A stretch of 64,000 nt of DNA. Origin: Methanococcus vannielii SB. Lineage in GTDB: Archaea; AGJL01; Methanococci; Methanococcales; Methanococcaceae. Below are positions 1 to 64,000 of the stretch, piece after piece. The notes beneath the pieces were generated by a model. The model worked only from the letters and a program-made list of their open reading frames with translations, ran no database searches and had not been told where the DNA came from. The stretch's first letter is position 1, and each line of letters starts with the position of its first letter. The stretch lies in contig NC_009634.1 of NCBI RefSeq assembly GCF_000017165.1, positions 1,130,249 to 1,194,248 on the forward strand, written 5' to 3'. The position numbers and the translations under genes are program-made.

Positions 1-760
1 CTGCCCCTTTAATTCCCCATTTTTCATGAAAAGGCTCTAATTTCCTATATCTTCCGGCCCATTTCGTAAGTAGGAAGTTTGCAAGAGCTAAGCCATTTTC
101 TTTTCTTTCTTTATTAACAACATGATTTTCCAAGATTAAACTACATTTTAACAAATATTCATTTAAAACTTTTGCAGTTTCTTCTGAAAAAAGTTCTTTT
201 TTATTTTCAAAGCCATTTAATGGCTTAACTTTTAAAACGTGCTTTTCCCTGTAGAATGGGTCGCTATCTGATATTTTATCGGAAATTTCCCCATATAAAT
301 TAGTTATTTCTAAGATACAATGAACATCATATGAATATACTAAATTAAACGTGTAGTTTCCAATTTTTTTTGGCAGGGAATCTATTAATTCATTAATTTC
401 CTTTTTAAATATATTTTTAGTTCTCCTATCTAATACAAAGTATCCTTTTTCTGACTTAGATATAAACCCAAAGGAGGCCCTTAAGTATATCGAATTAGTA
501 TTTATTTCTAAGTCTTCACCCAGTGCTTCTATGACCCCCCTTCCTGGAAAATCGGATAAATTATAGCCCCAAAGTAAAAAATGGGCAGTTTCAGTCCCTA
601 AGGGTATTCCATTTCTAAATGGGGTAATCATTCCAGTAGTGCTTTTTTTTGCAAAAGTATCTAAATGTGGAGTTTTTGCATATTCTAACGGTGTTTTATT
701 TTCTAAAATTTCAGAAGGCCTATCTCCAAGCCCATCTAAAAGTATAAGTAGCGTTCTCAT
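1..760 (-). CDS. apgM: 2,3-bisphosphoglycerate-independent phosphoglycerate mutase, archaeal type (partial)
   Basis: Interconverts 3- and 2-phosphoglycerate in glycolysis and gluconeogenesis. The reverse strand reads MRTLLILLDGLGDRPSEI, the metal-binding start of the alkaline-phosphatase superfamily as found in archaeal ApgM proteins. It is followed by TPHLDTFAKKSTTGM and GTETAHFLLWGY, which match the segment that carries the nucleophilic Ser/Thr and the next metal ligands in this family. About 253 codons are visible and the 3' end runs off the window. The start ATG at 758-760 lies 12 bases after the stop of the upstream PP-loop gene, so the two are probably co-transcribed. Family assignment is firm; which ApgM paralogue it is cannot be told from this fragment. 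Confidence 0.85.
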   Translation of the reverse strand, partial: MRTLLILLDGLGDRPSEILENKTPLEYAKTPHLDTFAKKSTTGMITPFRNGIPLGTETAHFLLWGYNLSDFPGRGVIEALGEDLEINTNSIYLRASFGFISKSEKGYFVLDRRTKNIFKKEINELIDSLPKKIGNYTFNLVYSYDVHCILEITNLYGEISDKISDSDPFYREKHVLKVKPLNGFENKKELFSEETAKVLNEYLLKCSLILENHVVNKERKENGLALANFLLTKWAGRYRKLEPFHEKWGIKGA

Positions 761-772
761 GTTATCTTTTAT

Positions 773-1582
773 TTAAATATATTTTTTAACTGTTTCAATA
801 TAGTTAAAATTTTTGGAGTATCCATTACGTAATATTTCAATTGAAGCAGGATATATAAACTTGGTTAATATTTCAAGTATCTTTTCTTTTTCAAAAATCA
901 CTTTTCCATCACTATCCCTATAATTTCCGCTAAACATGCATGAATACTGGTTTTTTCCTTGTTCCCAGTTTTTTCCAATAATTTCTTTTATTTCAACTCC
1001 TTTTTCAATATTTTTTACAGGAAATAAAAGTTCTACCCCAAATTTTTCACATATCTCATGGTAAATTTCAAGTGTTTCTTTTAACTGGTCTATTTTAAAA
1101 TCATTATCGTGTAAAATTCTTTCTCCAGTTATTATTTTATTTCCAAAATGCTTCGCAATTGGTATTCTTATTACTCTTAAATATGCATGGCATCCAATAC
1201 ATGGGGAGTAATACCCATATTTTTTAATAATTGCAGCAACAAACCTTCCGTTTAGTGCATTCCAGAGTTTTGGTTCAAAAATAAAATGAAGGGGAAGCAA
1301 ATATTTTTTTTCATAAAGTTCGCCAATTCTTTCATTAATTAAATTCCAATTTTTGTAATATATTTCCCTTTCACCGTAGTCAGTACCCGTAAACGCCAAA
1401 ATTGGAAGAATTGCATCAATTTCGGGGTTTTCAAAAGCTTTAATTATTGCAGCAGCACTATCCCGGCCTGCAAATTCCCCTATTGCAATTTTTTTTGGAT
1501 TAATACCATACTCTTTAATAATTTTTAATGCATTTTCTGATAAAATGCAGTTTTCAAACGATTTTTTAAAATCTATATCCAA
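773..1582 (-). CDS. PP-loop superfamily protein of unknown function
   Basis: A 269-residue soluble protein. Near the N-terminus it has GEFAGRDSAAAIIKAF, which aligns with the PP-loop (SGGxDS) of adenine-nucleotide alpha-hydrolases, but the usual SGG is replaced by EFAG. A CIGC pair sits mid-protein (CIGCHAYLR) and two more cysteines occur nearby and near the C-terminus (YSCMFSG). Such cysteines in PP-loop enzymes can bind Zn or Fe-S in thiolases and tRNA-modifying enzymes, but no function can be assigned here. The chosen start is a TTG after GGTGTTAAT; a TTG twelve bases upstream lacks a ribosome binding site. It sits between a TIM-barrel protein and apgM on the same strand. Confidence 0.6.
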   Translation of the reverse strand: MDIDFKKSFENCILSENALKIIKEYGINPKKIAIGEFAGRDSAAAIIKAFENPEIDAILPILAFTGTDYGEREIYYKNWNLINERIGELYEKKYLLPLHFIFEPKLWNALNGRFVAAIIKKYGYYSPCIGCHAYLRVIRIPIAKHFGNKIITGERILHDNDFKIDQLKETLEIYHEICEKFGVELLFPVKNIEKGVEIKEIIGKNWEQGKNQYSCMFSGNYRDSDGKVIFEKEKILEILTKFIYPASIEILRNGYSKNFNYIETVKKYI

Positions 1583-1613
1583 ATTAACACCCAAAACTCT
1601 TTATTTTCCCAAC

Positions 1614-2267
1614 TTATTTATGTTCTTTAATATATTTATGTAATAGTAATTCTGTATGTTTAATTTCACCAATGTCCATTAATTCAATAAGCCATTGATT
1701 AGCTCCAACGTTTAAAAGTTTATCTAATATTGGAGTTAAATTTTTCAAATCTTTCGGTGCAACATGCCCAGTTTCATTTTCTAACTCGTAAACATGAACA
1801 TTATAAATTCTATCAGAAAAAATGTCGACGTATTCCTGTCTTTTTTCATAGCAAACATGCCCAATATCAAAAGTGATATCGCAATCTGTAAAATCTGCTA
1901 TATTAATTACGTTTTCAGGATTTGCAGAAAAACCGTACCTTAGATTTTCAATACATAATACTATATTACTTTTTTTTGCATAATCAGTTAGCTCTGACAC
2001 ATTATTTAAAAGAGTATCGTAATCAGGCTTTAGCCCATTATGGAGATGAATTGTTAAATAATCAGCATTTGGTATTGAATCAATAATATTTTTTAATTTT
2101 TCAATGCCAAAATTATTATTTGAAGTCCCAATATCAACTATGGGTGCGTGAAACCCGCAAATGCTGTCTTCTAAATCATTTTTGATAGTTTCGCAAAAAT
2201 GAAACCCCCAATCTGTAAATTTAAAATTATTTTCCGGATTTTTAAGCCTCATGCATGTACCTATCAT
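1614..2267 (-). CDS. sugar phosphate isomerase/epimerase-like TIM-barrel protein
   Basis: A 217-residue protein resembling the xylose-isomerase/AP-endonuclease-2 TIM-barrel superfamily. The segments LTIHLHNG, VLCIENL, ITFDIGHV and IYNVHVYE have the spacing of barrel strands that carry the metal-binding His, Glu, Asp and His residues. The substrate is unknown; the fold covers sugar isomerases as well as endonuclease IV. An internal ATG (codon 6, preceded by AGGTACATGC) is an alternative start. It is the first gene of a three-gene reverse-strand run with the PP-loop protein and apgM. Confidence 0.6.
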   Translation of the reverse strand: MIGTCMRLKNPENNFKFTDWGFHFCETIKNDLEDSICGFHAPIVDIGTSNNNFGIEKLKNIIDSIPNADYLTIHLHNGLKPDYDTLLNNVSELTDYAKKSNIVLCIENLRYGFSANPENVINIADFTDCDITFDIGHVCYEKRQEYVDIFSDRIYNVHVYELENETGHVAPKDLKNLTPILDKLLNVGANQWLIELMDIGEIKHTELLLHKYIKEHK

Positions 2268-2422
2268 GTTATCATATATACTCTATCATATTAATATATA
2301 TAGAAATGCTATTAGATTAGTTAATATACCGAAAAATATATGATTTTGGTAGGGGATATATATTTTTGTAATGGCCTTTTTTAAGATATGGGTGATTTAA
2401 ATAAAACGAGGGGTGAATTTAT

Positions 2423-2944
2423 ATGAATGCAATATTTGAGCGAAGGAGTATTAGGCACTATACTTTAGAAGACGTTTCTGAAGAACTTATAGATGATTTA
2501 CTTTTAGCAGCAATGTCTGCACCAAGTGCATGCGACCAGAGACCTTGGGATTTTGTAGTTATACGAAATAAAGAAACACTTTTAGGAATTTCAAAGGTAA
2601 ATCCTCACGCAAAAATGCTAAATGAAGCACCAGTTTCAATAGCGGTTTGCGGAAACATGAAACGAGTAAATGGGGATTGTAAACAATTTTGGGTTCAGGA
2701 TTGTGCCGCTGCAACTGAAAACATACTTTTAGAAGCTCAAGACAAAGGACTTGGTGCAGTATGGCTTGGATTTTATCCTGTCGAAGAACGGGTTGAAAAA
2801 ATGAGAAAAATAATTCATGCACCAGATAATATCGTTCCATTTTCAGTAGTTGCAATTGGGCACCCTGCGGAAAAGCCAGTTCCTGTAGAAAAATTTGATA
2901 AAGAAAGGATACACTATGAAAAATGGCAAATAGGTTACTATTAA
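2423..2944 (+). CDS. nitroreductase family FMN oxidoreductase
   Basis: A 173-residue flavoprotein of the nitroreductase fold. The N-terminal FERRSIRHYT is the phosphate-binding segment for FMN, SAPSACDQRPWDFVV is the second flavin contact, and GLGAVWLGFYP plus the C-terminal AIGHPAEKP are the standard closing motifs. The likely reaction is NAD(P)H-dependent two-electron reduction of a quinone-like, nitro or other acceptor; the physiological substrate is unknown. Start ATG follows GGGGTGAATTTAT. It is transcribed alone, divergently from the gene ending its leader at 2267; AT-rich TATA-like sequences lie in the 155-base gap. Confidence 0.8.
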   Translation: MNAIFERRSIRHYTLEDVSEELIDDLLLAAMSAPSACDQRPWDFVVIRNKETLLGISKVNPHAKMLNEAPVSIAVCGNMKRVNGDCKQFWVQDCAAATENILLEAQDKGLGAVWLGFYPVEERVEKMRKIIHAPDNIVPFSVVAIGHPAEKPVPVEKFDKERIHYEKWQIGYY

Positions 2945-3068
2945 ATCTTTAAATACTGATAAGCTGTTAACTTAGTATGTAATTTATAAAATTATCCCTT
3001 AAAAATCATTAATTTTTTATTTTATCACGTTTTAATGTATACTAAATTTTAGTGTTATAGGTGGTTTA

Positions 3069-4097
3069 ATGAAGACCGTATCAATTATTGGGGGAACTGG
3101 ATATACTGGTTCGGAACTGTTAGGAATTCTTGCAAATCATAAGGATGTGGAAGTTAAAAACGTAACTTCTAGGAAAGATTCGGGAAAAAAGCTTACTAAA
3201 ATACACCCTCAAGTAAAAAATCTTAAAAACTATAATGAATTGGAATTTAAAAATTTGAATCCTGAAAATATTGATACAGATATTGTTTTTTGTGCAACTC
3301 CTCATGGGGCATCGTTAAAAATTGTGCCAATACTGCATGAAATGGGAATTAATGTAATTGATTTAAGTGGAGACTACCGATTTGAAGACCTTGAAATGTA
3401 TGAAGCTTGGTATGGATTAAAACATACTGGAAAAATAAATTCCGTTTACGGGCTACCTGAAATTTACAGGGAAAAAATAAAAAAAGCAAACGTAATTGCA
3501 AACCCGGGATGTTATCCAACAGGTGCAATTCTTTCAATGGCGCCACTTGTTTCAAACGACATTGTTGAGGAACGAATAATTTTTGATTCAAAATCTGGGG
3601 TTAGTGGAGCAGGTGTAGAAGCAACTGAAACAACACACTTTCCAAATGTTAATGAAAATTTGGGCCCATATAAACTTACAAAACATAGGCACAGCCCTGA
3701 AATTGGAAAAGAATTAGAATACCTTGCAGAAAAAAGTTTAAAAGTTTCATTTACCCCTCATCTTTTACCTGTAACTAGGGGGATACTAACAACTGCACAC
3801 GCATTTTTAAAAGAAGATATTGGACGGGCAGATATTGTTGAAATTTATGAAGAGTTTTATAAAAACGAATTTTTCGTAAGGATTTATGATGAAGAAATGA
3901 TTTCATTAACCGGGGTTAGAAGTTCGAACTTTTGTGACATAGGGGGCTTTGAAATTGATAGGTTTGGGCGAATAGTTGTAGTCTCTGCAATAGATAACCT
4001 TGTAAAAGGTGCAAGTGGCCAAGCCATTCAAAATATGAATATCTTAATGGGCTTTGACGAAAAAGAAGGACTTAATATTGGGGGACTTAGGCCTTAA
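3069..4097 (+). CDS. argC: N-acetyl-gamma-glutamyl-phosphate reductase
   Basis: Catalyses the NADPH-dependent reduction of N-acetylglutamyl phosphate to the semialdehyde, third step of arginine biosynthesis. The 342-residue protein begins with the dinucleotide-binding motif [13 protein letters not shown]. It has the catalytic cysteine in [12 protein letters not shown] and the family signature KSGVSGAG, plus the C-terminal [11 protein letters not shown]. Length is typical. ATG follows GGTGGTTTA. It is apparently monocistronic, with other arg genes elsewhere. Confidence 0.96.
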
Positions 4098-4127
4098 TTT
4101 TATTTCATCTTTTATCTAATTTTTAAA

Positions 4128-4802
4128 TTACTGGCTTTTTCTAATGATATTAAATCTTCCAGCAGACGAATGCTTTGGAAAAGCTTCGATATTTAAGTTT
4201 TTTAAAAATTTGTACGTTTTAGTATCTTTACCATGAATAAAAATTTCACCTAAGTCCTCGACAGTATTTATATCAATTGACGTGTAAAATGAATGACACT
4301 TTATTATATTTAAATTATTTATTTCAGCTTCTTTTATATGTTTTAAAAAACTAAATCCTTCAAATTGGGGCTTAATGCAGTTTTTTGGGTTTAACAATAA
4401 TAAATTTGTTCCGCCCCCCCTTGAAGGGCATATAATTACCGAATTTTCCACAGATTTTTTTACAATTGATTCCAAATTTTCCTCTTTTAAAAGGGGCACA
4501 TCTGCGGGTGTTATTAGTACGGAATCTTCTTTAATAATGTTTAAAGAGTATTCTATGGCTTCATTTAATCCTTTAGTGTTTAAATCCTCCTTTATTGGGA
4601 TAATTCCAAGATTTTTTGAAAATTCAAGTATTTCATCGTCTTTACTTACTACGTAGCACGCATCCACACATGATTTTACTTTTTCATAAGTATCAAGCAA
4701 AATATTTTTAATTAAGTCTATTCGCTCTTTAGAACTTAAAAATTCTTTTAATCTTGATTTTACATTTGAAAGGGGCGATACAGGAATTAATGCAGCTAAC
4801 AT
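4128..4802 (-). CDS. cofC: 2-phospho-L-lactate guanylyltransferase
   Basis: Activates 2-phospho-L-lactate with GTP to give lactyl-2-diphospho-5'-guanosine, a precursor of the F420 side chain. The protein (224 residues) starts [15 protein letters not shown], the nucleotide-binding start of CofC, and has [10 protein letters not shown] (metal-binding DxD-like strand) and [19 protein letters not shown] seven codons upstream is also open, but the ATG at 4800-4802 is preceded by GTGGTAAA and gives the usual CofC N-terminus. It is the last gene of a reverse-strand run that includes a hydrolase, birA and three OB-fold genes. Confidence 0.92.
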
Positions 4803-4857
4803 TTTACCACGACTAAATGCCAAAAAGGCGAATTATTAGTTATTATCCACACATGAA

Positions 4858-5472
4858 TTATATAAATAACATCGCATTTGCAAAAGCGCTTAAGTCACCA
4901 GTTTCTCCATGGCCCGGAAATACCTTCATTATCTTTTTTTCGTAAGCAATTCTTTCTAACGTTCCGATTGATTTTCTTAAACTTACAAGGCTTCCTGTTG
5001 GAAAATCATATCTACCTACCCCATATGAAAATAAGGTATCTCCTGAAATTATGCTATTGTCGTAAATCAAACTAATTCCTCCAATACTGTGTCCGGGAGT
5101 TTCTAAAACCTCAATTCCAAGCTCATTTAACATTTCAATAGCTTCAGTTATTGGATATATCTCTTTTGGTGGAACTAATTTTCCAAAAAGCCTGCTAACA
5201 GTTACTTCATCCCCTAAAGCAAGATGCGGTAGTTCTAAAGGGTGTATATATACGGGAGCTTTAAATTCTTCTTGAAATAGATAATCGCTTGCAACATGGT
5301 CATAATGACAATGGGTATTTATTATATAATCTATGCCCTTAGAATACTTTAAAATATCTTTTTTTAAGTTTTCAAAATTTGCAGGAGTTCCAGGATCAAT
5401 TAAAACAGTTTTTTTACCAACTATCAGGTAAGAATTAGAATCATATCCTATACCATTTAATTTATAAATCAT
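4858..5472 (-). CDS. metallo-beta-lactamase fold hydrolase (glyoxalase II-like)
   Basis: A 204-residue binuclear-metal hydrolase. The metal site motif HxHxDH is present as NTHCHYDH at residues 52-59, followed by ETPGHSIGG, the ISGDTLF aspartate strand and VFPGHGETG near the C-terminus. This is the short glyoxalase II-like arrangement, so thioester hydrolysis is possible, but the substrate is not determined. ATG follows GGTGAAAGA. It lies 24 bases downstream of birA and 55 upstream of cofC. Confidence 0.85.
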   Translation of the reverse strand: MIYKLNGIGYDSNSYLIVGKKTVLIDPGTPANFENLKKDILKYSKGIDYIINTHCHYDHVASDYLFQEEFKAPVYIHPLELPHLALGDEVTVSRLFGKLVPPKEIYPITEAIEMLNELGIEVLETPGHSIGGISLIYDNSIISGDTLFSYGVGRYDFPTGSLVSLRKSIGTLERIAYEKKIMKVFPGHGETGDLSAFANAMLFI

Positions 5473-5496
5473 TCTTTCACCAACTTTTTTTCAGGA

Positions 5497-6192
5497 CTAC
5501 CTCAGGTGAATGCAGTCTCCAACATCATATATTGAAATTTCTTTTTCATTTAGAAGGTATATCCCGTTAAAATCAATTTCGACAACTCTTCCAAAAACAG
5601 TTTTATTTGGTAGTATTAAATTTACATTACTATTAATCGTTTTAGAATATGTCTTATACTTTTCTAAAATGGCATTATTATCCATATAAAGATTGACTTT
5701 AAAATTTTTAATAAATTCCTCAAATATCTGTTTAATGTCAAAATTTTCTTTTTCAAGGCAGTATAATGAAGTTCCAACGTTTTTAATGCTACTTTCAATT
5801 TTATTATTTATGTTTAGTCCAATTCCAAGTACAAAATAGCCCTTTAAAACATTTAATTCAGTTAAAATTCCGCAAATTTTTTTATCATTACATAGGATGT
5901 CGTTTGGCCACTTTATTTGGAAATTTTCATTTGAAAAATATTTTAAAGTTTCAAGTACGCTAACTGATGCCAAAAAATTAATTTTTTCAATCGGGTTTAC
6001 TCTTGAAATATCCATTAAAATCGAAAAATAAAGCCCCCCTTCTTTAGAAATCCATGTTCTATCCATCCTACCTTTTCCACTAGTTTGAATTTTTGAAACA
6101 ATCACTAAATTTCTTTTACACTGTTTTCCAAGATCATATGCAAATTTATTTGTGGAATCTATTTCTTCAAGATAAATATACTCAAAATCCAA
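5497..6192 (-). CDS. birA: biotin--[acetyl-CoA/pyruvate carboxylase] ligase
   Basis: Attaches biotin to a carrier lysine, in methanococci most likely on pyruvate carboxylase. The 231-residue protein lacks the N-terminal DNA-binding domain of bifunctional BirA. It starts at the ligase domain with EEIDSTNKFAYDLG, then has QTSGKGRMDRTWIS (biotinyl-AMP binding loop), FQIKWPNDILC, GILTE and VLGIGLNIN. The C-terminal FGRVVEIDFNGIYLL is the small SH3-like domain. Start is a TTG after GTGGGATATT. It begins 9 bases after the upstream OB-fold gene ends. Confidence 0.93.
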   Translation of the reverse strand: MDFEYIYLEEIDSTNKFAYDLGKQCKRNLVIVSKIQTSGKGRMDRTWISKEGGLYFSILMDISRVNPIEKINFLASVSVLETLKYFSNENFQIKWPNDILCNDKKICGILTELNVLKGYFVLGIGLNINNKIESSIKNVGTSLYCLEKENFDIKQIFEEFIKNFKVNLYMDNNAILEKYKTYSKTINSNVNLILPNKTVFGRVVEIDFNGIYLLNEKEISIYDVGDCIHLR

Positions 6193-6201
6193 AATATCCC
6201 A

Positions 6202-6588
6202 CTAATAATTTTCAAAAACATTTAAAAGGTACATTTCAGGTTCAACTTTTTTTACAACTTCCGGAAATATATATATACTGTCTTTTAAATCTTTTTTAAT
6301 CCTTCCAACGACTAAAATAGTGTCGCCTTTTTCAAACACTTGAAGAGTTTTTGCCATTCCTTTAAATCCTGAAATTCGTATGTCATCAGTTAAATCATCT
6401 AATGTAATAGAGCAGAACTCCTTTGCAACGTTTAAATATTTTGATATAATTATTCCATATAATAAAATTCTTGAAACACTTTCATCGTCTTTTGTAACAA
6501 CGTAGTTTGAATCCCATTGGCCTTTTGCTTCAACAAATGTTCCTTCTTTTAGTTTGGATATGGGAATTCTCTTTGCAGGTATTCTCAT
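6202..6588 (-). CDS. OB-fold nucleic-acid-binding protein (RPA-associated subunit)
   Basis: A 128-residue protein with one OB-fold. RIPISKLKEGTFVEAKGQ opens the barrel, ITLDDLTDDIRISGF is the central strand pair, and KGDTILVVGRIKKDLKDSIYIFPEVV closes it. This pattern resembles the small RPA subunits of euryarchaea (RPA14/RPA32 type), and the gene is third in a row after an RPA-like gene. A role as partner in a single-stranded-DNA-binding complex is inferred from this context. ATG follows GGTGTAAATA. Confidence 0.7.
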   Translation of the reverse strand: MRIPAKRIPISKLKEGTFVEAKGQWDSNYVVTKDDESVSRILLYGIIISKYLNVAKEFCSITLDDLTDDIRISGFKGMAKTLQVFEKGDTILVVGRIKKDLKDSIYIFPEVVKKVEPEMYLLNVFENY

Positions 6589-6618
6589 TATTTACACCAA
6601 CGTATTCTTTAAATGGTA

Positions 6619-6933
6619 TTAGTTGTATTTTTCGATTTTTTCTATAAATTTTGCGATTAATTTAGGGTTTGAATTTTTTAATTGAATAATACTATCAGAA
6701 TAAATCATAATTCCTTTTGGGGTTATTTTTACAGTTCCAAAAACAATTACCTTTGACAAAACGTCGATATGCACTTTTTCATCATTAGAAACTTCTATTT
6801 TAAAAGAACCATTTTCAACTTCCAATCTATCTCGATTTTCATCGCTTTTTATTCCAGTTATAATTCCTAAAATAGCTACTTTTTTCTCAATATCTTCAGG
6901 CCCAATATTATTTATTTTTTCAAAAGTGTACAT
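6619..6933 (-). CDS. small OB-fold protein, probable RPA complex subunit
   Basis: A 104-residue single OB-fold: KKVAILGIITGIK, then DRLEVENGSFKIEVSND, then SKVIVFGTVKITPKGIMIYSDSI. It looks like a minimal ssDNA-binding barrel. It lies between the Zn-containing RPA-like gene (17-base gap) and another OB-fold gene (30-base gap), so the three may form a heterotrimer. No enzymatic residues are seen. ATG follows AGGTTTATAAA, a weaker ribosome binding site than its neighbours have. Confidence 0.6.
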   Translation of the reverse strand: MYTFEKINNIGPEDIEKKVAILGIITGIKSDENRDRLEVENGSFKIEVSNDEKVHIDVLSKVIVFGTVKITPKGIMIYSDSIIQLKNSNPKLIAKFIEKIEKYN

Positions 6934-6950
6934 TTTATAAACCTTATTTT

Positions 6951-7847
6951 TTAATTCAAATTCAGTAATTCAAATTCAGTATTTGGGTCGGTTTTGTTCC
7001 AAAAATTACTTCTAAATGATATATCTTTTAAATATTCATCGTAAAACGTAATTCCAGATATATTAATATCTAAACCAAGCAATTGGCGGTTTAATTCTAA
7101 AATTATGTCTTCATCATCAATTATCATTTTTTTAATTTTTTTAAAGTCAATGCATTTTGTATTATTATTTAAAGTAGCCCTAATAGTTTTTGTACCATCA
7201 TCAACAGTACAGTTACATAAAAATAACCATTTTAGATTATCATCTTCTTCATCAACCTTATTTCCGCAACCACATATTGCATATCCTTTTTTTAAAGTCA
7301 TTTTTTTGTTACATATGCCACATACTGGGAAATAAGGGTTTTTTGAATGAATAGAAACGATTAATCCCCTAATTTCAGCACCGATCCCTTCTTTTAATTC
7401 AGAAATAAGTTTTCTTGAAAAATCACTTCTTTTAGTATTTGAATTTTCTAACATTTCTTCAAGTTTTGGTAAATTTGACTCTATTTTTGATACTTTTCCA
7501 TTTTTGGAAAGTGATAGGTGAATTCTGTCTTTAAATTTTTTTGGAGCATTTGCGTTTTCAATTAAAATTGCATCGCCTTCAAAAATACCTTCTAAAAACT
7601 TTATTTCTTCAGTCCAGAGTGATAAAAGACCTTTAGCAGTACCGTCATTTACTATGACATTAACAACAGGGTTTTTTCCAACAATTTTCTGTTCAAATAT
7701 TTTTTCAATTCTTAAAATGGCATTTATTTCAACCATTTTTTCTACAATATTGCTTAAATTAATCAGCTCAATACTATTTTTTAAGTCTGCACTTTTAGAT
7801 TCAACAGTCTTTTCAATATCATCAAGCTTTGAGTCCGTTTTAGGCAT
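6951..7847 (-). CDS. replication protein A-like single-stranded DNA-binding protein
   Basis: Binds single-stranded DNA in replication, repair and recombination. The 298-residue protein has a first OB-fold (about residues 35-115, with VVNVIVNDGTAKGLLSLW). A second OB-fold (about 155-265) carries a zinc ribbon: cysteines at 176, 179, 192 and 194 (PVCGICNKK and ICGCGNK), then WLFLCNCTVDDGTKTIRATLN. A Zn ribbon inside an OB-fold is the hallmark of RPA70 DBD-C. The start is the ATG at 7847; the GTG at 7856 is part of its GGTGAATCA binding site. It heads a six-gene reverse-strand run down to cofC. Confidence 0.85.
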   Translation of the reverse strand: MPKTDSKLDDIEKTVESKSADLKNSIELINLSNIVEKMVEINAILRIEKIFEQKIVGKNPVVNVIVNDGTAKGLLSLWTEEIKFLEGIFEGDAILIENANAPKKFKDRIHLSLSKNGKVSKIESNLPKLEEMLENSNTKRSDFSRKLISELKEGIGAEIRGLIVSIHSKNPYFPVCGICNKKMTLKKGYAICGCGNKVDEEDDNLKWLFLCNCTVDDGTKTIRATLNNNTKCIDFKKIKKMIIDDEDIILELNRQLLGLDINISGITFYDEYLKDISFRSNFWNKTDPNTEFELLNLN

Positions 7848-8026
7848 TTGATTCACCAGTTAGTTTGAAATATATATTATAAGATTTTATTTTATTGTAC
7901 CCCATATTTAAAAAGCTAAAACGTAAAATTGGCCTCTAAAAATATTAAAATATATTATATCAAAATTTATTTATATTTTTTATCCTAAACTTAATTAATA
8001 TTATAAGTTAGAGTTTTGGTGAAACA

Positions 8027-9193
8027 ATGGTTGGTACCCCTCTTTTTTCAAATGCTAAAAAAATTTTACTGCTTGGAAGCGGTGAATTAGGAAAAGAAGT
8101 TATTATCGAAGCTCAAAGGCTTGGAGTAGAGTGTATTGCTGTAGATTCGTATGAAAACGCTCCTGCAATGCAGGTGGCACACAGATATCACGTAATAGAC
8201 ATGAAAGATTCAGGTTCACTTAGGGCAGTAATTGAAAGAGAAAAACCTGATTTAATTGTTCCAGAAATTGAAGCGATAAATACTGACACTTTAAAAGAAA
8301 TGGAAACTGAAGGATACCACGTTGTCCCAACTGCAAATGCTGCAAAGCTTACAATGGATAGGGAAGGAATAAGGAGACTTGCTAGTGAAAAATTAGGACT
8401 TAGGACTGCAAAATATGAGTTTGCAGATTCTTTAGATGAATTAAAAGAAGCAGTAAAAAGAATTGGAATCCCCTGTATCATAAAACCAATAATGTCTTCT
8501 TCAGGTAAGGGGCAGAGTACGGTTAAATCAGAATTTGACATTGAAAAATCTTGGGACTATGCAAAAAGTGCTACTAGGGGGATTGGCACAAAGGTAATTG
8601 TTGAAGAATTTGTTAATTTTGACTATGAAATCACGCTTTTAACTGCAAGAACTGCTTTTGGAACAAAATTCTGTGAACCAATTGGCCATATACAAATTGA
8701 TGGCGATTACCACGAAAGTTGGCAGCCCCACCCGATGTGTTCGCCCACAAAAGCAAAAGCACAAGAAGTTGCTAAAAAAATTACTGATGAACTTGGTGGA
8801 TACGGTATTTTTGGGGTTGAACTTTTTATAATGGATGATGAAGTAATCTTTAGTGAAGTATCTCCAAGACCGCACGATACTGGAATGGTTACAATGGTAA
8901 CACAGAAAATGAGTGAATTTGAAATTCATGTAAGATCAATTTTGGGTTTACCTGTAAACGTTGACTTAAGTTATCCAGGTGCAAGTTACGTTATTAAATC
9001 AGAAATTTACAAGTGGGCACCAGAATATGATATAATCGAGGCTTCAAAGCTAAAAGATACAAAAATAAGATTATTTGGAAAACCCGTTGCAAAAATTGGT
9101 AGAAGAATGGGGGTTGCTTTATCAACCGCAGAAGACGTATCAGTTGCACGAGATACGGCAAAAAAAGCAGCAAATATTGTAAAAATTAAATAA
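8027..9193 (+). CDS. purT: formate-dependent phosphoribosylglycinamide formyltransferase
   Basis: ATP-grasp enzyme that formylates GAR with formate, third step of purine synthesis. This suits a methanogen with ample formate. The 388 residues show [14 protein letters not shown] at the N-terminus and [29 protein letters not shown] is the ATP-binding loop, and [30 protein letters not shown] carries the metal-binding Glu residues. Length matches bacterial PurT. ATG follows GGTGAAACA. It is divergent from the RPA operon across a 179-base gap with TATA-like sequence (TTTATTTATATT) near 7965-7980. Confidence 0.96.
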
Positions 9194-9244
9194 AATAGAT
9201 TTAGTCTGTTATTAAATATCATATGTTTATATTTTTTAACTTAG

Positions 9245-9919
9245 TCACATGATTTTTATTACGTAAAAGACTAAAGTAAGCCAGATTACTATGCCAAAAA
9301 AACCTTCTTTTTTTCGAAAAATATGTTTTGAAGGATACATTAATTTACACCCCTTTGGAGTCATGCAATCTCCAATAAGATGTGATAAATACCCAATAGC
9401 GATTGGAATTATAAAATATTCTAACCCCTGAAATGCTATAATCGACTTTGAAATTAAGCTATAAAGTACCCATGCAAAAACTGAAATTGAAACGGCTTTT
9501 CCAAGAAGGTTATTGTTTGTAACCATTATAAGTGCAATCAGCGAAGCCATTATTGGGGATATTACTGACAATTTAAATGTTAAATAGCCTAAAATTATTG
9601 AACTAAATACTAAACTTAAAAATGTATGGGTAATTTCTCTATGTTTTGCATAATATGGTATTATATAGATTAAACCGCCAAAAACGGATGCAATAAAAAA
9701 CCCAACATTAAAATATTCTGGCCTAAATAAATATGCTAAAATAGAAATTAAAATAAGGCCTCCAGAAATATATAATCCCCGCTCTACGATTTCTGACTTT
9801 ACATCATGGTCTAAATCTGGATAAAGTGCTCCCGCAACCACTAGAAAAATTTGTTCAGGGGATGAAATAAATGGAAGACCCATTATTATTCCAAGAGTTA
9901 TATGTCCTTTCCAGTTCAT
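9245..9919 (-). CDS. membrane-bound metal-dependent hydrolase, YdjM/DUF457 family
   Basis: A 224-residue integral membrane protein with about six hydrophobic segments. Family motifs are present: N-terminal WKGHITLGI, then GALYPDLDHDVKS (acidic/His metal site), KHREITHTFLSL, and GYLSHLIGDCMTPKGCKLMYP. Proteins of this family are predicted Zn hydrolases; none of the methanogen members has a known substrate. It starts 36 bases after hcgG on the same strand (GGTGATAAA ATG) and may be the fourth gene of the hmd transcription unit. Confidence 0.8.
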   Translation of the reverse strand: MNWKGHITLGIIMGLPFISSPEQIFLVVAGALYPDLDHDVKSEIVERGLYISGGLILISILAYLFRPEYFNVGFFIASVFGGLIYIIPYYAKHREITHTFLSLVFSSIILGYLTFKLSVISPIMASLIALIMVTNNNLLGKAVSISVFAWVLYSLISKSIIAFQGLEYFIIPIAIGYLSHLIGDCMTPKGCKLMYPSKHIFRKKEGFFGIVIWLTLVFYVIKIM

Positions 9920-9955
9920 TTTATCACCAAAAGAAGCTACTGCCTCTTATGGCAG

Positions 9956-11488
9956 TTAAATTAGGCTTATTGCGTTAAATTTGTTTTTTATTCTTAATGC
10001 TATTTCTGGAATCATTGTGGTAATTATTGATTTATCTGCTTGTTCAAGTGCTTTTCTATCGCTACCACTACAGGCATATGCATTTATCCCATTATCATTT
10101 AAAATTTTAACAGTTGCATATTCAACTAATGGGTCAACGTCGCTTACATAAAGTTCTTCGGGATTTAGTGCACTTGCAATGCCCCATGAAATATATCTGG
10201 CACCAAGTACCCCAATTTTCTTTGAATCAAGCTCTTCACTAAGCGAATCAAGAGTTTTTCCAAAATATGGGGCATTATACATTTTGCTGTTTGAAACGGA
10301 AACCCAGTGGGCATCGCCCATGAAGTAATTTCCAATCATTTCGGGGTAAATCATATGCTTTCCATTGTAATTTAAAAATCTGCTACTTTTTACAAGTATT
10401 TTTAAAAGTTCCCGATTTGCAATACATATCCCCATATTTGAAGCTTCTTCTTTCATTATTTTTAAAACTCTTGGGAGCCCAAAATTATTTCTTCTAGCTT
10501 CTTTTGGGCTGTATCCGCACATGTAACCGTGATGATTTCCACTAAATCCTGAAAGTATGACGTTTAAACCACTCCTTAAACCAACTCTACATTCGTCTTC
10601 ATATGCACCGTTTGTAGCAACAACGCCCCCTTTGACAAGAATTCTTGAAACTGCAACAGCTTTTGCAAAATCCTTTAATTTATTTTTAGACCTGTTAAAT
10701 GGCCCTCCTTCGATAACGAGTGCATCAACATTTAATTCACTGCAAGCCCTTAGGCCAGAAATTAAATCATCATATCCGTCACCAATATGGAAGATTCCTT
10801 CAATACCCTTCCCGTATTTTTGTGCAGCCTTTGAAACATTTTCCATTTCTGAAATATCTGCACCGTGGTCTCCACCACCTTGTTCTTCAACAACATTTAC
10901 ACAAACAGTTGAAGAAAGATTTATCCAATCACTAAATTCTTCAAAATGTTCCCTTTCTTTTGTAATCAACCGCTTATGAATTCGGTCTCTTGGGCATCCT
11001 TTGTAAGGCGGCCCATTGTAATAACAATCACCCATGCAATGCGTTATCTCTTTTGGAAACCTCATGGGCCCAAATCTTCCAAAATGGTCAATATCAAGGG
11101 GGACTTCAACATTTTCATGTACTTGTTTCATTACTTCAATCGGGTTAATGCCCTCTTTTTCCGCAATATCTGCAAGTGCGTAGGTACAAAGATGTATCGG
11201 ATAGCCCATAGCATCGGTTAAAATACAATTTTCAATAAATTGACTTAAATTTAAGGATGAAGAACAGGGACCAACCCCTATTTCTAACAAATCGCAACCC
11301 AATGGAAATTTTCTAAAATTACTTCCTAACTTTTGAATTTCTTCAAAGGATAAATCATCAACAGAATCTACAATGTCTATAATATCTGATTCGGTTAATT
11401 TTTTGTCATTTATTTTTTTCACGACAATTTCCCGCAGTTCCATTGCAGAATCGAAATCGTTTAGGGAACTTTTTATAAGTTCTTTCAT
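9956..11488 (-). CDS. hcgG: FeGP cofactor biosynthesis protein HcgG (HmdC)
   Basis: One of the proteins that co-occur with Hmd and are needed to make its iron-guanylylpyridinol cofactor. The 510-residue sequence has LEIGVGPCSSSLNLSQF near the N-terminus and a cysteine-rich stretch (MGDCYYNGPPYKGCPRDR). It also has GGDHGADISEME and a C-terminal Rossmann-like region (KIGVLGARYISWGIASAL ... VSDVDPLVEYA). Its exact reaction is not established; methyl or carbonyl/iron transfer steps have been discussed for this group. The start ATG lies after GGTGGAATAT, 24 bases downstream of hcgA, which supports an hmd operon. Confidence 0.85.
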   Translation of the reverse strand: MKELIKSSLNDFDSAMELREIVVKKINDKKLTESDIIDIVDSVDDLSFEEIQKLGSNFRKFPLGCDLLEIGVGPCSSSLNLSQFIENCILTDAMGYPIHLCTYALADIAEKEGINPIEVMKQVHENVEVPLDIDHFGRFGPMRFPKEITHCMGDCYYNGPPYKGCPRDRIHKRLITKEREHFEEFSDWINLSSTVCVNVVEEQGGGDHGADISEMENVSKAAQKYGKGIEGIFHIGDGYDDLISGLRACSELNVDALVIEGGPFNRSKNKLKDFAKAVAVSRILVKGGVVATNGAYEDECRVGLRSGLNVILSGFSGNHHGYMCGYSPKEARRNNFGLPRVLKIMKEEASNMGICIANRELLKILVKSSRFLNYNGKHMIYPEMIGNYFMGDAHWVSVSNSKMYNAPYFGKTLDSLSEELDSKKIGVLGARYISWGIASALNPEELYVSDVDPLVEYATVKILNDNGINAYACSGSDRKALEQADKSIITTMIPEIALRIKNKFNAISLI

Positions 11489-11512
11489 ATATTCCACCTT
11501 GTTTTTGCGAAT

Positions 11513-12538
11513 TTATTTAATTTTAGGTTTTAAACCGAGTTCTTTTATTAGGCAGACTACTTCAATTAAATTTCCAGTCTTTGGACTTCCAACTCCCATA
11601 ACATTTAATGGATGATTTTTTGGAATTACTGTTGCAATATTGCTGGCCCCACCTAAAAGGGCAAATTGTAAAAGTTCTGGGCCAATTGTTGGCGTTGGAG
11701 ATGTAATCCTAATATTTGGGAATAATAATCTTGTAATTGCGATAGTTTTCGCTTGTTCAATTGCAGAACATTTTTTACAGTCTTCCATTGGCGTATTTTT
11801 GTATGGATTAAATCCCATTATCGGAATTTCTTCAACACCAAGTTTTTTTAAGAAAAAAAGATGGTCTACCCTATCTTCGTATGATTCACCAATTCCAATT
11901 AAAAGACCTGATGATAATTCAATTCCGTGTTTTTTAATTAAGTTACAAACAAGTATTCTATCTGAAAGGCTTTCACCTGGTTTTACACTGTTAAATACTT
12001 CTTCATTTATGGTTTCCAGATTACAGCATATTGTGTCAATACCGTTTTCTTTTAGCTCTATTACACATTTTTCAGTTAAATCTGCCCCTGTATTTACTAA
12101 AACTTCCAAATTTGAAACTGATTTAACGGCTTTAAGTGCACGAATAACTTCTTTACCGCCGTAACCGTGTCCTGATGAGCAACTTACCCTTTCTATTCCT
12201 GATTTTTCAATCTCTAGTACAGATTTTTTAATTTGGTCATCATCTGATTTAAATGCAGTAACATAACCTTCAGAACTAGTTCCAGCAGCAAAACCACAGT
12301 ATTTACATTTAGGACTTACTGAACAGACGTTTGTAACATGAACTGTTGAAGTAATTTCAATTTCAGGTTTAAAAAAATCCCTGACTTCCGATGCAATCGA
12401 AAAAAGTTTTAAACATTCATCCCAAGTCCGGATGTTAAATAGTGCCAAAGCATCTTCTTTTGAGATTAATCCCTGTTCCAAATCTATTTTTCCATCCTTT
12501 AGCGCTTGAAAATTGCTTTTTACCTTTGAAAATATCAT
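11513..12538 (-). CDS. hcgA: FeGP cofactor biosynthesis radical SAM protein HcgA (HmdB)
   Basis: Radical SAM enzyme of the BioB/ThiH group that acts in building the guanylylpyridinol of the Hmd cofactor. The 341-residue protein carries the unusual CX5CX2C cluster motif at residues 72, 78 and 81 (VCSVSPKCKYCGF) instead of the normal CX3CX2C. This unusual spacing is the recognised hallmark of HcgA. SSGHGYGGKEVI follows, and SGLLIGIGESYEDRV and IPIMGFNPYKNTPM lie in the TIM barrel. ATG follows GGTGGTCTTA. It starts 56 bases after hmd ends. Confidence 0.93.
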   Translation of the reverse strand: MIFSKVKSNFQALKDGKIDLEQGLISKEDALALFNIRTWDECLKLFSIASEVRDFFKPEIEITSTVHVTNVCSVSPKCKYCGFAAGTSSEGYVTAFKSDDDQIKKSVLEIEKSGIERVSCSSGHGYGGKEVIRALKAVKSVSNLEVLVNTGADLTEKCVIELKENGIDTICCNLETINEEVFNSVKPGESLSDRILVCNLIKKHGIELSSGLLIGIGESYEDRVDHLFFLKKLGVEEIPIMGFNPYKNTPMEDCKKCSAIEQAKTIAITRLLFPNIRITSPTPTIGPELLQFALLGGASNIATVIPKNHPLNVMGVGSPKTGNLIEVVCLIKELGLKPKIK

Positions 12539-12593
12539 TAAGACCACCGGAAATGTAAATTAAAGTTATATTAAAAAAAGAGGTAATTATGAA

Positions 12594-13658
12594 TTATGGT
12601 TTGATTGAACAACCGCATTCGCATTTGTTTTCTTTTGCATGCTTTTCAAGTACTTTTAATGAAGCAGGAAGGATTTCCGCTAAAGGGCCAAAACACATAC
12701 TGTCAGCAGTACCTGTTAATGCCTTAGGGCTTAATTTTTCTTCCATGTTTTTAATCCCTTCTTTTCTCATTAAATCTAACATCTGTGAAATAGCTTCATC
12801 AGCCATCATTTGAGCAAAGTCTGCAGGCGCACCTAAAATCTGTGTTACAGCATCCCTATAAGCTAAAATAGCTGCGTAAACTGGCGCAGTAACTGCTGAA
12901 CCCATGTCACATACCGGGCTGATTAAGTTTGCAGGCATTTTGAATGCTTCTCCTCTTGCAGCTTTTGCAATGCAGTAGAATTCTTCCACTTTTTCTGCGT
13001 CAGCTAAACCTTCTGAAAGGAATGCTTGGCCTTTCATTTCAGGAACTGCTCCAGGGTGGAATGAAATAATGTTTAAGTCGTCTCTTCCTAAGTCTTTGAA
13101 TATTTTAGCGAATTTAGGTGTTGGGATTGTACAAGCGTGGGTTACAACTGCACCTTTTTTGATTTCGCTAGCGAATTTTTCAATGATTGCAGGTTGGCTA
13201 CCACCTTTTGGTAACCAAGTAATTACGATATCAGCATCTTTAACTGCTTCAACGTCGTTTGAAGTTACTTTTAAACCTACTTTTTCAGGGTGTACAAAGT
13301 GGATACATCCTTTAGGTGGTTTAGGTGTTTCTTTTGCTTTAGCTTTTACAGCAGCTCTGATTTCAGGCATTACTTTTTCCGCATCCCCTGCTAAGTGTGC
13401 TTCCATTACTGCCCCATAGTCAAACTGGTCTAAAACTACAATTCCCGGCTCTTCAGCAAAACATGGGTCTGAAACAACGACCTCAGTAACTTCTGGAATT
13501 AAATGTAATAATTCTGCACCCATTGTGATTGTTGAGTGAGTCATTGTAATTTCTGGGATCCCTACTTCTTTTGCAACTTGTGCAGCTCTTGAAAAATTAG
13601 TAATTCCTGATGCAGCGTGTGTTCTGTAGCACCCTGCCCCTAATATTGCCACTTTCAT
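12594..13658 (-). CDS. hmd: H2-forming 5,10-methylenetetrahydromethanopterin dehydrogenase ([Fe]-hydrogenase)
   Basis: Reversibly transfers hydride from H2 to methenyl-H4MPT+, a cytosolic step of CO2 reduction to methane that also lets the cell make F420H2 from H2. The 354-residue sequence starts KVAILGAGCYRTHAASGIT with His14, the proposed catalytic base. Cys176 (THACTIPTPKF), the iron ligand of the FeGP cofactor, is present, as is the GMGHxxP-like region HPGAVPEMKG. The C-terminus is cysteine-rich (ENKCECGCS). ATG follows AGGTGTAATAA. The gene heads the hmd-hcgA-hcgG run. Many of its codons are the frequent ones, which fits high expression. Confidence 0.98.
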   Translation of the reverse strand: MKVAILGAGCYRTHAASGITNFSRAAQVAKEVGIPEITMTHSTITMGAELLHLIPEVTEVVVSDPCFAEEPGIVVLDQFDYGAVMEAHLAGDAEKVMPEIRAAVKAKAKETPKPPKGCIHFVHPEKVGLKVTSNDVEAVKDADIVITWLPKGGSQPAIIEKFASEIKKGAVVTHACTIPTPKFAKIFKDLGRDDLNIISFHPGAVPEMKGQAFLSEGLADAEKVEEFYCIAKAARGEAFKMPANLISPVCDMGSAVTAPVYAAILAYRDAVTQILGAPADFAQMMADEAISQMLDLMRKEGIKNMEEKLSPKALTGTADSMCFGPLAEILPASLKVLEKHAKENKCECGCSIKP

Positions 13659-13726
13659 TTATTACACCTCAATTTGTATTGAAAAATATATATTATAGAT
13701 AACACGAAAATTATTAGGTGATAATA

Positions 13727-13736
13727 CATATATAAA
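13727..13736 (-). promoter_or_regulatory. probable TATA box of hmd
   Basis: On the reverse strand the sequence reads AATATTTATATATGTA, a good archaeal box A. About 25 bases downstream places a start site near 13700-13705 and leaves a leader of roughly 45 bases before the hmd ATG at 13658. A second TATA-like stretch (CTATAATATATATTT, 13684-13698) lies closer to the gene but would leave almost no leader. Inferred from sequence only. Confidence 0.5.
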
Positions 13737-13740
13737 TATT

Positions 13741-13967
13741 GGTTATTAAGGTAAGTAATATATGCTGTAGACTTTAAATCTAATAATAAGAAATTTTATA
13801 ATGGTAATATTAAAATATTGGCCATTAGATTTTTTTACATATTATAAAACTATTTTTTTGGAACTATGTATTACCAATGGATATTAAATTATCTAATAAC
13901 TATTTAATTAAAAAATAGTATTTATTTTCCATAGTTTATATGCATAGTTATGCAATTTATTTTTTAA
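13741..13967. promoter_or_regulatory. AT-rich region upstream of hmd
   Basis: The gap between hmd and the cyclase gene (13659-13967, about 309 bases) contains no plausible gene. Beyond the hmd TATA box it is over 75% AT. It holds one clear inverted repeat, TGCATA-gt-TATGCA at 13941-13954, just after the cyclase gene ends. It also holds AGGTAAGTAAT at 13749-13759, an 11-base string that also occurs upstream of fdhA. These are candidate regulatory sites; function is not shown. Confidence 0.35.
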
Positions 13968-14582
13968 TTAAATAAGAGCAACCGCATTCATTGGTGAACC
14001 GTCAATATTTTCAACATTTAATGGAAAACCAAGGAATTTAAAAAATTTATTTTCCAAAACCTCTAAATGGTTTAAATTTTCTATTATTTTAATATTTGAA
14101 GAAAGAAGGTTTTTATGTGTTTCAAAGTTTCCAATTGATGCACAATCTACTCCGAGTGCAATTAACTCCATTTCAATAATTTTTTGAACGAATTTTTCAA
14201 TACTTACTTCCATTTCAAAATATTCAAACGTATTCCAGTGTTTTGAAAAACCAGTATTTATGAGTAAAACTTCAATTTTAGGTAATTTTAACTCGTTATT
14301 TTTTTCATTACTTTTAAAAAAGCTATCCAAATCCTTAATATTTATGCAAAACCCATTTCCAATAATATTTTTAAATTTTTTATTTTCAAGCCCAACATGT
14401 AAGGGATAGTCAACATGTGTTGAAGTATGAGAACCAAGCGTTAGTTTTGAAATTAAATATTTATCAACATTTTTTTGGATTATTTCAAATTTTGGGTCGC
14501 CAGGATATGAAAAACCAGTTATTTCATGAGATAAATTTATAAATTCACTATTCCACATAATTTCTTCCAACATAAAACTCAT
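13968..14582 (-). CDS. cyclase family protein (kynurenine formamidase-like metal hydrolase)
   Basis: A 204-residue member of the cyclase/arylformamidase fold. It shows FINLSHEI near the start, FSYPGDP, and the metal-binding HTSTHVDYPLH pattern that matches HxGTHxDxPxH of the family with Ser in place of Gly. LLINTGFSKHW and ALGVDCASIGN follow, the latter corresponding to the GxD segment. Members hydrolyse amides or lactones in various pathways; the substrate is unknown here. Three in-frame starts are possible (codons 1, 4 and 9); family alignments would favour codon 9 (MWNSEF). Transcribed alone on the reverse strand. Confidence 0.75.
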   Translation of the reverse strand: MSFMLEEIMWNSEFINLSHEITGFSYPGDPKFEIIQKNVDKYLISKLTLGSHTSTHVDYPLHVGLENKKFKNIIGNGFCINIKDLDSFFKSNEKNNELKLPKIEVLLINTGFSKHWNTFEYFEMEVSIEKFVQKIIEMELIALGVDCASIGNFETHKNLLSSNIKIIENLNHLEVLENKFFKFLGFPLNVENIDGSPMNAVALI

Positions 14583-14723
14583 CAGATTAGTATTTTATTA
14601 TCCCATTATCTTATTATCCTATTATCTTATAATTATACGTAATTTATTAAATACTAACTATATTGATTTATATTGTTAGATATGGACTTTCAATTCTGGA
14701 AATTATGGATTTTTGGTGATATT

Positions 14724-15380
14724 TTGAGATATGATTTTCACACTCACACAGTTTTTAGCGATGGTGAACTAATTCCATCTGAACTTGTTAGGCGGGCAAA
14801 AGTTTTAGGGCACGTTGCAATAGGAATTACTGATCATGCGGATATGAGTAACTATAAAGAATTAATAGAAAAAAATATTGCGGTAAGGGACGAAATAAAA
14901 GACTACTGGAACGATATTCGTGTGGTAGTTGGGGTTGAAATAACACATGTACCTCCAAAATCAATACCAAAAATGGCAAAAAAATGTAAAAATAGGGGTG
15001 CAGAAATAGTTGTAGTTCACGGTGAAACAATAGTCGAACCGGTTTCTGAAGAAACAAATTATTACGCTTCTATTTCGGAAGATGTTGATATATTAGCACA
15101 CCCTGGACTAATTGACATTGAAACTGCAAAAAATATTTTAGAAAATAATATTTTTTTTGAAATAACATCAAGAAAAGGGCATTCATTAACTAATGGACAC
15201 GTTTTAAATATTTCAAGAGCCCTAAATATTCCAACACTAATAAATACGGACACTCACGCCCCTAGCGATTTAATAACATATGAATTTGCGAGAAAAGTAG
15301 GTATTGGTTCAGGAATGACTTCAAAGGAGCTCAATGAATCATTAAATATTAACCCTAAGGAACTTTTAAAAAGGTTTTAG
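14724..15380 (+). CDS. PHP-domain phosphoesterase (histidinol-phosphatase/POLX-type)
   Basis: A 218-residue polymerase-and-histidinol-phosphatase domain protein, a trinuclear-metal phosphoesterase. Motifs are RYDFHTHTVFSDG (first metal site), GITDHAD, VVGVEITHV, VVVHGE, LAHPG and NTDTHAP in the expected order. The substrate is not known; histidinol phosphate, nucleotides or cyclic phosphodiesters are all possible in this superfamily. The start is a TTG preceded by GGTGAT at 14715-14720 with three bases between, which puts RYDFHTH right at the N-terminus as usual. It lies 13 bases before fumA. Confidence 0.8.
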   Translation: MRYDFHTHTVFSDGELIPSELVRRAKVLGHVAIGITDHADMSNYKELIEKNIAVRDEIKDYWNDIRVVVGVEITHVPPKSIPKMAKKCKNRGAEIVVVHGETIVEPVSEETNYYASISEDVDILAHPGLIDIETAKNILENNIFFEITSRKGHSLTNGHVLNISRALNIPTLINTDTHAPSDLITYEFARKVGIGSGMTSKELNESLNINPKELLKRF

Positions 15381-15393
15381 TGGCGGTGATTAA

Positions 15394-16242
15394 ATGACTG
15401 GAATAATAGCAAATGCAGTATATGAATTATTTAAAGAATCCGTGATATATTTGCCTGATGACGTTAAAAAGTCATTAAGCAATGCAGAATCACTAGAATA
15501 CGGGGTTTGTAAGGATACGCTAAATGCAATAATTTTAAACAATAAAATTGCAGAATCAAAGCAAATTCCACTGTGCCAAGATACGGGGGTTCCAGTTATC
15601 TTTTTAAAGGTTGGAAAAGGAATTTTAACGGATAAAATATTTGAAATAGTCACAGAAATTGAAGAAGGCGTAAAAAAGGCAACAAGAGATATTCCCCTTC
15701 GACCAAACGTTGTACACCCGATTACGAGGGAAAATTTAAAAACAAATACGGGATTAGGTTTCCCATTTATAAATTTCGAATTTGACGAAGATTTAATTTC
15801 TGAAGTAGAAATATCAGTATTTCCAAAAGGGGCAGGAAGTGAAAACATGAGTGCCCTAAAAATGTTAACTCCTTCTGAAGGTATTTTGGGCATTAAATCT
15901 TTTATTTTGGATACTATTTCCAATGCCGGTGGAAAACCATGTCCTCCAATAGTGCTTGGAATTGGAATAGGGGGAACTGCGGATTTGTCAATGAAACTTG
16001 CTAAAAAGGCATTATTAAGAGATATTGGTAATAGAAATAAAGATGAAACACTAAGTATGATGGAAAAAGAAATTTTAAATGACATAAATAATCTCGGGAT
16101 AGGCACAATGGGGCTGGGTGGAAAAATAACTGCATTAGATGTATTTATTGAAATAAATGGATGTCATACGGCGTCACTTCCTGTTGGATTATGTATCCAG
16201 TGTTGGGCAGATAGAAAAGCATCAAAACGAATAAAATTATAA
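15394..16242 (+). CDS. fumA: fumarate hydratase, class I, alpha subunit
   Basis: Hydrates fumarate to malate using a [4Fe-4S] cluster, part of the incomplete reductive TCA cycle that methanococci use to make 2-oxoglutarate. The 282 residues cover the N-terminal half of bacterial class I fumarase. Conserved segments are IPLCQDTGVPV (cluster Cys), RPNVVHPIT, FPKGAGSENMS and CPPIVLGIGIGGTAD; LPVGLCIQCWADR is near the end. The beta subunit is not in this window. ATG follows GGTGATTAA, 13 bases after the PHP gene. Confidence 0.93.
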   Translation: MTGIIANAVYELFKESVIYLPDDVKKSLSNAESLEYGVCKDTLNAIILNNKIAESKQIPLCQDTGVPVIFLKVGKGILTDKIFEIVTEIEEGVKKATRDIPLRPNVVHPITRENLKTNTGLGFPFINFEFDEDLISEVEISVFPKGAGSENMSALKMLTPSEGILGIKSFILDTISNAGGKPCPPIVLGIGIGGTADLSMKLAKKALLRDIGNRNKDETLSMMEKEILNDINNLGIGTMGLGGKITALDVFIEINGCHTASLPVGLCIQCWADRKASKRIKL

Positions 16243-16377
16243 ATTTAAATTTAAGAATTTAATAATATTATTTTAATTTCGATAAATTTAATAATTTCAA
16301 TAACCTTGGAGTTTACAATAATTTTATAAACGATAATATTTAAATCAGAATAAAAAAATAATTTCCGGTAGATTATA

Positions 16378-17532
16378 ATGGATGAACTGTCGATTTTAAA
16401 CGAATTAAGAAAATATAGGGATATGGATTTGGATTATGAAGACGGGACTATACTTGGATCAATGTGTACAAAACCACACCCTTTAACTAGAAAAATTTCG
16501 GAAATGTTTTTTGAAACTAACTTAGGGGATCCAGGACTCTTTAAGGGGACCCGGGAACTAGAAAAACAAGCAATTTCTATGATTGGAAATGTTTTGGGCA
16601 ATAAAGATGCTTTTGGATATATTATTTCAGGGGGAACTGAGGCAAATTTAACAGCAATGAGGGCATTTAAAAACGTTTCTAAAAAATCGGGAAAAAGTCT
16701 AAATATAATAATTCCAGAAACTGCTCACTTTTCATTTGATAAAGCAAAGGATATAATGGATTTGAATGTTATTAGGCCACCTTTAACGAAATATTTTACA
16801 ATGGATGTAAAATTTATTCGGGATTATGTATTTGATAACCCAAATAAAATTTCAGGGATTGTTGGAATTTCAGGATGCACTGAACTTGGTTCAATTGATA
16901 ATATCGCTGAATTATCCAAAATTGCAGTAGATAACGATATATTGCTTCATGTGGACGCAGCATTTGGCGGTTTTGTGATTCCATTTTTATATGATAAATA
17001 TAAATTAAAAAATTACCGTTATGAATTTGATTTTTCACTTGAAGGGGTCTCTTCAATTACAATTGACCCCCATAAGATGGGGCTTGCACCAATTTCGGCA
17101 GGTGGAATTTTATTTAGGAATAATTCTTTTAAAAAGTACTTAGATGTTGATTCCCCTTACCTAACCGAAAAACAGCAGGCTACCCTTATTGGAACACGTT
17201 CAGGGGTCGGTGCTGCCGCAACGTGGGGAGTTATGAAACTATTGGGAACTTCAGGATACAAAAAAATTGTAAATGATTCAATGGAAAAAACTTACTATTT
17301 AACAAGAAAATTACGTGAATACGGATTTAAAACTGCAATCGACCCAGTAATAAACATTGTTTCCATAGTGGATGAACATAAGAATGAAACTTGTGCAAAA
17401 TTACGAGAAAACGGTTTTCACGTTTCAGTTTCAAGGTGTGTGGATGCATTACGGATAGTAATAATGCCACACATCGAATTTGAGCATATAGACATTTTTT
17501 TAGATTGTCTTTCTAATACAAAAAGATATTAA
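16378..17532 (+). CDS. mfnA: L-tyrosine/L-aspartate decarboxylase, methanofuran biosynthesis
   Basis: PLP enzyme that makes tyramine for methanofuran and, in methanogens, beta-alanine for coenzyme A. The 384-residue group II decarboxylase shows [14 protein letters not shown], the [13 protein letters not shown] strand with the cofactor-binding Asp, and the Schiff-base lysine in [23 protein letters not shown] and [12 protein letters not shown] follow. Length is that of archaeal MfnA. ATG follows CCGGTAGATTATA. Transcribed from a 135-base gap. Confidence 0.95.
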
Positions 17533-17595
17533 TAAATTGATACATTATTTGAAAATAAGCACGTTTTAATAAGCACTTTTTAGGGTGGTAAAATT

Positions 17596-18456
17596 ATGAA
17601 GATTTACATTGATGGGAATTTTTTTGAAAAAGAAGATGCAAAAATATCTGTCTACGATCACGGTTTACTTTACGGCGATGGAGTATTTGAGGGAATACGT
17701 GCTTATGAAGGCGTAGTATTTAAATTAAAAGAACATATTGATAGACTTTATGATTCTGCAGAATCTTTAGCTTTAAAAATTCAACTACCAAAGGAAAAAA
17801 TGGAAGAAATAGTCATAGAAACTTTAAAAATAAATAAATTAACCGATGCATATATAAGACTGGTTGTAACGAGGGGAGTTGGTGATTTAGGCTTAGACCC
17901 TAGAAAATGTAAATATCCAACTGTATTTTGCATTGCTGAACCAATGGAGCCCCTATTAGGTGAAGATGGTATAAAAGTAATTACTTCTTCAATAAGAAGG
18001 CTTCCGGTTGATGTTTTAAATCCAGCTGTAAAGTCACTAAATTACTTAAATAGTATTTTAGCAAAAATTCAGGCAAACTATGCCGGCGTACACGAGGCAT
18101 TTTTATTAGACAGCGAAGGATATGTCGCTGAAGGAACTGGGGATAATATTTTTGTAATTAAAAATAGCGTTATAAAAACCCCCCCACTATCATCAAGTGT
18201 TTTAAAAGGAATTACTAGGGATACTGTAGTTGATATTGCAAAAGAATCAGGATACAAAATTTTAGAAGAAAAAATGACACTTCATGATTTATTTGTTGCA
18301 GATGAAATATTTATCACAGGAACTGCCGCAGAATTAATACACGTTATTGAAATTGATGGCAGGGTTATTAATGAAGGAAAGCTAGGTTCAGTTACAAAAG
18401 ATTTAAGCCAGAAATTCAAAGAGATAAGATCCAAAATTGGAAGAAAAGTTTACTAA
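17596..18456 (+). CDS. ilvE: branched-chain amino acid aminotransferase
   Basis: Fold-type IV PLP transaminase, final step for valine, leucine and isoleucine. The 286 residues show DHGLLYGDGVFEGIRAYEG at the N-terminus, RLVVTRGVGDLGLDP, the catalytic lysine in NPAVKSLNYLNSI, EAFLLDSEGYVAEGTGDNIF and FITGTAAELIHVIEIDGR. Length is normal. ATG follows GGTGGTAAAATT. It could share a transcript with mfnA (63-base gap). Confidence 0.95.
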   Translation: MKIYIDGNFFEKEDAKISVYDHGLLYGDGVFEGIRAYEGVVFKLKEHIDRLYDSAESLALKIQLPKEKMEEIVIETLKINKLTDAYIRLVVTRGVGDLGLDPRKCKYPTVFCIAEPMEPLLGEDGIKVITSSIRRLPVDVLNPAVKSLNYLNSILAKIQANYAGVHEAFLLDSEGYVAEGTGDNIFVIKNSVIKTPPLSSSVLKGITRDTVVDIAKESGYKILEEKMTLHDLFVADEIFITGTAAELIHVIEIDGRVINEGKLGSVTKDLSQKFKEIRSKIGRKVY

Positions 18457-18529
18457 TTTTTAAATTTTACAAAACATCTGTTTTTTTTAACAAAATTATT
18501 TTTAATTTAAAAAATAAATATTTTAAAAT

Positions 18530-20020
18530 TTATCTTTCTGAATTTATCGGGTAATTTGGGGCTTCATTCGTAATTAAAACATCATGAGGGTGACTTTCCT
18601 TCTGTCCACTATGAGTTATTATTACAAATTTCGCTTTTTTGTGCATATCTGAAAGTTTTTGTGCGCCGCAGTATCCCATTGAAGACCTAAGTCCTCCAAC
18701 TAACTGGAATACAATATCACTAGCAGGCCCTTTAAATGGAACTGCACCTTCAATTCCTTCCGGAACCAGCTTTGAATGCTGCATATGCCCACTTTGAAAG
18801 TATCTATCTGCAACATTTCCTGAACTTCCGCACATTGCACCAAGGGAGCCCATGCCCCTATATTGTTTATATTTTCTCCCGTTAATCGTTAAAAGTGAAC
18901 CTGGGGCTTCTTCAGTACCTGCAAGTAAACTTCCAATCATAACTGCATCAGCTCCAGCCGCAATTGCTTTTGCAATGTCGCCACTATATTTTAAACCGCC
19001 GTCTGCAATTACTGGAATTCCATACTTTTTAGCCACATCTGAAACTTCTGCAATTGCACTAAGTTGGGGAACTCCAACTCCTGCAACAACTCTTGTAGTA
19101 CATATGGAACCTGGCCCGATTCCAACTTTAAGTGCATCTGCTCCGGCTTTAATTAAATCTTCAGCAGCCTCACCTGTTGCAATATTTCCAACAAATAATT
19201 TAGTTTTAGTTTTTTTAGTTATTTCTTTTAACTTTTTTACATTTTCAACAACGCTCATGTTGTGTGCATGAGCACAGTCAATTGCAATTGCATCAACACC
19301 TGCTAAAAGCAATGCTTCAGCCCTTTCAAAATCATTTGGCCCACAAGCTGCGGCAACAATTAATTTTCCTTCGGCATCTCTTGCAGCTTCAGGGTATTTT
19401 TTCCTTTTTAGTATGTCTCTTAATGTAACCATTCCAAGGAGAACTTTTGATTCCCTATCTAAAATTGGGGCTCTTTCAATTTTATTTTCATAAAGTCTAT
19501 TTAGAATTTCTTCATAAGGGGTATCTTCATGGCAGTGGAGTACTTCCTTTGTCATAACGGTTTCAACAGCCACACCTTTGTTTGGTATAAATTTTAAATC
19601 TCTTGTTGTTAAAATACCGACAAGTTTTTTATTTTCATCAACAACCGGAAGTCCACTAACGTTATATTCATACATTATGCGTTCAGCTTCGAGAACTGTT
19701 TTCGAAGGGCCTATTGTTACAACGTCCCTTATTACAAGATTTTCAGCCATTTTTACGGCTTTTATATGCTTAACTTGCTCTTCTATGGTCATATTTCTAT
19801 GAATTACTGCAATTCCACCCCTTCTTGCAAGGGCTATTGCCATATCTTTTTCAGAAACCGTATCCATTGCAGCGGAAATAATTGGAATATTAAGCTTTAC
19901 TCCAGAAATATCTACTGAAACGTCTGTAGTTTTTGGATCAACGTATGACCTGTTTGGAATTAATAATACGTCATCAAAAGTGTATGCTTTTTTAGCACTA
20001 ACAATTTTATCTAAAAACAA
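18530..20020 (-). CDS. guaB: inosine-5'-monophosphate dehydrogenase
   Basis: Oxidises IMP to XMP with NAD+, first committed step to GTP. The 496-residue protein has the catalytic TIM barrel split by two CBS domains (about residues 90-205). Motifs are [22 protein letters not shown], the CBS signatures [22 protein letters not shown] and [18 protein letters not shown], and the active-site cysteine in [15 protein letters not shown]. The start chosen is a TTG after GGTGATTCT, which gives [11 protein letters not shown], the common archaeal N-terminus; the ATG four codons upstream overlaps that binding site. Confidence 0.96.
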
Positions 20021-20340
20021 AAGAATCACCATTACCTTTTTTTCTATATTATTTAAATTAATATATAAATTTGGCGGTAGTTTTAAAAATTAATTCGCTT
20101 TTAAATGATATATAATCAGAAAATACTATTACTAATCAGGTATTTTGATAATTTTTTACTAAATAACTGCCACATGTCTTAATTTAGGGTAAGTTTACAA
20201 GTTTTTTAATTTTTAAAGTTATATTAGATTTTAATTTTTAGTTATAAATAACTTTTATAATTAAGAACAACTAAAATTAGATTAATTAAGAATAAATGAT
20301 AATACCTATAATGGTTCAACTAATATGGAGTTCAGGTGTA
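20021..20340. promoter_or_regulatory. divergent promoter region of guaB and the p27-like zinc protein
   Basis: About 320 bases without a gene. On the reverse strand AATTTATATATTAA (near 20058-20072) is a good TATA box for guaB. On the forward strand several AT-rich TATA-like stretches occur near 20240-20270 (GTTATAAATAAC, itself a palindrome, and TTTATAATT). GTAAGTTTAC, a short inverted repeat, occurs at 20191-20200 and again at 20730-20739 before thrC. No RNA gene is recognised. Confidence 0.4.
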
Positions 20341-20676
20341 ATGTTGGATGAAATAAATATCGCATCAAAAGAGCTTGCAAAAGGCGCAAAAATGCTTTCA
20401 AAACATTGTGAAAATTGTGGTTTTCCATTATTTGAAAGAGATTCAAAAGAATACTGTCCAAATTGTAAATCCGAAAAAATAGTAAGTATTTTGGACGACA
20501 AAAAAATTAATAAAGAGTTTAAATCACATGATATAACTTATAAGGGTAAATCCGAAGTATTGGATAAAAAAATAGAATACTTATTTAAAAAATTGGATGA
20601 AGAAACAGAAATAACCCGAATAAATGAAATATCTCAGGCTATATGTGCACTTATTAAAATAAAAAAATACACTTAA
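20341..20676 (+). CDS. Sjogren's syndrome/scleroderma autoantigen 1 (p27) family zinc-ribbon protein
   Basis: An 111-residue protein with one zinc ribbon, CENCGFPLFERD plus YCPNCKSEK (cysteine pairs about 17 residues apart), preceded by a short helix (ASKELAKGAKMLSKH). This is the archaeal p27/autoantigen family, whose role is unknown; the Zn ribbon suggests protein or nucleic-acid binding. The rest (residues 50-111) is charged and probably helical. ATG at 20341 follows AGGTGTA; an in-frame ATA/ATG extension upstream has no binding site. Confidence 0.75.
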   Translation: MLDEINIASKELAKGAKMLSKHCENCGFPLFERDSKEYCPNCKSEKIVSILDDKKINKEFKSHDITYKGKSEVLDKKIEYLFKKLDEETEITRINEISQAICALIKIKKYT

Positions 20677-20712
20677 TGCGGTGCGCGAATCTAAATTAAT
20701 TCCCATAAATGC

Positions 20713-20751
20713 CTTAAATCAGCTTTAAGTAAGTTTACATTATGCCTTACT
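20713..20751. promoter_or_regulatory. overlapping inverted repeats upstream of thrC
   Basis: Two adjacent inverted repeats lie in the 223-base gap before thrC: CTTAAA-tcagc-TTTAAG (20713-20729) and AGTAAG-n12-CTTACT (20728-20751). The GTAAGTTTAC string inside the second also occurs upstream at 20191. They lie about 100 bases upstream of the likely thrC TATA box (TTTATATTTTATA near 20852-20864), so they could be a regulator site or the 3' hairpin of the upstream gene. Confidence 0.3.
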
Positions 20752-20899
20752 ATTATGTACACACATATTATACATTAATGGGCGCTATATTTTTTACATT
20801 TTTTGTTTTAACAAATTCTTTTTTATTTTTTAGGATATTATGATAACTTTATATTTTATAATTCAATAGAAGTATTCAATCAAAATAACAAGTGAGAAT

Positions 20900-22114
20900 A
20901 TGATTCAAAAATGTAGAATATGTAACAAAGAGTATGATGTCGATGCTATAATTTATAATTGCGAATGTGGCGGATTACTTGAAATAAAATATGATTTTGA
21001 AAGTATAAAAGAAAAAGTTTCAAAAGAATCTTTAAGAAAAAGGGAACTTGGCGTTTGGAGGTACCTCGACTTTTTACCTGTTAAAGACCCTAAAAAAATA
21101 GTTAGCTTAAATGAGGGTGGAACACCGCTTTATAAATGTGAAAACCTTGCGAAAAAATTGGGCTTGAAAGAGTTATATGTTAAAAATGAAGGTGCAAACC
21201 CTACTGGAAGTTTTAAAGATAGAGGAATGACTGTTGGAGTTACAAGAGCAAATGAACTCGGTGTTGAGGTAGTGGGTTGTGCTTCGACTGGAAATACTTC
21301 TGCAAGTCTTGCAGCGTACTCTGCAAGGGCAGGTAAAAAATGCATTGTTTTACTTCCTGGTGGAAAAGTAGCTTTAGGAAAACTTGCACAAGCAATGTTT
21401 TACGGCGCCAAAGTTATTCAAATTAATGGAAACTTCGATGAAGCACTTGTGATGGTAAAAGAACTCGCCTTAGAAAACAAACTCTACCTTTTAAATTCAG
21501 TAAATCCTTACAGGCTTGAAGGGCAAAAAACAATTGGTTTTGAGATTTGCGACCAGTTAGACTTTGAAGTTCCGGACATGGTCATTTTACCCGTTGGAAA
21601 TGCAGGAAACATTAGTGCAATCTGGAAAGGCTTTAAAGAATTTAAGGAAACAGAATTTATTGAAAAATTACCAAGAATGATTGGAATTCAAGCAGAAGGG
21701 GCACAACCAATTGTAAAAGCGATTAAAGAAGGACTTCTTGAAATAATTCCTGATGAAAACCCTGAAACAATAGCAACTGCAATAAGAATTGGAAATCCGG
21801 TAAACGCTACAAAAGCACTCGATGCAATAAGGTCGTCAGGAGGCCTTGCAGAAAGCGTAAACGATGAAGAAATAGTTGAGGCACAAAAGCTTTTAGCACA
21901 ATTTGAAGGAATTTTTGTTGAACCTGCATCTGCTTCATCAATTGCAGGGCTTATCAAGTTAATAAACATGGGATTAATTGATAAAAACCAAAAAATTGTA
22001 TGTATTACAACTGGAAACGGTTTAAAAGACCCTGATGCAGCGATAAAAGCAAGTAAAATGCCAACCGAAATTGAATGTGATATGGAAGTTTTGAAAAAAG
22101 CAATAGATGATTAA
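20900..22114 (+). CDS. thrC: threonine synthase
   Basis: PLP enzyme that converts O-phosphohomoserine to threonine. The 404-residue protein has an N-terminal zinc-ribbon-like element typical of archaeal ThrC (CRICNKEY ... CECGGLLE), then SLNEGGTPLYKCENLA. The PLP lysine is in NPTGSFKDRGMTVG, followed by GCASTGNTSASLAAY, LPVGNAGNISAIWKGF (phosphate-binding loop) and EPASASSIAGL. ATG follows AAGTGAGAAT. It is followed after 21 bases by a leuD-like gene, so the two may be co-transcribed. Confidence 0.96.
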   Translation: MIQKCRICNKEYDVDAIIYNCECGGLLEIKYDFESIKEKVSKESLRKRELGVWRYLDFLPVKDPKKIVSLNEGGTPLYKCENLAKKLGLKELYVKNEGANPTGSFKDRGMTVGVTRANELGVEVVGCASTGNTSASLAAYSARAGKKCIVLLPGGKVALGKLAQAMFYGAKVIQINGNFDEALVMVKELALENKLYLLNSVNPYRLEGQKTIGFEICDQLDFEVPDMVILPVGNAGNISAIWKGFKEFKETEFIEKLPRMIGIQAEGAQPIVKAIKEGLLEIIPDENPETIATAIRIGNPVNATKALDAIRSSGGLAESVNDEEIVEAQKLLAQFEGIFVEPASASSIAGLIKLINMGLIDKNQKIVCITTGNGLKDPDAAIKASKMPTEIECDMEVLKKAIDD

Positions 22115-22135
22115 CTAATTTTAATGGTGGATAGC

Positions 22136-22639
22136 ATGGAAAAAACTGTTGAAGGTAAAGCATGGGTTTTTGGGGATAATATCGATACTGATGCGATACT
22201 TCCTGCAAGATACTTGATATATACTACAGAAGAGCAACTTGCAAAATATGCAATGACTGGAACTGACCCAGAATTTCCTGAGAAGGCGTTATTTGGCGAT
22301 ATAATCGTGGGGGGCAAAAATTTTGGCTGTGGAAGTTCAAGAGAACACGCACCAATGGGTTTAAAAGGTTTAGGGATTTCTTTAGTTATTGCAGAGAGTT
22401 TTGCAAGAATTTTTTATAGGAATTCAATAAATATTGGATTTCCGCTTCTTGAATGCAAGGATATTTCAAAATACGTAAAAGAAGGAGACATTTTAAGGGT
22501 AGACTTGGATAAAGGACTCATTAAAAATGTAACGACTAATGTAGAATTAACTGGACAAAATCTTCCCGATTTCATGATGGAGATTTTAAATAATGGCGGT
22601 TTAATGCCCCACTTAAAGAAAAAACTATTAGAAATTTAA
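22136..22639 (+). CDS. leuD: isopropylmalate/homoaconitate isomerase small subunit
   Basis: Small (swivel-domain) subunit of an aconitase-family hydro-lyase: isopropylmalate isomerase in leucine synthesis or homoaconitase in coenzyme B synthesis. The 167 residues show WVFGDNIDTDAILPARYL, the GGKNFGCGSSREHAP signature and ESFARIFYRNSINIGFPLLE. The specificity loop after ARYL reads IYTTEE rather than the YLRT-type loop, so assignment between LeuD and HacB is not certain. The ATG at 22136 follows GGTGGATAGC; the ATG at 22124 has no binding site. Confidence 0.85.
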   Translation: MEKTVEGKAWVFGDNIDTDAILPARYLIYTTEEQLAKYAMTGTDPEFPEKALFGDIIVGGKNFGCGSSREHAPMGLKGLGISLVIAESFARIFYRNSINIGFPLLECKDISKYVKEGDILRVDLDKGLIKNVTTNVELTGQNLPDFMMEILNNGGLMPHLKKKLLEI

Positions 22640-23701
<1,062 letters not shown>

Positions 23702-23771
23702 AATCAATATGACAAACTTGATAATTATTTTTAAATTTTTTTAAATGATTAAAAAAGTCATTTCTTTTAGA

Positions 23772-23797
23772 AGATAAAAGATAGGTGTCTTTTATCT
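23772..23797. promoter_or_regulatory. 10-bp-arm inverted repeat upstream of fdhA
   Basis: AGATAAAAGA-taggtg-TCTTTTATCT, a perfect 10-bp inverted repeat with a 6-base spacer. The alternative pairing TAGGT (23782-23786) with ACCTA (23798-23802) competes with it. It lies 71 bases after dys, so it could be a hairpin at the dys 3' end or an operator for fdh. There is no T-run directly after it, which argues against a plain terminator. Confidence 0.5.
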
Positions 23798-23871
23798 ACC
23801 TATTGTTGTTGGGACAATATATATTTTTGGATGATCTTTAAAAAGTGGAATACTTTATAGGTGTCACTTTT

Positions 23872-23888
23872 TGTGCAACTTATGCACA
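23872..23888. promoter_or_regulatory. TGTGCA-n5-TGCACA palindrome
   Basis: A perfect 6-bp inverted repeat with 5-base spacer (TGTGCA-actta-TGCACA), richer in GC than its surroundings. Its 17-base symmetry fits a dimeric winged-helix or ribbon-helix-helix regulator. Position about 350 bases before fdhA. Confidence 0.45.
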
Positions 23889-23895
23889 TTACCCC

Positions 23896-23927
23896 ATAGT
23901 AATGTTGTAATATATATACATTACTAT
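23896..23927. promoter_or_regulatory. 10-bp-arm inverted repeat flanking a TATA-like core
   Basis: ATAGTAATGT (23896-23905) and ACATTACTAT (23918-23927) are perfect inverted 10-mers around an AT core (TGTAATATATAT) that contains a possible TATA box. A protein bound to both arms would cover the promoter. This is the best operator candidate in the fdh region. Confidence 0.5.
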
Positions 23928-24103
23928 ATGGCTTTATGTAATCCATATTTAAAGAAGTATTATCTCCAATTTTTATTTTTAAAATTTAAACGACATTTTG
24001 TAACAATTATCAGAAATATTATTTTTTAGATTAGCTATATTAACAAGTTATGATTACATTCAAATAGGTAAGTAATTATATATGATTAAAATATATGTGA
24101 TGG

Positions 24104-24115
24104 TGTGGGCCCACA
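24104..24115. promoter_or_regulatory. GC-rich 12-bp palindrome in the fdh leader
   Basis: TGTGGGCCCACA is a perfect palindrome and the only GC-rich element in the leader. The flanks TGGT (24101-24104) and ACCA (24118-24121) could extend it into a bulged hairpin. It lies about 125 bases before the fdhA start. It is a regulatory site candidate and the only hairpin in the leader that might serve as a SECIS, though the archaeal GAA/A internal-loop pattern is not visible. Confidence 0.4.
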
Positions 24116-24181
24116 ATACCACAATAAAATAAGTGCTAGTTGATGCCTAACTCCTAGAAATTTTAAGATAGTTAATTAAAA

Positions 24182-24235
24182 AATTTCAAAAGGTTCAAGT
24201 TTGGTACGTAAATACAGTTTATAATTTCAAAAGGT
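24182..24235 (+). repeat. 13-base direct repeat ending at the fdhA ribosome binding site
   Basis: AATTTCAAAAGGT occurs at 24182-24194 and 24223-24235, a period of 41 bases. The second copy contains the AAAGGTGA ribosome binding site of fdhA. The first copy presents the same AAAGGT without a start codon close after it. A preceding AT-rich inverted repeat (GAAATTTT 24157-24164, AAAATTTC 24180-24187) overlaps the first copy. Confidence 0.5.
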
Positions 24236-24241
24236 GAACAA

Positions 24242-26273
24242 ATGGCTGAATTTAAGGTTGTTCATACTATATGCCCCTACTGCGGAACCGGTTGCGGTAT
24301 TGACTTAGTAGTACGGGATGGGAAAGTAGTGGACACGCATCCATTCAAGAGACACCCTGTAAACGAGGGAAAAGTGTGTATAAAAGGAAACTACTGTCAT
24401 GAGTTTATTGATAGTGACGAAAGATTAAAAAAACCCCTTATAAAGAAAAATGGTCAGTTTGTGGAGTCTACGTGGGACGAAGCAATAGGTCTTATTTCGG
24501 AAAAATTAAAACAATATTCTTCTAATGAAGTGGCATTTTTTTCATGTGCAAGAGGCACAAATGAAGAAAACTATTCAGTACAGAAATTTGCAAGAACGGT
24601 GATGAAAACAAATAACGTGGACCACTGTGCAAGAATATGACACGCACCTACAGTTACAGGACTTGGAGAATGTTTCGGGTCAGGTGCAATGACAAATTCA
24701 ATCAATGATTTAGCAAAAGCAGATTTATTATTGATCTATGGTTCAAATACTTTTGAAGCACACCCTTTAATTGCAAGAAGTATTATAAGAGCCAAAGAAA
24801 ACGGTGCAAAAATAATAGTAATTGATCCAAGAACCACACACACTGCAAAAATGGCAGATTTACATTTAAAATTAATTCCTGGGTCAAACATTGATTTGAT
24901 AAATACAATTACAAATGTAATTATTCAAGAAGGCCTCATTGATGAAGAATTTATTAAAAATCGAACTGAAGGCTATACTGAATTAAAAGAAGTTCTTAAA
25001 AAGTATACTCCTAAAAAAACTGCTGAAATCTCTGGAATTCCTGAAGAACAGATAATTGAAGCTGCAAAAATGTATGGAACTGCAAAAAATGCGGCCATAA
25101 TGTACTGTTTAGGAGTTACCGAGTATACTTTTGGAGTAGATAACGTTAAATCCTGCTGTAATCTTGCAATGGTTACTGGAAATCTTGGGAGGCCTGGAAC
25201 TGGGGTAAATCCACTAAGGGGCCAAAATAATGTTCAAGGGGCCTGCGACATGGGTGCTCTCCCAAACGTATTCCCAGGATACCAGAAGGTAGAGGAAGCA
25301 TACGAAAAATTCCAAGAACTATGGGGAACAGCAGATTTGGATAGAAAAACAGGATTAACAAGTCCTGAAGTATTAAATAGTGCTGGAAAGCAAATAAAAT
25401 ACTTGCATATCGTTGGGGAAGACCCAATGGTTGCAGATGCAGATATAAATCATGTTGAAAAAGCTATAAAAAGTCTTGACTTTTTTGTAGTGCAAGATAT
25501 ATTCTTAACCGAAACAGCAAAGCTTGCGGATGTTGTCCTTCCTGCAGCATGTTGGGCTGAAAAAGATGGAACATTTACAAACTCAGAAAGAAGAGTTCAA
25601 AAGGTAAGAAAAGCAGTAGATGCACCCGGTGAAGCACTTCCAGACTGGCTTATTATTAAAAAACTCGCTGAAAAAAATGGGACATGGCGAAAAATTCAAC
25701 TTTGAAAATTCAGAAGATATATTTAGCGAAATGTCAAAAGCAATACCTCAATATGCAGGAATGTCATATGAACGGCTTGGAATTGATGGACTTCAATGGC
25801 CATGTAAAACCACAGACGACCCAGGTACTCCAATCCTACATCGGGAACGGTTTTTAAGGCCGAATGGATTGGGTAAATTTGTACCGGTTGAACATATTGA
25901 TCCTGCAGAAATGACAGACAAGGAGTATCCGCTTATACTCACAACGGGTAGAATAATATTCCATTACAACTCGGGAACAATGACTAGACGATGTGAAAGC
26001 ATAGTAAATGAAATAGATGAAAACTTTATCGAAATTAATACTGAAGATGCAAAAACCCTGAATATTAAAAATGGGGATACTGTTAAGGTTTCTTCAAGAC
26101 GAGGAACTGTAAATGCATTAGTAAGGGTAACGGAAAATATTATAAAAGGGGTAGTTTACATGTCTTTTCACTTTTTAGAGGAGGCAACAAATAAAGTCAC
26201 AAATTCAGCATACGACCCCGTATCAAAAACCGCAGAAGTTAAAATATGTGCCGTTAAAGTTGAAAAAATTTAA
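24242..26273 (+). CDS. fdhA: formate dehydrogenase alpha subunit, selenocysteine-type, with a frameshift
   Basis: Catalytic subunit of the F420-reducing formate dehydrogenase (molybdopterin enzyme). The N-terminus [14 protein letters not shown] ... [10 protein letters not shown] binds a [4Fe-4S] cluster. At codon 133 an in-frame TGA (24638-24640) stands in [16 protein letters not shown], the position of the active-site selenocysteine. Downstream are [33 protein letters not shown] and the C-terminal dinucleotide-binding domain. The reading frame breaks in a run of seven A at 25671-25677. Six A would give [13 protein letters not shown] and continue to the stop at 26273, for about 676 residues. 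As written, the protein stops at 25705. A true lesion, a sequence error or slippage are all possible. Confidence 0.93.
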
Positions 26274-26294
26274 GTTATGCCCTGAGGTGATAAA

Positions 26295-27422
26295 ATGAAC
26301 TATTATTTAGTTCAATCAACGGATGAAGATATTTTAAAGTATGCGGAATGTGGAGGAGCAGTTACTGCAATCTTTAAATATCTTTTGGATAAAAAAATGG
26401 TTGATGGCGTATTAAGCTTGAAAAAAGGAGAAGATGTCTACGATGGAATTCCAAATCTAGTCATCAACCCAAAAGAACTAGTGGAAACATGCGGTTCGCT
26501 TCATTGCGCTCCAACAATGTTTGGAAAATTAATAAGTAAACACATGAAAGACTTAAATCTTGCAGTGGCCGTAAAACCTTGTGACGCAATGGCAATAAAA
26601 GAACTTGAAAAAAGACACCAGATTGACAAGGATAAGTTATACACTATCGGTTTAAATTGTGGCGGAACAATACCTCCTCAAACTGCGAGAAAAATGGTTG
26701 AATTATTTTATGGCGTAGACCCAATTGACGTAGTAAAAGAAGAAATTGACAAGGGAAAGTTTATTATTGAGTTAAAAGATGGAACTGAAAAATCCGTAAA
26801 AATGGATGAACTTGAAGAAAATGGATATGGCAGACGAAAAAACTGCCAAAGATGTGAACTAAAAGTTCCAAGAAATGCAGATATTGCATGTGGAAATTGG
26901 GGTTCTGAAAAAAGATGGACATTTGTAGAAATATGTTCTGAAAAAGGAAAAGAATTACTTAAAAATGCAGAAAAAGAAGGTTACGTGAATATAAAGTCAC
27001 CTTCTGAAAAGTCGCTAGAAATTCGTGGAAAAATTGAAAAATCCATGATAACTCTCGGTAAAAAATATAAAAAAGAACAATTGGATGAAAGTTACCCTAC
27101 AACTGATAAATGGAATGAATATTGGAGTCGCTGTATCAAGTGTTACAGCTGTAAGGATGTATGTCCAGTATGTTTTTGTAAAGAATGTGCTTTAACTGAA
27201 GACTATTTAGATAAAGGAACTATCCCTCCAAATCCCGTAATGTTCCAAGGAATTAGGCTTTCACACATGAGTTTTAGCTGTATAAATTGTGGTCAGTGTG
27301 AAGATGTATGTCCTGTTGAAATTCCTCTTTCCAGCATATATCATAGAGCTCAGCAAAAGCTTCAAAACGCTACCGGGTTTATTCCGGGAGTTGATGATTC
27401 AATGCCTTTTTTATATAAATAA
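26295..27422 (+). CDS. fdhB: formate dehydrogenase beta subunit (F420-reducing)
   Basis: Carries electrons from FdhA to coenzyme F420 and, in methanococci, to the heterodisulfide reductase complex. The 375 residues belong to the FrhB/FdhB flavoprotein family: CGGAVTAIFKYLL near the N-terminus, CGSLHCAPTMFGKL, VKPCDAMAIKEL and NADIACGNWGSEK. Near the C-terminus are two ferredoxin-type [4Fe-4S] motifs, CIKCYSCKDVCPVC and CINCGQCEDVCPVE. ATG follows AGGTGATAAA, 21 bases after fdhA. The gene is intact even though fdhA is frameshifted. Confidence 0.95.
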   Translation: MNYYLVQSTDEDILKYAECGGAVTAIFKYLLDKKMVDGVLSLKKGEDVYDGIPNLVINPKELVETCGSLHCAPTMFGKLISKHMKDLNLAVAVKPCDAMAIKELEKRHQIDKDKLYTIGLNCGGTIPPQTARKMVELFYGVDPIDVVKEEIDKGKFIIELKDGTEKSVKMDELEENGYGRRKNCQRCELKVPRNADIACGNWGSEKRWTFVEICSEKGKELLKNAEKEGYVNIKSPSEKSLEIRGKIEKSMITLGKKYKKEQLDESYPTTDKWNEYWSRCIKCYSCKDVCPVCFCKECALTEDYLDKGTIPPNPVMFQGIRLSHMSFSCINCGQCEDVCPVEIPLSSIYHRAQQKLQNATGFIPGVDDSMPFLYK

Positions 27423-27423
27423 C

Positions 27424-27493
27424 TTGTAAATATGAGATTAACTATAAAATTTAAAAATATAAATAAAAATTATTTATTTTTTTAAATTTACAA
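27424..27493 (+). terminator. hairpin and T-run after fdhB
   Basis: TTGTAAAT (27424-27431) and ATTTACAA (27486-27493) are inverted 8-mers. Between them lie AAATAA/TTATTT arms and a T-run (27471-27483). This fits transcription termination for fdhAB. No GC-rich SECIS-like hairpin is seen in the 205 bases up to hypF. Confidence 0.45.
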
Positions 27494-27627
27494 CTAAATA
27501 ATGCTAATAAGATACTAAAAGAACCATTAATACTGCAATAAATACGTTAAGTTCATTTTTAATGTCATTAACTTATTTCATTTCTATAAATTAACATTTA
27601 TATTCCTAGATATATTAATATGAATAT

Positions 27628-29955
27628 TTATATTTTATCGTACTTATCCAAATTTAAGAGATAGCCAACAGCCTGTCCAAAGGAAATTCCTCCATCCCCA
27701 TTTGGAATTTTTTCGTGAAATAGTGGCTTTAAAGATTCCTTTTCTATGTTTTCAATAATTCTTTCGCAAATTATTTTATTATATGATACCCCCCCAGTTA
27801 TTCCCACGTACTCAATACTGTATTTTTTAGCATTCTCTATCGCAATCTTTGATAGCCCATCTGAAAGTGCAATATGTGCAAAATATGCAATTTTCTCAAC
27901 GGGCTCGTGGTAGATTAGCATTTCATAGCACTTTTGAACGATTTTAGTTGTATTCAATACATTACCTGTTATTTCGATAGATTCCTTAACAGCATTTTCA
28001 ATTTCCGCATTTAAACCGGAGTAAGAATTAGCAAGGGCTTCAAGCCTGATTGATGGTTCACCATCGTAAGTTTTTTCAAAACAAACTGATAAAAGGGCAG
28101 AAATTGAATCTAGAATCCTTCCAGTGGATGTAGTTTTTGAAACATTGATGCCCTTTTCAAGCTGAAATATAAGTATTTTAAGCTCTTTTTCTGAAAAGTA
28201 TCCGTAGCGACTTATAAATTCTAAAAGCTCTTTTACCTCTAAAAACTCCTTTAAAATTGATAAAAGCATTCTTAAAGGATATTTTGATGCAAGGTCTCCT
28301 CCGGGCTGGAAATGCTCTTTTAAATGGCCTATTCTTTCTATATTTTTATCTTTAAATAAGAATATTTCACCCCCCCAGATATTTCCATCATTACCGTACC
28401 CTAAACCGTCTATTGCAATTGTTATGTTATTTTTAAAATTATCCGAGTCTCCAATTAAAGAATAAGCATGACTTTCATGATGTTGGATTTGTACAACTTT
28501 ACAACCGTACTTTTTACCAAGTTCATTTGCAAAATGGGTTGAATTAAACTCAGGATGTAAATCACAGACTATTGCATCTATTTTATTGGTATTTGTAATT
28601 TTTATAAGGTTTAAAACAGCACTTTTTAGGTAGTTAAATGTCTCGTATTTTCCAGTGTTTCCAATATACTGTGTTAAGTAAAACTTATTATTTTTAACAA
28701 GGCAGGCGACGGAGTTTAATTCGGGCCCTAATGCAAGAATATTTTTTTTATTGTATTTTATATTTTCTTGATTTATTATTTCAACAGGTTCTGGCGCATA
28801 TCCTCTAGAACGCCTTAAAAATATCATTTTTTTGTTTATTTCTTTTAATACGCTGTCATCACACCTATTAATTATTTTCCTATCATGAAGTAAAAAATAA
28901 TCTGCAATATCCCCTAATTTTTCTAAAATTTGGTCGTTATCTACTGACATCGGCAGTCCTGGAAGATTTGCAGAAGTCATTATATAAGAAATTTCGTTAG
29001 TGTTTTCAAATAATAAGTAATGGAGCCCTGAATACGGGAGCATTACGCCAATAGTATCCAAATTTGAAACATGCGCTGAAAAATAGTTTTTATAAAATTT
29101 ATTCTTTTTCAATGCAACAATGGGCCTTTTAGGGGATAAAATAGTATTTAATTCAACTTTAGAGGTATCCGAAAAGTAATTGATATATTCTACCTTAGTC
29201 ATGATGGCAAATGCTTGAGTTGGCCTATTAAGTCTTTTCCTTAACTCCAATACGGCCGTATCTGAGCTTGAAGAACATACGAGATGGGTTCCACCAATTC
29301 CCTTAATTGCAAGTATTTTACCATTTTCAAGAAATTTTACGGCATCATAAATGGACTTACTTATTATTTTTCCATATTTGTCAGTTATAAATAAGTTTGG
29401 GCCACAGTTTTTACAACAAGTTGCTTGAGCATGAAATCTGCGGTCTTTCGGGTTTTCATATTCAAGTTTACACGCTTCACAGAGCGAAAAATCATCCATT
29501 GATGTGTTTTCCCTATCATAGGGTAGTTTTTCAATTACTGTAAATCTTGGGCCACAGTTTGTACATGCCGTAAATGCGTAACCTTCCCTTCTATCATTTT
29601 TATTCATAATTTCGTATAGGCATTCGTCACAAATTGAAATATCGGGTGGAATTGTACCTTCTTCTTCATTTTCTGTCTTTTCACTTAATTTTATAAAAAA
29701 ATCACTGTAAATTTCTTTTGAAGTAATATTTGTAATTTTTATATCATTTAAATGTGAAAGTGGCGGTTTTTTCGAGATTAAATCCGATAAAAATAGAGAT
29801 ATATCGTTAGAATTACCTTGAACTAATATTTCAACGTAATTCCCCATATTTTTAACATGGCCTTTTAACTTGTTTTCTCTAGCAATTCTGTAGACAAAAG
29901 GTCGAAATCCAACTCCCTGAACGATGCCTTTGACATCTATTCTTTTTAATTCCAT
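27628..29955 (-). CDS. hypF: carbamoyltransferase HypF, [NiFe]-hydrogenase maturation
   Basis: Makes the carbamoyl-adenylate and thiocarbamoyl-HypE that supply the CN- ligands of [NiFe] hydrogenases. The 775-residue protein has the acylphosphatase domain (VQGVGFRPFVYRIA), two zinc fingers (CDECLYEI ... CTNCGPRFT and CEACKLEY ... CCKNCGP) and a YrdC-like domain (LAIKGIGGTHLVC, RRSRGYAPEP). The C-terminal Kae1/TobZ-like domain has IQHHESHAYS, DGLGYGNDGNIWGGE and GITGGVSYN. ATG follows GGTGACTGTG. It is the last gene of an eight-gene reverse-strand array. Confidence 0.96.
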   Translation of the reverse strand: MELKRIDVKGIVQGVGFRPFVYRIARENKLKGHVKNMGNYVEILVQGNSNDISLFLSDLISKKPPLSHLNDIKITNITSKEIYSDFFIKLSEKTENEEEGTIPPDISICDECLYEIMNKNDRREGYAFTACTNCGPRFTVIEKLPYDRENTSMDDFSLCEACKLEYENPKDRRFHAQATCCKNCGPNLFITDKYGKIISKSIYDAVKFLENGKILAIKGIGGTHLVCSSSSDTAVLELRKRLNRPTQAFAIMTKVEYINYFSDTSKVELNTILSPKRPIVALKKNKFYKNYFSAHVSNLDTIGVMLPYSGLHYLLFENTNEISYIMTSANLPGLPMSVDNDQILEKLGDIADYFLLHDRKIINRCDDSVLKEINKKMIFLRRSRGYAPEPVEIINQENIKYNKKNILALGPELNSVACLVKNNKFYLTQYIGNTGKYETFNYLKSAVLNLIKITNTNKIDAIVCDLHPEFNSTHFANELGKKYGCKVVQIQHHESHAYSLIGDSDNFKNNITIAIDGLGYGNDGNIWGGEIFLFKDKNIERIGHLKEHFQPGGDLASKYPLRMLLSILKEFLEVKELLEFISRYGYFSEKELKILIFQLEKGINVSKTTSTGRILDSISALLSVCFEKTYDGEPSIRLEALANSYSGLNAEIENAVKESIEITGNVLNTTKIVQKCYEMLIYHEPVEKIAYFAHIALSDGLSKIAIENAKKYSIEYVGITGGVSYNKIICERIIENIEKESLKPLFHEKIPNGDGGISFGQAVGYLLNLDKYDKI

Positions 29956-29998
29956 CACAGTCACCAAAAAAAAAGAATAAATAAAATTTAAAGAAGAA

Positions 29999-30874
29999 TC
30001 ACTGTTTTTTATTTAAAAACCGCCTGTATAAACACGTTGGGTATGATGAACATCCTAAAAATTCTCCTTTTTTAGTCCTAATTAATTTCAATTTTTCACT
30101 GCACCATGGGCAGGTATTTTCATCATTGTGCTTTTTTAATTCTTCTGCAAGCGAATATCCTGAAGTACAGAGTCTTTCACCATTGTATCTTACAACACTA
30201 TTTTTCGTATCTACGTATATCAAGTAATTTTCAAATACATCGGTATTTTCGAGGTCTACTGTTAAATCACATTCATCTTCATTAAAGCCGTTAGTTAATT
30301 CCATCTGGGTTTTTAAAGGAATTAACCAGTAACCCTGTCCTGAATAATTAAATAACTTGCCTTTGTATTTTAATCTGCCGATTAACCAGTTATAATCTCT
30401 GTTTGCAATATACTGTGCACTTTCTTCAACTGACTCAAAGACATTTCTATCTTTCATTCTTTCTAAAACTTCTATCGTATGCAAATCTCCTCTTTGGTAG
30501 TCTTCAAGGAGCATATTTTTAAAAGTACTTATAAATTCAGTTTTTCCTATTTTTATTGCGAGTAAAAGCCCGTTAAATCCATTTGCAACAACGTACTTTT
30601 CTTTTTCAGTAATTGTATCTTTACAAAATCTAAAGTATACTCTTGCATTGATGTATTTGTTTCCATTTTCTGAAGTTCCTTTTTTTAATACAAAATTTGT
30701 CCTGTAGTTTTCAGTAACTCCATAGTAAAATACTGGTCTTTTACCGTTTTTAAGGCCTGCAATTGTAATAAGGTATTCTGGAACTATCCAGTTCTGATTC
30801 CACGTTTTTCTACCTAATTCTGTCACGTTAAAATGGATATTGCTCGTAAGGGTTTCAAATAATTCGTTTGACAT
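29999..30874 (-). CDS. unknown protein with C-terminal topoisomerase-type C4 zinc finger
   Basis: A 291-residue protein I cannot assign to a known enzyme. The C-terminus has one topoisomerase I-type zinc finger: TCPWCSEKLKLIRTKKGE then FLGCSSYPTCLYRR. In other proteins this module binds single-stranded nucleic acid. The first 240 residues are mixed alpha/beta with many aromatic residues (KTWNQNWIVPEYLITIAGL, YFRFC, GQGYWLIPLKT) and no visible nuclease or nucleotide-binding motif. No membrane segment. The ATG at 30874 follows GGTGAAAAT. It lies 25 bases after the TPP-enzyme gene and 43 before hypF, so probably in one transcript with both. Confidence 0.65.
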   Translation of the reverse strand: MSNELFETLTSNIHFNVTELGRKTWNQNWIVPEYLITIAGLKNGKRPVFYYGVTENYRTNFVLKKGTSENGNKYINARVYFRFCKDTITEKEKYVVANGFNGLLLAIKIGKTEFISTFKNMLLEDYQRGDLHTIEVLERMKDRNVFESVEESAQYIANRDYNWLIGRLKYKGKLFNYSGQGYWLIPLKTQMELTNGFNEDECDLTVDLENTDVFENYLIYVDTKNSVVRYNGERLCTSGYSLAEELKKHNDENTCPWCSEKLKLIRTKKGEFLGCSSYPTCLYRRFLNKKQ

Positions 30875-30899
30875 ATTTTCACCGAAATAAATATAATTT

Positions 30900-32405
30900 T
30901 TAAATAAACGGCTTTGGAAGTTTTTCATTTTCGCATTCTACGACCATGACGTAAGGTTTGTTATTTTTCAAAAAGTAATGCACATTTTCACAAATTTCGT
31001 CTGCATTTTGGATGTATACACTGTCTATCCCGTATGCATCGGCAATTTTGTTGAAATCTGGGTTTTTAATTCTGCCAAACATGTTTAAATGATTGTTCTT
31101 CATTACTATAATGAGTATTTTTAAATTGTTTTCAAAAACGGTTCCAAGTTCTTGAATATTCATTGAAAAACCGCCATCTCCACTAATGGATATGACTTCA
31201 CGATTTATATTATAATCAAGACATCCAAATTTGACACCAATAGATGCTGAAAGTCCAAAACCCATAGTACCCATTGAATGAGACGATATAATGTTTTTTG
31301 GAGCCACGCATTTTTTTAATAGTGAAACAAAAACAGTATGGTTTCCTGCATCTGTCGTTATTATCGCATTATCTGGTAAATTTACCAGTATTTCATTTAT
31401 TTTATTTGAATAATCGCCAAATTGGAACTTATTATGGCGTAAGTCTGGAAAATCAGTTTTAAGGGCCTTTGAAAAGGTTTCATTGAAACTGTTTACAATA
31501 GTTGAAATATTACTGGTACTATTGATACCAAAATTAAGGGGAACGACCTTATATAAAATTTTATCCCTGATACTTTCAAAAAGTGTATTGTAAGAAAAGC
31601 TTGAACCAATTGAAAATATAGTATCTGCACTTAAAAGGGCGCAATTTGATACACTGTTTCCCCTCCTACCTATAAGTCCAAAACAATTTTCTAAACTTTC
31701 ATCAACAACCCCTCTTGCAGGATAAGTCGTTACAATGGGCATTTCAAGATTTTTTAAAATATCATTTAGATCCCCTATTTCATTATACGATAAATTTCCA
31801 TATATTCCTTGGCCAATTAGTAAAACAGGGTTTTTCGAATGTTCATGTTTTTTAATATCATTTAATGCAGTTTCTATTTTGCAATTGTCAAAACATTCAT
31901 CAAGATTCATTTTGGAAGTTATTGTATTTTCATAGTACATGTTAGAAGGAATGTTTATTTGAATTGGTTTTTTAAGATTTTTTGAATTTGTAAAAGCTTC
32001 TTTAAAATAACATAAATCCGCAACTTTAGTGAAGTATCCTGAACTAAAATTTAAAAATTCCATTGGGAGTTCTTGAAAATAGTTTTTACCAATATACTTT
32101 TTATCACAACGCCCAGTAATTGCAATTATTGACGAAGAGTCTTTAAAAGCAGTTGCAATTCCAGTTGTTAGGTTAGTTGCACCAGGGCCTGCAGTTGAAA
32201 GACATATTCCTGTTTTATTGGTTATTCTAAAATATCCATCAGCAGCATGGGCTGAAGACTGCTCATGTTTTACGTCAATACATTTTATATTACTATTTTC
32301 ATGTAATTTCCTATAAAGTGGCAGTATTTGTTCGCCAGGATATGAAAAAATCGTTTTTACATGATTATTTTCAAAAAAATCAATTATGGATTCGACATAT
32401 TTCAT
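30900..32405 (-). CDS. thiamine-pyrophosphate enzyme, acetolactate synthase large-subunit-like
   Basis: A 501-residue TPP-dependent enzyme of the acetolactate synthase/pyruvate oxidase family. The activating glutamate is E48 in VKHEQSSAHAADGYFR; LSTAGPGATNLTTGIATAF follows, and the TPP-Mg motif is ISGDGGFSMN ... MKNNHLNMFGR. It is shorter than typical IlvB (about 560-590) and there is no regulatory small subunit beside it, so it may catalyse another decarboxylation or carboligation of a 2-oxoacid. ATG follows GTGAATTT. Neighbours are DUF2117 upstream (34-base gap) and the zinc-finger gene downstream. Confidence 0.8.
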   Translation of the reverse strand: MKYVESIIDFFENNHVKTIFSYPGEQILPLYRKLHENSNIKCIDVKHEQSSAHAADGYFRITNKTGICLSTAGPGATNLTTGIATAFKDSSSIIAITGRCDKKYIGKNYFQELPMEFLNFSSGYFTKVADLCYFKEAFTNSKNLKKPIQINIPSNMYYENTITSKMNLDECFDNCKIETALNDIKKHEHSKNPVLLIGQGIYGNLSYNEIGDLNDILKNLEMPIVTTYPARGVVDESLENCFGLIGRRGNSVSNCALLSADTIFSIGSSFSYNTLFESIRDKILYKVVPLNFGINSTSNISTIVNSFNETFSKALKTDFPDLRHNKFQFGDYSNKINEILVNLPDNAIITTDAGNHTVFVSLLKKCVAPKNIISSHSMGTMGFGLSASIGVKFGCLDYNINREVISISGDGGFSMNIQELGTVFENNLKILIIVMKNNHLNMFGRIKNPDFNKIADAYGIDSVYIQNADEICENVHYFLKNNKPYVMVVECENEKLPKPFI

Positions 32406-32439
32406 AAATTCACTTTCAATAATTTAATGAGTTAATAAT

Positions 32440-33564
32440 TTAATAAGTTATTTCTTCAAACTCAATATTATTTTTAACCATAGTATCTTTTATATTTTCT
32501 ATATAATAGTCAAAAGATTCAAAATTTTTATCTTTTAATGTTAAATGTATAAGTTTTCCAACATCGTCGTCTTTATGGTTTTTAATTAAAAATATGGCCG
32601 AACCCTTTGTTATTGCAGGATTTTTTAAAATATCGTCTTTATCACCGTTAGTTATCCCAATGATTTTAACGCCAAACCTCGCAAGAATATCTCCGCAAAT
32701 TGTTGTTGTATCATCACCTACGGTAATTACAGCACATATTTTTTTATCTTTTATACGGTCTAAAGTGTCTTCTCCAGCATGGTTTATAAAAATCAATTCA
32801 CCTACATTTGAATTCAAATCATACTTTGGACTTTCAAAATTTTTTGAAGGATTTTTTCTTAAAATTCCCGTTTTAATAACTGCTTTTTTTAAATCAATAT
32901 GTCCTAATTTTTCGATTCCATGCACCTTTATAATTCCGCCAATAATATCTACAATTTTTCCGTTTTTTGAAACAATTACTAATTCATTATTTAACGCTTT
33001 TCCAATAATGATTCCATTTAGCATAATTGACTCATTGGCATCTACCCCATGTATTCTTCTAAATGACATATTTCCATCGGTAAAAAAAGAAATGCCCTCA
33101 CTTATGCAGTTTTCAACATTCAGTTTTAAACTCTCTTTTAAAATTAGTATGACTTCTGAAATTTCATTAAAATCTTTTGATTTTTCTAAATATTCACTAT
33201 TCCATATTAAAATGGTTCCATCCTCTTCTCCGGGCCTTTCAACTTGAATAATTGGCTTTTTAACTGCTGACCTTTCAATAACAATTTTTCCAAAAGTATG
33301 CCCTGTAATTTTTGATTTTCCATAATTTAAAATAATTAAAACATCATTATTTTCAAGTTTTTTTAATGAATCTGATGGAAATAGCTTTTCAGAAATATCT
33401 ATTGTATTTTCAAGGTTTTTATCGATTACTGCAACTCTACCGATTGTACCGCCTAACTTAATCTGTAAATTAATATTAGTATTTTGTCTTAAAATCTCAA
33501 AAATTCTTTCTGCAAATCCTGAATCAATGATTTCAGGCCCGTGAACAACAATTCCTACATTCAT
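32440..33564 (-). CDS. DUF2117 family protein
   Basis: A 374-residue protein of a family found mainly in methanogens, function unknown. It begins NVGIVVHGPEIIDSGFAERI, has LKLGGTIGRVAVIDKN-like strands (QIKLGGTIGRVAVID), and a second half with GNMSFRRIHGVDANESIMLNG and ICAVITVGDDTTTICGDILARFG. The last segment looks like a small-molecule or nucleotide-binding strand-loop. No membrane segments or cofactor motifs. ATG follows TGTGATAGT. Located between a fumarylacetoacetase-fold gene and the TPP-enzyme gene. Confidence 0.7.
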   Translation of the reverse strand: MNVGIVVHGPEIIDSGFAERIFEILRQNTNINLQIKLGGTIGRVAVIDKNLENTIDISEKLFPSDSLKKLENNDVLIILNYGKSKITGHTFGKIVIERSAVKKPIIQVERPGEEDGTILIWNSEYLEKSKDFNEISEVILILKESLKLNVENCISEGISFFTDGNMSFRRIHGVDANESIMLNGIIIGKALNNELVIVSKNGKIVDIIGGIIKVHGIEKLGHIDLKKAVIKTGILRKNPSKNFESPKYDLNSNVGELIFINHAGEDTLDRIKDKKICAVITVGDDTTTICGDILARFGVKIIGITNGDKDDILKNPAITKGSAIFLIKNHKDDDVGKLIHLTLKDKNFESFDYYIENIKDTMVKNNIEFEEITY

Positions 33565-33663
33565 ACTATCACAAAATAATTTAAATTATAAAATTAAAAT
33601 AAGACTAAAATTTGGATTAAATTCTTTAAAACTAATTATTTAGAATTAATTATTTATATTAAA

Positions 33664-34272
33664 TTATTCTACAAAATTTCGTAAAATACCAATATTTTCA
33701 ATTTCAATTTCAACCGTATCCCCTTTAAATAGTTGTCCAACTCCAGGTGGCGTTCCAGTAGATATTATATCATCAGGATAAAGTGTCATTATTGAAGAGA
33801 CGAATTCTACTATTTTATAAACATTAAATACCATTTTTTCAGTGTTTGATTGCTGTCTTATTTCCCCATTTACTTTTAACTTAATGTTAAGATTTTCAGG
33901 GTTAATATCCGATACAATTCTAGGCCCAATTGGGCAAAACGTGTCAAAAGATTTTGCACGAGTCCACTGAATGTCTTTATTCTGCAAATCCCGTGCAGTA
34001 ATATCGTTTAGTATTGTGTAGCCTTTAATGTATTTTTTAGCTTCTTCTTTTTTAACCGACTTACAGGTTTTTTGTATAACGATTGCAAGTTCTGCTTCGT
34101 AATCTATCTGTTTTGACATTTCTGGAATTTTTATCCTGTCATTATTATATATTATCGAAGAAACTGGCTTTAAAAATATCACAGGTTCCTTTGGAAGGTC
34201 CATATTTAGCTCTTTTGCATGGTCTATGTAATTTAATCCTATACAAACGATTTTTGTAGGATTTATCTTCAC
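33664..34272 (-). CDS. fumarylacetoacetate hydrolase family protein
   Basis: A 202-residue FAH-fold protein, a metal-dependent enzyme of the hydrolase/decarboxylase/isomerase group (acylpyruvate hydrolase or 2-oxoacid decarboxylase type). Motifs are CIGLNYIDHAKEL, PVIFLKPVSSI, QIDYEAELAIVI (metal-binding Glu), GYTILNDITARDLQ, KSFDTFCPIGP and ISTGTPPGVG. The substrate is unknown. Start is a GTG after GGTGGAACC, 12 bases downstream of the phosphoribosyltransferase gene. Confidence 0.85.
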   Translation of the reverse strand: MKINPTKIVCIGLNYIDHAKELNMDLPKEPVIFLKPVSSIIYNNDRIKIPEMSKQIDYEAELAIVIQKTCKSVKKEEAKKYIKGYTILNDITARDLQNKDIQWTRAKSFDTFCPIGPRIVSDINPENLNIKLKVNGEIRQQSNTEKMVFNVYKIVEFVSSIMTLYPDDIISTGTPPGVGQLFKGDTVEIEIENIGILRNFVE

Positions 34273-34284
34273 GGTTCCACCAAA

Positions 34285-34842
34285 TCATTCTAAAATTTTT
34301 ACTTTACCATCAACAACTTCAATTTTTACAAGAGTTTTTACTTTATAACCCGTTTCTTTTTCAACAATATTTTTACCTTGGCCCCTATCAATAATGCACA
34401 CTACATCTTTAATGTCGGCACCCGCTCTTTTTAATGCACGAATTATTGCAACAAGAGTTCCTCCTGTTGAAATAACATCATCAAGGATTACAACCTTGTC
34501 TCCTTTATTTATTCCATTTAAATAGAGTTCTCCTTTACTGTATCCTGTTTCTTGATGGACTGGAACTTCACCTTCAAGCAAATATTCTCTTTTTCTCATT
34601 ATTACATAGGGAATATCTGTTGCAATAGATACAGCAGTTACAATCGGGATTCCCATAGCTTCAGCAGTTACTATTTTATCAACATTTGTATCAATCATTT
34701 TTATTACCCTTGTTGACACATCCCTTAAAAGTTCGGGCTCAACTAGTGGCACGCCATCGGATATTGGATGGATAAAATAATGATATGGGCCTCTTTTTAC
34801 AATGGGGCATGTTTCTAACGAATTTTCAAGTAACCTTTTCAT
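34285..34842 (-). CDS. hpt: hypoxanthine/guanine phosphoribosyltransferase
   Basis: Purine salvage: transfers hypoxanthine or guanine to PRPP. The 185-residue archaeal type has [23 protein letters not shown] and the PRPP-binding motif [18 protein letters not shown]. The N-terminus [28 protein letters not shown] is typical of archaeal HPRT (related to xanthine/adenine PRTases). ATG follows CGGTGAAATT. It lies 38 bases after the FAD oxidoreductase gene. Confidence 0.9.
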
Positions 34843-34880
34843 AATTTCACCGTTTTAAAGTTCGAAGTTAGTTTTTTTGT

Positions 34881-36278
34881 TTATATGTTTTTTGGAGTAT
34901 CGTATACATTTTTGAATTCAGAAATCATGACTTCTACAGAGTATGCGGCCCTTGTAATGCCCATACTTCTTGGGTCTGCATCCGTTCCCACAACATAAAA
35001 ACTGTCATCTATTTTTGGATACACAAAAAACTGCCCAATTGAACAGGAAGCTTGTTCAGGGATAGTTTCTTGAACATATACCATGTCGGCTTTATCTAGG
35101 TTAATATTTAATTTATTTTCAATAGTTTCGAGTGCTCTTTCTTTTGTTGAATTTACGAAAGAAAATCCCATCAAATGTTTCCCTTTTGGAGCAAGGGATT
35201 CATCATAATTTGAAACCGTTGAAGCCCAGCATGGATTATCAATCCATATTTCAGAACCCATGTATGGAAAATAGTTTGTTTTGTCCCCTACCCAAATTGT
35301 GGTTGACTTTGTAAATTTGATATTTTTCAATTTTTCCTTATTTCTTTGAATTTTATCTATTTTTGCAATTTTTGGAAGTAAATACGAAGGTGCAGAGTAA
35401 ATTATAGTATCTGCAATATATTCTCCTTCATTTGTCTTTACAACGTATTTTTTGCCATCTTTTACTATTTTTTTTACTTCTTCATTTTTTATTTTAGTAC
35501 TTTTAAGTGAGTATGTAATGCAGTTACAAATAGACTGAACTCCTCCAATAGGGTACCCTTGTGTCCAGTATCGCTGTTCATTTGTAAATTTATTAATGTA
35601 TTTTTTTGATCCGTTTTTAATGGATGTTAAAAAACCATCATTTAGGATATTAATGATTCTTTCAGTACCGAATTTCTTTACAATGGTTGATTTCAACGGA
35701 TTTATTTTCATATCCTTATATATAAAGGGCAATATATCGTCTTCAGGAATGTACCCTGCCCCCGTAAAAAATCTCCAAAGAGGCGTATTTTTCATATCTT
35801 CCCCACTTAAAAAGTAGGAAATCGTGTTAAAGAAGTTTATCGAAGTTTCGTTTAACCCCATGTCTTTTATAATATCGTAAACAGAAGCTTCTTTTGTAAA
35901 TCCTGTTGTCATAAGGTCCATAATTTTTGAAGTAACCAGTATTTTATCCTTATTTGGAATTATTGGCGTAGTCATCCATTCATGCATCGAAACGGGTACT
36001 TTATTTAATTTATCCGTTTTAACATAATATTCTCCGTAATTTTTAAAATTTGGAATATATCTCGAATACTTATTTAATATACGGATTAATGGGCCGTTGT
36101 TTAACATAGTAATTGCATGAACTCCAATATCTACAGTGTAATCCCCTATTTTTTCGCTCCTACATAATCCTCCAATAACGTCTTCCTTTTCAAATATTGT
36201 TACATTATGCCCTTCTTTTTCCATTACTAGGGCGGATAGAAGTCCAGACGTTCCCCCACCAATTATAATTATATCCAT
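34881..36278 (-). CDS. FAD-dependent oxidoreductase, protoporphyrinogen oxidase/phytoene desaturase-like
   Basis: A 465-residue flavoprotein. The N-terminal FAD-binding motif is IIIGGGTSGLLSALVMEKEGHNVTIFEKE followed by IGGLCRSEKIGDYTVDIGVHAI, the pattern of the amine oxidase/phytoene desaturase family. The C-terminus YVVGTDADPRSMGITRAAYS is the second FAD contact. The substrate is unknown; relatives act on isoprenoids, tetrapyrroles and amines. The gene starts 11 bases after cfbC (AGGTGATTGT ATG), so it is almost certainly co-transcribed with this F430 gene. Confidence 0.8.
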   Translation of the reverse strand: MDIIIIGGGTSGLLSALVMEKEGHNVTIFEKEDVIGGLCRSEKIGDYTVDIGVHAITMLNNGPLIRILNKYSRYIPNFKNYGEYYVKTDKLNKVPVSMHEWMTTPIIPNKDKILVTSKIMDLMTTGFTKEASVYDIIKDMGLNETSINFFNTISYFLSGEDMKNTPLWRFFTGAGYIPEDDILPFIYKDMKINPLKSTIVKKFGTERIINILNDGFLTSIKNGSKKYINKFTNEQRYWTQGYPIGGVQSICNCITYSLKSTKIKNEEVKKIVKDGKKYVVKTNEGEYIADTIIYSAPSYLLPKIAKIDKIQRNKEKLKNIKFTKSTTIWVGDKTNYFPYMGSEIWIDNPCWASTVSNYDESLAPKGKHLMGFSFVNSTKERALETIENKLNINLDKADMVYVQETIPEQASCSIGQFFVYPKIDDSFYVVGTDADPRSMGITRAAYSVEVMISEFKNVYDTPKNI

Positions 36279-36289
36279 ACAATCACCTT

Positions 36290-37168
36290 TTATTCTAAAA
36301 TCCTCTCTTTTTTAAGCCTTTCCTTAATCATTTTTCCAATCTGCATTATTTGAATATTTTCAAGTGGTTTTGGAACTGTTCCAGAATTGTTTTCGTAAAT
36401 TTTTTTTGAAAGTTCTATGTAAATATTACTTATTTCTGAATCAGGCGAATATTCAATCGCAGTTTTTCCATCAATTTCTGCTTCATTTATTATTGACGAA
36501 TTTGGAACCTTTCCAATTATTTTACCATTTAAATGTTTTGCAAATTCATCAACGATATCAAAGGCGTCCATTGAACCCCTAACGTTATAAATAATGCCGC
36601 CTAAATTGCTCCCGCCACGAACGGCAAATTGACTCATTCCATTACATATATTATTTGCAGCATATAATGCCATGTAGTCTGAAGATGTTACAACATACAC
36701 TTGGTCGGCTAATCCCATTCTTAAGGGCATTGCAAATCCTCCACAAACAACATCTCCTAAAACGTCATAAAGAACAATATCAACGCCTAAATCTTTAAAA
36801 ACATTCATTTTTTTAAGTAAATCAATAACTACAATAACTCCTCGCCCTGCACAACCGTATCCGGGTTTAGGGCCCCCAGCTTCAACGCAGTATATGCCAT
36901 TAAATCCTTTGTAAAGTATATCTTCTTTTTTAAGCAAATTTTCATGAATTATTGTATCTATTCCCAACGTATCTATTCCTTTTTCTCTTAAAATGTCTAA
37001 AACGGTTGGAATTTCTATTCCACCTCTTAAATTTGATGTACAGTCATGTTTTGGATCACAACCAACGACAATAACCTTTTTTCCGCTTTTTGACAGTGCT
37101 GCGGCTAAGTTACATACTGTAGTTGACTTTCCAATCCCTCCTTTTCCGTAAAATGCAATCTGTTTCAA
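36290..37168 (-). CDS. cfbC: Ni-sirohydrochlorin a,c-diamide reductive cyclase, NifH-like ATPase subunit
   Basis: NifH homologue that delivers electrons with ATP hydrolysis to CfbD in the reductive cyclisation step of coenzyme F430 synthesis. The 292-residue protein has the P-loop GKGGIGKST (residues 9-17), switch segment VGCDPKHDCTSNL, and the inter-subunit [4Fe-4S] cysteines C106 (PGYGCAGRG) and C142 (DVVCGGFAM). It lacks nearby nifD/nifK, and the sequence is the class IV type rather than nitrogenase. Start is TTG after GGTGATATA. CfbD is not in this window. Confidence 0.88.
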   Translation of the reverse strand: MKQIAFYGKGGIGKSTTVCNLAAALSKSGKKVIVVGCDPKHDCTSNLRGGIEIPTVLDILREKGIDTLGIDTIIHENLLKKEDILYKGFNGIYCVEAGGPKPGYGCAGRGVIVVIDLLKKMNVFKDLGVDIVLYDVLGDVVCGGFAMPLRMGLADQVYVVTSSDYMALYAANNICNGMSQFAVRGGSNLGGIIYNVRGSMDAFDIVDEFAKHLNGKIIGKVPNSSIINEAEIDGKTAIEYSPDSEISNIYIELSKKIYENNSGTVPKPLENIQIMQIGKMIKERLKKERILE

Positions 37169-37375
37169 TATATCACCAGGAAATAATCAATCAATCTATT
37201 GTAAAGTTGTGCAATTCGCTTAAAAATTCCATTTAGTCTGTTAATTAAAAGTAAGATACATATCATACTAAACACTAATATAATTTATTATTAGTCCAAA
37301 CATGGTAGCTGTAAACATATTCTAACAATCTTTAAACTAAGTTATCGATTGAACCATTAGTTAACTCATATTAAA

Positions 37376-37390
37376 CTACCAACTGAGCTA
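37376..37390 (-). other. tRNA D-arm-like fragment
   Basis: The reverse strand reads TAGCTCAGTTGGTAG, the consensus for tRNA bases about 8-22 (D-arm). About 21 bases further on the same strand GGTTCAATC resembles a T-loop, but the gap is about ten bases too short for an anticodon arm plus variable loop. The flanks do not form an acceptor stem. It could be a decayed tRNA gene, a trace of past integration at a tRNA gene, or coincidence. Confidence 0.4.
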
Positions 37391-37460
37391 TTTCTTAAAT
37401 TTAGGTAGTAATACTAAAGAATATTCGATTCTTGACGTATCAGAAATATTTAAATCAAAA

Positions 37461-37470
37461 TTTATATATA
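37461..37470 (+). promoter_or_regulatory. probable TATA box of acsA
   Basis: TTTATATATA preceded by AATCAAAA, a strong archaeal box A with an A-rich recognition element. A start site about 25 bases downstream gives a leader of about 28-30 bases containing GAGGGAT before the ATG at 37521. Confidence 0.6.
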
Positions 37471-37520
37471 CTTTGTCGTATCTATAATGATTAATAATGA
37501 TAAATTATATGAGGGATAAA

Positions 37521-39430
37521 ATGCAAACTGACGACAAATATATAATGCTTGAAAAATACTCTTCCCTTCAAAAGGAAGCACGAGATGACCCTGAAAAATT
37601 TTGGGGAGAACATGCAAAGTGTTTAGAATGGGAAAAAACTGGGATAAAGTCTTAGAATGGGATCCCCCATATGCAAAATGGTTTAAAGGGGGAATATTAA
37701 ATGCAAGCTACAACTGCGTTGATAGACATATTAAAGGAAACCGCAGAAACAAAGCAGCAATAATTTGTGAAAATGAAGATGGAACATGCGGAATTTTAAC
37801 CTATTATGAATTATATCGGCAGGTAAATAAGTTTGCAAACGTTTTAGAGAACTTAGGCGTTGAAAAAGGTGACGTTGTAACAATTTATATGCCAATGATG
37901 ACTGAAGCAATTATTTCAATGCTTGCATGTTCTAGAATTGGTGCAATCCACAACGTTGTATTTTCTGGATTTTCATCTGAAGCACTTTCTGACAGGATTA
38001 ATGATTCAAAGTCAAAGGTAATTGTTACTTCAAACATTTTATACCGGCGTGGAAAAGAAGTAAATTTGAAAAAAATAGTTGATAAAGCTATATTTAATTG
38101 TAATTCAATAAAACACGTGGTTTATGTTCAAAGGGGTAATGAGGAGTTAAAATTAGATTCAGGACGTGATTACTACTGGCACGAACTTATGGAGGGTGCT
38201 AAAAGCTACGTTGAACCAGTTCCCGTCGATTCAAACCATCCACTTTTTATATTATATACCAGTGGTACAACTGGAAGTCCAAAAGGTGTAGTTCATTCTA
38301 CGGGCGGTTATTTAACCTATGCATCAAAAACAATGGACTGGACATGGGGATTAAATGAAATGGACGTGTTTTGGTGTACTGCTGACATAGGTTGGATTAC
38401 CGGACACTCTTATGTGGTATATGGGCCGCTTTCCCTTGGGGCCACAATTGTATTATATGAGGGAGCAATTGATTATCCTGAGCCAGATCGACTTTGGAAG
38501 ACTGTTGAAAGGCATGGAGTTACAATATTATATACTGCACCAACTGCAATAAGAATGCTAATGATGTATGGTGAAAAATGGGTAAATAAAAATGATTTAT
38601 CAACATTAAGACTTTTAGGGAGTGTCGGGGAGCCAATAAATCCTAGGGCATGGAAATGGTATTACAAAACAGTCGGAAATGAAAAATGTCCAATATGCGA
38701 TTGCTACTGGCAAACTGAAACCGGAGGGCACATGATATATCCCCCAATAGGGATACAATCAGTTCCATTAAAACCGGGTTCTGCAACGTTTCCAGGAATT
38801 GGAATTGATTTAGATGTCGTTGATAACGATGGAAATCCGGTATCTCCAGATACTAAAGGAAATTTGATTATAAAAAGCCCTTGGCCAGGAATGTTAATGG
38901 GCCTTTGGAATAACGATTCAAGATACCGAAATGCTTACTGGGAAAGATTTAAAAACAAATTTTCAACTTCAGATTATGCTATAAAAGATAAAGATGGATA
39001 TATTTGGGTACTTGGACGTGCTGATGAAGTTTTAAATGTTGCAGGACATCGGATTGGTACAGCAGAACTTGAACACGAATTAGTTTCAAATAAAATGGTT
39101 GCAGAAGCAGCAGTAATTGGAAAACCTGACGATATAAAAGGTGAAGTCCCAGTTGCATTTATAATATTAAATGAAAATTACCGGGATTTACCTTCAGATG
39201 AATTGAAATCTACCCTTATAAACCATGTTCGAGATACCGTAGGCCCGGTTGGAGCTCCTTCAATGATTTTCTTTGTAAATAAGCTTCCAAAAACAAGAAG
39301 TGGAAAAATTATGAGAAGAATATTGAAAAAATTAATAATGGGGGAAGAACTTGGGGATGTTACGACTTTAGAGGATAATACAAGTTTAGAAGAAGTTAAA
39401 AAAGAACTTGAAGACTTTAAATATGATTAA
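37521..39430 (+). pseudogene. acsA: acetyl-CoA synthetase (AMP-forming), frameshifted near the 5' end
   Basis: Activates acetate to acetyl-CoA for assimilation. Translation from the ATG at 37521 gives a normal N-terminus (FWGEHAKCLEWEK) but runs into a stop at 37653-37655. The rest (NWDKVLEWDPPYAKWF onward) is in the next frame. The break falls in a run of six A at 37633-37638; seven A would join the parts into about 636 residues, the usual length. Downstream the enzyme is complete: FILYTSGTTGSPKGVVHS, CYWQTETGG, GRADEVLNVAGHRIGTAE and the acetylatable lysine in KTRSGKIMRR. Either a genuine disruption, slippage-tolerant gene, or base-calling error. Confidence 0.85.
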
Positions 39431-39444
39431 AAAACTTATAAATA

Positions 39445-39463
39445 TTTTTTTATTAATTTTTTA
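39445..39463. terminator. bidirectional T/A-run between acsA and the tRNA methyltransferase gene
   Basis: Between two convergent genes: T7 then T6 on the forward strand (ATTTTTTTATTAATTTTTTA). Only about 45 bases separate the stop codons. Confidence 0.45.
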
Positions 39464-39475
39464 ATGGTTCTCTAA

Positions 39476-40528
39476 TTATTTTTTGTAAACATGAATGTAT
39501 CTTGTAAGGCTTTTATGAACCCTCATTTCATAAAATTCGGTTAATTCTAAATTTAATTTCATTTTATTTGGGGCAGCAAACACTAAATAATCTCCTTTTT
39601 TTAATATTTCCACTATTCCTTCAAATATTTCCAAAATATCCCCTTTTTTTGAAGTTGATATTCCATAGGGCGGATCAGTGACAACAGCATCTATTTTCTC
39701 GATATTGAGGCTTTTTAGGTAGTCTAATATATTTTTTGCATTCCATTTTTTGATTGATATTGTTTTTTTAGATAAGTCGTAAGTATTTAGATTTAAAATG
39801 GCACCGTTTACCATTTGTTCATCTATATCACTTCCAATTACATTACATCCTATTAATCCGGCTTCTATTAAAAAACCGCCAGTTCCACAAAACGGATCAA
39901 GTAAAATATCATTTTCGTTAATCCTTGAAAGATTTACCATGCAGCGTGCAAGCTTTGGCATTATGCACCCTGGATGAAAGTAAGCTCTTAAATGTGGCCG
40001 GTTATTTTGAAAGTATTCAACATCCCTTTTTTCAAGAACTACTGACACATATGCTAAATTATCCGAAATTACGATTTTTATGGTTTTTTCAGGGTTTTTA
40101 AGATTAACGCTCGAAAAGGTTTTACTTTTTATGATAGAACCCATTTTTCTTTCTATTTCCATGGATTTAGCAACTTTTTCACGGTCTAACTTATGTACTC
40201 TAACTGCAAAAGTTTCATTTTTAGAAATTGGAAAATCCGTAATTTCGGAAATTCTATAAAGTTCTTCGATACTTTTTTCTAAGTTAAATTCATCAAAGGG
40301 ACACTCAAAAAGAATTAAATGCCCTTCGTTAATATATCCTCCTCTTTTTACTATATTTTGAATATTTTCTTTTGAAATAATTCCATTAAATACAGCATAA
40401 TTTTTAAATATTTTTAAATTTTCAGCTTTAATATTAAATATTTCTAAAAGGGCATTTAATTCTGAAAAGGGGAGATGTTCATGTTCGCCACTTAATAAAA
40501 ACCCTGCATACTCATTTTTTAAATTCAA
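39476..40528 (-). CDS. tRNA (guanine-N2)-methyltransferase, Trm-G10 type (THUMP domain)
   Basis: SAM-dependent methylation of guanine 10 of tRNA. The 350-residue protein has an N-terminal THUMP-type region (about residues 60-160) and a C-terminal Rossmann methyltransferase. Motifs are LLDPFCGTGGFLIEAGLIG (SAM binding), VIGSDIDEQMVNGA and the catalytic VTDPPYGIST. Start chosen is a TTG following GGTGATAAA at codon 15 of the longest reading; this keeps the promoter clear of the divergent tsr3 gene. Confidence 0.85.
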   Translation of the reverse strand: MNLKNEYAGFLLSGEHEHLPFSELNALLEIFNIKAENLKIFKNYAVFNGIISKENIQNIVKRGGYINEGHLILFECPFDEFNLEKSIEELYRISEITDFPISKNETFAVRVHKLDREKVAKSMEIERKMGSIIKSKTFSSVNLKNPEKTIKIVISDNLAYVSVVLEKRDVEYFQNNRPHLRAYFHPGCIMPKLARCMVNLSRINENDILLDPFCGTGGFLIEAGLIGCNVIGSDIDEQMVNGAILNLNTYDLSKKTISIKKWNAKNILDYLKSLNIEKIDAVVTDPPYGISTSKKGDILEIFEGIVEILKKGDYLVFAAPNKMKLNLELTEFYEMRVHKSLTRYIHVYKK

Positions 40529-40596
40529 TTTATCACCAGTAGGTTTAAATTTCAAAACATCATAAGTCATTTATCATATATATCTTGTGATTTCCA

Positions 40597-41112
40597 ATGA
40601 AACTTTTCATATATCATGAAAAACAGTGCGACCCAAAGCGATGCACCGCATTAAAAATGGGAAAGTTGAATTATGCTTCAATAATAACTAACGTAAAAAA
40701 AGTTCCAAGAAATGCAATTTTGTTAAACCCGTATTCTGAAAAAACTGTTTCTATAGAAGATAGGGATATTATTGAAAAATACGGTATATTGGGCCTTGAT
40801 TGTTCATGGAAACAGGCTGAAGTAGTATTTAAAAAAACAAATGCAAAAAATCAGCGAGTTTTACCCTTTTTAATTGCAGCAAATCCTGTAAATTACGGAA
40901 AACCCTGTAAGCTGACTACATTAGAAGCAATAGTTGCAACACTATACATAGCAAACTATAAAAATGAGGCCCTCTCTTTATTAGATGGTTTCAAATGGGC
41001 AAACACTTTTATAGAAGTTAATAAAGAATTACTTGAAAAGTATTGTGGAAAAACATCTGAAGAAATCATACGTATTCAGAACGAAATTTTAAACACTACG
41101 CGAAACAGGTGA
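40597..41112 (+). CDS. rRNA aminocarboxypropyltransferase Tsr3 family (DUF367)
   Basis: Homologue of Tsr3, which transfers the aminocarboxypropyl group of SAM to a hypermodified uridine of small-subunit rRNA. The 171 residues show the RLI-like N-terminus [38 protein letters not shown] and [24 protein letters not shown], all typical. ATG follows GTGATTTCC. Four bases after its stop comes the ribosomal L40e gene, a known pairing of ribosome-linked genes. Confidence 0.9.
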
Positions 41113-41116
41113 AATT

Positions 41117-41260
41117 ATGGCATTTGAAGAAGCAATCAAAAGAGTATTCATGAAAAGGATATGCATGAAGTGTAATGCAAGAAACTCATGGAAAGCAGAA
41201 AAATGTAGAAAATGTGGCTACAGCAACTTACGGCCTAAAGCTAAGGAAGCTAGAGCATAA
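41117..41260 (+). CDS. rpl40e: 50S ribosomal protein L40e
   Basis: A 47-residue zinc-ribbon ribosomal protein. It reads [16 protein letters not shown], then [21 protein letters not shown] and [10 protein letters not shown]. The four cysteines (CxxC and CxxC, ten residues apart) bind zinc, as in archaeal L40e. ATG follows AGGTGAAATT at the end of the tsr3 gene. Confidence 0.95.
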
Positions 41261-41262
41261 CC

Positions 41263-41300
41263 TTTTTACTTTTTTTACCTTTTTTATTTTCCTTTATTTT
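41263..41300 (+). terminator. poly-T terminator after rpl40e
   Basis: Five successive T-runs (T5, T7, T6, T4, T4) begin two bases after the stop. This is a strong intrinsic archaeal terminator of the oligo-T kind. Confidence 0.65.
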
Positions 41301-41435
41301 CAAGTTAATGTTAAAATTCTTTTTAAAAATCTTCAAATTCAAATGGCTATACATAAATATTACGATTTTTAAATAGTATCAAGCTAGCATTTTTAAATAT
41401 ATTAGATGAATATAACTTGGATAAAGGTAAAATGC

Positions 41436-42779
41436 ATGAAAAAATCAGCATGGATAATAATACTATTTTCATTACTATTAATGGGATTTACAAAGATTTC
41501 TTACCCTGAAGGAACCTCTGAAGACGGGATAAATCACCAAAATGCAGTAATAACGTTAATAATTTTAGTTACTGCGGCAGCACTTTTTTTTACCGAAGCA
41601 ATACCATTACCTGTAACGGCAATGCTTGTTCCAGTTTTACTAAGTTTTCCAGGGATAGAAATAATGTCGAGTGCATCTGCATTTAAAGACTTTGGAAACA
41701 GTTGGGTAGTACTCTTTATGGCGGCATTTATTCTTGGTGAAGCCGTATTTAGAACCGGTTTTGCCGATAAAGTCGGGCAAATTACAATAAAACTTGCAGG
41801 AAAGGACCCCGTAAAATTAATCGTACTTACAATGTTTTCTATTGGATTAATGTCAGCGTTTTTATCAAATACTGGAACTACAGCTGCATTTATACCGATA
41901 ATAATTGGAATATGTGCATCTGCAAGTCTTTCACCTAAAAAATTTTTAATACCTATGGCATATGCGGCATCTTTAGGGGGAACGCTAACTTTGATTGGAA
42001 CTCCTCCAAACTTACTTGTAAATGATGCCCTTGAAAAATCAGGTATTGCCCCTTTTGGATTTTTTGAATTTGCAAAACTAGGAATATTTTTATTTATTTC
42101 AGGGATTGCTTATTACGCAACTATTGGCCATAAATTACTTTCAAATGAAAAAAAGGGCATAGTGGATTATTCAAAAAGTACTATTGAATACAGACATGAT
42201 AAAATGAAGATAGCACTGGTTGTATTTTTATTTGTACTTTTAATGTCTGCAACTGAAACAATTCCCTTAGTAACGGCTTTTATGCTTGGAGCGTGTGTAG
42301 TTATAATGTTTGGATGTATTACTATGGAAGAGGCTTTTAAAAGTATTTCTTGGACAACCATATTTTTATTTGCAGGAATGCTTCCATTGGGGTCCGCAAT
42401 GAGTTCAACTGGGGCTGCAACCCTAATTTCAAATGCGGTACTTTCATACATTCAAAGTCCAGTTCTTCTACTCATTGCAATCTATGTTTTAACTGCTTTA
42501 ATAACATCTGCAATGTCAAATACTGCTACAGCAGCGTTGATGATTCCAATTGGCATTGCAATGGCAGATTCTTTTGGAATAAGTGTTAGGCCAATATTAA
42601 TGGCAATTGCAGTATCCTCATCAGCATGTTTTTTAACCCCTATATCTACGCCCCCAAACATGATAGTATTGGCTCCAGGGGGTTATTCATTTAAGGACTA
42701 TGTAAAATCAGGCTGGCCACTTCAGGTAATTAGTGCTGTAGTGTCAATATTACTAATTCCACTAATTTGGCCGTTTTAA
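41436..42779 (+). CDS. DASS/SLC13 family sodium:dicarboxylate or sulfate symporter
   Basis: A 447-residue membrane transporter with about eleven to twelve hydrophobic segments. SLC13 signatures are present in both halves: FLSNTGTTAAFIPI with GGTLTLIGTPPNLLVND, and SAMSNTATAALMIPIG with CFLTPISTPPNMIVL. In the family the SNT motifs bind sodium and the carboxylate substrate. Possible substrates are succinate, malate, citrate, sulfate or phosphate. The start ATG at 41436 follows AAGGTAAAATGC. It stands alone on the forward strand. Confidence 0.9.
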   Translation: MKKSAWIIILFSLLLMGFTKISYPEGTSEDGINHQNAVITLIILVTAAALFFTEAIPLPVTAMLVPVLLSFPGIEIMSSASAFKDFGNSWVVLFMAAFILGEAVFRTGFADKVGQITIKLAGKDPVKLIVLTMFSIGLMSAFLSNTGTTAAFIPIIIGICASASLSPKKFLIPMAYAASLGGTLTLIGTPPNLLVNDALEKSGIAPFGFFEFAKLGIFLFISGIAYYATIGHKLLSNEKKGIVDYSKSTIEYRHDKMKIALVVFLFVLLMSATETIPLVTAFMLGACVVIMFGCITMEEAFKSISWTTIFLFAGMLPLGSAMSSTGAATLISNAVLSYIQSPVLLLIAIYVLTALITSAMSNTATAALMIPIGIAMADSFGISVRPILMAIAVSSSACFLTPISTPPNMIVLAPGGYSFKDYVKSGWPLQVISAVVSILLIPLIWPF

Positions 42780-42879
42780 CTAGGTAATTTAAAAAATCTA
42801 TTTTTAATTTTTTTCAACTAAATATTTATTTAACAGTTTATCGACATTATTAGTATGATTTTTTTTAAATTCGTAATAC

Positions 42880-42886
42880 TTATATA
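42880..42886 (+). promoter_or_regulatory. orphan TATA box resembling a stable-RNA promoter
   Basis: TTATATA within AATACTTATATACCAG, followed 26 bases later by TTGCAAAGT. Methanococcal stable-RNA promoters have a TATA box and a TGC-type box at the start site with this spacing. No protein gene begins downstream on this strand. Confidence 0.4.
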
Positions 42887-42911
42887 CCAGTAGTGCATAT
42901 TATAATACGGG

Positions 42912-43021
42912 TTGCAAAGTCATCAATAAAAAATTGCTAAACCTATTTTATTACGTACAAAATACTTTCTCTTAGTCACCACTCCAGAAAAAGGTAAAAA
43001 TTATTTTTTATTTTTTATTTT
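42912..43021 (+). ncRNA. candidate small RNA between the SLC13 gene and a small membrane protein gene
   Basis: A transcript starting at about TTGCAAAGTC would be roughly 95-110 bases long and end in the T-rich stretch at 43001-43020 (T6 and T6 runs). GCAA near its 5' end can pair with TTGC at 42937-42940. There is no open reading frame with a ribosome binding site. No homology to a known RNA class is recognised, so this rests on promoter and terminator signals only. Confidence 0.3.
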
Positions 43022-43024
43022 AGA

Positions 43025-43186
43025 TTAAAAAAAAGGCATGAACATACTAACAACATACACTAAAAGAATTATTGCTATAACTAATAATACTAGTTTTACA
43101 GTTGTAAACACCATTTTAAATATGAATTTTAATATTAAAAATACAATTAATGCAACTATTATTCCTGTAACGATAAGTTCTAACAA
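43025..43186 (-). CDS. small membrane protein, 53 residues
   Basis: A short gene, start TTG after AAAGGTGGGATA, 30 bases downstream of aksA on the same strand. The product begins LLELIVTGIIVALIVFLILK, has FKMVFTTVK as a basic linker, and continues with VLLVIAIILLVYVVSMF: two hydrophobic helices with a positively charged loop. The ribosome binding site and the clean open frame make it credible. No function is known; it could be missed by gene finders because of its length. Confidence 0.65.
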   Translation of the reverse strand: MLELIVTGIIVALIVFLILKFIFKMVFTTVKLVLLVIAIILLVYVVSMFMPFF

Positions 43187-43216
43187 TATCCCACCTTTAA
43201 AAAAATTGTAAATATT

Positions 43217-44377
43217 TTAATTTAAAATATGTGTTACAATGTTTTTAAATACTTCGTCACTTATTTCGGTTCCTTGTTCTCTCGTTTCCTTAGTTTTTTT
43301 AACAATTTCCCAGAGTTCATCACGAGTCGCTTCAAATCCAAGTTCATTTAATCTATATGCAACGGCTCTGCATCCAGAATGTTTTCCAAGCACAATTTTT
43401 CGTTTTTGACCGATTTTTTCAGGTAAAAACGGCTCATAGGTTAAAGGATTTTCTAAAACTGCATCAACGTGTATTCCGCTTTCATGATAAAATACCATTT
43501 CGCCAACAAGAGGCTTATTTTCTGGAACCTTGATTTTTGAATATGTTTCAACTAACTTTGAAGTTTCCATTATAAGTTCAGTATTTAGCCCCATATCGTA
43601 ATTATAAAGTACTTTTAAAGCCATTACTACCTCTTCTAGTGCTGCATTTCCGGCCCTTTCTCCAATGCCATTAACAGTAGTTGAAACTGCCTTTGCACCA
43701 CCCATAAGTCCGTATATTGAATTTATGGCTGCAAATCCAAAATCATTATGGCAATGAACTCCAATATGTGCTTTTTTCAGGCTTTTATTCAGTTCAGAAC
43801 ATATTTGGTACATTGATTGAGGTGTTGCACATCCAAGTGTATCTGCAATATGGACCCTATCTGCACCGTAATCTTCTGCATTTTTATGAATTTTTATGAT
43901 ATTTTCAATCGAGGTTCTTGTTGCATCTTCTGCAGAAAACGCAACAAAAAGGCCATGATCTTTTGCATACTCGATAGCTTTCATTCCCATTTCTTCAACT
44001 TCTTCAAAAGACTTATGTAGCTTATATTTTAGGTGCATAGGCGAAGTTGCAACAAAAGTGATTATTCCATCAACATCGCATTCAATCGCCCTATCGATAT
44101 CTTCCTTTAAAACTCTTGATAGCGCCAAAATATCCGCATTAAGTCCTTCAGAGGAAATTGATTTAATACATTTTCTTTCATTTTCAGAAACCGTTGGAAA
44201 ACCGGCTTCAATTTGTTTTATTCCAAGGTCATCTAATTTTTTAGCAATTTCAAGCTTTTGATTACCCGTAAAACAAACTCCAGGAGTCTGTTCACCATCC
44301 CTTAATGTAGTATCATATACATAACATTCTTTTAAGTCTAATTTAGGATTATATTGAGAAACTTCTTTCCAATCCAT
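43217..44377 (-). CDS. aksA: trans-homoaconitate pathway homocitrate synthase AksA
   Basis: Condenses 2-oxoglutarate with acetyl-CoA and extends the chain in 2-oxosuberate synthesis for coenzyme B. The 386 residues show the HMGL-like barrel: YVYDTTLRDGEQTPGVCF (metal site), QIEAGFPTVSENE, VHIADTLGCATP, HIGVHCHNDFGFA and VNGIGERAGNA. VFYHESGIHVDA and IVLGKHSG lie in the C-terminal subdomain. It could be confused with isopropylmalate synthase, but the short length without a leucine-binding domain and strong overall fit favour AksA. ATG follows GGGAGGATTTGTT. Confidence 0.88.
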   Translation of the reverse strand: MDWKEVSQYNPKLDLKECYVYDTTLRDGEQTPGVCFTGNQKLEIAKKLDDLGIKQIEAGFPTVSENERKCIKSISSEGLNADILALSRVLKEDIDRAIECDVDGIITFVATSPMHLKYKLHKSFEEVEEMGMKAIEYAKDHGLFVAFSAEDATRTSIENIIKIHKNAEDYGADRVHIADTLGCATPQSMYQICSELNKSLKKAHIGVHCHNDFGFAAINSIYGLMGGAKAVSTTVNGIGERAGNAALEEVVMALKVLYNYDMGLNTELIMETSKLVETYSKIKVPENKPLVGEMVFYHESGIHVDAVLENPLTYEPFLPEKIGQKRKIVLGKHSGCRAVAYRLNELGFEATRDELWEIVKKTKETREQGTEISDEVFKNIVTHILN

Positions 44378-44447
44378 AACAAATCCTCCCAATAAAAAAT
44401 AGAAAATTACTTTTAAAATATTAAAATAATATATTACATTAAAATAA

Positions 44448-45950
44448 TTATTTATTAACTTCTAAAATGTATATATTTTCACCCTGTTTGATATTTTTTA
44501 ATATTTCTATATTTTTGACAACTTTTCCAACAACGTTTGTTCCTTCAAAAGTTTCTCCTGTAGGGCCATATTTATCATTTTTCAGTGTTCTTATTCCAAT
44601 GTACCCTTTGTATTTTTTAACCATATTGGTAACTGCAATTGTTCCACCCTCAAGAGCAGTATTTGGGATATTTTCTGGCAAAAGTCCTTTTGAATATTCT
44701 GAATTTCTATCAAACATTGAAATGTCACCATGTTTAAAATAAACCTTCATAACTCCAATTTTTTTGGTCGTAAGTCCGGTAGTTTTTCTAAAGTACCACG
44801 CCGTATTAGGTGCCTTATCATCAAATATCGTAATATAAATCAGTTTTTCAGGAGAAATTCCCTTTACAGTAACTTCCTTGTTTTTTAATATTTCCATCGT
44901 GTATTCTGGAATCTGTTCAACAATTATGGAATTATCATCTACGTGTCCGTCTATATTTAAAGATACTCCATGCTTTTCAAATAGCATTTTAGCTTCTTTC
45001 TGTGTTTTTCCAACCGCATTTAATCGTTCAGGGTTAGATTTTATAGAAATTCGCCCCTTATCTGAAAAGTCAATTAATTCAATACCGTTATTGATTTTTC
45101 CAACAACCGTATGTGAAAGCGATGAAACACGGCTTTCTTGGTAGATATATAACTTTCCAACACCATTACCGATATTTCTAACTGTAATAGTGCCCCTATC
45201 TCTTTCTTCAGGATTTTCTTCATCTATTAATAGTGTTTGAAGCCTACAGTCAGTAACATACGTATTTGTATTTTCCGAAATTTCAAATGTCCCATTCTCT
45301 AAAATTGCAAGGGCATGTTCAACACTTTTTGAAGGTCCGTTAAACTCTACAGTGCAGTAGGTATATATTTTCCAACCTTCTTCAAGATTTAAATTTAAAT
45401 CTGTAGTTAAGAGGTAATTAACATGTTCTTTTGACTCGCGAATTCTTTCAATAGAGACAATCAAGTCATTAGATGTAAGTGCTTTTAGAACTCGTTTACC
45501 TCCGATTAAAATACCTATTTTTGGATTTTTAAGCCCATAACTTTCTGAGGTATCCCTTTGAACAAATATTAAATTTCCTTCCGATTTATCAAGGCCGGAA
45601 ACACTAAGTACAACGTCCCACTTTTTAAAATGTTTCTTTTCACTAGTTATGTCGAGATCTATTTCAATATTTCCAAAAGCAACATCAGAAACACTTTTCC
45701 AGATGATTGGCTTATTTTCAAAGGATTTATAGTTTTCATTCCAAAAGTTTACAGTTTCATTTTCATCACTTATTCCAATTACAAAAGAGCCTTTTGTGGT
45801 CTTTATATGGTATTTTTTTGATTCTTTTTCAGTTTCAGTCCGGGTTTCCTTTATTATAACAATATTTGCCCCATCTACATAATATTCTCCTGAAATAACA
45901 TCTTTAAGAGTTTTTCCAGATTTTTTGTTATTGTTCACGATTACATCCAT
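44448..45950 (-). CDS. methanogenesis marker protein 3 (UPF0288)
   Basis: A 500-residue protein present in nearly all methanogens, function unknown. The N-terminus (VIVNNNKKSGKTLKDVISG) looks like a small beta-grasp or ThiS-like segment. The C-terminal third (TVKGISPEKLIYITIFDDKAPNTAWYFRK ... VKVYFKHGD-like strands, GGTIAVTNM, GPTGETFEGTNVVGKV) resembles a cyclophilin-like barrel. It may act in assembly or activation of methyl-coenzyme M reductase, but that is conjecture. ATG follows GGCTGGTTAT. Confidence 0.88.
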   Translation of the reverse strand: MDVIVNNNKKSGKTLKDVISGEYYVDGANIVIIKETRTETEKESKKYHIKTTKGSFVIGISDENETVNFWNENYKSFENKPIIWKSVSDVAFGNIEIDLDITSEKKHFKKWDVVLSVSGLDKSEGNLIFVQRDTSESYGLKNPKIGILIGGKRVLKALTSNDLIVSIERIRESKEHVNYLLTTDLNLNLEEGWKIYTYCTVEFNGPSKSVEHALAILENGTFEISENTNTYVTDCRLQTLLIDEENPEERDRGTITVRNIGNGVGKLYIYQESRVSSLSHTVVGKINNGIELIDFSDKGRISIKSNPERLNAVGKTQKEAKMLFEKHGVSLNIDGHVDDNSIIVEQIPEYTMEILKNKEVTVKGISPEKLIYITIFDDKAPNTAWYFRKTTGLTTKKIGVMKVYFKHGDISMFDRNSEYSKGLLPENIPNTALEGGTIAVTNMVKKYKGYIGIRTLKNDKYGPTGETFEGTNVVGKVVKNIEILKNIKQGENIYILEVNK

Positions 45951-45987
45951 ATAACCAGCCTCTTAATGGCTTAAATAATAGGAAATG

Positions 45988-46012
45988 AGTAAACCAGGTC
46001 TTTACTTACCTG
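45988..46012. promoter_or_regulatory. overlapping alternative inverted repeats between marker 3 and the YhbY gene
   Basis: AGTAAA (45988-45993) pairs with TTTACT (46001-46006). CAGGT (45995-45999) pairs with ACCTG (46008-46012). The two hairpins overlap and cannot form together. They lie about 40-60 bases upstream of the marker 3 start, within its likely promoter or leader. Could be an operator; no match to a known riboswitch. Confidence 0.3.
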
Positions 46013-46196
46013 CACCATCAAAACTATTTTATACTTAAATAACATACTATGTTGACTAACTGTACATTATATATATGATATTTTAAATAGCTTAGCGGAC
46101 AGATTAATTTATTGATTACTGTAATGAGTTTACTGTTTTAATTGAAAGATTAATTGAGGCTTTAAAAACAATATTTAACCGAAAAGGAGCGAGAAT

Positions 46197-46583
46197 ATGA
46201 TTGAAAATAATACTGAAATAAAAATATCATCTAAAGCTAAGAAAATTCTAAGGTCACAATCCCATGAAATTGAGCCAGTTGTTTGGATTGGAAAAGAAGG
46301 GATGGATAAAACGATTGAAGAAATTAAAAGGCAAGTAAAAGATAAGAGCCTTATAAAAATTAAAATACGAACTAGTGCACTTGAAAGTGAAGATAAGGCT
46401 GAAATGGCAGAGAAAATTGCCAAAGAGACTGGTGCAGAAGTAATTAGTTTGGTAGGAAATGTAATAACTATTTTTAAGCCGAAAGAAGGCTGGAAAAAGT
46501 ATGGAACAAAGAAAATTAAGCAGGAAAAATATATCGAAGAATTCGAAGGATTACGGTCAAAAAAATCACTCCTCCGGAAATAA
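46197..46583 (+). CDS. YhbY/CRM-domain RNA-binding protein
   Basis: A 128-residue protein with one CRM domain, an RNA-binding fold linked to ribosome assembly. Conserved features are LRSQSHEIEPVVWIGKEGMDKTI (GxxG-like WIGKEG loop), LIKIKIRTSALE and TGAEVISLVGNVITIFKP. The C-terminal 40 residues are lysine-rich. ATG follows GGAGCGAGAAT. It precedes the S19e operon, consistent with a ribosome-related role. Confidence 0.88.
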   Translation: MIENNTEIKISSKAKKILRSQSHEIEPVVWIGKEGMDKTIEEIKRQVKDKSLIKIKIRTSALESEDKAEMAEKIAKETGAEVISLVGNVITIFKPKEGWKKYGTKKIKQEKYIEEFEGLRSKKSLLRK

Positions 46584-46694
46584 TCGGTTAAATACCTATA
46601 AAGCCTGTATTTTAATCTTTTTTCTATTTTATGCTTTTTTAAGATTTTTAACAAACATGGGAAAATATTATATACATGTTTTTATTATTATAAT

Positions 46695-46807
46695 AAGATT
46701 GCTCGGTCTTAAGGATTTTAAAGATTTTTATGAATCCGTTAATTGTCCAGGTTATCCAGATATGAGTTACAAAAGGATGAACTGAACGTAAATATTGAGG
46801 TGTTTGC
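46695..46807 (+). promoter_or_regulatory. long leader of the S19e operon
   Basis: A TATA-like ATTATATAC (46667-46675) predicts a start near 46695-46700, leaving a leader of about 110 bases. It holds AAGA-n8-TCTT (46699-46714) and GGAT-n-ATCC (46718-46737) hairpin-forming segments. Long leaders are uncommon in methanococcal ribosomal genes and can bind the ribosomal protein for feedback control. No experimental support. Confidence 0.3.
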
Positions 46808-47233
46808 ATGGTAACTGTTTACGATGTACCAGCTAATGAATTGATTGCAAAATTAGCAGAGAAGTTAAAAGAAATGGGCGTAGAAGAGCCAGAATGGGCA
46901 ATGTTTGTTAAAACTGGTGCTCATAAAGAAAGAAGGCCAGACGATGTAGAATGGTGGTACAAAAGATGTGCTGCTATTTTAAGAAAAGTCTACATGAATG
47001 GACCAGTTGGCGTTGAAAGATTAAGGAGCGCTTACGGTGGAAGAAAGAACCGGGGAAGTGCACCTGAAAGAACCGTTAAAGGTAGCGGTAACATCATCAG
47101 AACAGCATTCCAAGCTTTAGAAGCTAAAAACTTATTAGCTAAAGCGGAAAAAGGCGGAAGAATTATTGCACCAAAAGGCCAATCCTTAGTTGACAACACT
47201 GCAAAAGAAGTAAAAGAAGCTTTATCACAATAA
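46808..47233 (+). CDS. rps19e: 30S ribosomal protein S19e
   Basis: The 141-residue archaeal/eukaryotic small-subunit protein. Typical segments are VTVYDVPANELIAKLAEKL, EWAMFVKTGAHKERRPDDVEWWYKRCAAILRK, GPVGVERLRSAYGGRKNRGS and the C-terminal winged-helix NIIRTAFQALEAKNLL. ATG follows GAGGTGTTTGC. First gene of a ribosomal cluster followed by the PDCD5-like gene. Confidence 0.97.
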   Translation: MVTVYDVPANELIAKLAEKLKEMGVEEPEWAMFVKTGAHKERRPDDVEWWYKRCAAILRKVYMNGPVGVERLRSAYGGRKNRGSAPERTVKGSGNIIRTAFQALEAKNLLAKAEKGGRIIAPKGQSLVDNTAKEVKEALSQ

Positions 47234-47261
47234 TTTACCTTTTTATTCGGGGGTTTTTTAA

Positions 47262-47603
47262 ATGGACCCAGAAGAAATAAAACAAAAAAAATTGCAGGAA
47301 ATGCAAGCAAAAGCCCAAGATCCAGAGTATCAAAGGCAAATGCAAGAGCAACAAATGCAGTATGAAATGCAAAAACAAAAAGTACTTAGGCAAATCCTTT
47401 CTGAAGAAGCAAGGTCTAGGCTAGCAAGAATAAAACTTGCAAAACCGGAATTTGCACGGCAGGTGGAATCTCAGTTGATACAACTTGCTCAAGCAGGTAG
47501 GCTTCCGGTTCCGCTTACTGATGAGTACTTTAAGGGACTTCTCGATAAAATATACGAGATGAATAAATCTACAAAAAGAGAAGTTACAATAACTAGAAGA
47601 TAA
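47262..47603 (+). CDS. PDCD5/TFAR19-related DNA-binding protein
   Basis: A 113-residue helical protein of the PDCD5 family. The N-terminal half is a charged glutamine-rich helix (MDPEEIKQKKLQEMQAKAQ, then repeated QMQ). The core is EEARSRLARIKLAKPEFARQVESQLIQLAQAGRL with PLTDEYFKGLLDKI. The archaeal members bind double-stranded DNA without clear specificity. It is conserved next to S19e in many euryarchaea. ATG follows GGGGGTTTTTTAA. Confidence 0.93.
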   Translation: MDPEEIKQKKLQEMQAKAQDPEYQRQMQEQQMQYEMQKQKVLRQILSEEARSRLARIKLAKPEFARQVESQLIQLAQAGRLPVPLTDEYFKGLLDKIYEMNKSTKREVTITRR

Positions 47604-48205
47604 TGATATTCATGAAAGCTCATGTTTTATTTAGTGGTGGAAAAGATAGTTCCCTTTCTGCCATAATTTTGCATAATTTAGGCTACGAAATCCAGTTAAT
47701 AACTGTGAATTTTGGAGTAATGGATTCATATCTTCATGCAAGGGAAACTGCAAATGTAATTGGCTTTCCACACGAAGTCGAGTTACTTGATATGGAATTA
47801 ATTGAAAAATCTGTGGACATGATTTTAAAAGACGGCTATCCTGGAAACGGGATACAATTTTTACACAAGTCCGTTTTAGATATTCTTTCAGAAAAATACT
47901 GCGTAATTGCTGATGGGACGAGAAGGGATGATAGGGTTCCAAAACTAACCCATTCTGAAATTCAGAGTCTGGAAATGAGAAAAAATATTGAATACGTAAC
48001 TCCTTTGATGGGTTTTGGCCACAAAACCATACGGAGTCTTGTAAATAATTATTTCGTAATATCCGAACTTGAAAGTGAAGATCTTTTAAAGTCCGATTAC
48101 GAAACGGAAATAAGGGAAATAATAAGAAATAGGGGAGAAAATCCACTTTCTTATTTTCCAAAACATATTCAATCGAGAGTTACTGGCTTAAAAAGATACT
48201 TGTAG
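47603..48205 (+). CDS. PP-loop ATPase, predicted tRNA-thiolation or asparagine synthase-like (DUF7411 type)
   Basis: A 200-residue adenine-nucleotide alpha-hydrolase. The PP-loop VLFSGGKDSSLSAIIL is intact at residues 8-23, and CVIADGTRRDDRVPKL matches the second nucleotide contact. It is the archaeal family found beside S19e and L39e, with unknown target. The ATG at 47603 overlaps the stop of the PDCD5-like gene; the ATG at 47612 is an alternative that gives MKAHVLFSGG. Translation is probably coupled. Confidence 0.85.
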   Translation: MIFMKAHVLFSGGKDSSLSAIILHNLGYEIQLITVNFGVMDSYLHARETANVIGFPHEVELLDMELIEKSVDMILKDGYPGNGIQFLHKSVLDILSEKYCVIADGTRRDDRVPKLTHSEIQSLEMRKNIEYVTPLMGFGHKTIRSLVNNYFVISELESEDLLKSDYETEIREIIRNRGENPLSYFPKHIQSRVTGLKRYL

Positions 48206-48278
48206 TTTAAAATTAAGCTATGGTATCATGAAAGCGCTTAATAGTACTTAAAGCTAGATTTGCACGAAAGGTGAAAGC

Positions 48279-48434
48279 ATGGCAGGAAATAAACCTTTGG
48301 GTAAAAAATTAAGACTTGCAAAAGCTTTAAAACAAAATAGGAGAGTTCCTATGTTTGCAATTGCAAGAACAAAAGGAAGCGTTAAGCAACACCCAAAAAT
48401 GAGACACTGGAGAAGAAATACTCTTAAAAAATAA
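48279..48434 (+). CDS. rpl39e: 50S ribosomal protein L39e
   Basis: A 51-residue, very basic ribosomal protein near the exit tunnel. It begins [17 protein letters not shown], continues [17 protein letters not shown] and ends [14 protein letters not shown], all as in archaeal L39e. ATG follows AAGGTGAAAGC. Last gene of the S19e cluster. Confidence 0.97.
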
Positions 48435-48449
48435 TCACATACAAAATTC

Positions 48450-48460
48450 TTTTTTTATTT
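48450..48460 (+). terminator. T-run terminator after rpl39e
   Basis: T7 and T3 run (TTTTTTTATTT) about 15 bases after the L39e stop codon, within the region that converges with the PaaK-like gene. Confidence 0.5.
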
Positions 48461-48565
48461 ATATAAAAATTTAAAACATAAAAAGAAATTATGATGTTAA
48501 AAAATAATCAAATTTAGTTAAAATTTAGTTAATATAAATGTTTTAAAAAAGTTTAATTTATTGGA

Positions 48566-49867
48566 TTATTCGTTATCTCTTAAGTCTTTTACCCGTCTTG
48601 CTTTTCCTTCAAACCGTTCTAAGGTTCTGGGTTGGGCTATATTTATTTTTGAACTCAATCCTAAAACAGTTTTTAACTTATGGTCTACTTTTTTACTTAT
48701 CTGTTCAAGACAGCGGTACGTTTCAAGAAACTTTCCATCGGCAAGCTCAATGTTTATTGTTAATTCATCCATATGGCCTTTTTTTGTAACAATTATTTCA
48801 TAATGTGGCCCAATTTCTTCAATACTTTCAAGTACACTTTCAATTTGTGAAGGGAATACATTTACCCCCCTAATAATTAACATGTCGTCGCTTCTACCTT
48901 TAATTTTATTCATTCTTACAGTAGTTCTTCCACACTTGCATTTTTTATAATTTAAAGACGTCAGGTCTTTAGTCCGGTATCTTAAAACAGGGAGTGCCTC
49001 TTTTGTAAGTGCAGTAATTACGAGTTCTCCAACTTCCCCTTCAGGCAAAACTTCGCCTGTTTTAGGGTCAATAATTTCTGCAATAAAATGATCTTCTGAA
49101 ATATGCATACCAACCTTGTATTCGCATTCTCCAGAAACTCCTGGCCCCATTAATTCACTCATTCCGTAGTTTGATGTTGCAAGCATCAAAAATCGTGATT
49201 CGAGTTCTTTTCTGGCAGATTCTGAAAGACCTTCCCCTCCAAAAAGACCGATTTTTATTTTTAAATCTTTTTTAGGGTCAATACCCATTTTTTCAGCAAC
49301 TTCTGCAATGTGAAGTGCATATGATGGAGTGCATATTAAAACCGTAGTTTCAAAATCTTTCATTAGCATTATCTGCTTTTCAGTGTTTCCACTTGACATT
49401 GGAACTACCGTTACCCCAACTTTTTCAAGCCCGTAGTGAAGTCCAAATCCTCCAGTAAATAACCCGTATCCAAATGCTACTTGTGCAGTATCTTCGTTAG
49501 TTACTCCCGTAGCACTTATAACTCGTGCAACGAGTTCTGACCATGTTTCAATGTCTTTTTTAGTATATCCTACAACCGTGGGTTTTCCAGTTGTTCCGGA
49601 AGATCCGTGTATTCGTATAATTTCTTTTTTTGGAACAGCAAACATTTTAAACGGATAATTTTCCCTAAAATCTTCCTTAGTTGTAAACGGAACTTTTTTA
49701 AGGTCTTCAAGCGAATTTATGTCATCAGGTTTTAAATTTACGCTATCAAATTTGTTCCTGTAAAGGGGCACGTTATTATAGGCCCGTTTTACAGCATTTT
49801 TTAATCTTTCAAGCTGTATTTTTTCGATATCCTCTCTATCTAGAGTTTCTTCTCTGGACCAAATCAA
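48566..49867 (-). CDS. phenylacetate--CoA ligase family (PaaK-like) AMP-forming ligase
   Basis: A 433-residue acyl-adenylate-forming ligase. The AMP-binding P-loop IHGSSGTTGKPTVVGYT is clear, followed by VAFGYGLFTGGFGLHYG, YGMSELMGPGVSGEC (adenine binding) and RIKGRSDD-like hinge (KIKGRSDDMLIIRGVNVFPSQIE). In methanogens this supports activation of aryl acids such as indole- or phenylacetate for aromatic amino acid synthesis. The start is a TTG after GGAGGAGACTAAA, giving the family N-terminus IWSREETLDREDIEK. Confidence 0.9.
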   Translation of the reverse strand: MIWSREETLDREDIEKIQLERLKNAVKRAYNNVPLYRNKFDSVNLKPDDINSLEDLKKVPFTTKEDFRENYPFKMFAVPKKEIIRIHGSSGTTGKPTVVGYTKKDIETWSELVARVISATGVTNEDTAQVAFGYGLFTGGFGLHYGLEKVGVTVVPMSSGNTEKQIMLMKDFETTVLICTPSYALHIAEVAEKMGIDPKKDLKIKIGLFGGEGLSESARKELESRFLMLATSNYGMSELMGPGVSGECEYKVGMHISEDHFIAEIIDPKTGEVLPEGEVGELVITALTKEALPVLRYRTKDLTSLNYKKCKCGRTTVRMNKIKGRSDDMLIIRGVNVFPSQIESVLESIEEIGPHYEIIVTKKGHMDELTINIELADGKFLETYRCLEQISKKVDHKLKTVLGLSSKINIAQPRTLERFEGKARRVKDLRDNE

Positions 49868-49995
49868 TTTAGTCTCCTCCTTTACGTTTTTAGCAGTCCA
49901 ACTTAAATGGTAAAATGGCGGGTTTAAAATAATTCCCCGCAAAAGTTAGAATATTAATTATAAAAGCCTTTTTTAATTATATATCATTTTCTAAA

Positions 49996-50742
49996 TTAAA
50001 TAGATGTTATAATTCCTAAGCTTTTATCGTAAACTCCAACGGACTTTTGACTGTTTTTAGAAACTGAAAATAAAATATCTTCATAGTAGCCTAAGATTTT
50101 TAAATTTTTAGCAGAATTTGACTCAAATACTTTTCTCACCCAGTCTGTTTTTGTTAAGGTTCTTGATGGTATAAGTCCTTCAAAACTTTCTGAATCTATT
50201 TCTTCCTTAGAATACTTTAAGATGTAATCTGCAATTAATCCTGCACATATGTAATCTTCAATTGCAAATTTTCCACCCCTATGTGCAGGAACAAGAGTTA
50301 TGTCTTTATTACTTTTAAAAGCAATTTCACAAGCTTTTTTAGAAACATATTTAGCGTTTGTAATCGAGCCAATAAGTGTGTAGTTTGAAGAAATATTTTC
50401 AAGAACCCGTGTTCCGTTAGTCGTTGTAAGAACAATATTTCCGCCATTTTCCACGTATTTTTTTATTTCTAATTTATTAGATAATAATTCAACAGGGGAG
50501 TTTCCAAAATTGAAGCCATCTATTTTTTTACCGTTTCTTTCCCCTATCTTTATAGAATTTTCGATTTTGTTGGCTTTCTCGATACAGTCTGTTATATATA
50601 TCTTATTGCACAACTCAATTAATGTACAAATTGTGGTAGATGCACGTAAAACATCTATTACAACAGCACAAGAATTTTCTAAATTAACTCTTGAGCCATA
50701 TTTTTCTTGGCATTGAAAATCATAAGAAATAGAAACGTTCAA
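49996..50742 (-). CDS. comB: 2-phosphosulfolactate phosphatase
   Basis: Hydrolyses 2-phosphosulfolactate to sulfolactate in coenzyme M synthesis. The 248-residue protein has CAVVIDVLRASTTICTLI, IGERNGKKIDGFNFGNSPVE, IVLTTTNGTRVLE and VPAHRGGKFAIEDYICAGL, which are the conserved metal and phosphate segments of ComB. Start is TTG after GGGTGAGTAAA, giving NVSISYDFQ. Only 19 bases separate this start from the divergent DUF116 start. Confidence 0.94.
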   Translation of the reverse strand: MNVSISYDFQCQEKYGSRVNLENSCAVVIDVLRASTTICTLIELCNKIYITDCIEKANKIENSIKIGERNGKKIDGFNFGNSPVELLSNKLEIKKYVENGGNIVLTTTNGTRVLENISSNYTLIGSITNAKYVSKKACEIAFKSNKDITLVPAHRGGKFAIEDYICAGLIADYILKYSKEEIDSESFEGLIPSRTLTKTDWVRKVFESNSAKNLKILGYYEDILFSVSKNSQKSVGVYDKSLGIITSI

Positions 50743-50761
50743 TTTACTCACCCGTGATAAA

Positions 50762-51406
50762 ATGGTTTTAAGTAACATAAATATTTTTGAATATCTTGGA
50801 ATTATTCTAGTACTTCTTATACTAACTATTATACTACTCGCAACAACAGCAGTGGTACTTGGTTATTACTTGATTAAAAAGAACAAAATCCTTTTTCCAA
50901 AATTATCTCTTTATATTACAAATAACTTTTACTCAATACTTTTAAAGATATTTTTGCTTGTAGGTACTGAAGATACATTTTATAAAGTTGCAAGTGAATT
51001 TTATAACCGTTACTACTGTGAATCATTTAAAAAAGCTAAAAATAAAATTTTAATTTTACCGCACTGTTTAAGGGATTTAAAATGCCCTGGAAAATTGGGT
51101 GTTGATGGAATAGAATGTTTATTTTGCAGTAAATGTCCAGTTGGGGAAATTATTAAAGTTGCAAAGGAAAATGGCTATGAAGTATACATTGTTCCCGGTT
51201 CAACGTTTTTAAAGCGATTAGTGAAAGAGAAAAATCCTGATGGTGTTTTTGCAGTTGCATGTTACAATGACTTATTTCATGGAATGAACTCACTATCTAG
51301 AAAAAATATACCAATTCAAGGGCAATTATTAATGAAAGATGGCTGTATTCTGACCCTTGTAGATGTTGAAGAATTAATAAATCGTCTTAAAAATAAACCT
51401 TGCTAA
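50762..51406 (+). CDS. DUF116 family membrane-anchored cysteine protein
   Basis: A 214-residue protein with one N-terminal membrane helix (IILVLLILTIILLATTAVVLG, residues about 13-33). The soluble part is DUF116: ILPHCLRDLKCPGK, then CLFCSKCPVGEI with several cysteines that could bind an Fe-S cluster or zinc. VPGSTFLKRLV and VFAVACYNDL follow. Function unknown; found in methanogens and some bacteria. ATG follows CGTGATAAA. It is divergent from comB and 61 bases before the ArsA homologue. Confidence 0.85.
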   Translation: MVLSNINIFEYLGIILVLLILTIILLATTAVVLGYYLIKKNKILFPKLSLYITNNFYSILLKIFLLVGTEDTFYKVASEFYNRYYCESFKKAKNKILILPHCLRDLKCPGKLGVDGIECLFCSKCPVGEIIKVAKENGYEVYIVPGSTFLKRLVKEKNPDGVFAVACYNDLFHGMNSLSRKNIPIQGQLLMKDGCILTLVDVEELINRLKNKPC

Positions 51407-51467
51407 TTAAAAACATATAAAAACTTGTAGCAACTAATTAACTTAGATTATTAATTAAGGTGATATT

Positions 51468-52505
51468 TTGGTATTATCCAAATTAAAGGAATCATTAAAG
51501 GGGATTACCTCTAAAAAGCTTGAAAAAGAAAATGGAACAAAGTACATAATGTTCGGTGGAAAAGGCGGTGTTGGTAAAACGACAATGAGTGCAGCAACAG
51601 GGATATTCTGTGCAGAACAGGGTTTAAAGACAGTTGTAGTTTCAACAGACCCTGCACACTCACTAAGAGACAGTTTTGAGCAATCTTTTGGTCATGAACC
51701 AACAAAAGTAAATGGAATTGACAATTTGTATGTGGTAGAAATCGATCCAGAAGTTGCAATGTCCGAATATAAAACTAAATTAAAGGCACAAATGGATGAA
51801 AACCCGATGATGGGGGGAATGCTTGAAGACCAATTAGAAATGGCGTCATTAGCTCCTGGAACTGATGAAAGTGCTGCATTTGATGTATTTTTAAAATACA
51901 TGGACAGTAATGAATTTGACGTTGTTGTATTCGATACTGCACCAACTGGGCACACTTTAAGGTTTTTAGGGCTTCCTGAAATTATGGATAAATACATGTC
52001 AAAAATGATAAAGTTCAAAAAGCAGATGAGTGGCTTTATGAACATGATGAAAAAGATGATGCCATTTGGTGGAAAAGGCGAAGACATTGATTATGATAAG
52101 GCCTTAGAAGAAATGGAAACAATGAAAGCTAAAATTACAAAAGCAAGAGGAATTTTAGCAAACCCTGAAAGAACCGCATTTAGACTCGTTGTAATCCCTG
52201 AAGAAATGAGTATTTTAGAGAGTGAAAGGGCAATGAAAGCTCTTGAAAAATATAAGATACCGGTTGATTCAGTTGTAGTAAACCAGTTAATCCCTGAAGA
52301 CGTTGAATGCGGTTTCTGTAAGGCAAGAAGGTCACTACAAGAAAAGAGACTCCAAATGATTGAAGAGAAATTTGGAAATAAAGTTATTGCAAGACTAGAC
52401 CTTTTAAGAACCGAGGCAAAAGGGTTAGAAACCTTAAAAATACTTGCAAAAAAGCTATATGTTGATTCTGAAGAAAAAAAGGAAAAAGAAGTAATTGTAG
52501 CTTAA
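51468..52505 (+). CDS. ArsA/Get3-family ATPase
   Basis: A 345-residue P-loop ATPase of the ArsA/Get3 family. Motifs are [17 protein letters not shown] (deviant Walker A), [10 protein letters not shown] (switch I), [17 protein letters not shown] (switch II) and a CGFCKARR zinc-binding pair near residue 282. The hydrophobic Met-rich segment ([22 protein letters not shown]) is the client-binding helix region of Get3, so delivery of tail-anchored proteins is more likely than arsenite transport. Single-domain, as in archaea. Start is TTG after AGGTGATATT. Confidence 0.9.
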
Positions 52506-52521
52506 ATTATAAAATTCCTAC

Positions 52522-52534
52522 TTTTTTATTTTTT
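52522..52534. terminator. T/A-run between arsA and cfbA
   Basis: TTTTTTATTTTTT shortly after the ArsA-like stop, followed by an A-run that can serve the convergent cfbA gene on the other strand. Confidence 0.45.
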
Positions 52535-52549
52535 AAAATAAAAGTTGTT

Positions 52550-53002
52550 TTAAAGACCTTTTGTTCTATCTAAAACAATATCAACGATTCTATCATCTGC
52601 ACCCATTGGTTTTCTATATATTATTTCAACATCGCTTGGAATTTCAAGTTCTTCGCAATGATGGTGGTGATGGTGATGTCCATCGCATTCATGCCCGTGT
52701 TCATGATGGTGGTGATGTCCACTACAACCATTATCTCCTTTATATATTCCCAATATTTTTGGAATATCCCTTTCAGTATGGTTTCCAGGGGCTAAAAATA
52801 CAGGTGTTACTATTATCTTTTTTGCACCCATATCAATCACTTTTCTAATTGCTTGAGGAATTGTAGGTTCGTTAAACTCCATCATTCCAACTTCAACAAT
52901 ATCATAATCCTCTCTCAATTTTATCTTTTCTGCAACTTCATTTACAACACTTTTTGAGTGAGGGAGCCTGCTTCCATGGCCTACCAAAACTAAAGCTTCC
53001 AT
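52550..53002 (-). CDS. cfbA: sirohydrochlorin nickelochelatase with His-rich loop
   Basis: Inserts Ni2+ into sirohydrochlorin, first step of F430 synthesis; the same small CbiX-type enzyme also inserts cobalt in vitro. The 150-residue protein starts ALVLVGHGSRLPHSK with His9, and the second catalytic His75 lies in APGNHTERDIP. Residues about 93-116 form a loop with 14 or more histidines (two runs, HHHHH and HHHHHHH, with cysteines), probably for metal storage. ATG follows AGGTGTAAGTT. It converges with the ArsA-like gene. Confidence 0.92.
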   Translation of the reverse strand: MEALVLVGHGSRLPHSKSVVNEVAEKIKLREDYDIVEVGMMEFNEPTIPQAIRKVIDMGAKKIIVTPVFLAPGNHTERDIPKILGIYKGDNGCSGHHHHHEHGHECDGHHHHHHHCEELEIPSDVEIIYRKPMGADDRIVDIVLDRTKGL

Positions 53003-53098
53003 AACTTACACCTGTAATATTTTTGAATTCATTTTTAATATTCATGTTTATTTTGATATACCGAAATATATATGTTTCTATTTTTTTAAAATAGTTGC

Positions 53099-53860
53099 TT
53101 AATCAATTACAGCTTTTTCAAATGAGTACATCGCTAAACATACGAGTATAACGCTTAGACTAAATAGAATTGATATATTTGTAAATATTTCAAATTTTGA
53201 AACGCCGGTTAAAAAATAACGTGCGGAATCAACTGCATAAGTTAAAGGATTTATGTATGACAAAACCTTCATCCAAAGGGGCATCGCATCTATTGGGTAA
53301 AATGCCCCACTTAAAAATATTAGTGGTTGCATCATTAGTCCAAAAATTAGGTGAAATCCCTCCTGACTGTTTATTTTTAGGCCCAATGTTATTCCAACGC
53401 TTGAAAATGCCACCGCAAGGATAAAACCCACAATTATGGTAGGAATCATTCCGTAAATATTTAAAGATACTAAACTTAAACTAAATATCATTATTAAAAC
53501 GCCCTGTAAAAGTGCAGTAATGGAATCACCAATAATGCGCCCTAAAATAGCTTCACTTCTTGAAGTAGGGGCAACCAATGTTTCTTTTAAAAATCCAAAC
53601 TGTTTATCCCATATTACAGTAACTCCACTTATAAAGCTACCGCTAAAAATTGTCATTGAAACTACCCCCGGTATTAAGTAGCTTAAATAATCCACCCCTC
53701 CAAAGATTTCTCTTGCAGCAGGAAAATTAAATGCTCTACTCCAACCAACTCCAAAGAATAATAACCATACAATTGGGTTTAAAAGTGAACCAAAAACTCT
53801 AGATTTGGCTCTTGTAAATCTTTTCAATTGCCGATAACTCATTGCCAAAAATGCGTTCAT
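53099..53860 (-). CDS. ABC-2 type transporter permease
   Basis: A 253-residue membrane protein with six hydrophobic segments and the ABC-2 signature near the middle (PLIFLSGAFYPIDAMPLWM then INPLTYAVDSARY). This matches drug/daunorubicin-type exporters. N-terminal FLAMSYRQLKRFTRAKSRVFGSLL is the cytoplasmic start. ATG follows AGGTGAGTTT. Last gene of a PadR-ATPase-MATE-permease run; forms the membrane part for the ATPase at 55255-56226. Confidence 0.9.
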   Translation of the reverse strand: MNAFLAMSYRQLKRFTRAKSRVFGSLLNPIVWLLFFGVGWSRAFNFPAAREIFGGVDYLSYLIPGVVSMTIFSGSFISGVTVIWDKQFGFLKETLVAPTSRSEAILGRIIGDSITALLQGVLIMIFSLSLVSLNIYGMIPTIIVGFILAVAFSSVGITLGLKINSQEGFHLIFGLMMQPLIFLSGAFYPIDAMPLWMKVLSYINPLTYAVDSARYFLTGVSKFEIFTNISILFSLSVILVCLAMYSFEKAVID

Positions 53861-53880
53861 AAACTCACCTGATTTTAAAA

Positions 53881-55254
53881 CTATGTACTTTCATGATTTA
53901 ATGTATTTTTAAACTCTTTTATTGTATATATTCCAATTAAAAATGCAATAAATACGGCTATAACGTGCCCTAAAATCATTCCAACCCAAACACCCGTTAG
54001 CCCCTTTTTAAAGGTTATTCCAAATATATATGCCATTGGGATTTGTAATATTATTGTTCTTAAAAGTGAAATAAAAAGGGAATTTTTACCTTTTGAAACG
54101 CCCTGAAACATTGCAGCAGTTAGCATTCCAAGTGGGAGAGTTGGGTAAAATAAAAACATATATTTCAAAAATACGAGTAAATCGTCAAGTATGTGGGCAG
54201 AAGTTTCAGAGTAAGTAAATAAATACGTAATCGGATTTGCAAAAATTAATATTAATGTAGCAATAATTAATTCAATTAATATTCCGATTTTTATTGCGTA
54301 TATATAAGATATTTCTAACTTTTCAGGGTTTTTGGAGCCATATGCTGCACCAGTTACTGCAGTAACTCCAGTTGCAAGCCCTACGAGTGGGATTGTGCCC
54401 ATTGAAACTATTCTCCAACCCGTTGAAAATACCGCAATTCCGTCGTTTCCGCCAGCTTTTGATACAATATATGTCAGTAAAAACATTGAAAAAGCCATAG
54501 TAAGCTGTGAAACAGATGCAGGAATACCTATACTAAATATCTCTTTTACAATTTTTAAATCGAATTTAAAGTCTTTAAGGGATATACTAACGTAAGTATC
54601 TTTTTTTATAAAAACCCAGTATATAAATAGAAAACTAGTAACTAACATCGAGATTAGTGTTGCAATAGCTGCACCTACTATTCCCATGTCAAGTACGTAA
54701 ATAAATATTGGGTCAAGTAAAATATTTAGTACGGAACCAAGTATTATTGCATACATTGATCGCTTAGCATCTCCTTCTCCCCTAAGTATTGCATTTACGA
54801 TATTTGTAAATAAAAGTAAAACTCCCCCCCCAAATAATATGGAAGAATACTGAACAGCCATACGTACTGTTTCACCGGAAGCTCCAATTAATGAATATAT
54901 TATACTTAAAAAAGGGATTACTCCAATTAATAAAATTCCAATAATTAATCCAAGAATTATCGAGTGGACTGCTATATTATCTGCTGCAATTTTATTATTC
55001 TGCCCAATTCTCCTTGAAATTGCAGAACTTCCTCCAACTCCGACACCGTTTGAAATTGCCATTAGTGCAAACATAAATGGAAAAAATAATCCTATTGCAG
55101 CAAGTGCATCAGACCCAAGTCCTGCAACCCATACTGCATCAACTACGTTATAAAGTGATTGAAATGACATTGCAATAACCATCGGGATTGAAACTTTTCT
55201 AATGGCTTTTTTAGGGTCGCCAAGTAGGTTCTGAACTCCTATGGTAGTTTTCAT
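53881..55254 (-). CDS. MATE family efflux transporter
   Basis: A 457-residue multidrug and toxic-compound extrusion antiporter with twelve membrane segments in two similar halves. Features are IPMVIAMSFQSLYNVVDAVWVAGLGSDALAAIGL in the first half and GIPASVSQLTMAFSMFLL in the second. It begins directly at the stop of the ATPase gene (TAAATG), which suggests coupled translation. A stand-alone antiporter between an ABC ATPase and its permease is an unusual order, see findings. Substrates unknown. Confidence 0.92.
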   Translation of the reverse strand: MKTTIGVQNLLGDPKKAIRKVSIPMVIAMSFQSLYNVVDAVWVAGLGSDALAAIGLFFPFMFALMAISNGVGVGGSSAISRRIGQNNKIAADNIAVHSIILGLIIGILLIGVIPFLSIIYSLIGASGETVRMAVQYSSILFGGGVLLLFTNIVNAILRGEGDAKRSMYAIILGSVLNILLDPIFIYVLDMGIVGAAIATLISMLVTSFLFIYWVFIKKDTYVSISLKDFKFDLKIVKEIFSIGIPASVSQLTMAFSMFLLTYIVSKAGGNDGIAVFSTGWRIVSMGTIPLVGLATGVTAVTGAAYGSKNPEKLEISYIYAIKIGILIELIIATLILIFANPITYLFTYSETSAHILDDLLVFLKYMFLFYPTLPLGMLTAAMFQGVSKGKNSLFISLLRTIILQIPMAYIFGITFKKGLTGVWVGMILGHVIAVFIAFLIGIYTIKEFKNTLNHEST

Positions 55255-56226
55255 TTAAAATCCTCTCCTCCCCATCATCATGGGGCGAATGTTTACTTTT
55301 GAGTTTTCTTTCTCCCCTCGAATTTCACGACCCGTAAGTTTTATAAAAACATCATTTAAATTCGGCTTTTTATAGCTTATTTCCAGAATTTTCAGGTTGT
55401 TTTTCATTGCAAACTCGAATATTTTTGGAATTTCTAAATCTGCATTTTCAGTACATATGCTAACAATGCCATCATCAATTAATGAATAATTTTTGTAAAT
55501 AACTTCTTTTGGAATTTTTTCAAATTTTACATACACTAAATCATTTCCAACAATTTTTTTAAGTTCATTTACAGTTCCTTCTGCAATAATTTTACCGTGG
55601 TCAATAATTGCAATACGGTTTGAAAGTAGCTCTGCTTCTTCCATGTAGTGGGTGGTTAAAAAGATTGTCATATTTTTTTTATCTTTCATTTTTTGAATGT
55701 AGTCCCAAATATGGGCTCTTGTCTGAGGATCTAGTCCAATTGTTGGTTCATCTAAAAATAAAATATCGGGTTCATGAATCAAAGACCTTGCAATTTCAAG
55801 TCTTCTTATCATTCCACCACTAAAATTTTTAACAACTTTATCTTTAACTTCCAAAAGTTCTACAAAATCTAAAAGCTCATTTATGCGGTTTTTCAATAGT
55901 TCCCCGCCATAACCATATATTTTTCCGTGAATGTATAAATTTTCATAAGCTGTTAATTGGTTATCAAGTGTAGAGTCCTGAAATACAATTCCAATCGCTT
56001 TTCTAACTTTTTTAGGTTCTTTTAAGACGTTATATCCCGATATTTTTGCAAACCCTGAACTCGGTCTTAAAAGCGTAGTAAGCATATTTATGGTAGTGCT
56101 CTTTCCGGCTCCATTTGGGCCCAAAAATGCGAAAATTTCGCCTTTTTTTACATTAAAAGAGATTTCTTTTACAGCAACATCTTTACCAAATTTTTTTTCT
56201 AAATTCACTACTTCAATTGCATACAT
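55255..56226 (-). CDS. ABC transporter ATP-binding protein (DrrA-like)
   Basis: A 323-residue ATPase. Walker A is LGPNGAGKSTTINML, the Q-loop is IGIVFQDSTLDNQLTAYENL, the signature NFSGGMIRRLEIARSL, Walker B ILFLDEPTIGLDPQ and the H-loop FLTTHYMEEAELL. The C-terminal DUF4162-type extension (about residues 235-320) is typical of DrrA-like drug exporters. It pairs with the permease two genes downstream. ATG follows GAGGAAGAGTAAGTT. Confidence 0.94.
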   Translation of the reverse strand: MYAIEVVNLEKKFGKDVAVKEISFNVKKGEIFAFLGPNGAGKSTTINMLTTLLRPSSGFAKISGYNVLKEPKKVRKAIGIVFQDSTLDNQLTAYENLYIHGKIYGYGGELLKNRINELLDFVELLEVKDKVVKNFSGGMIRRLEIARSLIHEPDILFLDEPTIGLDPQTRAHIWDYIQKMKDKKNMTIFLTTHYMEEAELLSNRIAIIDHGKIIAEGTVNELKKIVGNDLVYVKFEKIPKEVIYKNYSLIDDGIVSICTENADLEIPKIFEFAMKNNLKILEISYKKPNLNDVFIKLTGREIRGEKENSKVNIRPMMMGRRGF

Positions 56227-56291
56227 AACTTACTCTTCCTCGTAATCTATGATAAACATGATATCTTTTGCACATTTACGCATTAATTCGC

Positions 56292-56687
56292 CTATTTTTT
56301 TTTCTTATTCTCATCTAAATTTACAAATTCCTTTATTGCAGTATGTAGTGCATTTTTAAGTTCAAGTCCGCCATTAAAATGAAAATGAAAAAGAGCATCG
56401 GATTTTTTTAATGCATATTCAACTTTTTCACTGTTTTCGTATAGGAATTTTGAGCCGTTTTCAGTAAGTCGGTAAACTTTTTTACCTCTTACATCTGTTT
56501 TTTCAATTTCAATTAATCCTTTAGTTTTTAAAGAAGATAATATCGGGTAAATCATGCTTGCACTCATGGAAATCCCTAATTTATCCCCTAATTTTGAAAT
56601 TAAAGAGTATCCATGAAGGGGCTCTTTTTCTAAATCGTGCATGATTAAAATTTTTACAAGTTCTTTAATTTTTTTCATTTTTGACAT
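56292..56687 (-). CDS. PadR family transcriptional regulator
   Basis: A 131-residue winged-helix regulator. The helix-turn-helix is KILIMHDLEKEPLHGYSLISKL and ISMSASMIYPILSSLKTKGLIEIE, followed by the wing VRGKKVYRLTENGSKFL. The C-terminal helix (KNALHTAIKEFVNL) is the dimer part. It is the first gene of the efflux cassette, with a 20-bp palindrome 10 bases upstream that suggests autoregulation. Start ATG follows GTGTGATATA. Confidence 0.9.
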   Translation of the reverse strand: MSKMKKIKELVKILIMHDLEKEPLHGYSLISKLGDKLGISMSASMIYPILSSLKTKGLIEIEKTDVRGKKVYRLTENGSKFLYENSEKVEYALKKSDALFHFHFNGGLELKNALHTAIKEFVNLDENKKKK

Positions 56688-56697
56688 TATATCACAC

Positions 56698-56717
56698 AAT
56701 ATATCTTAAGATATATT
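56698..56717. promoter_or_regulatory. 20-bp perfect palindrome, probable PadR operator
   Basis: AATATATCTT-AAGATATATT is a perfect palindrome centred between 56707 and 56708, ending 10 bases before the PadR start. PadR proteins bind AT-rich dyads at their own promoters. Binding here would block initiation of the padR-ABC-MATE transcript and could also affect the forward gene at 56797. Confidence 0.6.
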
Positions 56718-56796
56718 TTAGGGTATAGCATATAAAAAGTTAAGTACTCCAAAATATATTCTAGATAGTGTTAATAATTAAAAATCGGTGAACATT

Positions 56797-57924
56797 ATGG
56801 AAATTACTTCAAACATAGTATTGTTAGTTTTTTTGTTGTTTTGGACAGTACTGTATGTTGTAAATTATAAAAAAGAGCAATTGGGTATTAATTTAGATTT
56901 AAAGACATATCTTGGAATTTTCGGTATTTTGAGAACCCAGTTAGGCATGAAAACTATAAACAAACTAGGAAAATATAAAATCTGGCAAAAACTATCGTAT
57001 TTAGCAATTCCATTATGTGTCGTAATTAGCATATATACGTTTTACGCATTTATTGTATCTACCGTAGGATTATTCGATGGAACAGTCCAAAAAGAGGCAG
57101 CTAAACCAATTATATTTTTATTTGGGAGTACTATCCCGTGGATTCCAGGTCTTTTAGCGATAATAATTGGAATTACAATTCACGAGTTTTCACATGGAAT
57201 AGCTGCGGCTTCTTTTGGGCAGAAAATAAAAAGTTCTGGGTTACTGCTTGCACTAGGGATTCCAATGGGTGCGTTTGTTGAACTTGGCGATGAATTTAAG
57301 AATGAGAAGCCAAAAGTAAGAGGGGCAATTGCAGCAGCAGGGCCAATTTCAAATGTTGTCGTATTCTTTTTGGTACTCTTCTTAATGCCATTTACAATGT
57401 CAATCGGGTCGCCGCTAACGATAGTCGAAGTTTTAGAGGATGCGCCTGCCTTTGGAATAATTTATTCAGGCGATGTAATTCAATCGATAAACGGGAAAAC
57501 TATAAACTCGTTAACGGATTTTTACAGTGCAATTTCAGATATTCGACCAGAACAGGTTGTAAATATCGTAATATTGCGAAATAATGAGGTATTAACATAT
57601 GAAATAACGACTGCAACTGACGGGAAAATTGGAATAATTTCAGAGCCTAAAAAAAGCGTATCATTTGTATTACAGACACTGTACTGGACTTCACTTTTAA
57701 ATATGCTTTTAGGATTTTTTAACCTTTTGCCTGCACTTCCGCTTGATGGCTACCATATATGGATGGCATTACCTGATGCAATTGGCGATTTTAAGAAAAA
57801 TAACCGGCTTTTATCCAAAGTATCTGAGCTTATAAAAATAATCATAAACGAAAGAAATTTAAGCTCGATAAGTATATTTGTGTGGTTGGCAATACTAGCA
57901 TCAATGTTTTATTCATTTTTATAG
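56797..57924 (+). CDS. site-2 protease family (M50) membrane zinc metalloprotease with PDZ domain
   Basis: A 375-residue intramembrane protease. The zinc motif HEFSH is at residues 129-133 (GITIHEFSHGIAAASFG), and the second metal site is in LLPALPLDGYH. A PDZ domain sits between (about 205-290: LEDAPAFGIIYSGDVIQSINGKTINSL). It has at least six membrane segments. The target is unknown; relatives cleave membrane-anchored regulators. Start ATG follows GGTGAACATT. Forward genes with cofactor functions follow. Confidence 0.9.
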   Translation: MEITSNIVLLVFLLFWTVLYVVNYKKEQLGINLDLKTYLGIFGILRTQLGMKTINKLGKYKIWQKLSYLAIPLCVVISIYTFYAFIVSTVGLFDGTVQKEAAKPIIFLFGSTIPWIPGLLAIIIGITIHEFSHGIAAASFGQKIKSSGLLLALGIPMGAFVELGDEFKNEKPKVRGAIAAAGPISNVVVFFLVLFLMPFTMSIGSPLTIVEVLEDAPAFGIIYSGDVIQSINGKTINSLTDFYSAISDIRPEQVVNIVILRNNEVLTYEITTATDGKIGIISEPKKSVSFVLQTLYWTSLLNMLLGFFNLLPALPLDGYHIWMALPDAIGDFKKNNRLLSKVSELIKIIINERNLSSISIFVWLAILASMFYSFL

Positions 57925-58011
57925 TCATTCTAAAACTGTAGAAAAAGTATAGTTTTTAAATGAAATTCGATTTCATAAACTACCCTTTTAAACTTTATTT
58001 TCAGGTGAAAA

Positions 58012-58869
58012 ATGATAACAATAGCTTGTGCAGAAGGTGGGTCTACAATACACTCTTTAAAAAAGTCTGTTGAAGAATTAGGAGAGAAATGCAACATTTT
58101 TTTACTTTCCGATACTAATTTACTAGTAGATGATAATTTCAACATTGAAACAGATTTAATACATTCAAGATGCGGTATAGGGGATTATTTTGATAGACTA
58201 ACCCTTTTTTCATGGCAGGTACTTAAAAATTTGGAATCAGAAGGATATACATTTATAAATCCGCTAGATACGATATATAACTCGTCAGACAAGTTTAAAA
58301 CAATAAAAATGCTAAATAAAAAGGGTATAACTACTCCAAAAACCGCACTTATACGAGATTTTGAAGATTCTAAAAAGTTTTTAGAAGTAAAAAACATGAA
58401 TTTCCCAGTTATATTAAAAAATTCGTTTTCAAAATGCGGTGTCAAGGTTGAAAAGGCGAACTGTTTTCACGATCTTGAAAAAATGACTAAAAATGCAATA
58501 TGGGAAAATAAAATTATTCAGGAATATATAGATTTTAATGAAATAGGAATTTATAAAGATATGAGGGTACTTGTTGTAGATGGCGAGGTTATTGGAGGAT
58601 ACAGGAGGGTTAGCAATAATTTTATTACTAATCTTCATGTTGGCGGTAAAATTGAACCATTAGATATTTCTGAAGAAATTTCGGAACTTGCACTAAAATG
58701 TGCAGAATGTATGAATGGATATATAATGGGTATAGATATACTACCTAAAAACGGGCAGTATTACGTAATTGAAGTAAACACCGCACCTGGAACAAAGGGT
58801 TTTCGGGAACTTGGAATTGATGTTGATAAAAAAATTGCAGAATGCCTTATAAAATACCGAAAAAACTGA
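58012..58869 (+). CDS. RimK-family alpha-L-glutamate ligase (MptN/CofF type)
   Basis: ATP-grasp ligase of 285 residues. Such methanogen enzymes add glutamate to tetrahydromethanopterin (MptN) or F420 (CofF). Motifs are NPLDTIYNSSDKFKTIKML (N-terminal lobe), FPVILKNSFSKCGVKVEK (ATP lysine), IIQEYIDF, and MRVLVVDGEVIGGYRRVS with MGIDILPKNGQYYVIEVNTAPGTKG (Mg-binding Glu/Asn). I cannot separate MptN from CofF by eye. ATG follows AGGTGAAAA. Next gene begins 17 bases later. Confidence 0.85.
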   Translation: MITIACAEGGSTIHSLKKSVEELGEKCNIFLLSDTNLLVDDNFNIETDLIHSRCGIGDYFDRLTLFSWQVLKNLESEGYTFINPLDTIYNSSDKFKTIKMLNKKGITTPKTALIRDFEDSKKFLEVKNMNFPVILKNSFSKCGVKVEKANCFHDLEKMTKNAIWENKIIQEYIDFNEIGIYKDMRVLVVDGEVIGGYRRVSNNFITNLHVGGKIEPLDISEEISELALKCAECMNGYIMGIDILPKNGQYYVIEVNTAPGTKGFRELGIDVDKKIAECLIKYRKN

Positions 58870-58886
58870 AAAAATAGGCGGTAACC

Positions 58887-59624
58887 ATGTTTGAAGCCCT
58901 TTTATTTTCTTTTTCTTTTGTGTTACTTTCCCTCTTAATAATATTTAAAGAAAAGCTTGGATTTTCCAAAGAAATATTTATTGCAGAAATTTTGGCACTT
59001 TTACAGCTTGTAATTTTAGGATACATTATTGGAATTATTTTTAGTTTGAACTTAACTTATACCTTTTTATTAATAACGGTAATGATAATAATCGCTTCAT
59101 TCATGGTTGAAGGAAACGTTACAAAATCAAAGGATAAAAAAATAATTTTATCCTCTTTTTTTGCAATTTTTATCTCAACAGCCGTTTCTACAATGATTTT
59201 GGTATTTTCCGGGACCATAATTTTTGAATCACAGTATTTAATACCTTTACTTGGAATGGTTATTGGGAATTCAACAAATGCGGTTTCAATTGCGTTAGAA
59301 CGATTTTTAAACGATTTAAAGGCTGAAAAAGATGTTTTATGGGGTTATCTTGCACTTGGGGCAACTGAAAGACAGTCAGTATCCCCCTATATTAAAAAGT
59401 CAGTAAAAGCTTCAATAACGCCCCATTTAAATTCAACAAGGGCTGTAGGTTTGATATTTATACCTGGAGCAATGGTTGGATTATTAATTGCAGGAATAGA
59501 CCCTATTGAAGCTGCAAAAATTCAGGTAACCATAATGTGGATGATAATGTTTTCAAGTATATTTTCAAGTACTCTTTCATGCTGCCTTCTTTACCGGAAC
59601 TTTATACATAAAACATCTAACTAA
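58887..59624 (+). CDS. FetB-like (UPF0014) metal export permease
   Basis: A 245-residue membrane protein with about seven hydrophobic segments. The UPF0014 signatures are present: PLLGMVIGNSTNAVSIALERF, LALGATERQSVSPYIKKSVKASITPHLNSTR split across two conserved parts, and GLIFIPGAMVGLLIAGIDPIEAAKIQ. In bacteria FetAB exports iron; the ATPase partner (FetA) is not adjacent here. It lies between the RimK ligase and cfbE on the same strand. ATG follows GGCGGTAACC. Confidence 0.85.
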   Translation: MFEALLFSFSFVLLSLLIIFKEKLGFSKEIFIAEILALLQLVILGYIIGIIFSLNLTYTFLLITVMIIIASFMVEGNVTKSKDKKIILSSFFAIFISTAVSTMILVFSGTIIFESQYLIPLLGMVIGNSTNAVSIALERFLNDLKAEKDVLWGYLALGATERQSVSPYIKKSVKASITPHLNSTRAVGLIFIPGAMVGLLIAGIDPIEAAKIQVTIMWMIMFSSIFSSTLSCCLLYRNFIHKTSN

Positions 59625-59680
59625 TGAAGCAGTATTAAACCTACTCATTTTTAAATTAAATCTTAAAACAGGGGATATTT

Positions 59681-60901
59681 ATGGAAGTGCTTTTAATTGA
59701 TGTAAACCATGGGGCTTTAGATCTTTCAAGGGAATATTTAGAATTTTCAAAAGTCAGTGTTTGGGATATTTATGGAAAACTCGAAAAAGACCAAAAATTT
59801 AAGGAAAAAAATATTGAAGTTATTTCCAAAATAAAAATAATTCCAAAAAATACTATTCCAGTTTTTTCAGAATATTCTTCAGTAATTGCACCGGTTCACA
59901 CTCCAATCGACTTTAAATTTAAAACATTCCATGAAGCGGTTTCAGAAATTATAACTAAAAAATATCCAGAATTTTATGAAAAAATGATAACAGTTACTGG
60001 AGTTAAAGGAAAAACTACAACTACTGAACTTTTAACTCATATCTTATCTTCAAAATACCGTGTATATCTACACAATAGTAATAAAGGTTCTATTACTCCC
60101 GTAACTGTTTTAAACAAATTAAAAGACTTGGAAAAAAATAAAAATATTGAAAATTACGATTTTTTAATTTTTGAAATATCTTTAGGGGTAGTTTCTTCAA
60201 AATATTCTGTTCTAACAAATATTATTGAGAATTACGATATTGCAGGAGGTAGGAAAACTGCATCGGTTAAAATAGACTCCCTTAAAAATTCTGAGATAGT
60301 ATTAATTAATCGAGAAACTTTTGATAATTATAACTGCTTAAAACAGGTAAATTTAAAAAATTTAAAAATTATTGAAAATGATATAAAAATTATTTCTAAA
60401 TATCCTCTAAGGTATACGTATAATGAACAAACCTATGAATTTAGTGATTTCGTGCTTGGTTTTCATTTTATTGAAAATGCAAACTTTGCAGTTGAAATCT
60501 GTCGGGAATTTATGGAGTTCAACGATATTAAAAGCGCAGTAAAAACATTTCAAATTTCTAACAGGATGGAAGTATTAAAAACTGGAAATTTCGTAACGGT
60601 TAAAAATATGAACCCAGGACTTGATTTAAAGGCGATTAAATATGCGATAGACGACTTTTTAAAAGTTTTTGAAACAGGAATTCTGGTCATTGGAGGGGAC
60701 TTTGGATGCACGTGTGAGGAAATAGATTTAATCAAATTACGTGAATTAATAATGTCTTATGACGCTAAAAAACTTAACGTTCTGCTTTCAGGTGACATTG
60801 GATATGAGTTAAAAAAGTATTTGGACTCAACTATCATTGATATTAATAAAAAAGTGTTTAATGACAATTCATTAATAATTTATAGGTCAAAAATAGATTA
60901 A
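59681..60901 (+). CDS. cfbE: coenzyme F430 synthetase
   Basis: Mur-ligase-like ATP-dependent enzyme that closes the last step of F430, converting seco-F430 to F430. The 406-residue protein has VTGVKGKTTTTELLTHIL (P-loop), HNSNKGSITPVTVLNKL, FEISLGVVSSKYSVLTNI and the domain with SNRMEVLKTGNFVTVKNMNPG. The N-terminal 100 residues lack catalytic motifs. Together with cfbA and cfbC three of the five cfb genes are in this window. ATG follows AGGGGATATTT. Confidence 0.9.
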   Translation: MEVLLIDVNHGALDLSREYLEFSKVSVWDIYGKLEKDQKFKEKNIEVISKIKIIPKNTIPVFSEYSSVIAPVHTPIDFKFKTFHEAVSEIITKKYPEFYEKMITVTGVKGKTTTTELLTHILSSKYRVYLHNSNKGSITPVTVLNKLKDLEKNKNIENYDFLIFEISLGVVSSKYSVLTNIIENYDIAGGRKTASVKIDSLKNSEIVLINRETFDNYNCLKQVNLKNLKIIENDIKIISKYPLRYTYNEQTYEFSDFVLGFHFIENANFAVEICREFMEFNDIKSAVKTFQISNRMEVLKTGNFVTVKNMNPGLDLKAIKYAIDDFLKVFETGILVIGGDFGCTCEEIDLIKLRELIMSYDAKKLNVLLSGDIGYELKKYLDSTIIDINKKVFNDNSLIIYRSKID

Positions 60902-60918
60902 ATATATCTACATACATT

Positions 60919-62295
60919 TTAACTTTCTGTGTATATACTTTTATAATCGTATCGAAAAGTGCCCCTAACAGGTTCTATTTTTTTAGTCACTAATCCACAA
61001 AATATCAGTTTTTGAAGTTCCAAATGGAATTCTGGATCATTTGCACTTTTTTTAACAAGGTTTGAAAGTTTAGTAACTCCTTGGACTGTCCCGTGTTCAT
61101 TTAATACATCAAGTATTGGATTTTTTATCGGCGTATTTTCTATAAATTTAAATAAAAACTTATTTCCATCCTTTAAAAGTTCGGGCATTTTATTAAATGT
61201 TTCAGATTCTAAATAAATCATCATGCTCCAAGATTTTTTATATGCATTTTTTAAACTTTCCGCTAAGGGAGAAATTTCATCTAAACGGTATTTTTTATCA
61301 TCCATTAGGACAGTAATTCTATGTTCCACCATTTTAGGCGGTTTTGGAATGTCTAAAAAAATTCTAGTTTCGTAAAATTCTGAAATTTCAGTTTCAAGGC
61401 GATGTTTGCTACTTTCAGATAAATTTATCAATGTCCATCTTTCTTTTGGTGATAAATCACTGTATCTGAGGGTAGTGATATTTTTAAATAACTTTCTTTT
61501 ATCTATTCTTTTTATAATTTCTTTAGGGGTTCCTTCAGAGTTTCTAAGTGTACTTATAAGGTCAATATCATCCATTTCTGATAAATCCTCTAATTTGAAT
61601 ATTTTATCATGAATGGCATCTAATGTAGCATTTTTTATCATTGTTTCAGAAATTCTGGATGCAGGGTGCATGTAAACGGTTGGATACATCTGGTATCTTG
61701 CAGTAAGGAGTGATTCTACAGTATTTCTTCCTTTTTCAGATATTCCAAGTTTATTTGAATCTTCAATTATTACAATACTCCTTATAAGTCTTGGAATGTC
61801 GATTGTTCCGTATGCAACGCCCGTATGATGGCTATCTCTCACAAGATAGTCCATCCTATCAGCATCAACGTCACCGTGAATTAAAGAACCCTCAATACCT
61901 TTTGAAGAATAAACCTCTAAAATTTCCTTAGGGGAATAATTTGTAAAATCCATTTTTTTTATTTTTTCACGTGTAAATTCTTCATGAGAGTACCCTTCAA
62001 CTTCTAAGGTATGTGAAAAAGGAGAATGCCCAATATCATGGAGCAATGCAACAATTTTTGTTAATTCAGTATCTATATTTTCTAAATTTTTCGCAATTTC
62101 GCCTGCAACGTGCATTGTTCCAATAGAATGTTCAAATCGTGAATGATTAGCACTTGGGTAAACTAAGCAAGTAAGTCCCGTTTGTTTGATATTTCTAAGC
62201 CTTTGGACTTCTGGAGTATCCACTATTGAAATCTCTTCTTCGTTAAGTTTAATGTCTTTATGGATTGGATCTCGTATTATTTTTAATTTTGGCAT
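60919..62295 (-). CDS. HD-domain phosphohydrolase (dNTPase/SAMHD1-like)
   Basis: A 458-residue HD-superfamily enzyme. The metal motif is H...HD...D: HSRFEHSIGTMHVAG, LLHDIGHSPFSHTLE and VDADRMDYLVRDSHHTGVAYG. DPIHKDIKLNEEE and TPEVQRLRNIKQTG at the N-terminus are common in archaeal dGTPase-like proteins. The likely role is hydrolysis of dNTPs or related nucleotides. ATG has no clear ribosome binding site, so the transcript may be near-leaderless. Convergent with cfbE (17-base gap). Confidence 0.87.
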   Translation of the reverse strand: MPKLKIIRDPIHKDIKLNEEEISIVDTPEVQRLRNIKQTGLTCLVYPSANHSRFEHSIGTMHVAGEIAKNLENIDTELTKIVALLHDIGHSPFSHTLEVEGYSHEEFTREKIKKMDFTNYSPKEILEVYSSKGIEGSLIHGDVDADRMDYLVRDSHHTGVAYGTIDIPRLIRSIVIIEDSNKLGISEKGRNTVESLLTARYQMYPTVYMHPASRISETMIKNATLDAIHDKIFKLEDLSEMDDIDLISTLRNSEGTPKEIIKRIDKRKLFKNITTLRYSDLSPKERWTLINLSESSKHRLETEISEFYETRIFLDIPKPPKMVEHRITVLMDDKKYRLDEISPLAESLKNAYKKSWSMMIYLESETFNKMPELLKDGNKFLFKFIENTPIKNPILDVLNEHGTVQGVTKLSNLVKKSANDPEFHLELQKLIFCGLVTKKIEPVRGTFRYDYKSIYTES

Positions 62296-62483
62296 ACTGG
62301 ATAATATCTTTGATCCAATATATAAATTTATATGGATATATTGATAATATACCCATAAATACTGAAACAGCAGTAATTAAAGTGCTAAATAATACTTTAG
62401 AAACTGGCAAAAATATGAAATAAATTATAAACTAAAAATAATAAACTAGATATATAATAACTCTAATCTTTTTGGTAGATAAC

Positions 62484-62960
62484 ATGGATATTTTAAAAAA
62501 TGCCCTTTTTGAAGAGATATCTTCTCCAAATATTTCTATTTCATCAGCAATTTCAAAATATATTTTAAAACTAAGGGATTACGAAAAAAACGAATGGAAT
62601 TTAAATGACCCTTATGAATATGCTAAATTTTGTATACACACGATGTTTATAATTAGGATGATTGAAAAGGAGATAAATGTTTCAAATTTAACCAAAAAAG
62701 AGAAAGAAACTCTTGAAATTGTTAAAAAATATAAATTTAGGGAATTGGTGGAGCCTTACGAAAAAAACTATGTCCGATTTTCAGTCTGGAAAAATCGGGA
62801 AGGAACTCTACTTTATAAACTAAGCGACTATCGACAAAAACTTCCTGAGGAAAATTCTTGGGAGCAAGTGTATTCTTATTTTGTTATACACCCGAAAAAA
62901 TTTCCAGAAATTAAAAGTATAGTTTTAAAAACGGTAAAAGAAAAAAATTTAATTTTATAA
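62484..62960 (+). CDS. hypothetical protein, 158 residues
   Basis: Unrecognised. A charged, mostly helical soluble protein (DILKNALFEEISSPNISISSAISKYILKL at the start, FIIRMIEKEINVSNLTKKEKETLEIVKKYKFRELV in the middle). It has no cysteine cluster and no membrane segment. The C-terminal half has LYKLSDYRQKLPEENSWEQVYSYFVIHPKKFPEI. ATG follows GGTAGATAAC; a TTG twelve bases upstream is open but is within that binding site. Divergent from the HD gene across 188 bases with TATA-like sequence. Confidence 0.65.
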   Translation: MDILKNALFEEISSPNISISSAISKYILKLRDYEKNEWNLNDPYEYAKFCIHTMFIIRMIEKEINVSNLTKKEKETLEIVKKYKFRELVEPYEKNYVRFSVWKNREGTLLYKLSDYRQKLPEENSWEQVYSYFVIHPKKFPEIKSIVLKTVKEKNLIL

Positions 62961-62994
62961 TAATTTTATTTTAAACTTTATTTAAATATTAATT

Positions 62995-64000
62995 TTATTC
63001 TTTATTTTCGTCTTTTTCACTTTCAATGCTTCTTCCGTATTCTCTTGCAAGGTCTTTATATGCGTCCATGTCATCATCCTTTACAGATGGTGCAATTCTA
63101 TTTAATGCACCTTTAAAGTGCTTTAAAAATACTTCTTTTGAATTAATGTCTTCCCTAAGTGCAATCATTGCAGCTTCCCTACATACTGCTTCAATATCCG
63201 CACCGGTATATCCTTTAGTTTCGGTTGCAAGCGCTTTTAAATCAACATCTTTTGAAAGAGGCATTGATTTTGCATGTACTTTGAATATTTCATACCTTGC
63301 ATTTTCATCAGGCACTTGAACTAAAACTATCCTATCAAGTCTTCCAGGTCTTAATAAAGCTTGGTCTAAAATATCGGGCCTATTTGTTGCAGCAATTATC
63401 ACGACATCTTTTGGTTCTTCAAGGCCATCAAGTTCGGTTAAAAGCTGATTTACGACCTTTTCAGTAACTCCACTACTTCCAAAGTCCATTCCTCTTTTTG
63501 GGGCAACAGAATCGATTTCATCAAAGAATACTACTGTTGGAGCAGCCTGCCGTGCCTTTCTAAATATTTCACGAATTGCCTTTTCACTTTCTCCAACCCA
63601 CTTACTGAAAATTTCAGGGCCTTTGACACTTATAAAGTTTGCTTCGCTTTCATTTGCAACTGCTTTTGCAAGTAGTGTTTTTCCAGTTCCAGGTGGCCCA
63701 AATAATAAAACGCCTTTTGGAGGCCTTATGCCCATTCGTTCAAATATTTCTCTATTTTTAATTGGCCATTCAACAGCTTCTTTTAAATCTTGCTTTATTT
63801 CTTCAAGGCCACCTATATCATTCCACCTTACGTTTGGAACTTCTACAAGTACTTCTCTTAATGCAGATGGTTCAACTTCTTTCAATCCGCCAAAAAAGTC
63901 GTCTCTTGTAACTTTAATTTTGTCAAGAACCTCTCTTGGAATTTCTTCCTTTTCAAGGTCTATATCTGGTAAAATTCTTCGCAATGTTTTCATCGCAGCT
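62995..64000 (-). CDS. Cdc48/VAT-type AAA ATPase, C-terminal part (partial)
   Basis: Second AAA domain (D2) and tail of a Cdc48/p97-like unfoldase. The visible 335 codons show [43 protein letters not shown], Walker [17 protein letters not shown], Walker [15 protein letters not shown], the second region of homology [23 protein letters not shown], and [13 protein letters not shown]. The frame is open to the window end, where it reads AAMKTLRR as in full-length archaeal Cdc48. D1 and the N domain lie beyond the window. Confidence 0.95.

What the first reader, a model, noticed from the sequence alone, without database searches (positions are those of the whole stretch)
25671..25677. Frameshift in a poly-A run disrupts the selenocysteine formate dehydrogenase gene
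fdhA is intact up to codon 477 or so, then stops at 25705. Removing one A from the A7 run restores [13 protein letters not shown] and the remaining 190 codons, in frame to a normal stop. fdhB just downstream is intact, so the loss is recent, an error, or tolerated. Poly-A runs are slippage-prone for polymerases, so transcripts of the right length could still arise. Methanococci often have a second fdhA, which would relax selection on this copy.
Basis: partly seen in the sequence, partly recalled or inferred. Interest (0 to 1): 0.7.

Follow-up and report, generated by a model that had tools for sequence, protein, structure and literature searches.

The report
One-base break in dispensable formate dehydrogenase
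The second of two formate dehydrogenase genes of a methane-making archaeon carries one extra base that cuts its protein short, either a very recent loss or a reading error in the deposited genome, while the same gene also carries, inside its coding sequence, a hairpin that looks like the signal for inserting selenocysteine, a place where archaea are not known to keep it.

Summary
In detail: A7 at 25671-25677 breaks a selenocysteine fdhA; the frame ends at TGA 25703-25705 after 487 residues, and the remaining 198 codons lie open in another frame. The three nearest orthologues have A6. The gene is fdhA2; intact fdhA1B1 sits elsewhere in this genome near fdhC, and M. maripaludis fdhA2 deletions are reported to grow nearly normally on formate. 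Both pieces still look constrained, so the break is very recent or a base-call error; I cannot separate them (about 50 to 42). Two more genes in this window carry one-base breaks, a weak lean towards error. A7 runs are common here and the site is not conserved, so rescue by slippage or programmed shifting is unlikely. By itself the break is ordinary. Following the gene led to something less ordinary: 7 of 7 Methanococcus fdhA2 copies (three lineages) carry an archaeal-SECIS-like GAA/A hairpin inside the reading frame, here 105 bases after the UGA, while 10 of 13 other fdhA copies examined have theirs upstream of the gene. The paper passages I saw place archaeal SECIS elements in untranslated regions. 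Function is not tested, and a model trained on fdhA1 elements scores the hairpin only weakly.

The parts
24242..25705 (+). fdhA2, 5' reading frame: Fe4S4 domain and PF00384, 487 residues with Sec, ending at the premature TGA
   Evidence: TIGR01591 690 bits for the first 476 residues, cut-off 666
24638..24640 (+). in-frame TGA read as selenocysteine (codon 133)
   Evidence: 20 of the 21 matches have one TGA inside (the other is the distant L034)
24746..24784 (+). SECIS-like hairpin inside the reading frame: 9-bp lower stem, GAA/A bulge (GAA at 24755-24757), 3-bp upper stem
   Evidence: function inferred
25671..25677 (+). A7 run; A6 in the three nearest orthologues
25703..25705 (+). premature TGA stop
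25677..26273 (+). 3' reading frame of fdhA2 (198 codons and stop) with PF01568, the molybdopterin dinucleotide binding domain
26295..27422 (+). fdhB2, intact, F420-reducing type beta subunit

Best explanation
The sequenced stock of this Methanococcus (M. vannielii SB, recalled from the genome length) carries a very recent inactivating one-base expansion, A6 to A7, in fdhA2, the second selenocysteine formate dehydrogenase of the F420 type. Replication slippage at the run is the likely cause (inferred). Translation ends nine codons past the shift, so the last third of FdhA2, with the molybdopterin dinucleotide binding domain, is not made and Fdh2 is lost; the cell lives on intact Fdh1. Shown: the extra base against relatives, the truncation in the sequence, the intact fdhA1B1 near fdhC, the absence of other lesions. 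Inferred: that the base is really in the DNA, and that no active Fdh2 is made.
For: A6 in the three nearest orthologues; 13 of 13 other Methanococcus fdhA copies open. Gene order shared with G001 and G003 (threonine synthase, a 171-residue gene, deoxyhypusine synthase, fdhA2B2, hypF), and a separate intact copy near a formate transporter, a carbonic anhydrase-like gene and a histidine kinase gene. In M. maripaludis fdhA2 mutants grow nearly as wild type on formate and fdhA1 mutants poorly (PMC5733999 passage; PMC10025317 passages). In M. smegmatis 28 of 73 resequenced interrupted genes were errors, so 45 were not (PMC1852416 abstract and passages).
Against: Nothing in the sequence separates a real base from a miscall. 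Both pieces keep low pN (0.065-0.072 and 0.096-0.105 against G001-G003). Private changes at columns invariant in the other copies are 2 of 202 and 2 of 64, against 5-7 of 206-208 and 1-3 of 64-65 in intact fdhA2 copies (whose near sisters were left out) and 1 of 201 and 0 of 62 in this genome's intact fdhA1, so no decay is seen. Three one-base breaks sit in this window (53 orthologues) against one, or five if the rows I dropped are counted, in 518 orthologues sampled elsewhere.
Confidence: 0.5

Rival explanations
1. The extra A is a base-call or consensus error in the deposited genome; fdhA2 is intact in the organism.
For: No other lesion in the gene; fdhB2 and the SECIS-like hairpin are preserved. 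In a sample of 571 orthologues 8 were flagged in this genome and I judged 4 to be clean single-base breaks (fdhA2, acs, agcS, a padR-like gene), about 7 per Mb of coding sequence compared; errors found by resequencing M. smegmatis ran at 4 per Mb. Three of these 4 lie in this window: 3 of 53 orthologues against 1 of 518, Fisher p = 0.0028; with fdhA2 left out because it picked the window, 2 of 52 against 1 of 518, p = 0.023.
Against: The clustering is post hoc and depends on my judgement: the 4 flagged genes I dropped all lie outside the window, and counting them gives 3 of 53 against 5 of 518, p = 0.030, or 2 of 52 against 5 of 518, p = 0.13. The padR-like case rests on a 63%-identical homologue. 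The reverse screen flagged 4 of 571 in G003, 3 of which I would keep by the same eye, so the rate here is not unusual. The four genes look dispensable (general knowledge, not tested), which random errors need not be.
Confidence: 0.42
2. The gene is still expressed: transcript slippage at A7 or ribosomal shifting yields some full-length FdhA2.
For: The 3' frame stays open and constrained; a run of A is a plausible slip site.
Against: The run is A6 in the nearest orthologues, so there is no conserved recoding site. 40 A7 runs occur in this window. The review passages seen give nine A or T for efficient bacterial slippage; I saw no archaeal slippage data in them.
Confidence: 0.05
3. The break leaves a working two-chain enzyme: the 5' product and a separately started 3' product (ATG at 25677) assemble, as FwdB and FwdD do in formylmethanofuran dehydrogenase.
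For: The break falls at the end of PF00384 (profile position 351 of 353) and PF01568 lies whole in the 3' frame; the pieces match FwdB and FwdD models weakly, far under the cut-offs (TIGR03129, NF042908).
Against: I see no Shine-Dalgarno-like sequence before that ATG (by eye); the other 19 fdhA copies compared are single frames.
Confidence: 0.03

Closest known systems
fdhA2 (Fdh2, selenocysteine formate dehydrogenase) of Methanococcus maripaludis
   Same: 86-87% identity over the first 476 residues to the copies of G001-G003, same gene order in G001 and G003, same Sec codon, fdhB2 directly downstream; that G001-G003 are M. maripaludis-like is recalled from genome size
   Different: frame broken by one base here; open in the six other Methanococcus genomes held
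Single-indel interrupted coding sequences of finished genomes (M. smegmatis study, PMC1852416, abstract and passages)
   Same: one-base indel in an otherwise conserved gene; cannot be told from a miscall without resequencing
   Different: no resequencing available here
Archaeal SECIS element of fdhA1 (5'-UTR, shown functional in M. maripaludis, PMC11881835, passages)
   Same: GAA/A internal loop, 8-10 bp lower stem, two G-C pairs above the bulge
   Different: the fdhA2 hairpin lies inside the reading frame 105 nt after the UGA, has a loop of 11 nt, G-C rather than C-G first above the bulge, and U-A and U-G pairs below it
Bacterial SECIS (Rfam SECIS_3)
   Same: a position inside the reading frame after the UGA
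   Different: bacterial SECIS is adjacent to the UGA; the Rfam match there (24635-24693) scores 24.8 bits against a gathering score of 63

Membership tests
FdhA (TIGR01591) | sequence match over the whole model | tested here: met
   5' piece 690 bits, positions 1-475 of 672; 3' piece positions 476-672, in another frame
FdhA (TIGR01591) | one continuous reading frame | tested here: not met
fdhA2 orthologue | gene order shared with the second fdhAB set of G001 and G003, apart from the set near a formate transporter | tested here: met
Programmed frameshift or slippage site | slip site conserved among orthologues | tested here: not met
   A6 in G001, G002, G003
Decaying pseudogene | further lesions or relaxed constraint | tested here: not met
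   one contrary sign, pN ratio of 3' to 5' piece 1.47-1.58 against G001-G003, 0.94-1.11 in the intact pairs computed
Archaeal SECIS (candidate hairpin 24746-24784) | GAA opposed by A in an internal loop | tested here: met
   7 of 7 fdhA2 copies
Archaeal SECIS (candidate hairpin 24746-24784) | basal helix of about 10 bp | tested here: met
   8-10 bp in 7 of 7
Archaeal SECIS (candidate hairpin 24746-24784) | G/C pairs directly below the bulge | tested here: not met
   U-A and U-G there; fdhA1 of the same genome also has U-A and A-U there
Archaeal SECIS (candidate hairpin 24746-24784) | position in an untranslated region | tested here: not met
   inside the reading frame
Archaeal SECIS (candidate hairpin 24746-24784) | scores with a model trained on fdhA1 SECIS only | tested here: inconclusive
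   no match with default filters nor in the own-genome search; with filters off it is the best match of the stretch, 10.7 bits E 0.17 in 2.5 kb and 14.9 bits E 0.018 in L016
Archaeal SECIS (candidate hairpin 24746-24784) | directs Sec insertion | not testable with these tools
   needs a reporter

The most novel reading that the evidence does not exclude
fdhA2 messages of the genus Methanococcus decode their UGA with a SECIS element inside the reading frame, about 105 nt downstream of the Sec codon, kept by synonymous-site selection together with two clade-specific amino-acid changes (Q to A, R to S) that complete the hairpin. It would be an archaeal-type SECIS in a coding region, and it persists even in this broken copy.
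Probability: 0.7. Interest if true: 0.6.

Novelty: new variant of a known kind. Interest (0 to 1): 0.4.

Why it matters
The break itself is a routine resequencing target and would rate as ordinary: it decides whether this species has one working formate dehydrogenase or two. The intra-frame hairpin, for which the novelty grade is given, matters more. Where fdhA2 keeps its SECIS is not stated in the passages I saw, and a recent study had to ask how a 5' leader SECIS of fdhA1 could act, noting base pairing that would bring it 43 nt behind the UGA (PMC11881835, passage). A gene that simply carries the element behind the UGA inside the frame gives a direct test of how archaeal SECIS position works, and of how a ribosome passes through its own recoding signal.

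Tried and rejected
Relaxed selection on the broken copy: not supported; pN is low in both pieces, private changes are no more than in intact fdhA2 copies, and G000 is the longer branch in intact fdhA1 too; the raised 3' pN against G001-G003 is the one contrary sign. The FdhB part gave no comparison. Programmed shift: rejected, site not conserved. Read-through of the premature UGA as Sec: the frame meets TAG seven codons later (read by eye), so it mends nothing. Bacterial-type SECIS at the UGA: Rfam match far under its gathering score. The 5' leader palindrome of fdhA2 (24102-24123) as SECIS: lacks GAA/A and folds no better than shuffles (z 0.20). SECIS by the fdhA1-trained model: missed with default filters and in the own-genome search. 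Covariation in the hairpin: only one pair with changes on both sides, 359 of 500 shuffles reach that, so the case rests on position, motif and codon constraint. The family accession was a wrong guess (QrcC); nothing was drawn from it except genome handles. The 53 loci were not used. Adding 400 kb of each genome left the screen at 390 orthologues; one search was needed to reach 571.

Full report
What is there. The A7 run is at 25671-25677. The frame that starts at ATG 24242, with TGA 24638-24640 as selenocysteine, gives 476 residues that match formate dehydrogenase alpha (TIGR01591 690 bits, cut-off 666), two more that fit relatives, then nine foreign residues and TGA at 25703-25705: 487 residues in all. 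The rest of the protein, 198 codons with the PF01568 domain, lies open in another frame up to TAA 26271-26273. fdhB follows at 26295-27422 and is open. The window lies in a 1,720,048-base single-contig genome; by that length it is M. vannielii SB (recalled, not from a call).

Which copy. All 7 Methanococcus genomes held carry two fdhA copies, each with a TGA inside, and 13 of the 14 copies have open frames of 675 residues or more. The window copy shares gene order with one set in G001 and G003: threonine synthase, a 171-residue gene, deoxyhypusine synthase, fdhAB, hypF (names). The other copy of this genome, C1:664203-665615, is intact and lies near a formate transporter, a carbonic anhydrase-like gene and a histidine kinase gene, much like the arrangement described for fdhC-fdhA1B1 (PMC10025317, passages). 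So the broken gene is fdhA2. In M. maripaludis fdhA1 mutants grow poorly on formate and fdhA2 mutants nearly as wild type (PMC5733999, introduction passage). A loss here would be tolerable. In the Protein Data Bank the best match is a 674-residue F420 formate dehydrogenase (9t1s, aligned to its residue 474), so the truncated product would lack about 190 residues.

Real or error. The three nearest orthologues read A6 at the same place. The broken gene shows little sign of decay. pN against G001-G003 is 0.065-0.072 in the 5' piece and 0.096-0.105 in the 3' piece, with dS 0.93-0.99 and 1.5-1.9. Private changes at columns invariant in the other copies are 2 of 202 and 2 of 64; intact fdhA2 copies, with their near sisters left out, have 5-7 of 206-208 and 1-3 of 64-65; the intact fdhA1 of this genome has 1 of 201 and 0 of 62. 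Against this, the 3' to 5' ratio of pN is 1.47-1.58 against G001-G003, where the five intact pairs computed give 0.94-1.11; against G005 it is 0.99, and dS is raised in the 3' piece as well, so I do not read it as relaxation. The G000 branch is longer than the G001-G003 branches in fdhA2 and also in intact fdhA1. The break is therefore younger than these data can resolve, or not real.

To see how common such breaks are I compared 884 kb of this genome with 1.6 Mb of G003 (by length M. maripaludis C5, recalled). Of 571 orthologues, 8 were flagged in G000. Four look like clean single-base breaks in conserved genes: fdhA2, an acetate-CoA ligase (window about 37630), an amino acid carrier (C1 about 851,900) and a padR-like regulator at a nine-base run (T9 on the + strand, 56295-56303). 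The other four have stops inside an aligned piece or low identity and I dropped them; all four lie outside the window. The reverse screen flagged 4 of 571 in G003, of which I would keep 3 by the same eye (names; run). Three of my four lie in this window: 3 of 53 orthologues against 1 of 518, Fisher p = 0.0028. Leaving out fdhA2, which picked the window, gives 2 of 52 against 1 of 518, p = 0.023; counting the dropped rows gives 3 of 53 against 5 of 518, p = 0.030, or 2 of 52 against 5 of 518, p = 0.13. This is at most a hint of a weak stretch of consensus. For scale, resequencing of 73 interrupted genes of M. smegmatis found 28 errors, 4 per Mb (PMC1852416, abstract and passages). I put real recent loss at 0.50 and error at 0.42.

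Rescue. A7 runs are ordinary here (40 in the window), the site is not conserved, and the review passages I saw give nine A or T for efficient bacterial slippage (PMC5009743). A two-chain enzyme is conceivable because the break falls at the end of PF00384, where in formylmethanofuran dehydrogenase FwdB and FwdD are separate proteins (recalled), but nothing else supports it.

The hairpin inside the gene. To ask whether the broken gene keeps its selenocysteine signal I first scanned 14 Methanococcus fdhA loci loosely for a GAA/A hairpin, which besides the elements below gave one hit at +738 in G000 fdhA2 and one at -378 in G004 fdhA2. I then scanned -1500 to about +2900 of 20 fdhA loci with one rule: GAA opposed by A, at least 7 pairs below, a G-C pair first above. 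It gave one match in each of 15 loci and none in 5. In 8 of the 13 non-fdhA2 loci it lies at -77 to -124, the place of the 5' leader SECIS of fdhA1, shown functional in M. maripaludis (PMC11881835, passages). A model built from those 8 (9 of 12 pairs with changes on both sides) finds one in two more loci: at -89 to -55 in G021 and, further off, at -443 to -407 in G020, so 10 of 13. The other three are G004-G006, in line with the report that M. voltae lacks it (that G004-G006 are M. voltae-like is my inference). In 7 of 7 fdhA2 loci the single match lies at +510 or +513, inside the reading frame, 105 nt behind the UGA here (24746-24784). The seven stand for three lineages, since G001-G003 and G004-G006 are near-identical there. 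Folding finds the same element in 7 of 7 fdhA2 loci and no other GAA/A hairpin in them; by that stricter test only 4 of 13 of the others show theirs.

Is it chance? In 4.97 million strand-bases of both genomes a strict pattern gave 9 hits, four of which are the fdhA1 and fdhA2 elements of the two genomes. With the protein fixed and codons drawn from each gene's own usage, a hairpin with at least 8 lower and 3 upper pairs arises in 0.08-0.84% of draws per gene. The segment is among the most codon-conserved of the 5' piece of fdhA2: 6 of 363 windows reach its mean, three of them covering it. The two codons that form the top pair differ between lineages and keep the pair, A-U in G000 and G004-G006, U-A in G001-G003. 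fdhA2 has A and S where the 13 other copies have Q and R, and both changes help to complete the stem. Against this: only one pair covaries, which shuffles often match; the fdhA1-trained model misses it with default filters and in the own-genome search, where its best match is the fdhA1 leader (E 3.2e-7), and ranks it first only with filters off over short stretches (10.7 bits, E 0.17; 14.9 bits, E 0.018); the pairs just below the bulge are U-A and U-G. Function is not tested.

What is in print. Passages of PMC11881835, PMC9622424, PMC11227280, PMC13188914 and PMC2933860 place archaeal SECIS elements in untranslated regions; PMC11881835 and PMC2933860 give fdhA (fdhA1) in the 5' leader as the exception. 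The word fdhA2 does not occur in the main text of PMC11881835. Searches for SECIS with fdhA2 (3 papers), with archaea, fdhA and coding region (5 papers) and with Methanococcus, open reading frame and kink-turn (4 papers) showed no report of an intra-frame archaeal element in titles, abstract starts or the passages I saw; I did not open PMC9312934, PMC1088965, PMC9499178, PMC6895022 or PMC7176365, and supplementary tables were not readable. For the break, a search for vannielii, fdhA and frameshift found 0 papers, and one for Methanococcus vannielii, genome sequence and pseudogene listed 4, none on this gene by title.

Verdict. The break is confirmed, ordinary in kind and unresolved between recent loss and error. 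The intra-frame SECIS-like hairpin of fdhA2 is the part worth a specialist's time.

Noticed in passing
window 37521-39430: Acetate-CoA ligase gene with a single-base break near 37630 (first 40 residues in one frame, about 610 at 85% identity in another); one match in this genome at E 1e-100, without stops in the 5 other genomes that hold it, absent from G006 at that threshold.
   Followed up: partly
window 56233-56687, minus strand: PadR-like regulator whose frame shifts at a run of nine (T9 at 56295-56303 on the + strand, one of two such runs in the window); the homologue in G003 continues about 23 residues in another frame.
   Followed up: partly
G000 C1 about 851,900: Amino acid carrier (agcS) with a one-base break about 30 residues before its end.
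   Followed up: no
G000 C1:1,055,809-1,077,430 (L113 and neighbours): Perfect tandem array, four copies of a 5,405-bp unit (16,217 bases identical at that lag) with a TFB-like gene, a T2SSE-type ATPase gene and two T2SSF-type genes. Real amplification or assembly effect unknown.
   Followed up: partly
whole genome G000: A selenium-independent formate dehydrogenase of M. vannielii was described in 1981 (title only, in a reference list), yet the five PF00384 matches are two Sec-type fdhA and three that look by eye like formylmethanofuran dehydrogenase B subunits; no Cys-type fdhA was among them.
   Followed up: partly
G004-G006 fdhA1 (L096, L098, L100): No GAA/A, CAA/A or TAA/A hairpin by the rule from -2500 to +5000; one AAA/A match, in G005 at -1658. 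How their UGA is decoded is open.
   Followed up: partly
window 24102-24123: GC-rich palindrome in the fdhA2 leader, with a like one in G001-G003, after an A/T-rich TATA-like stretch (by eye); folds no better than shuffles as RNA, perhaps an operator.
   Followed up: no
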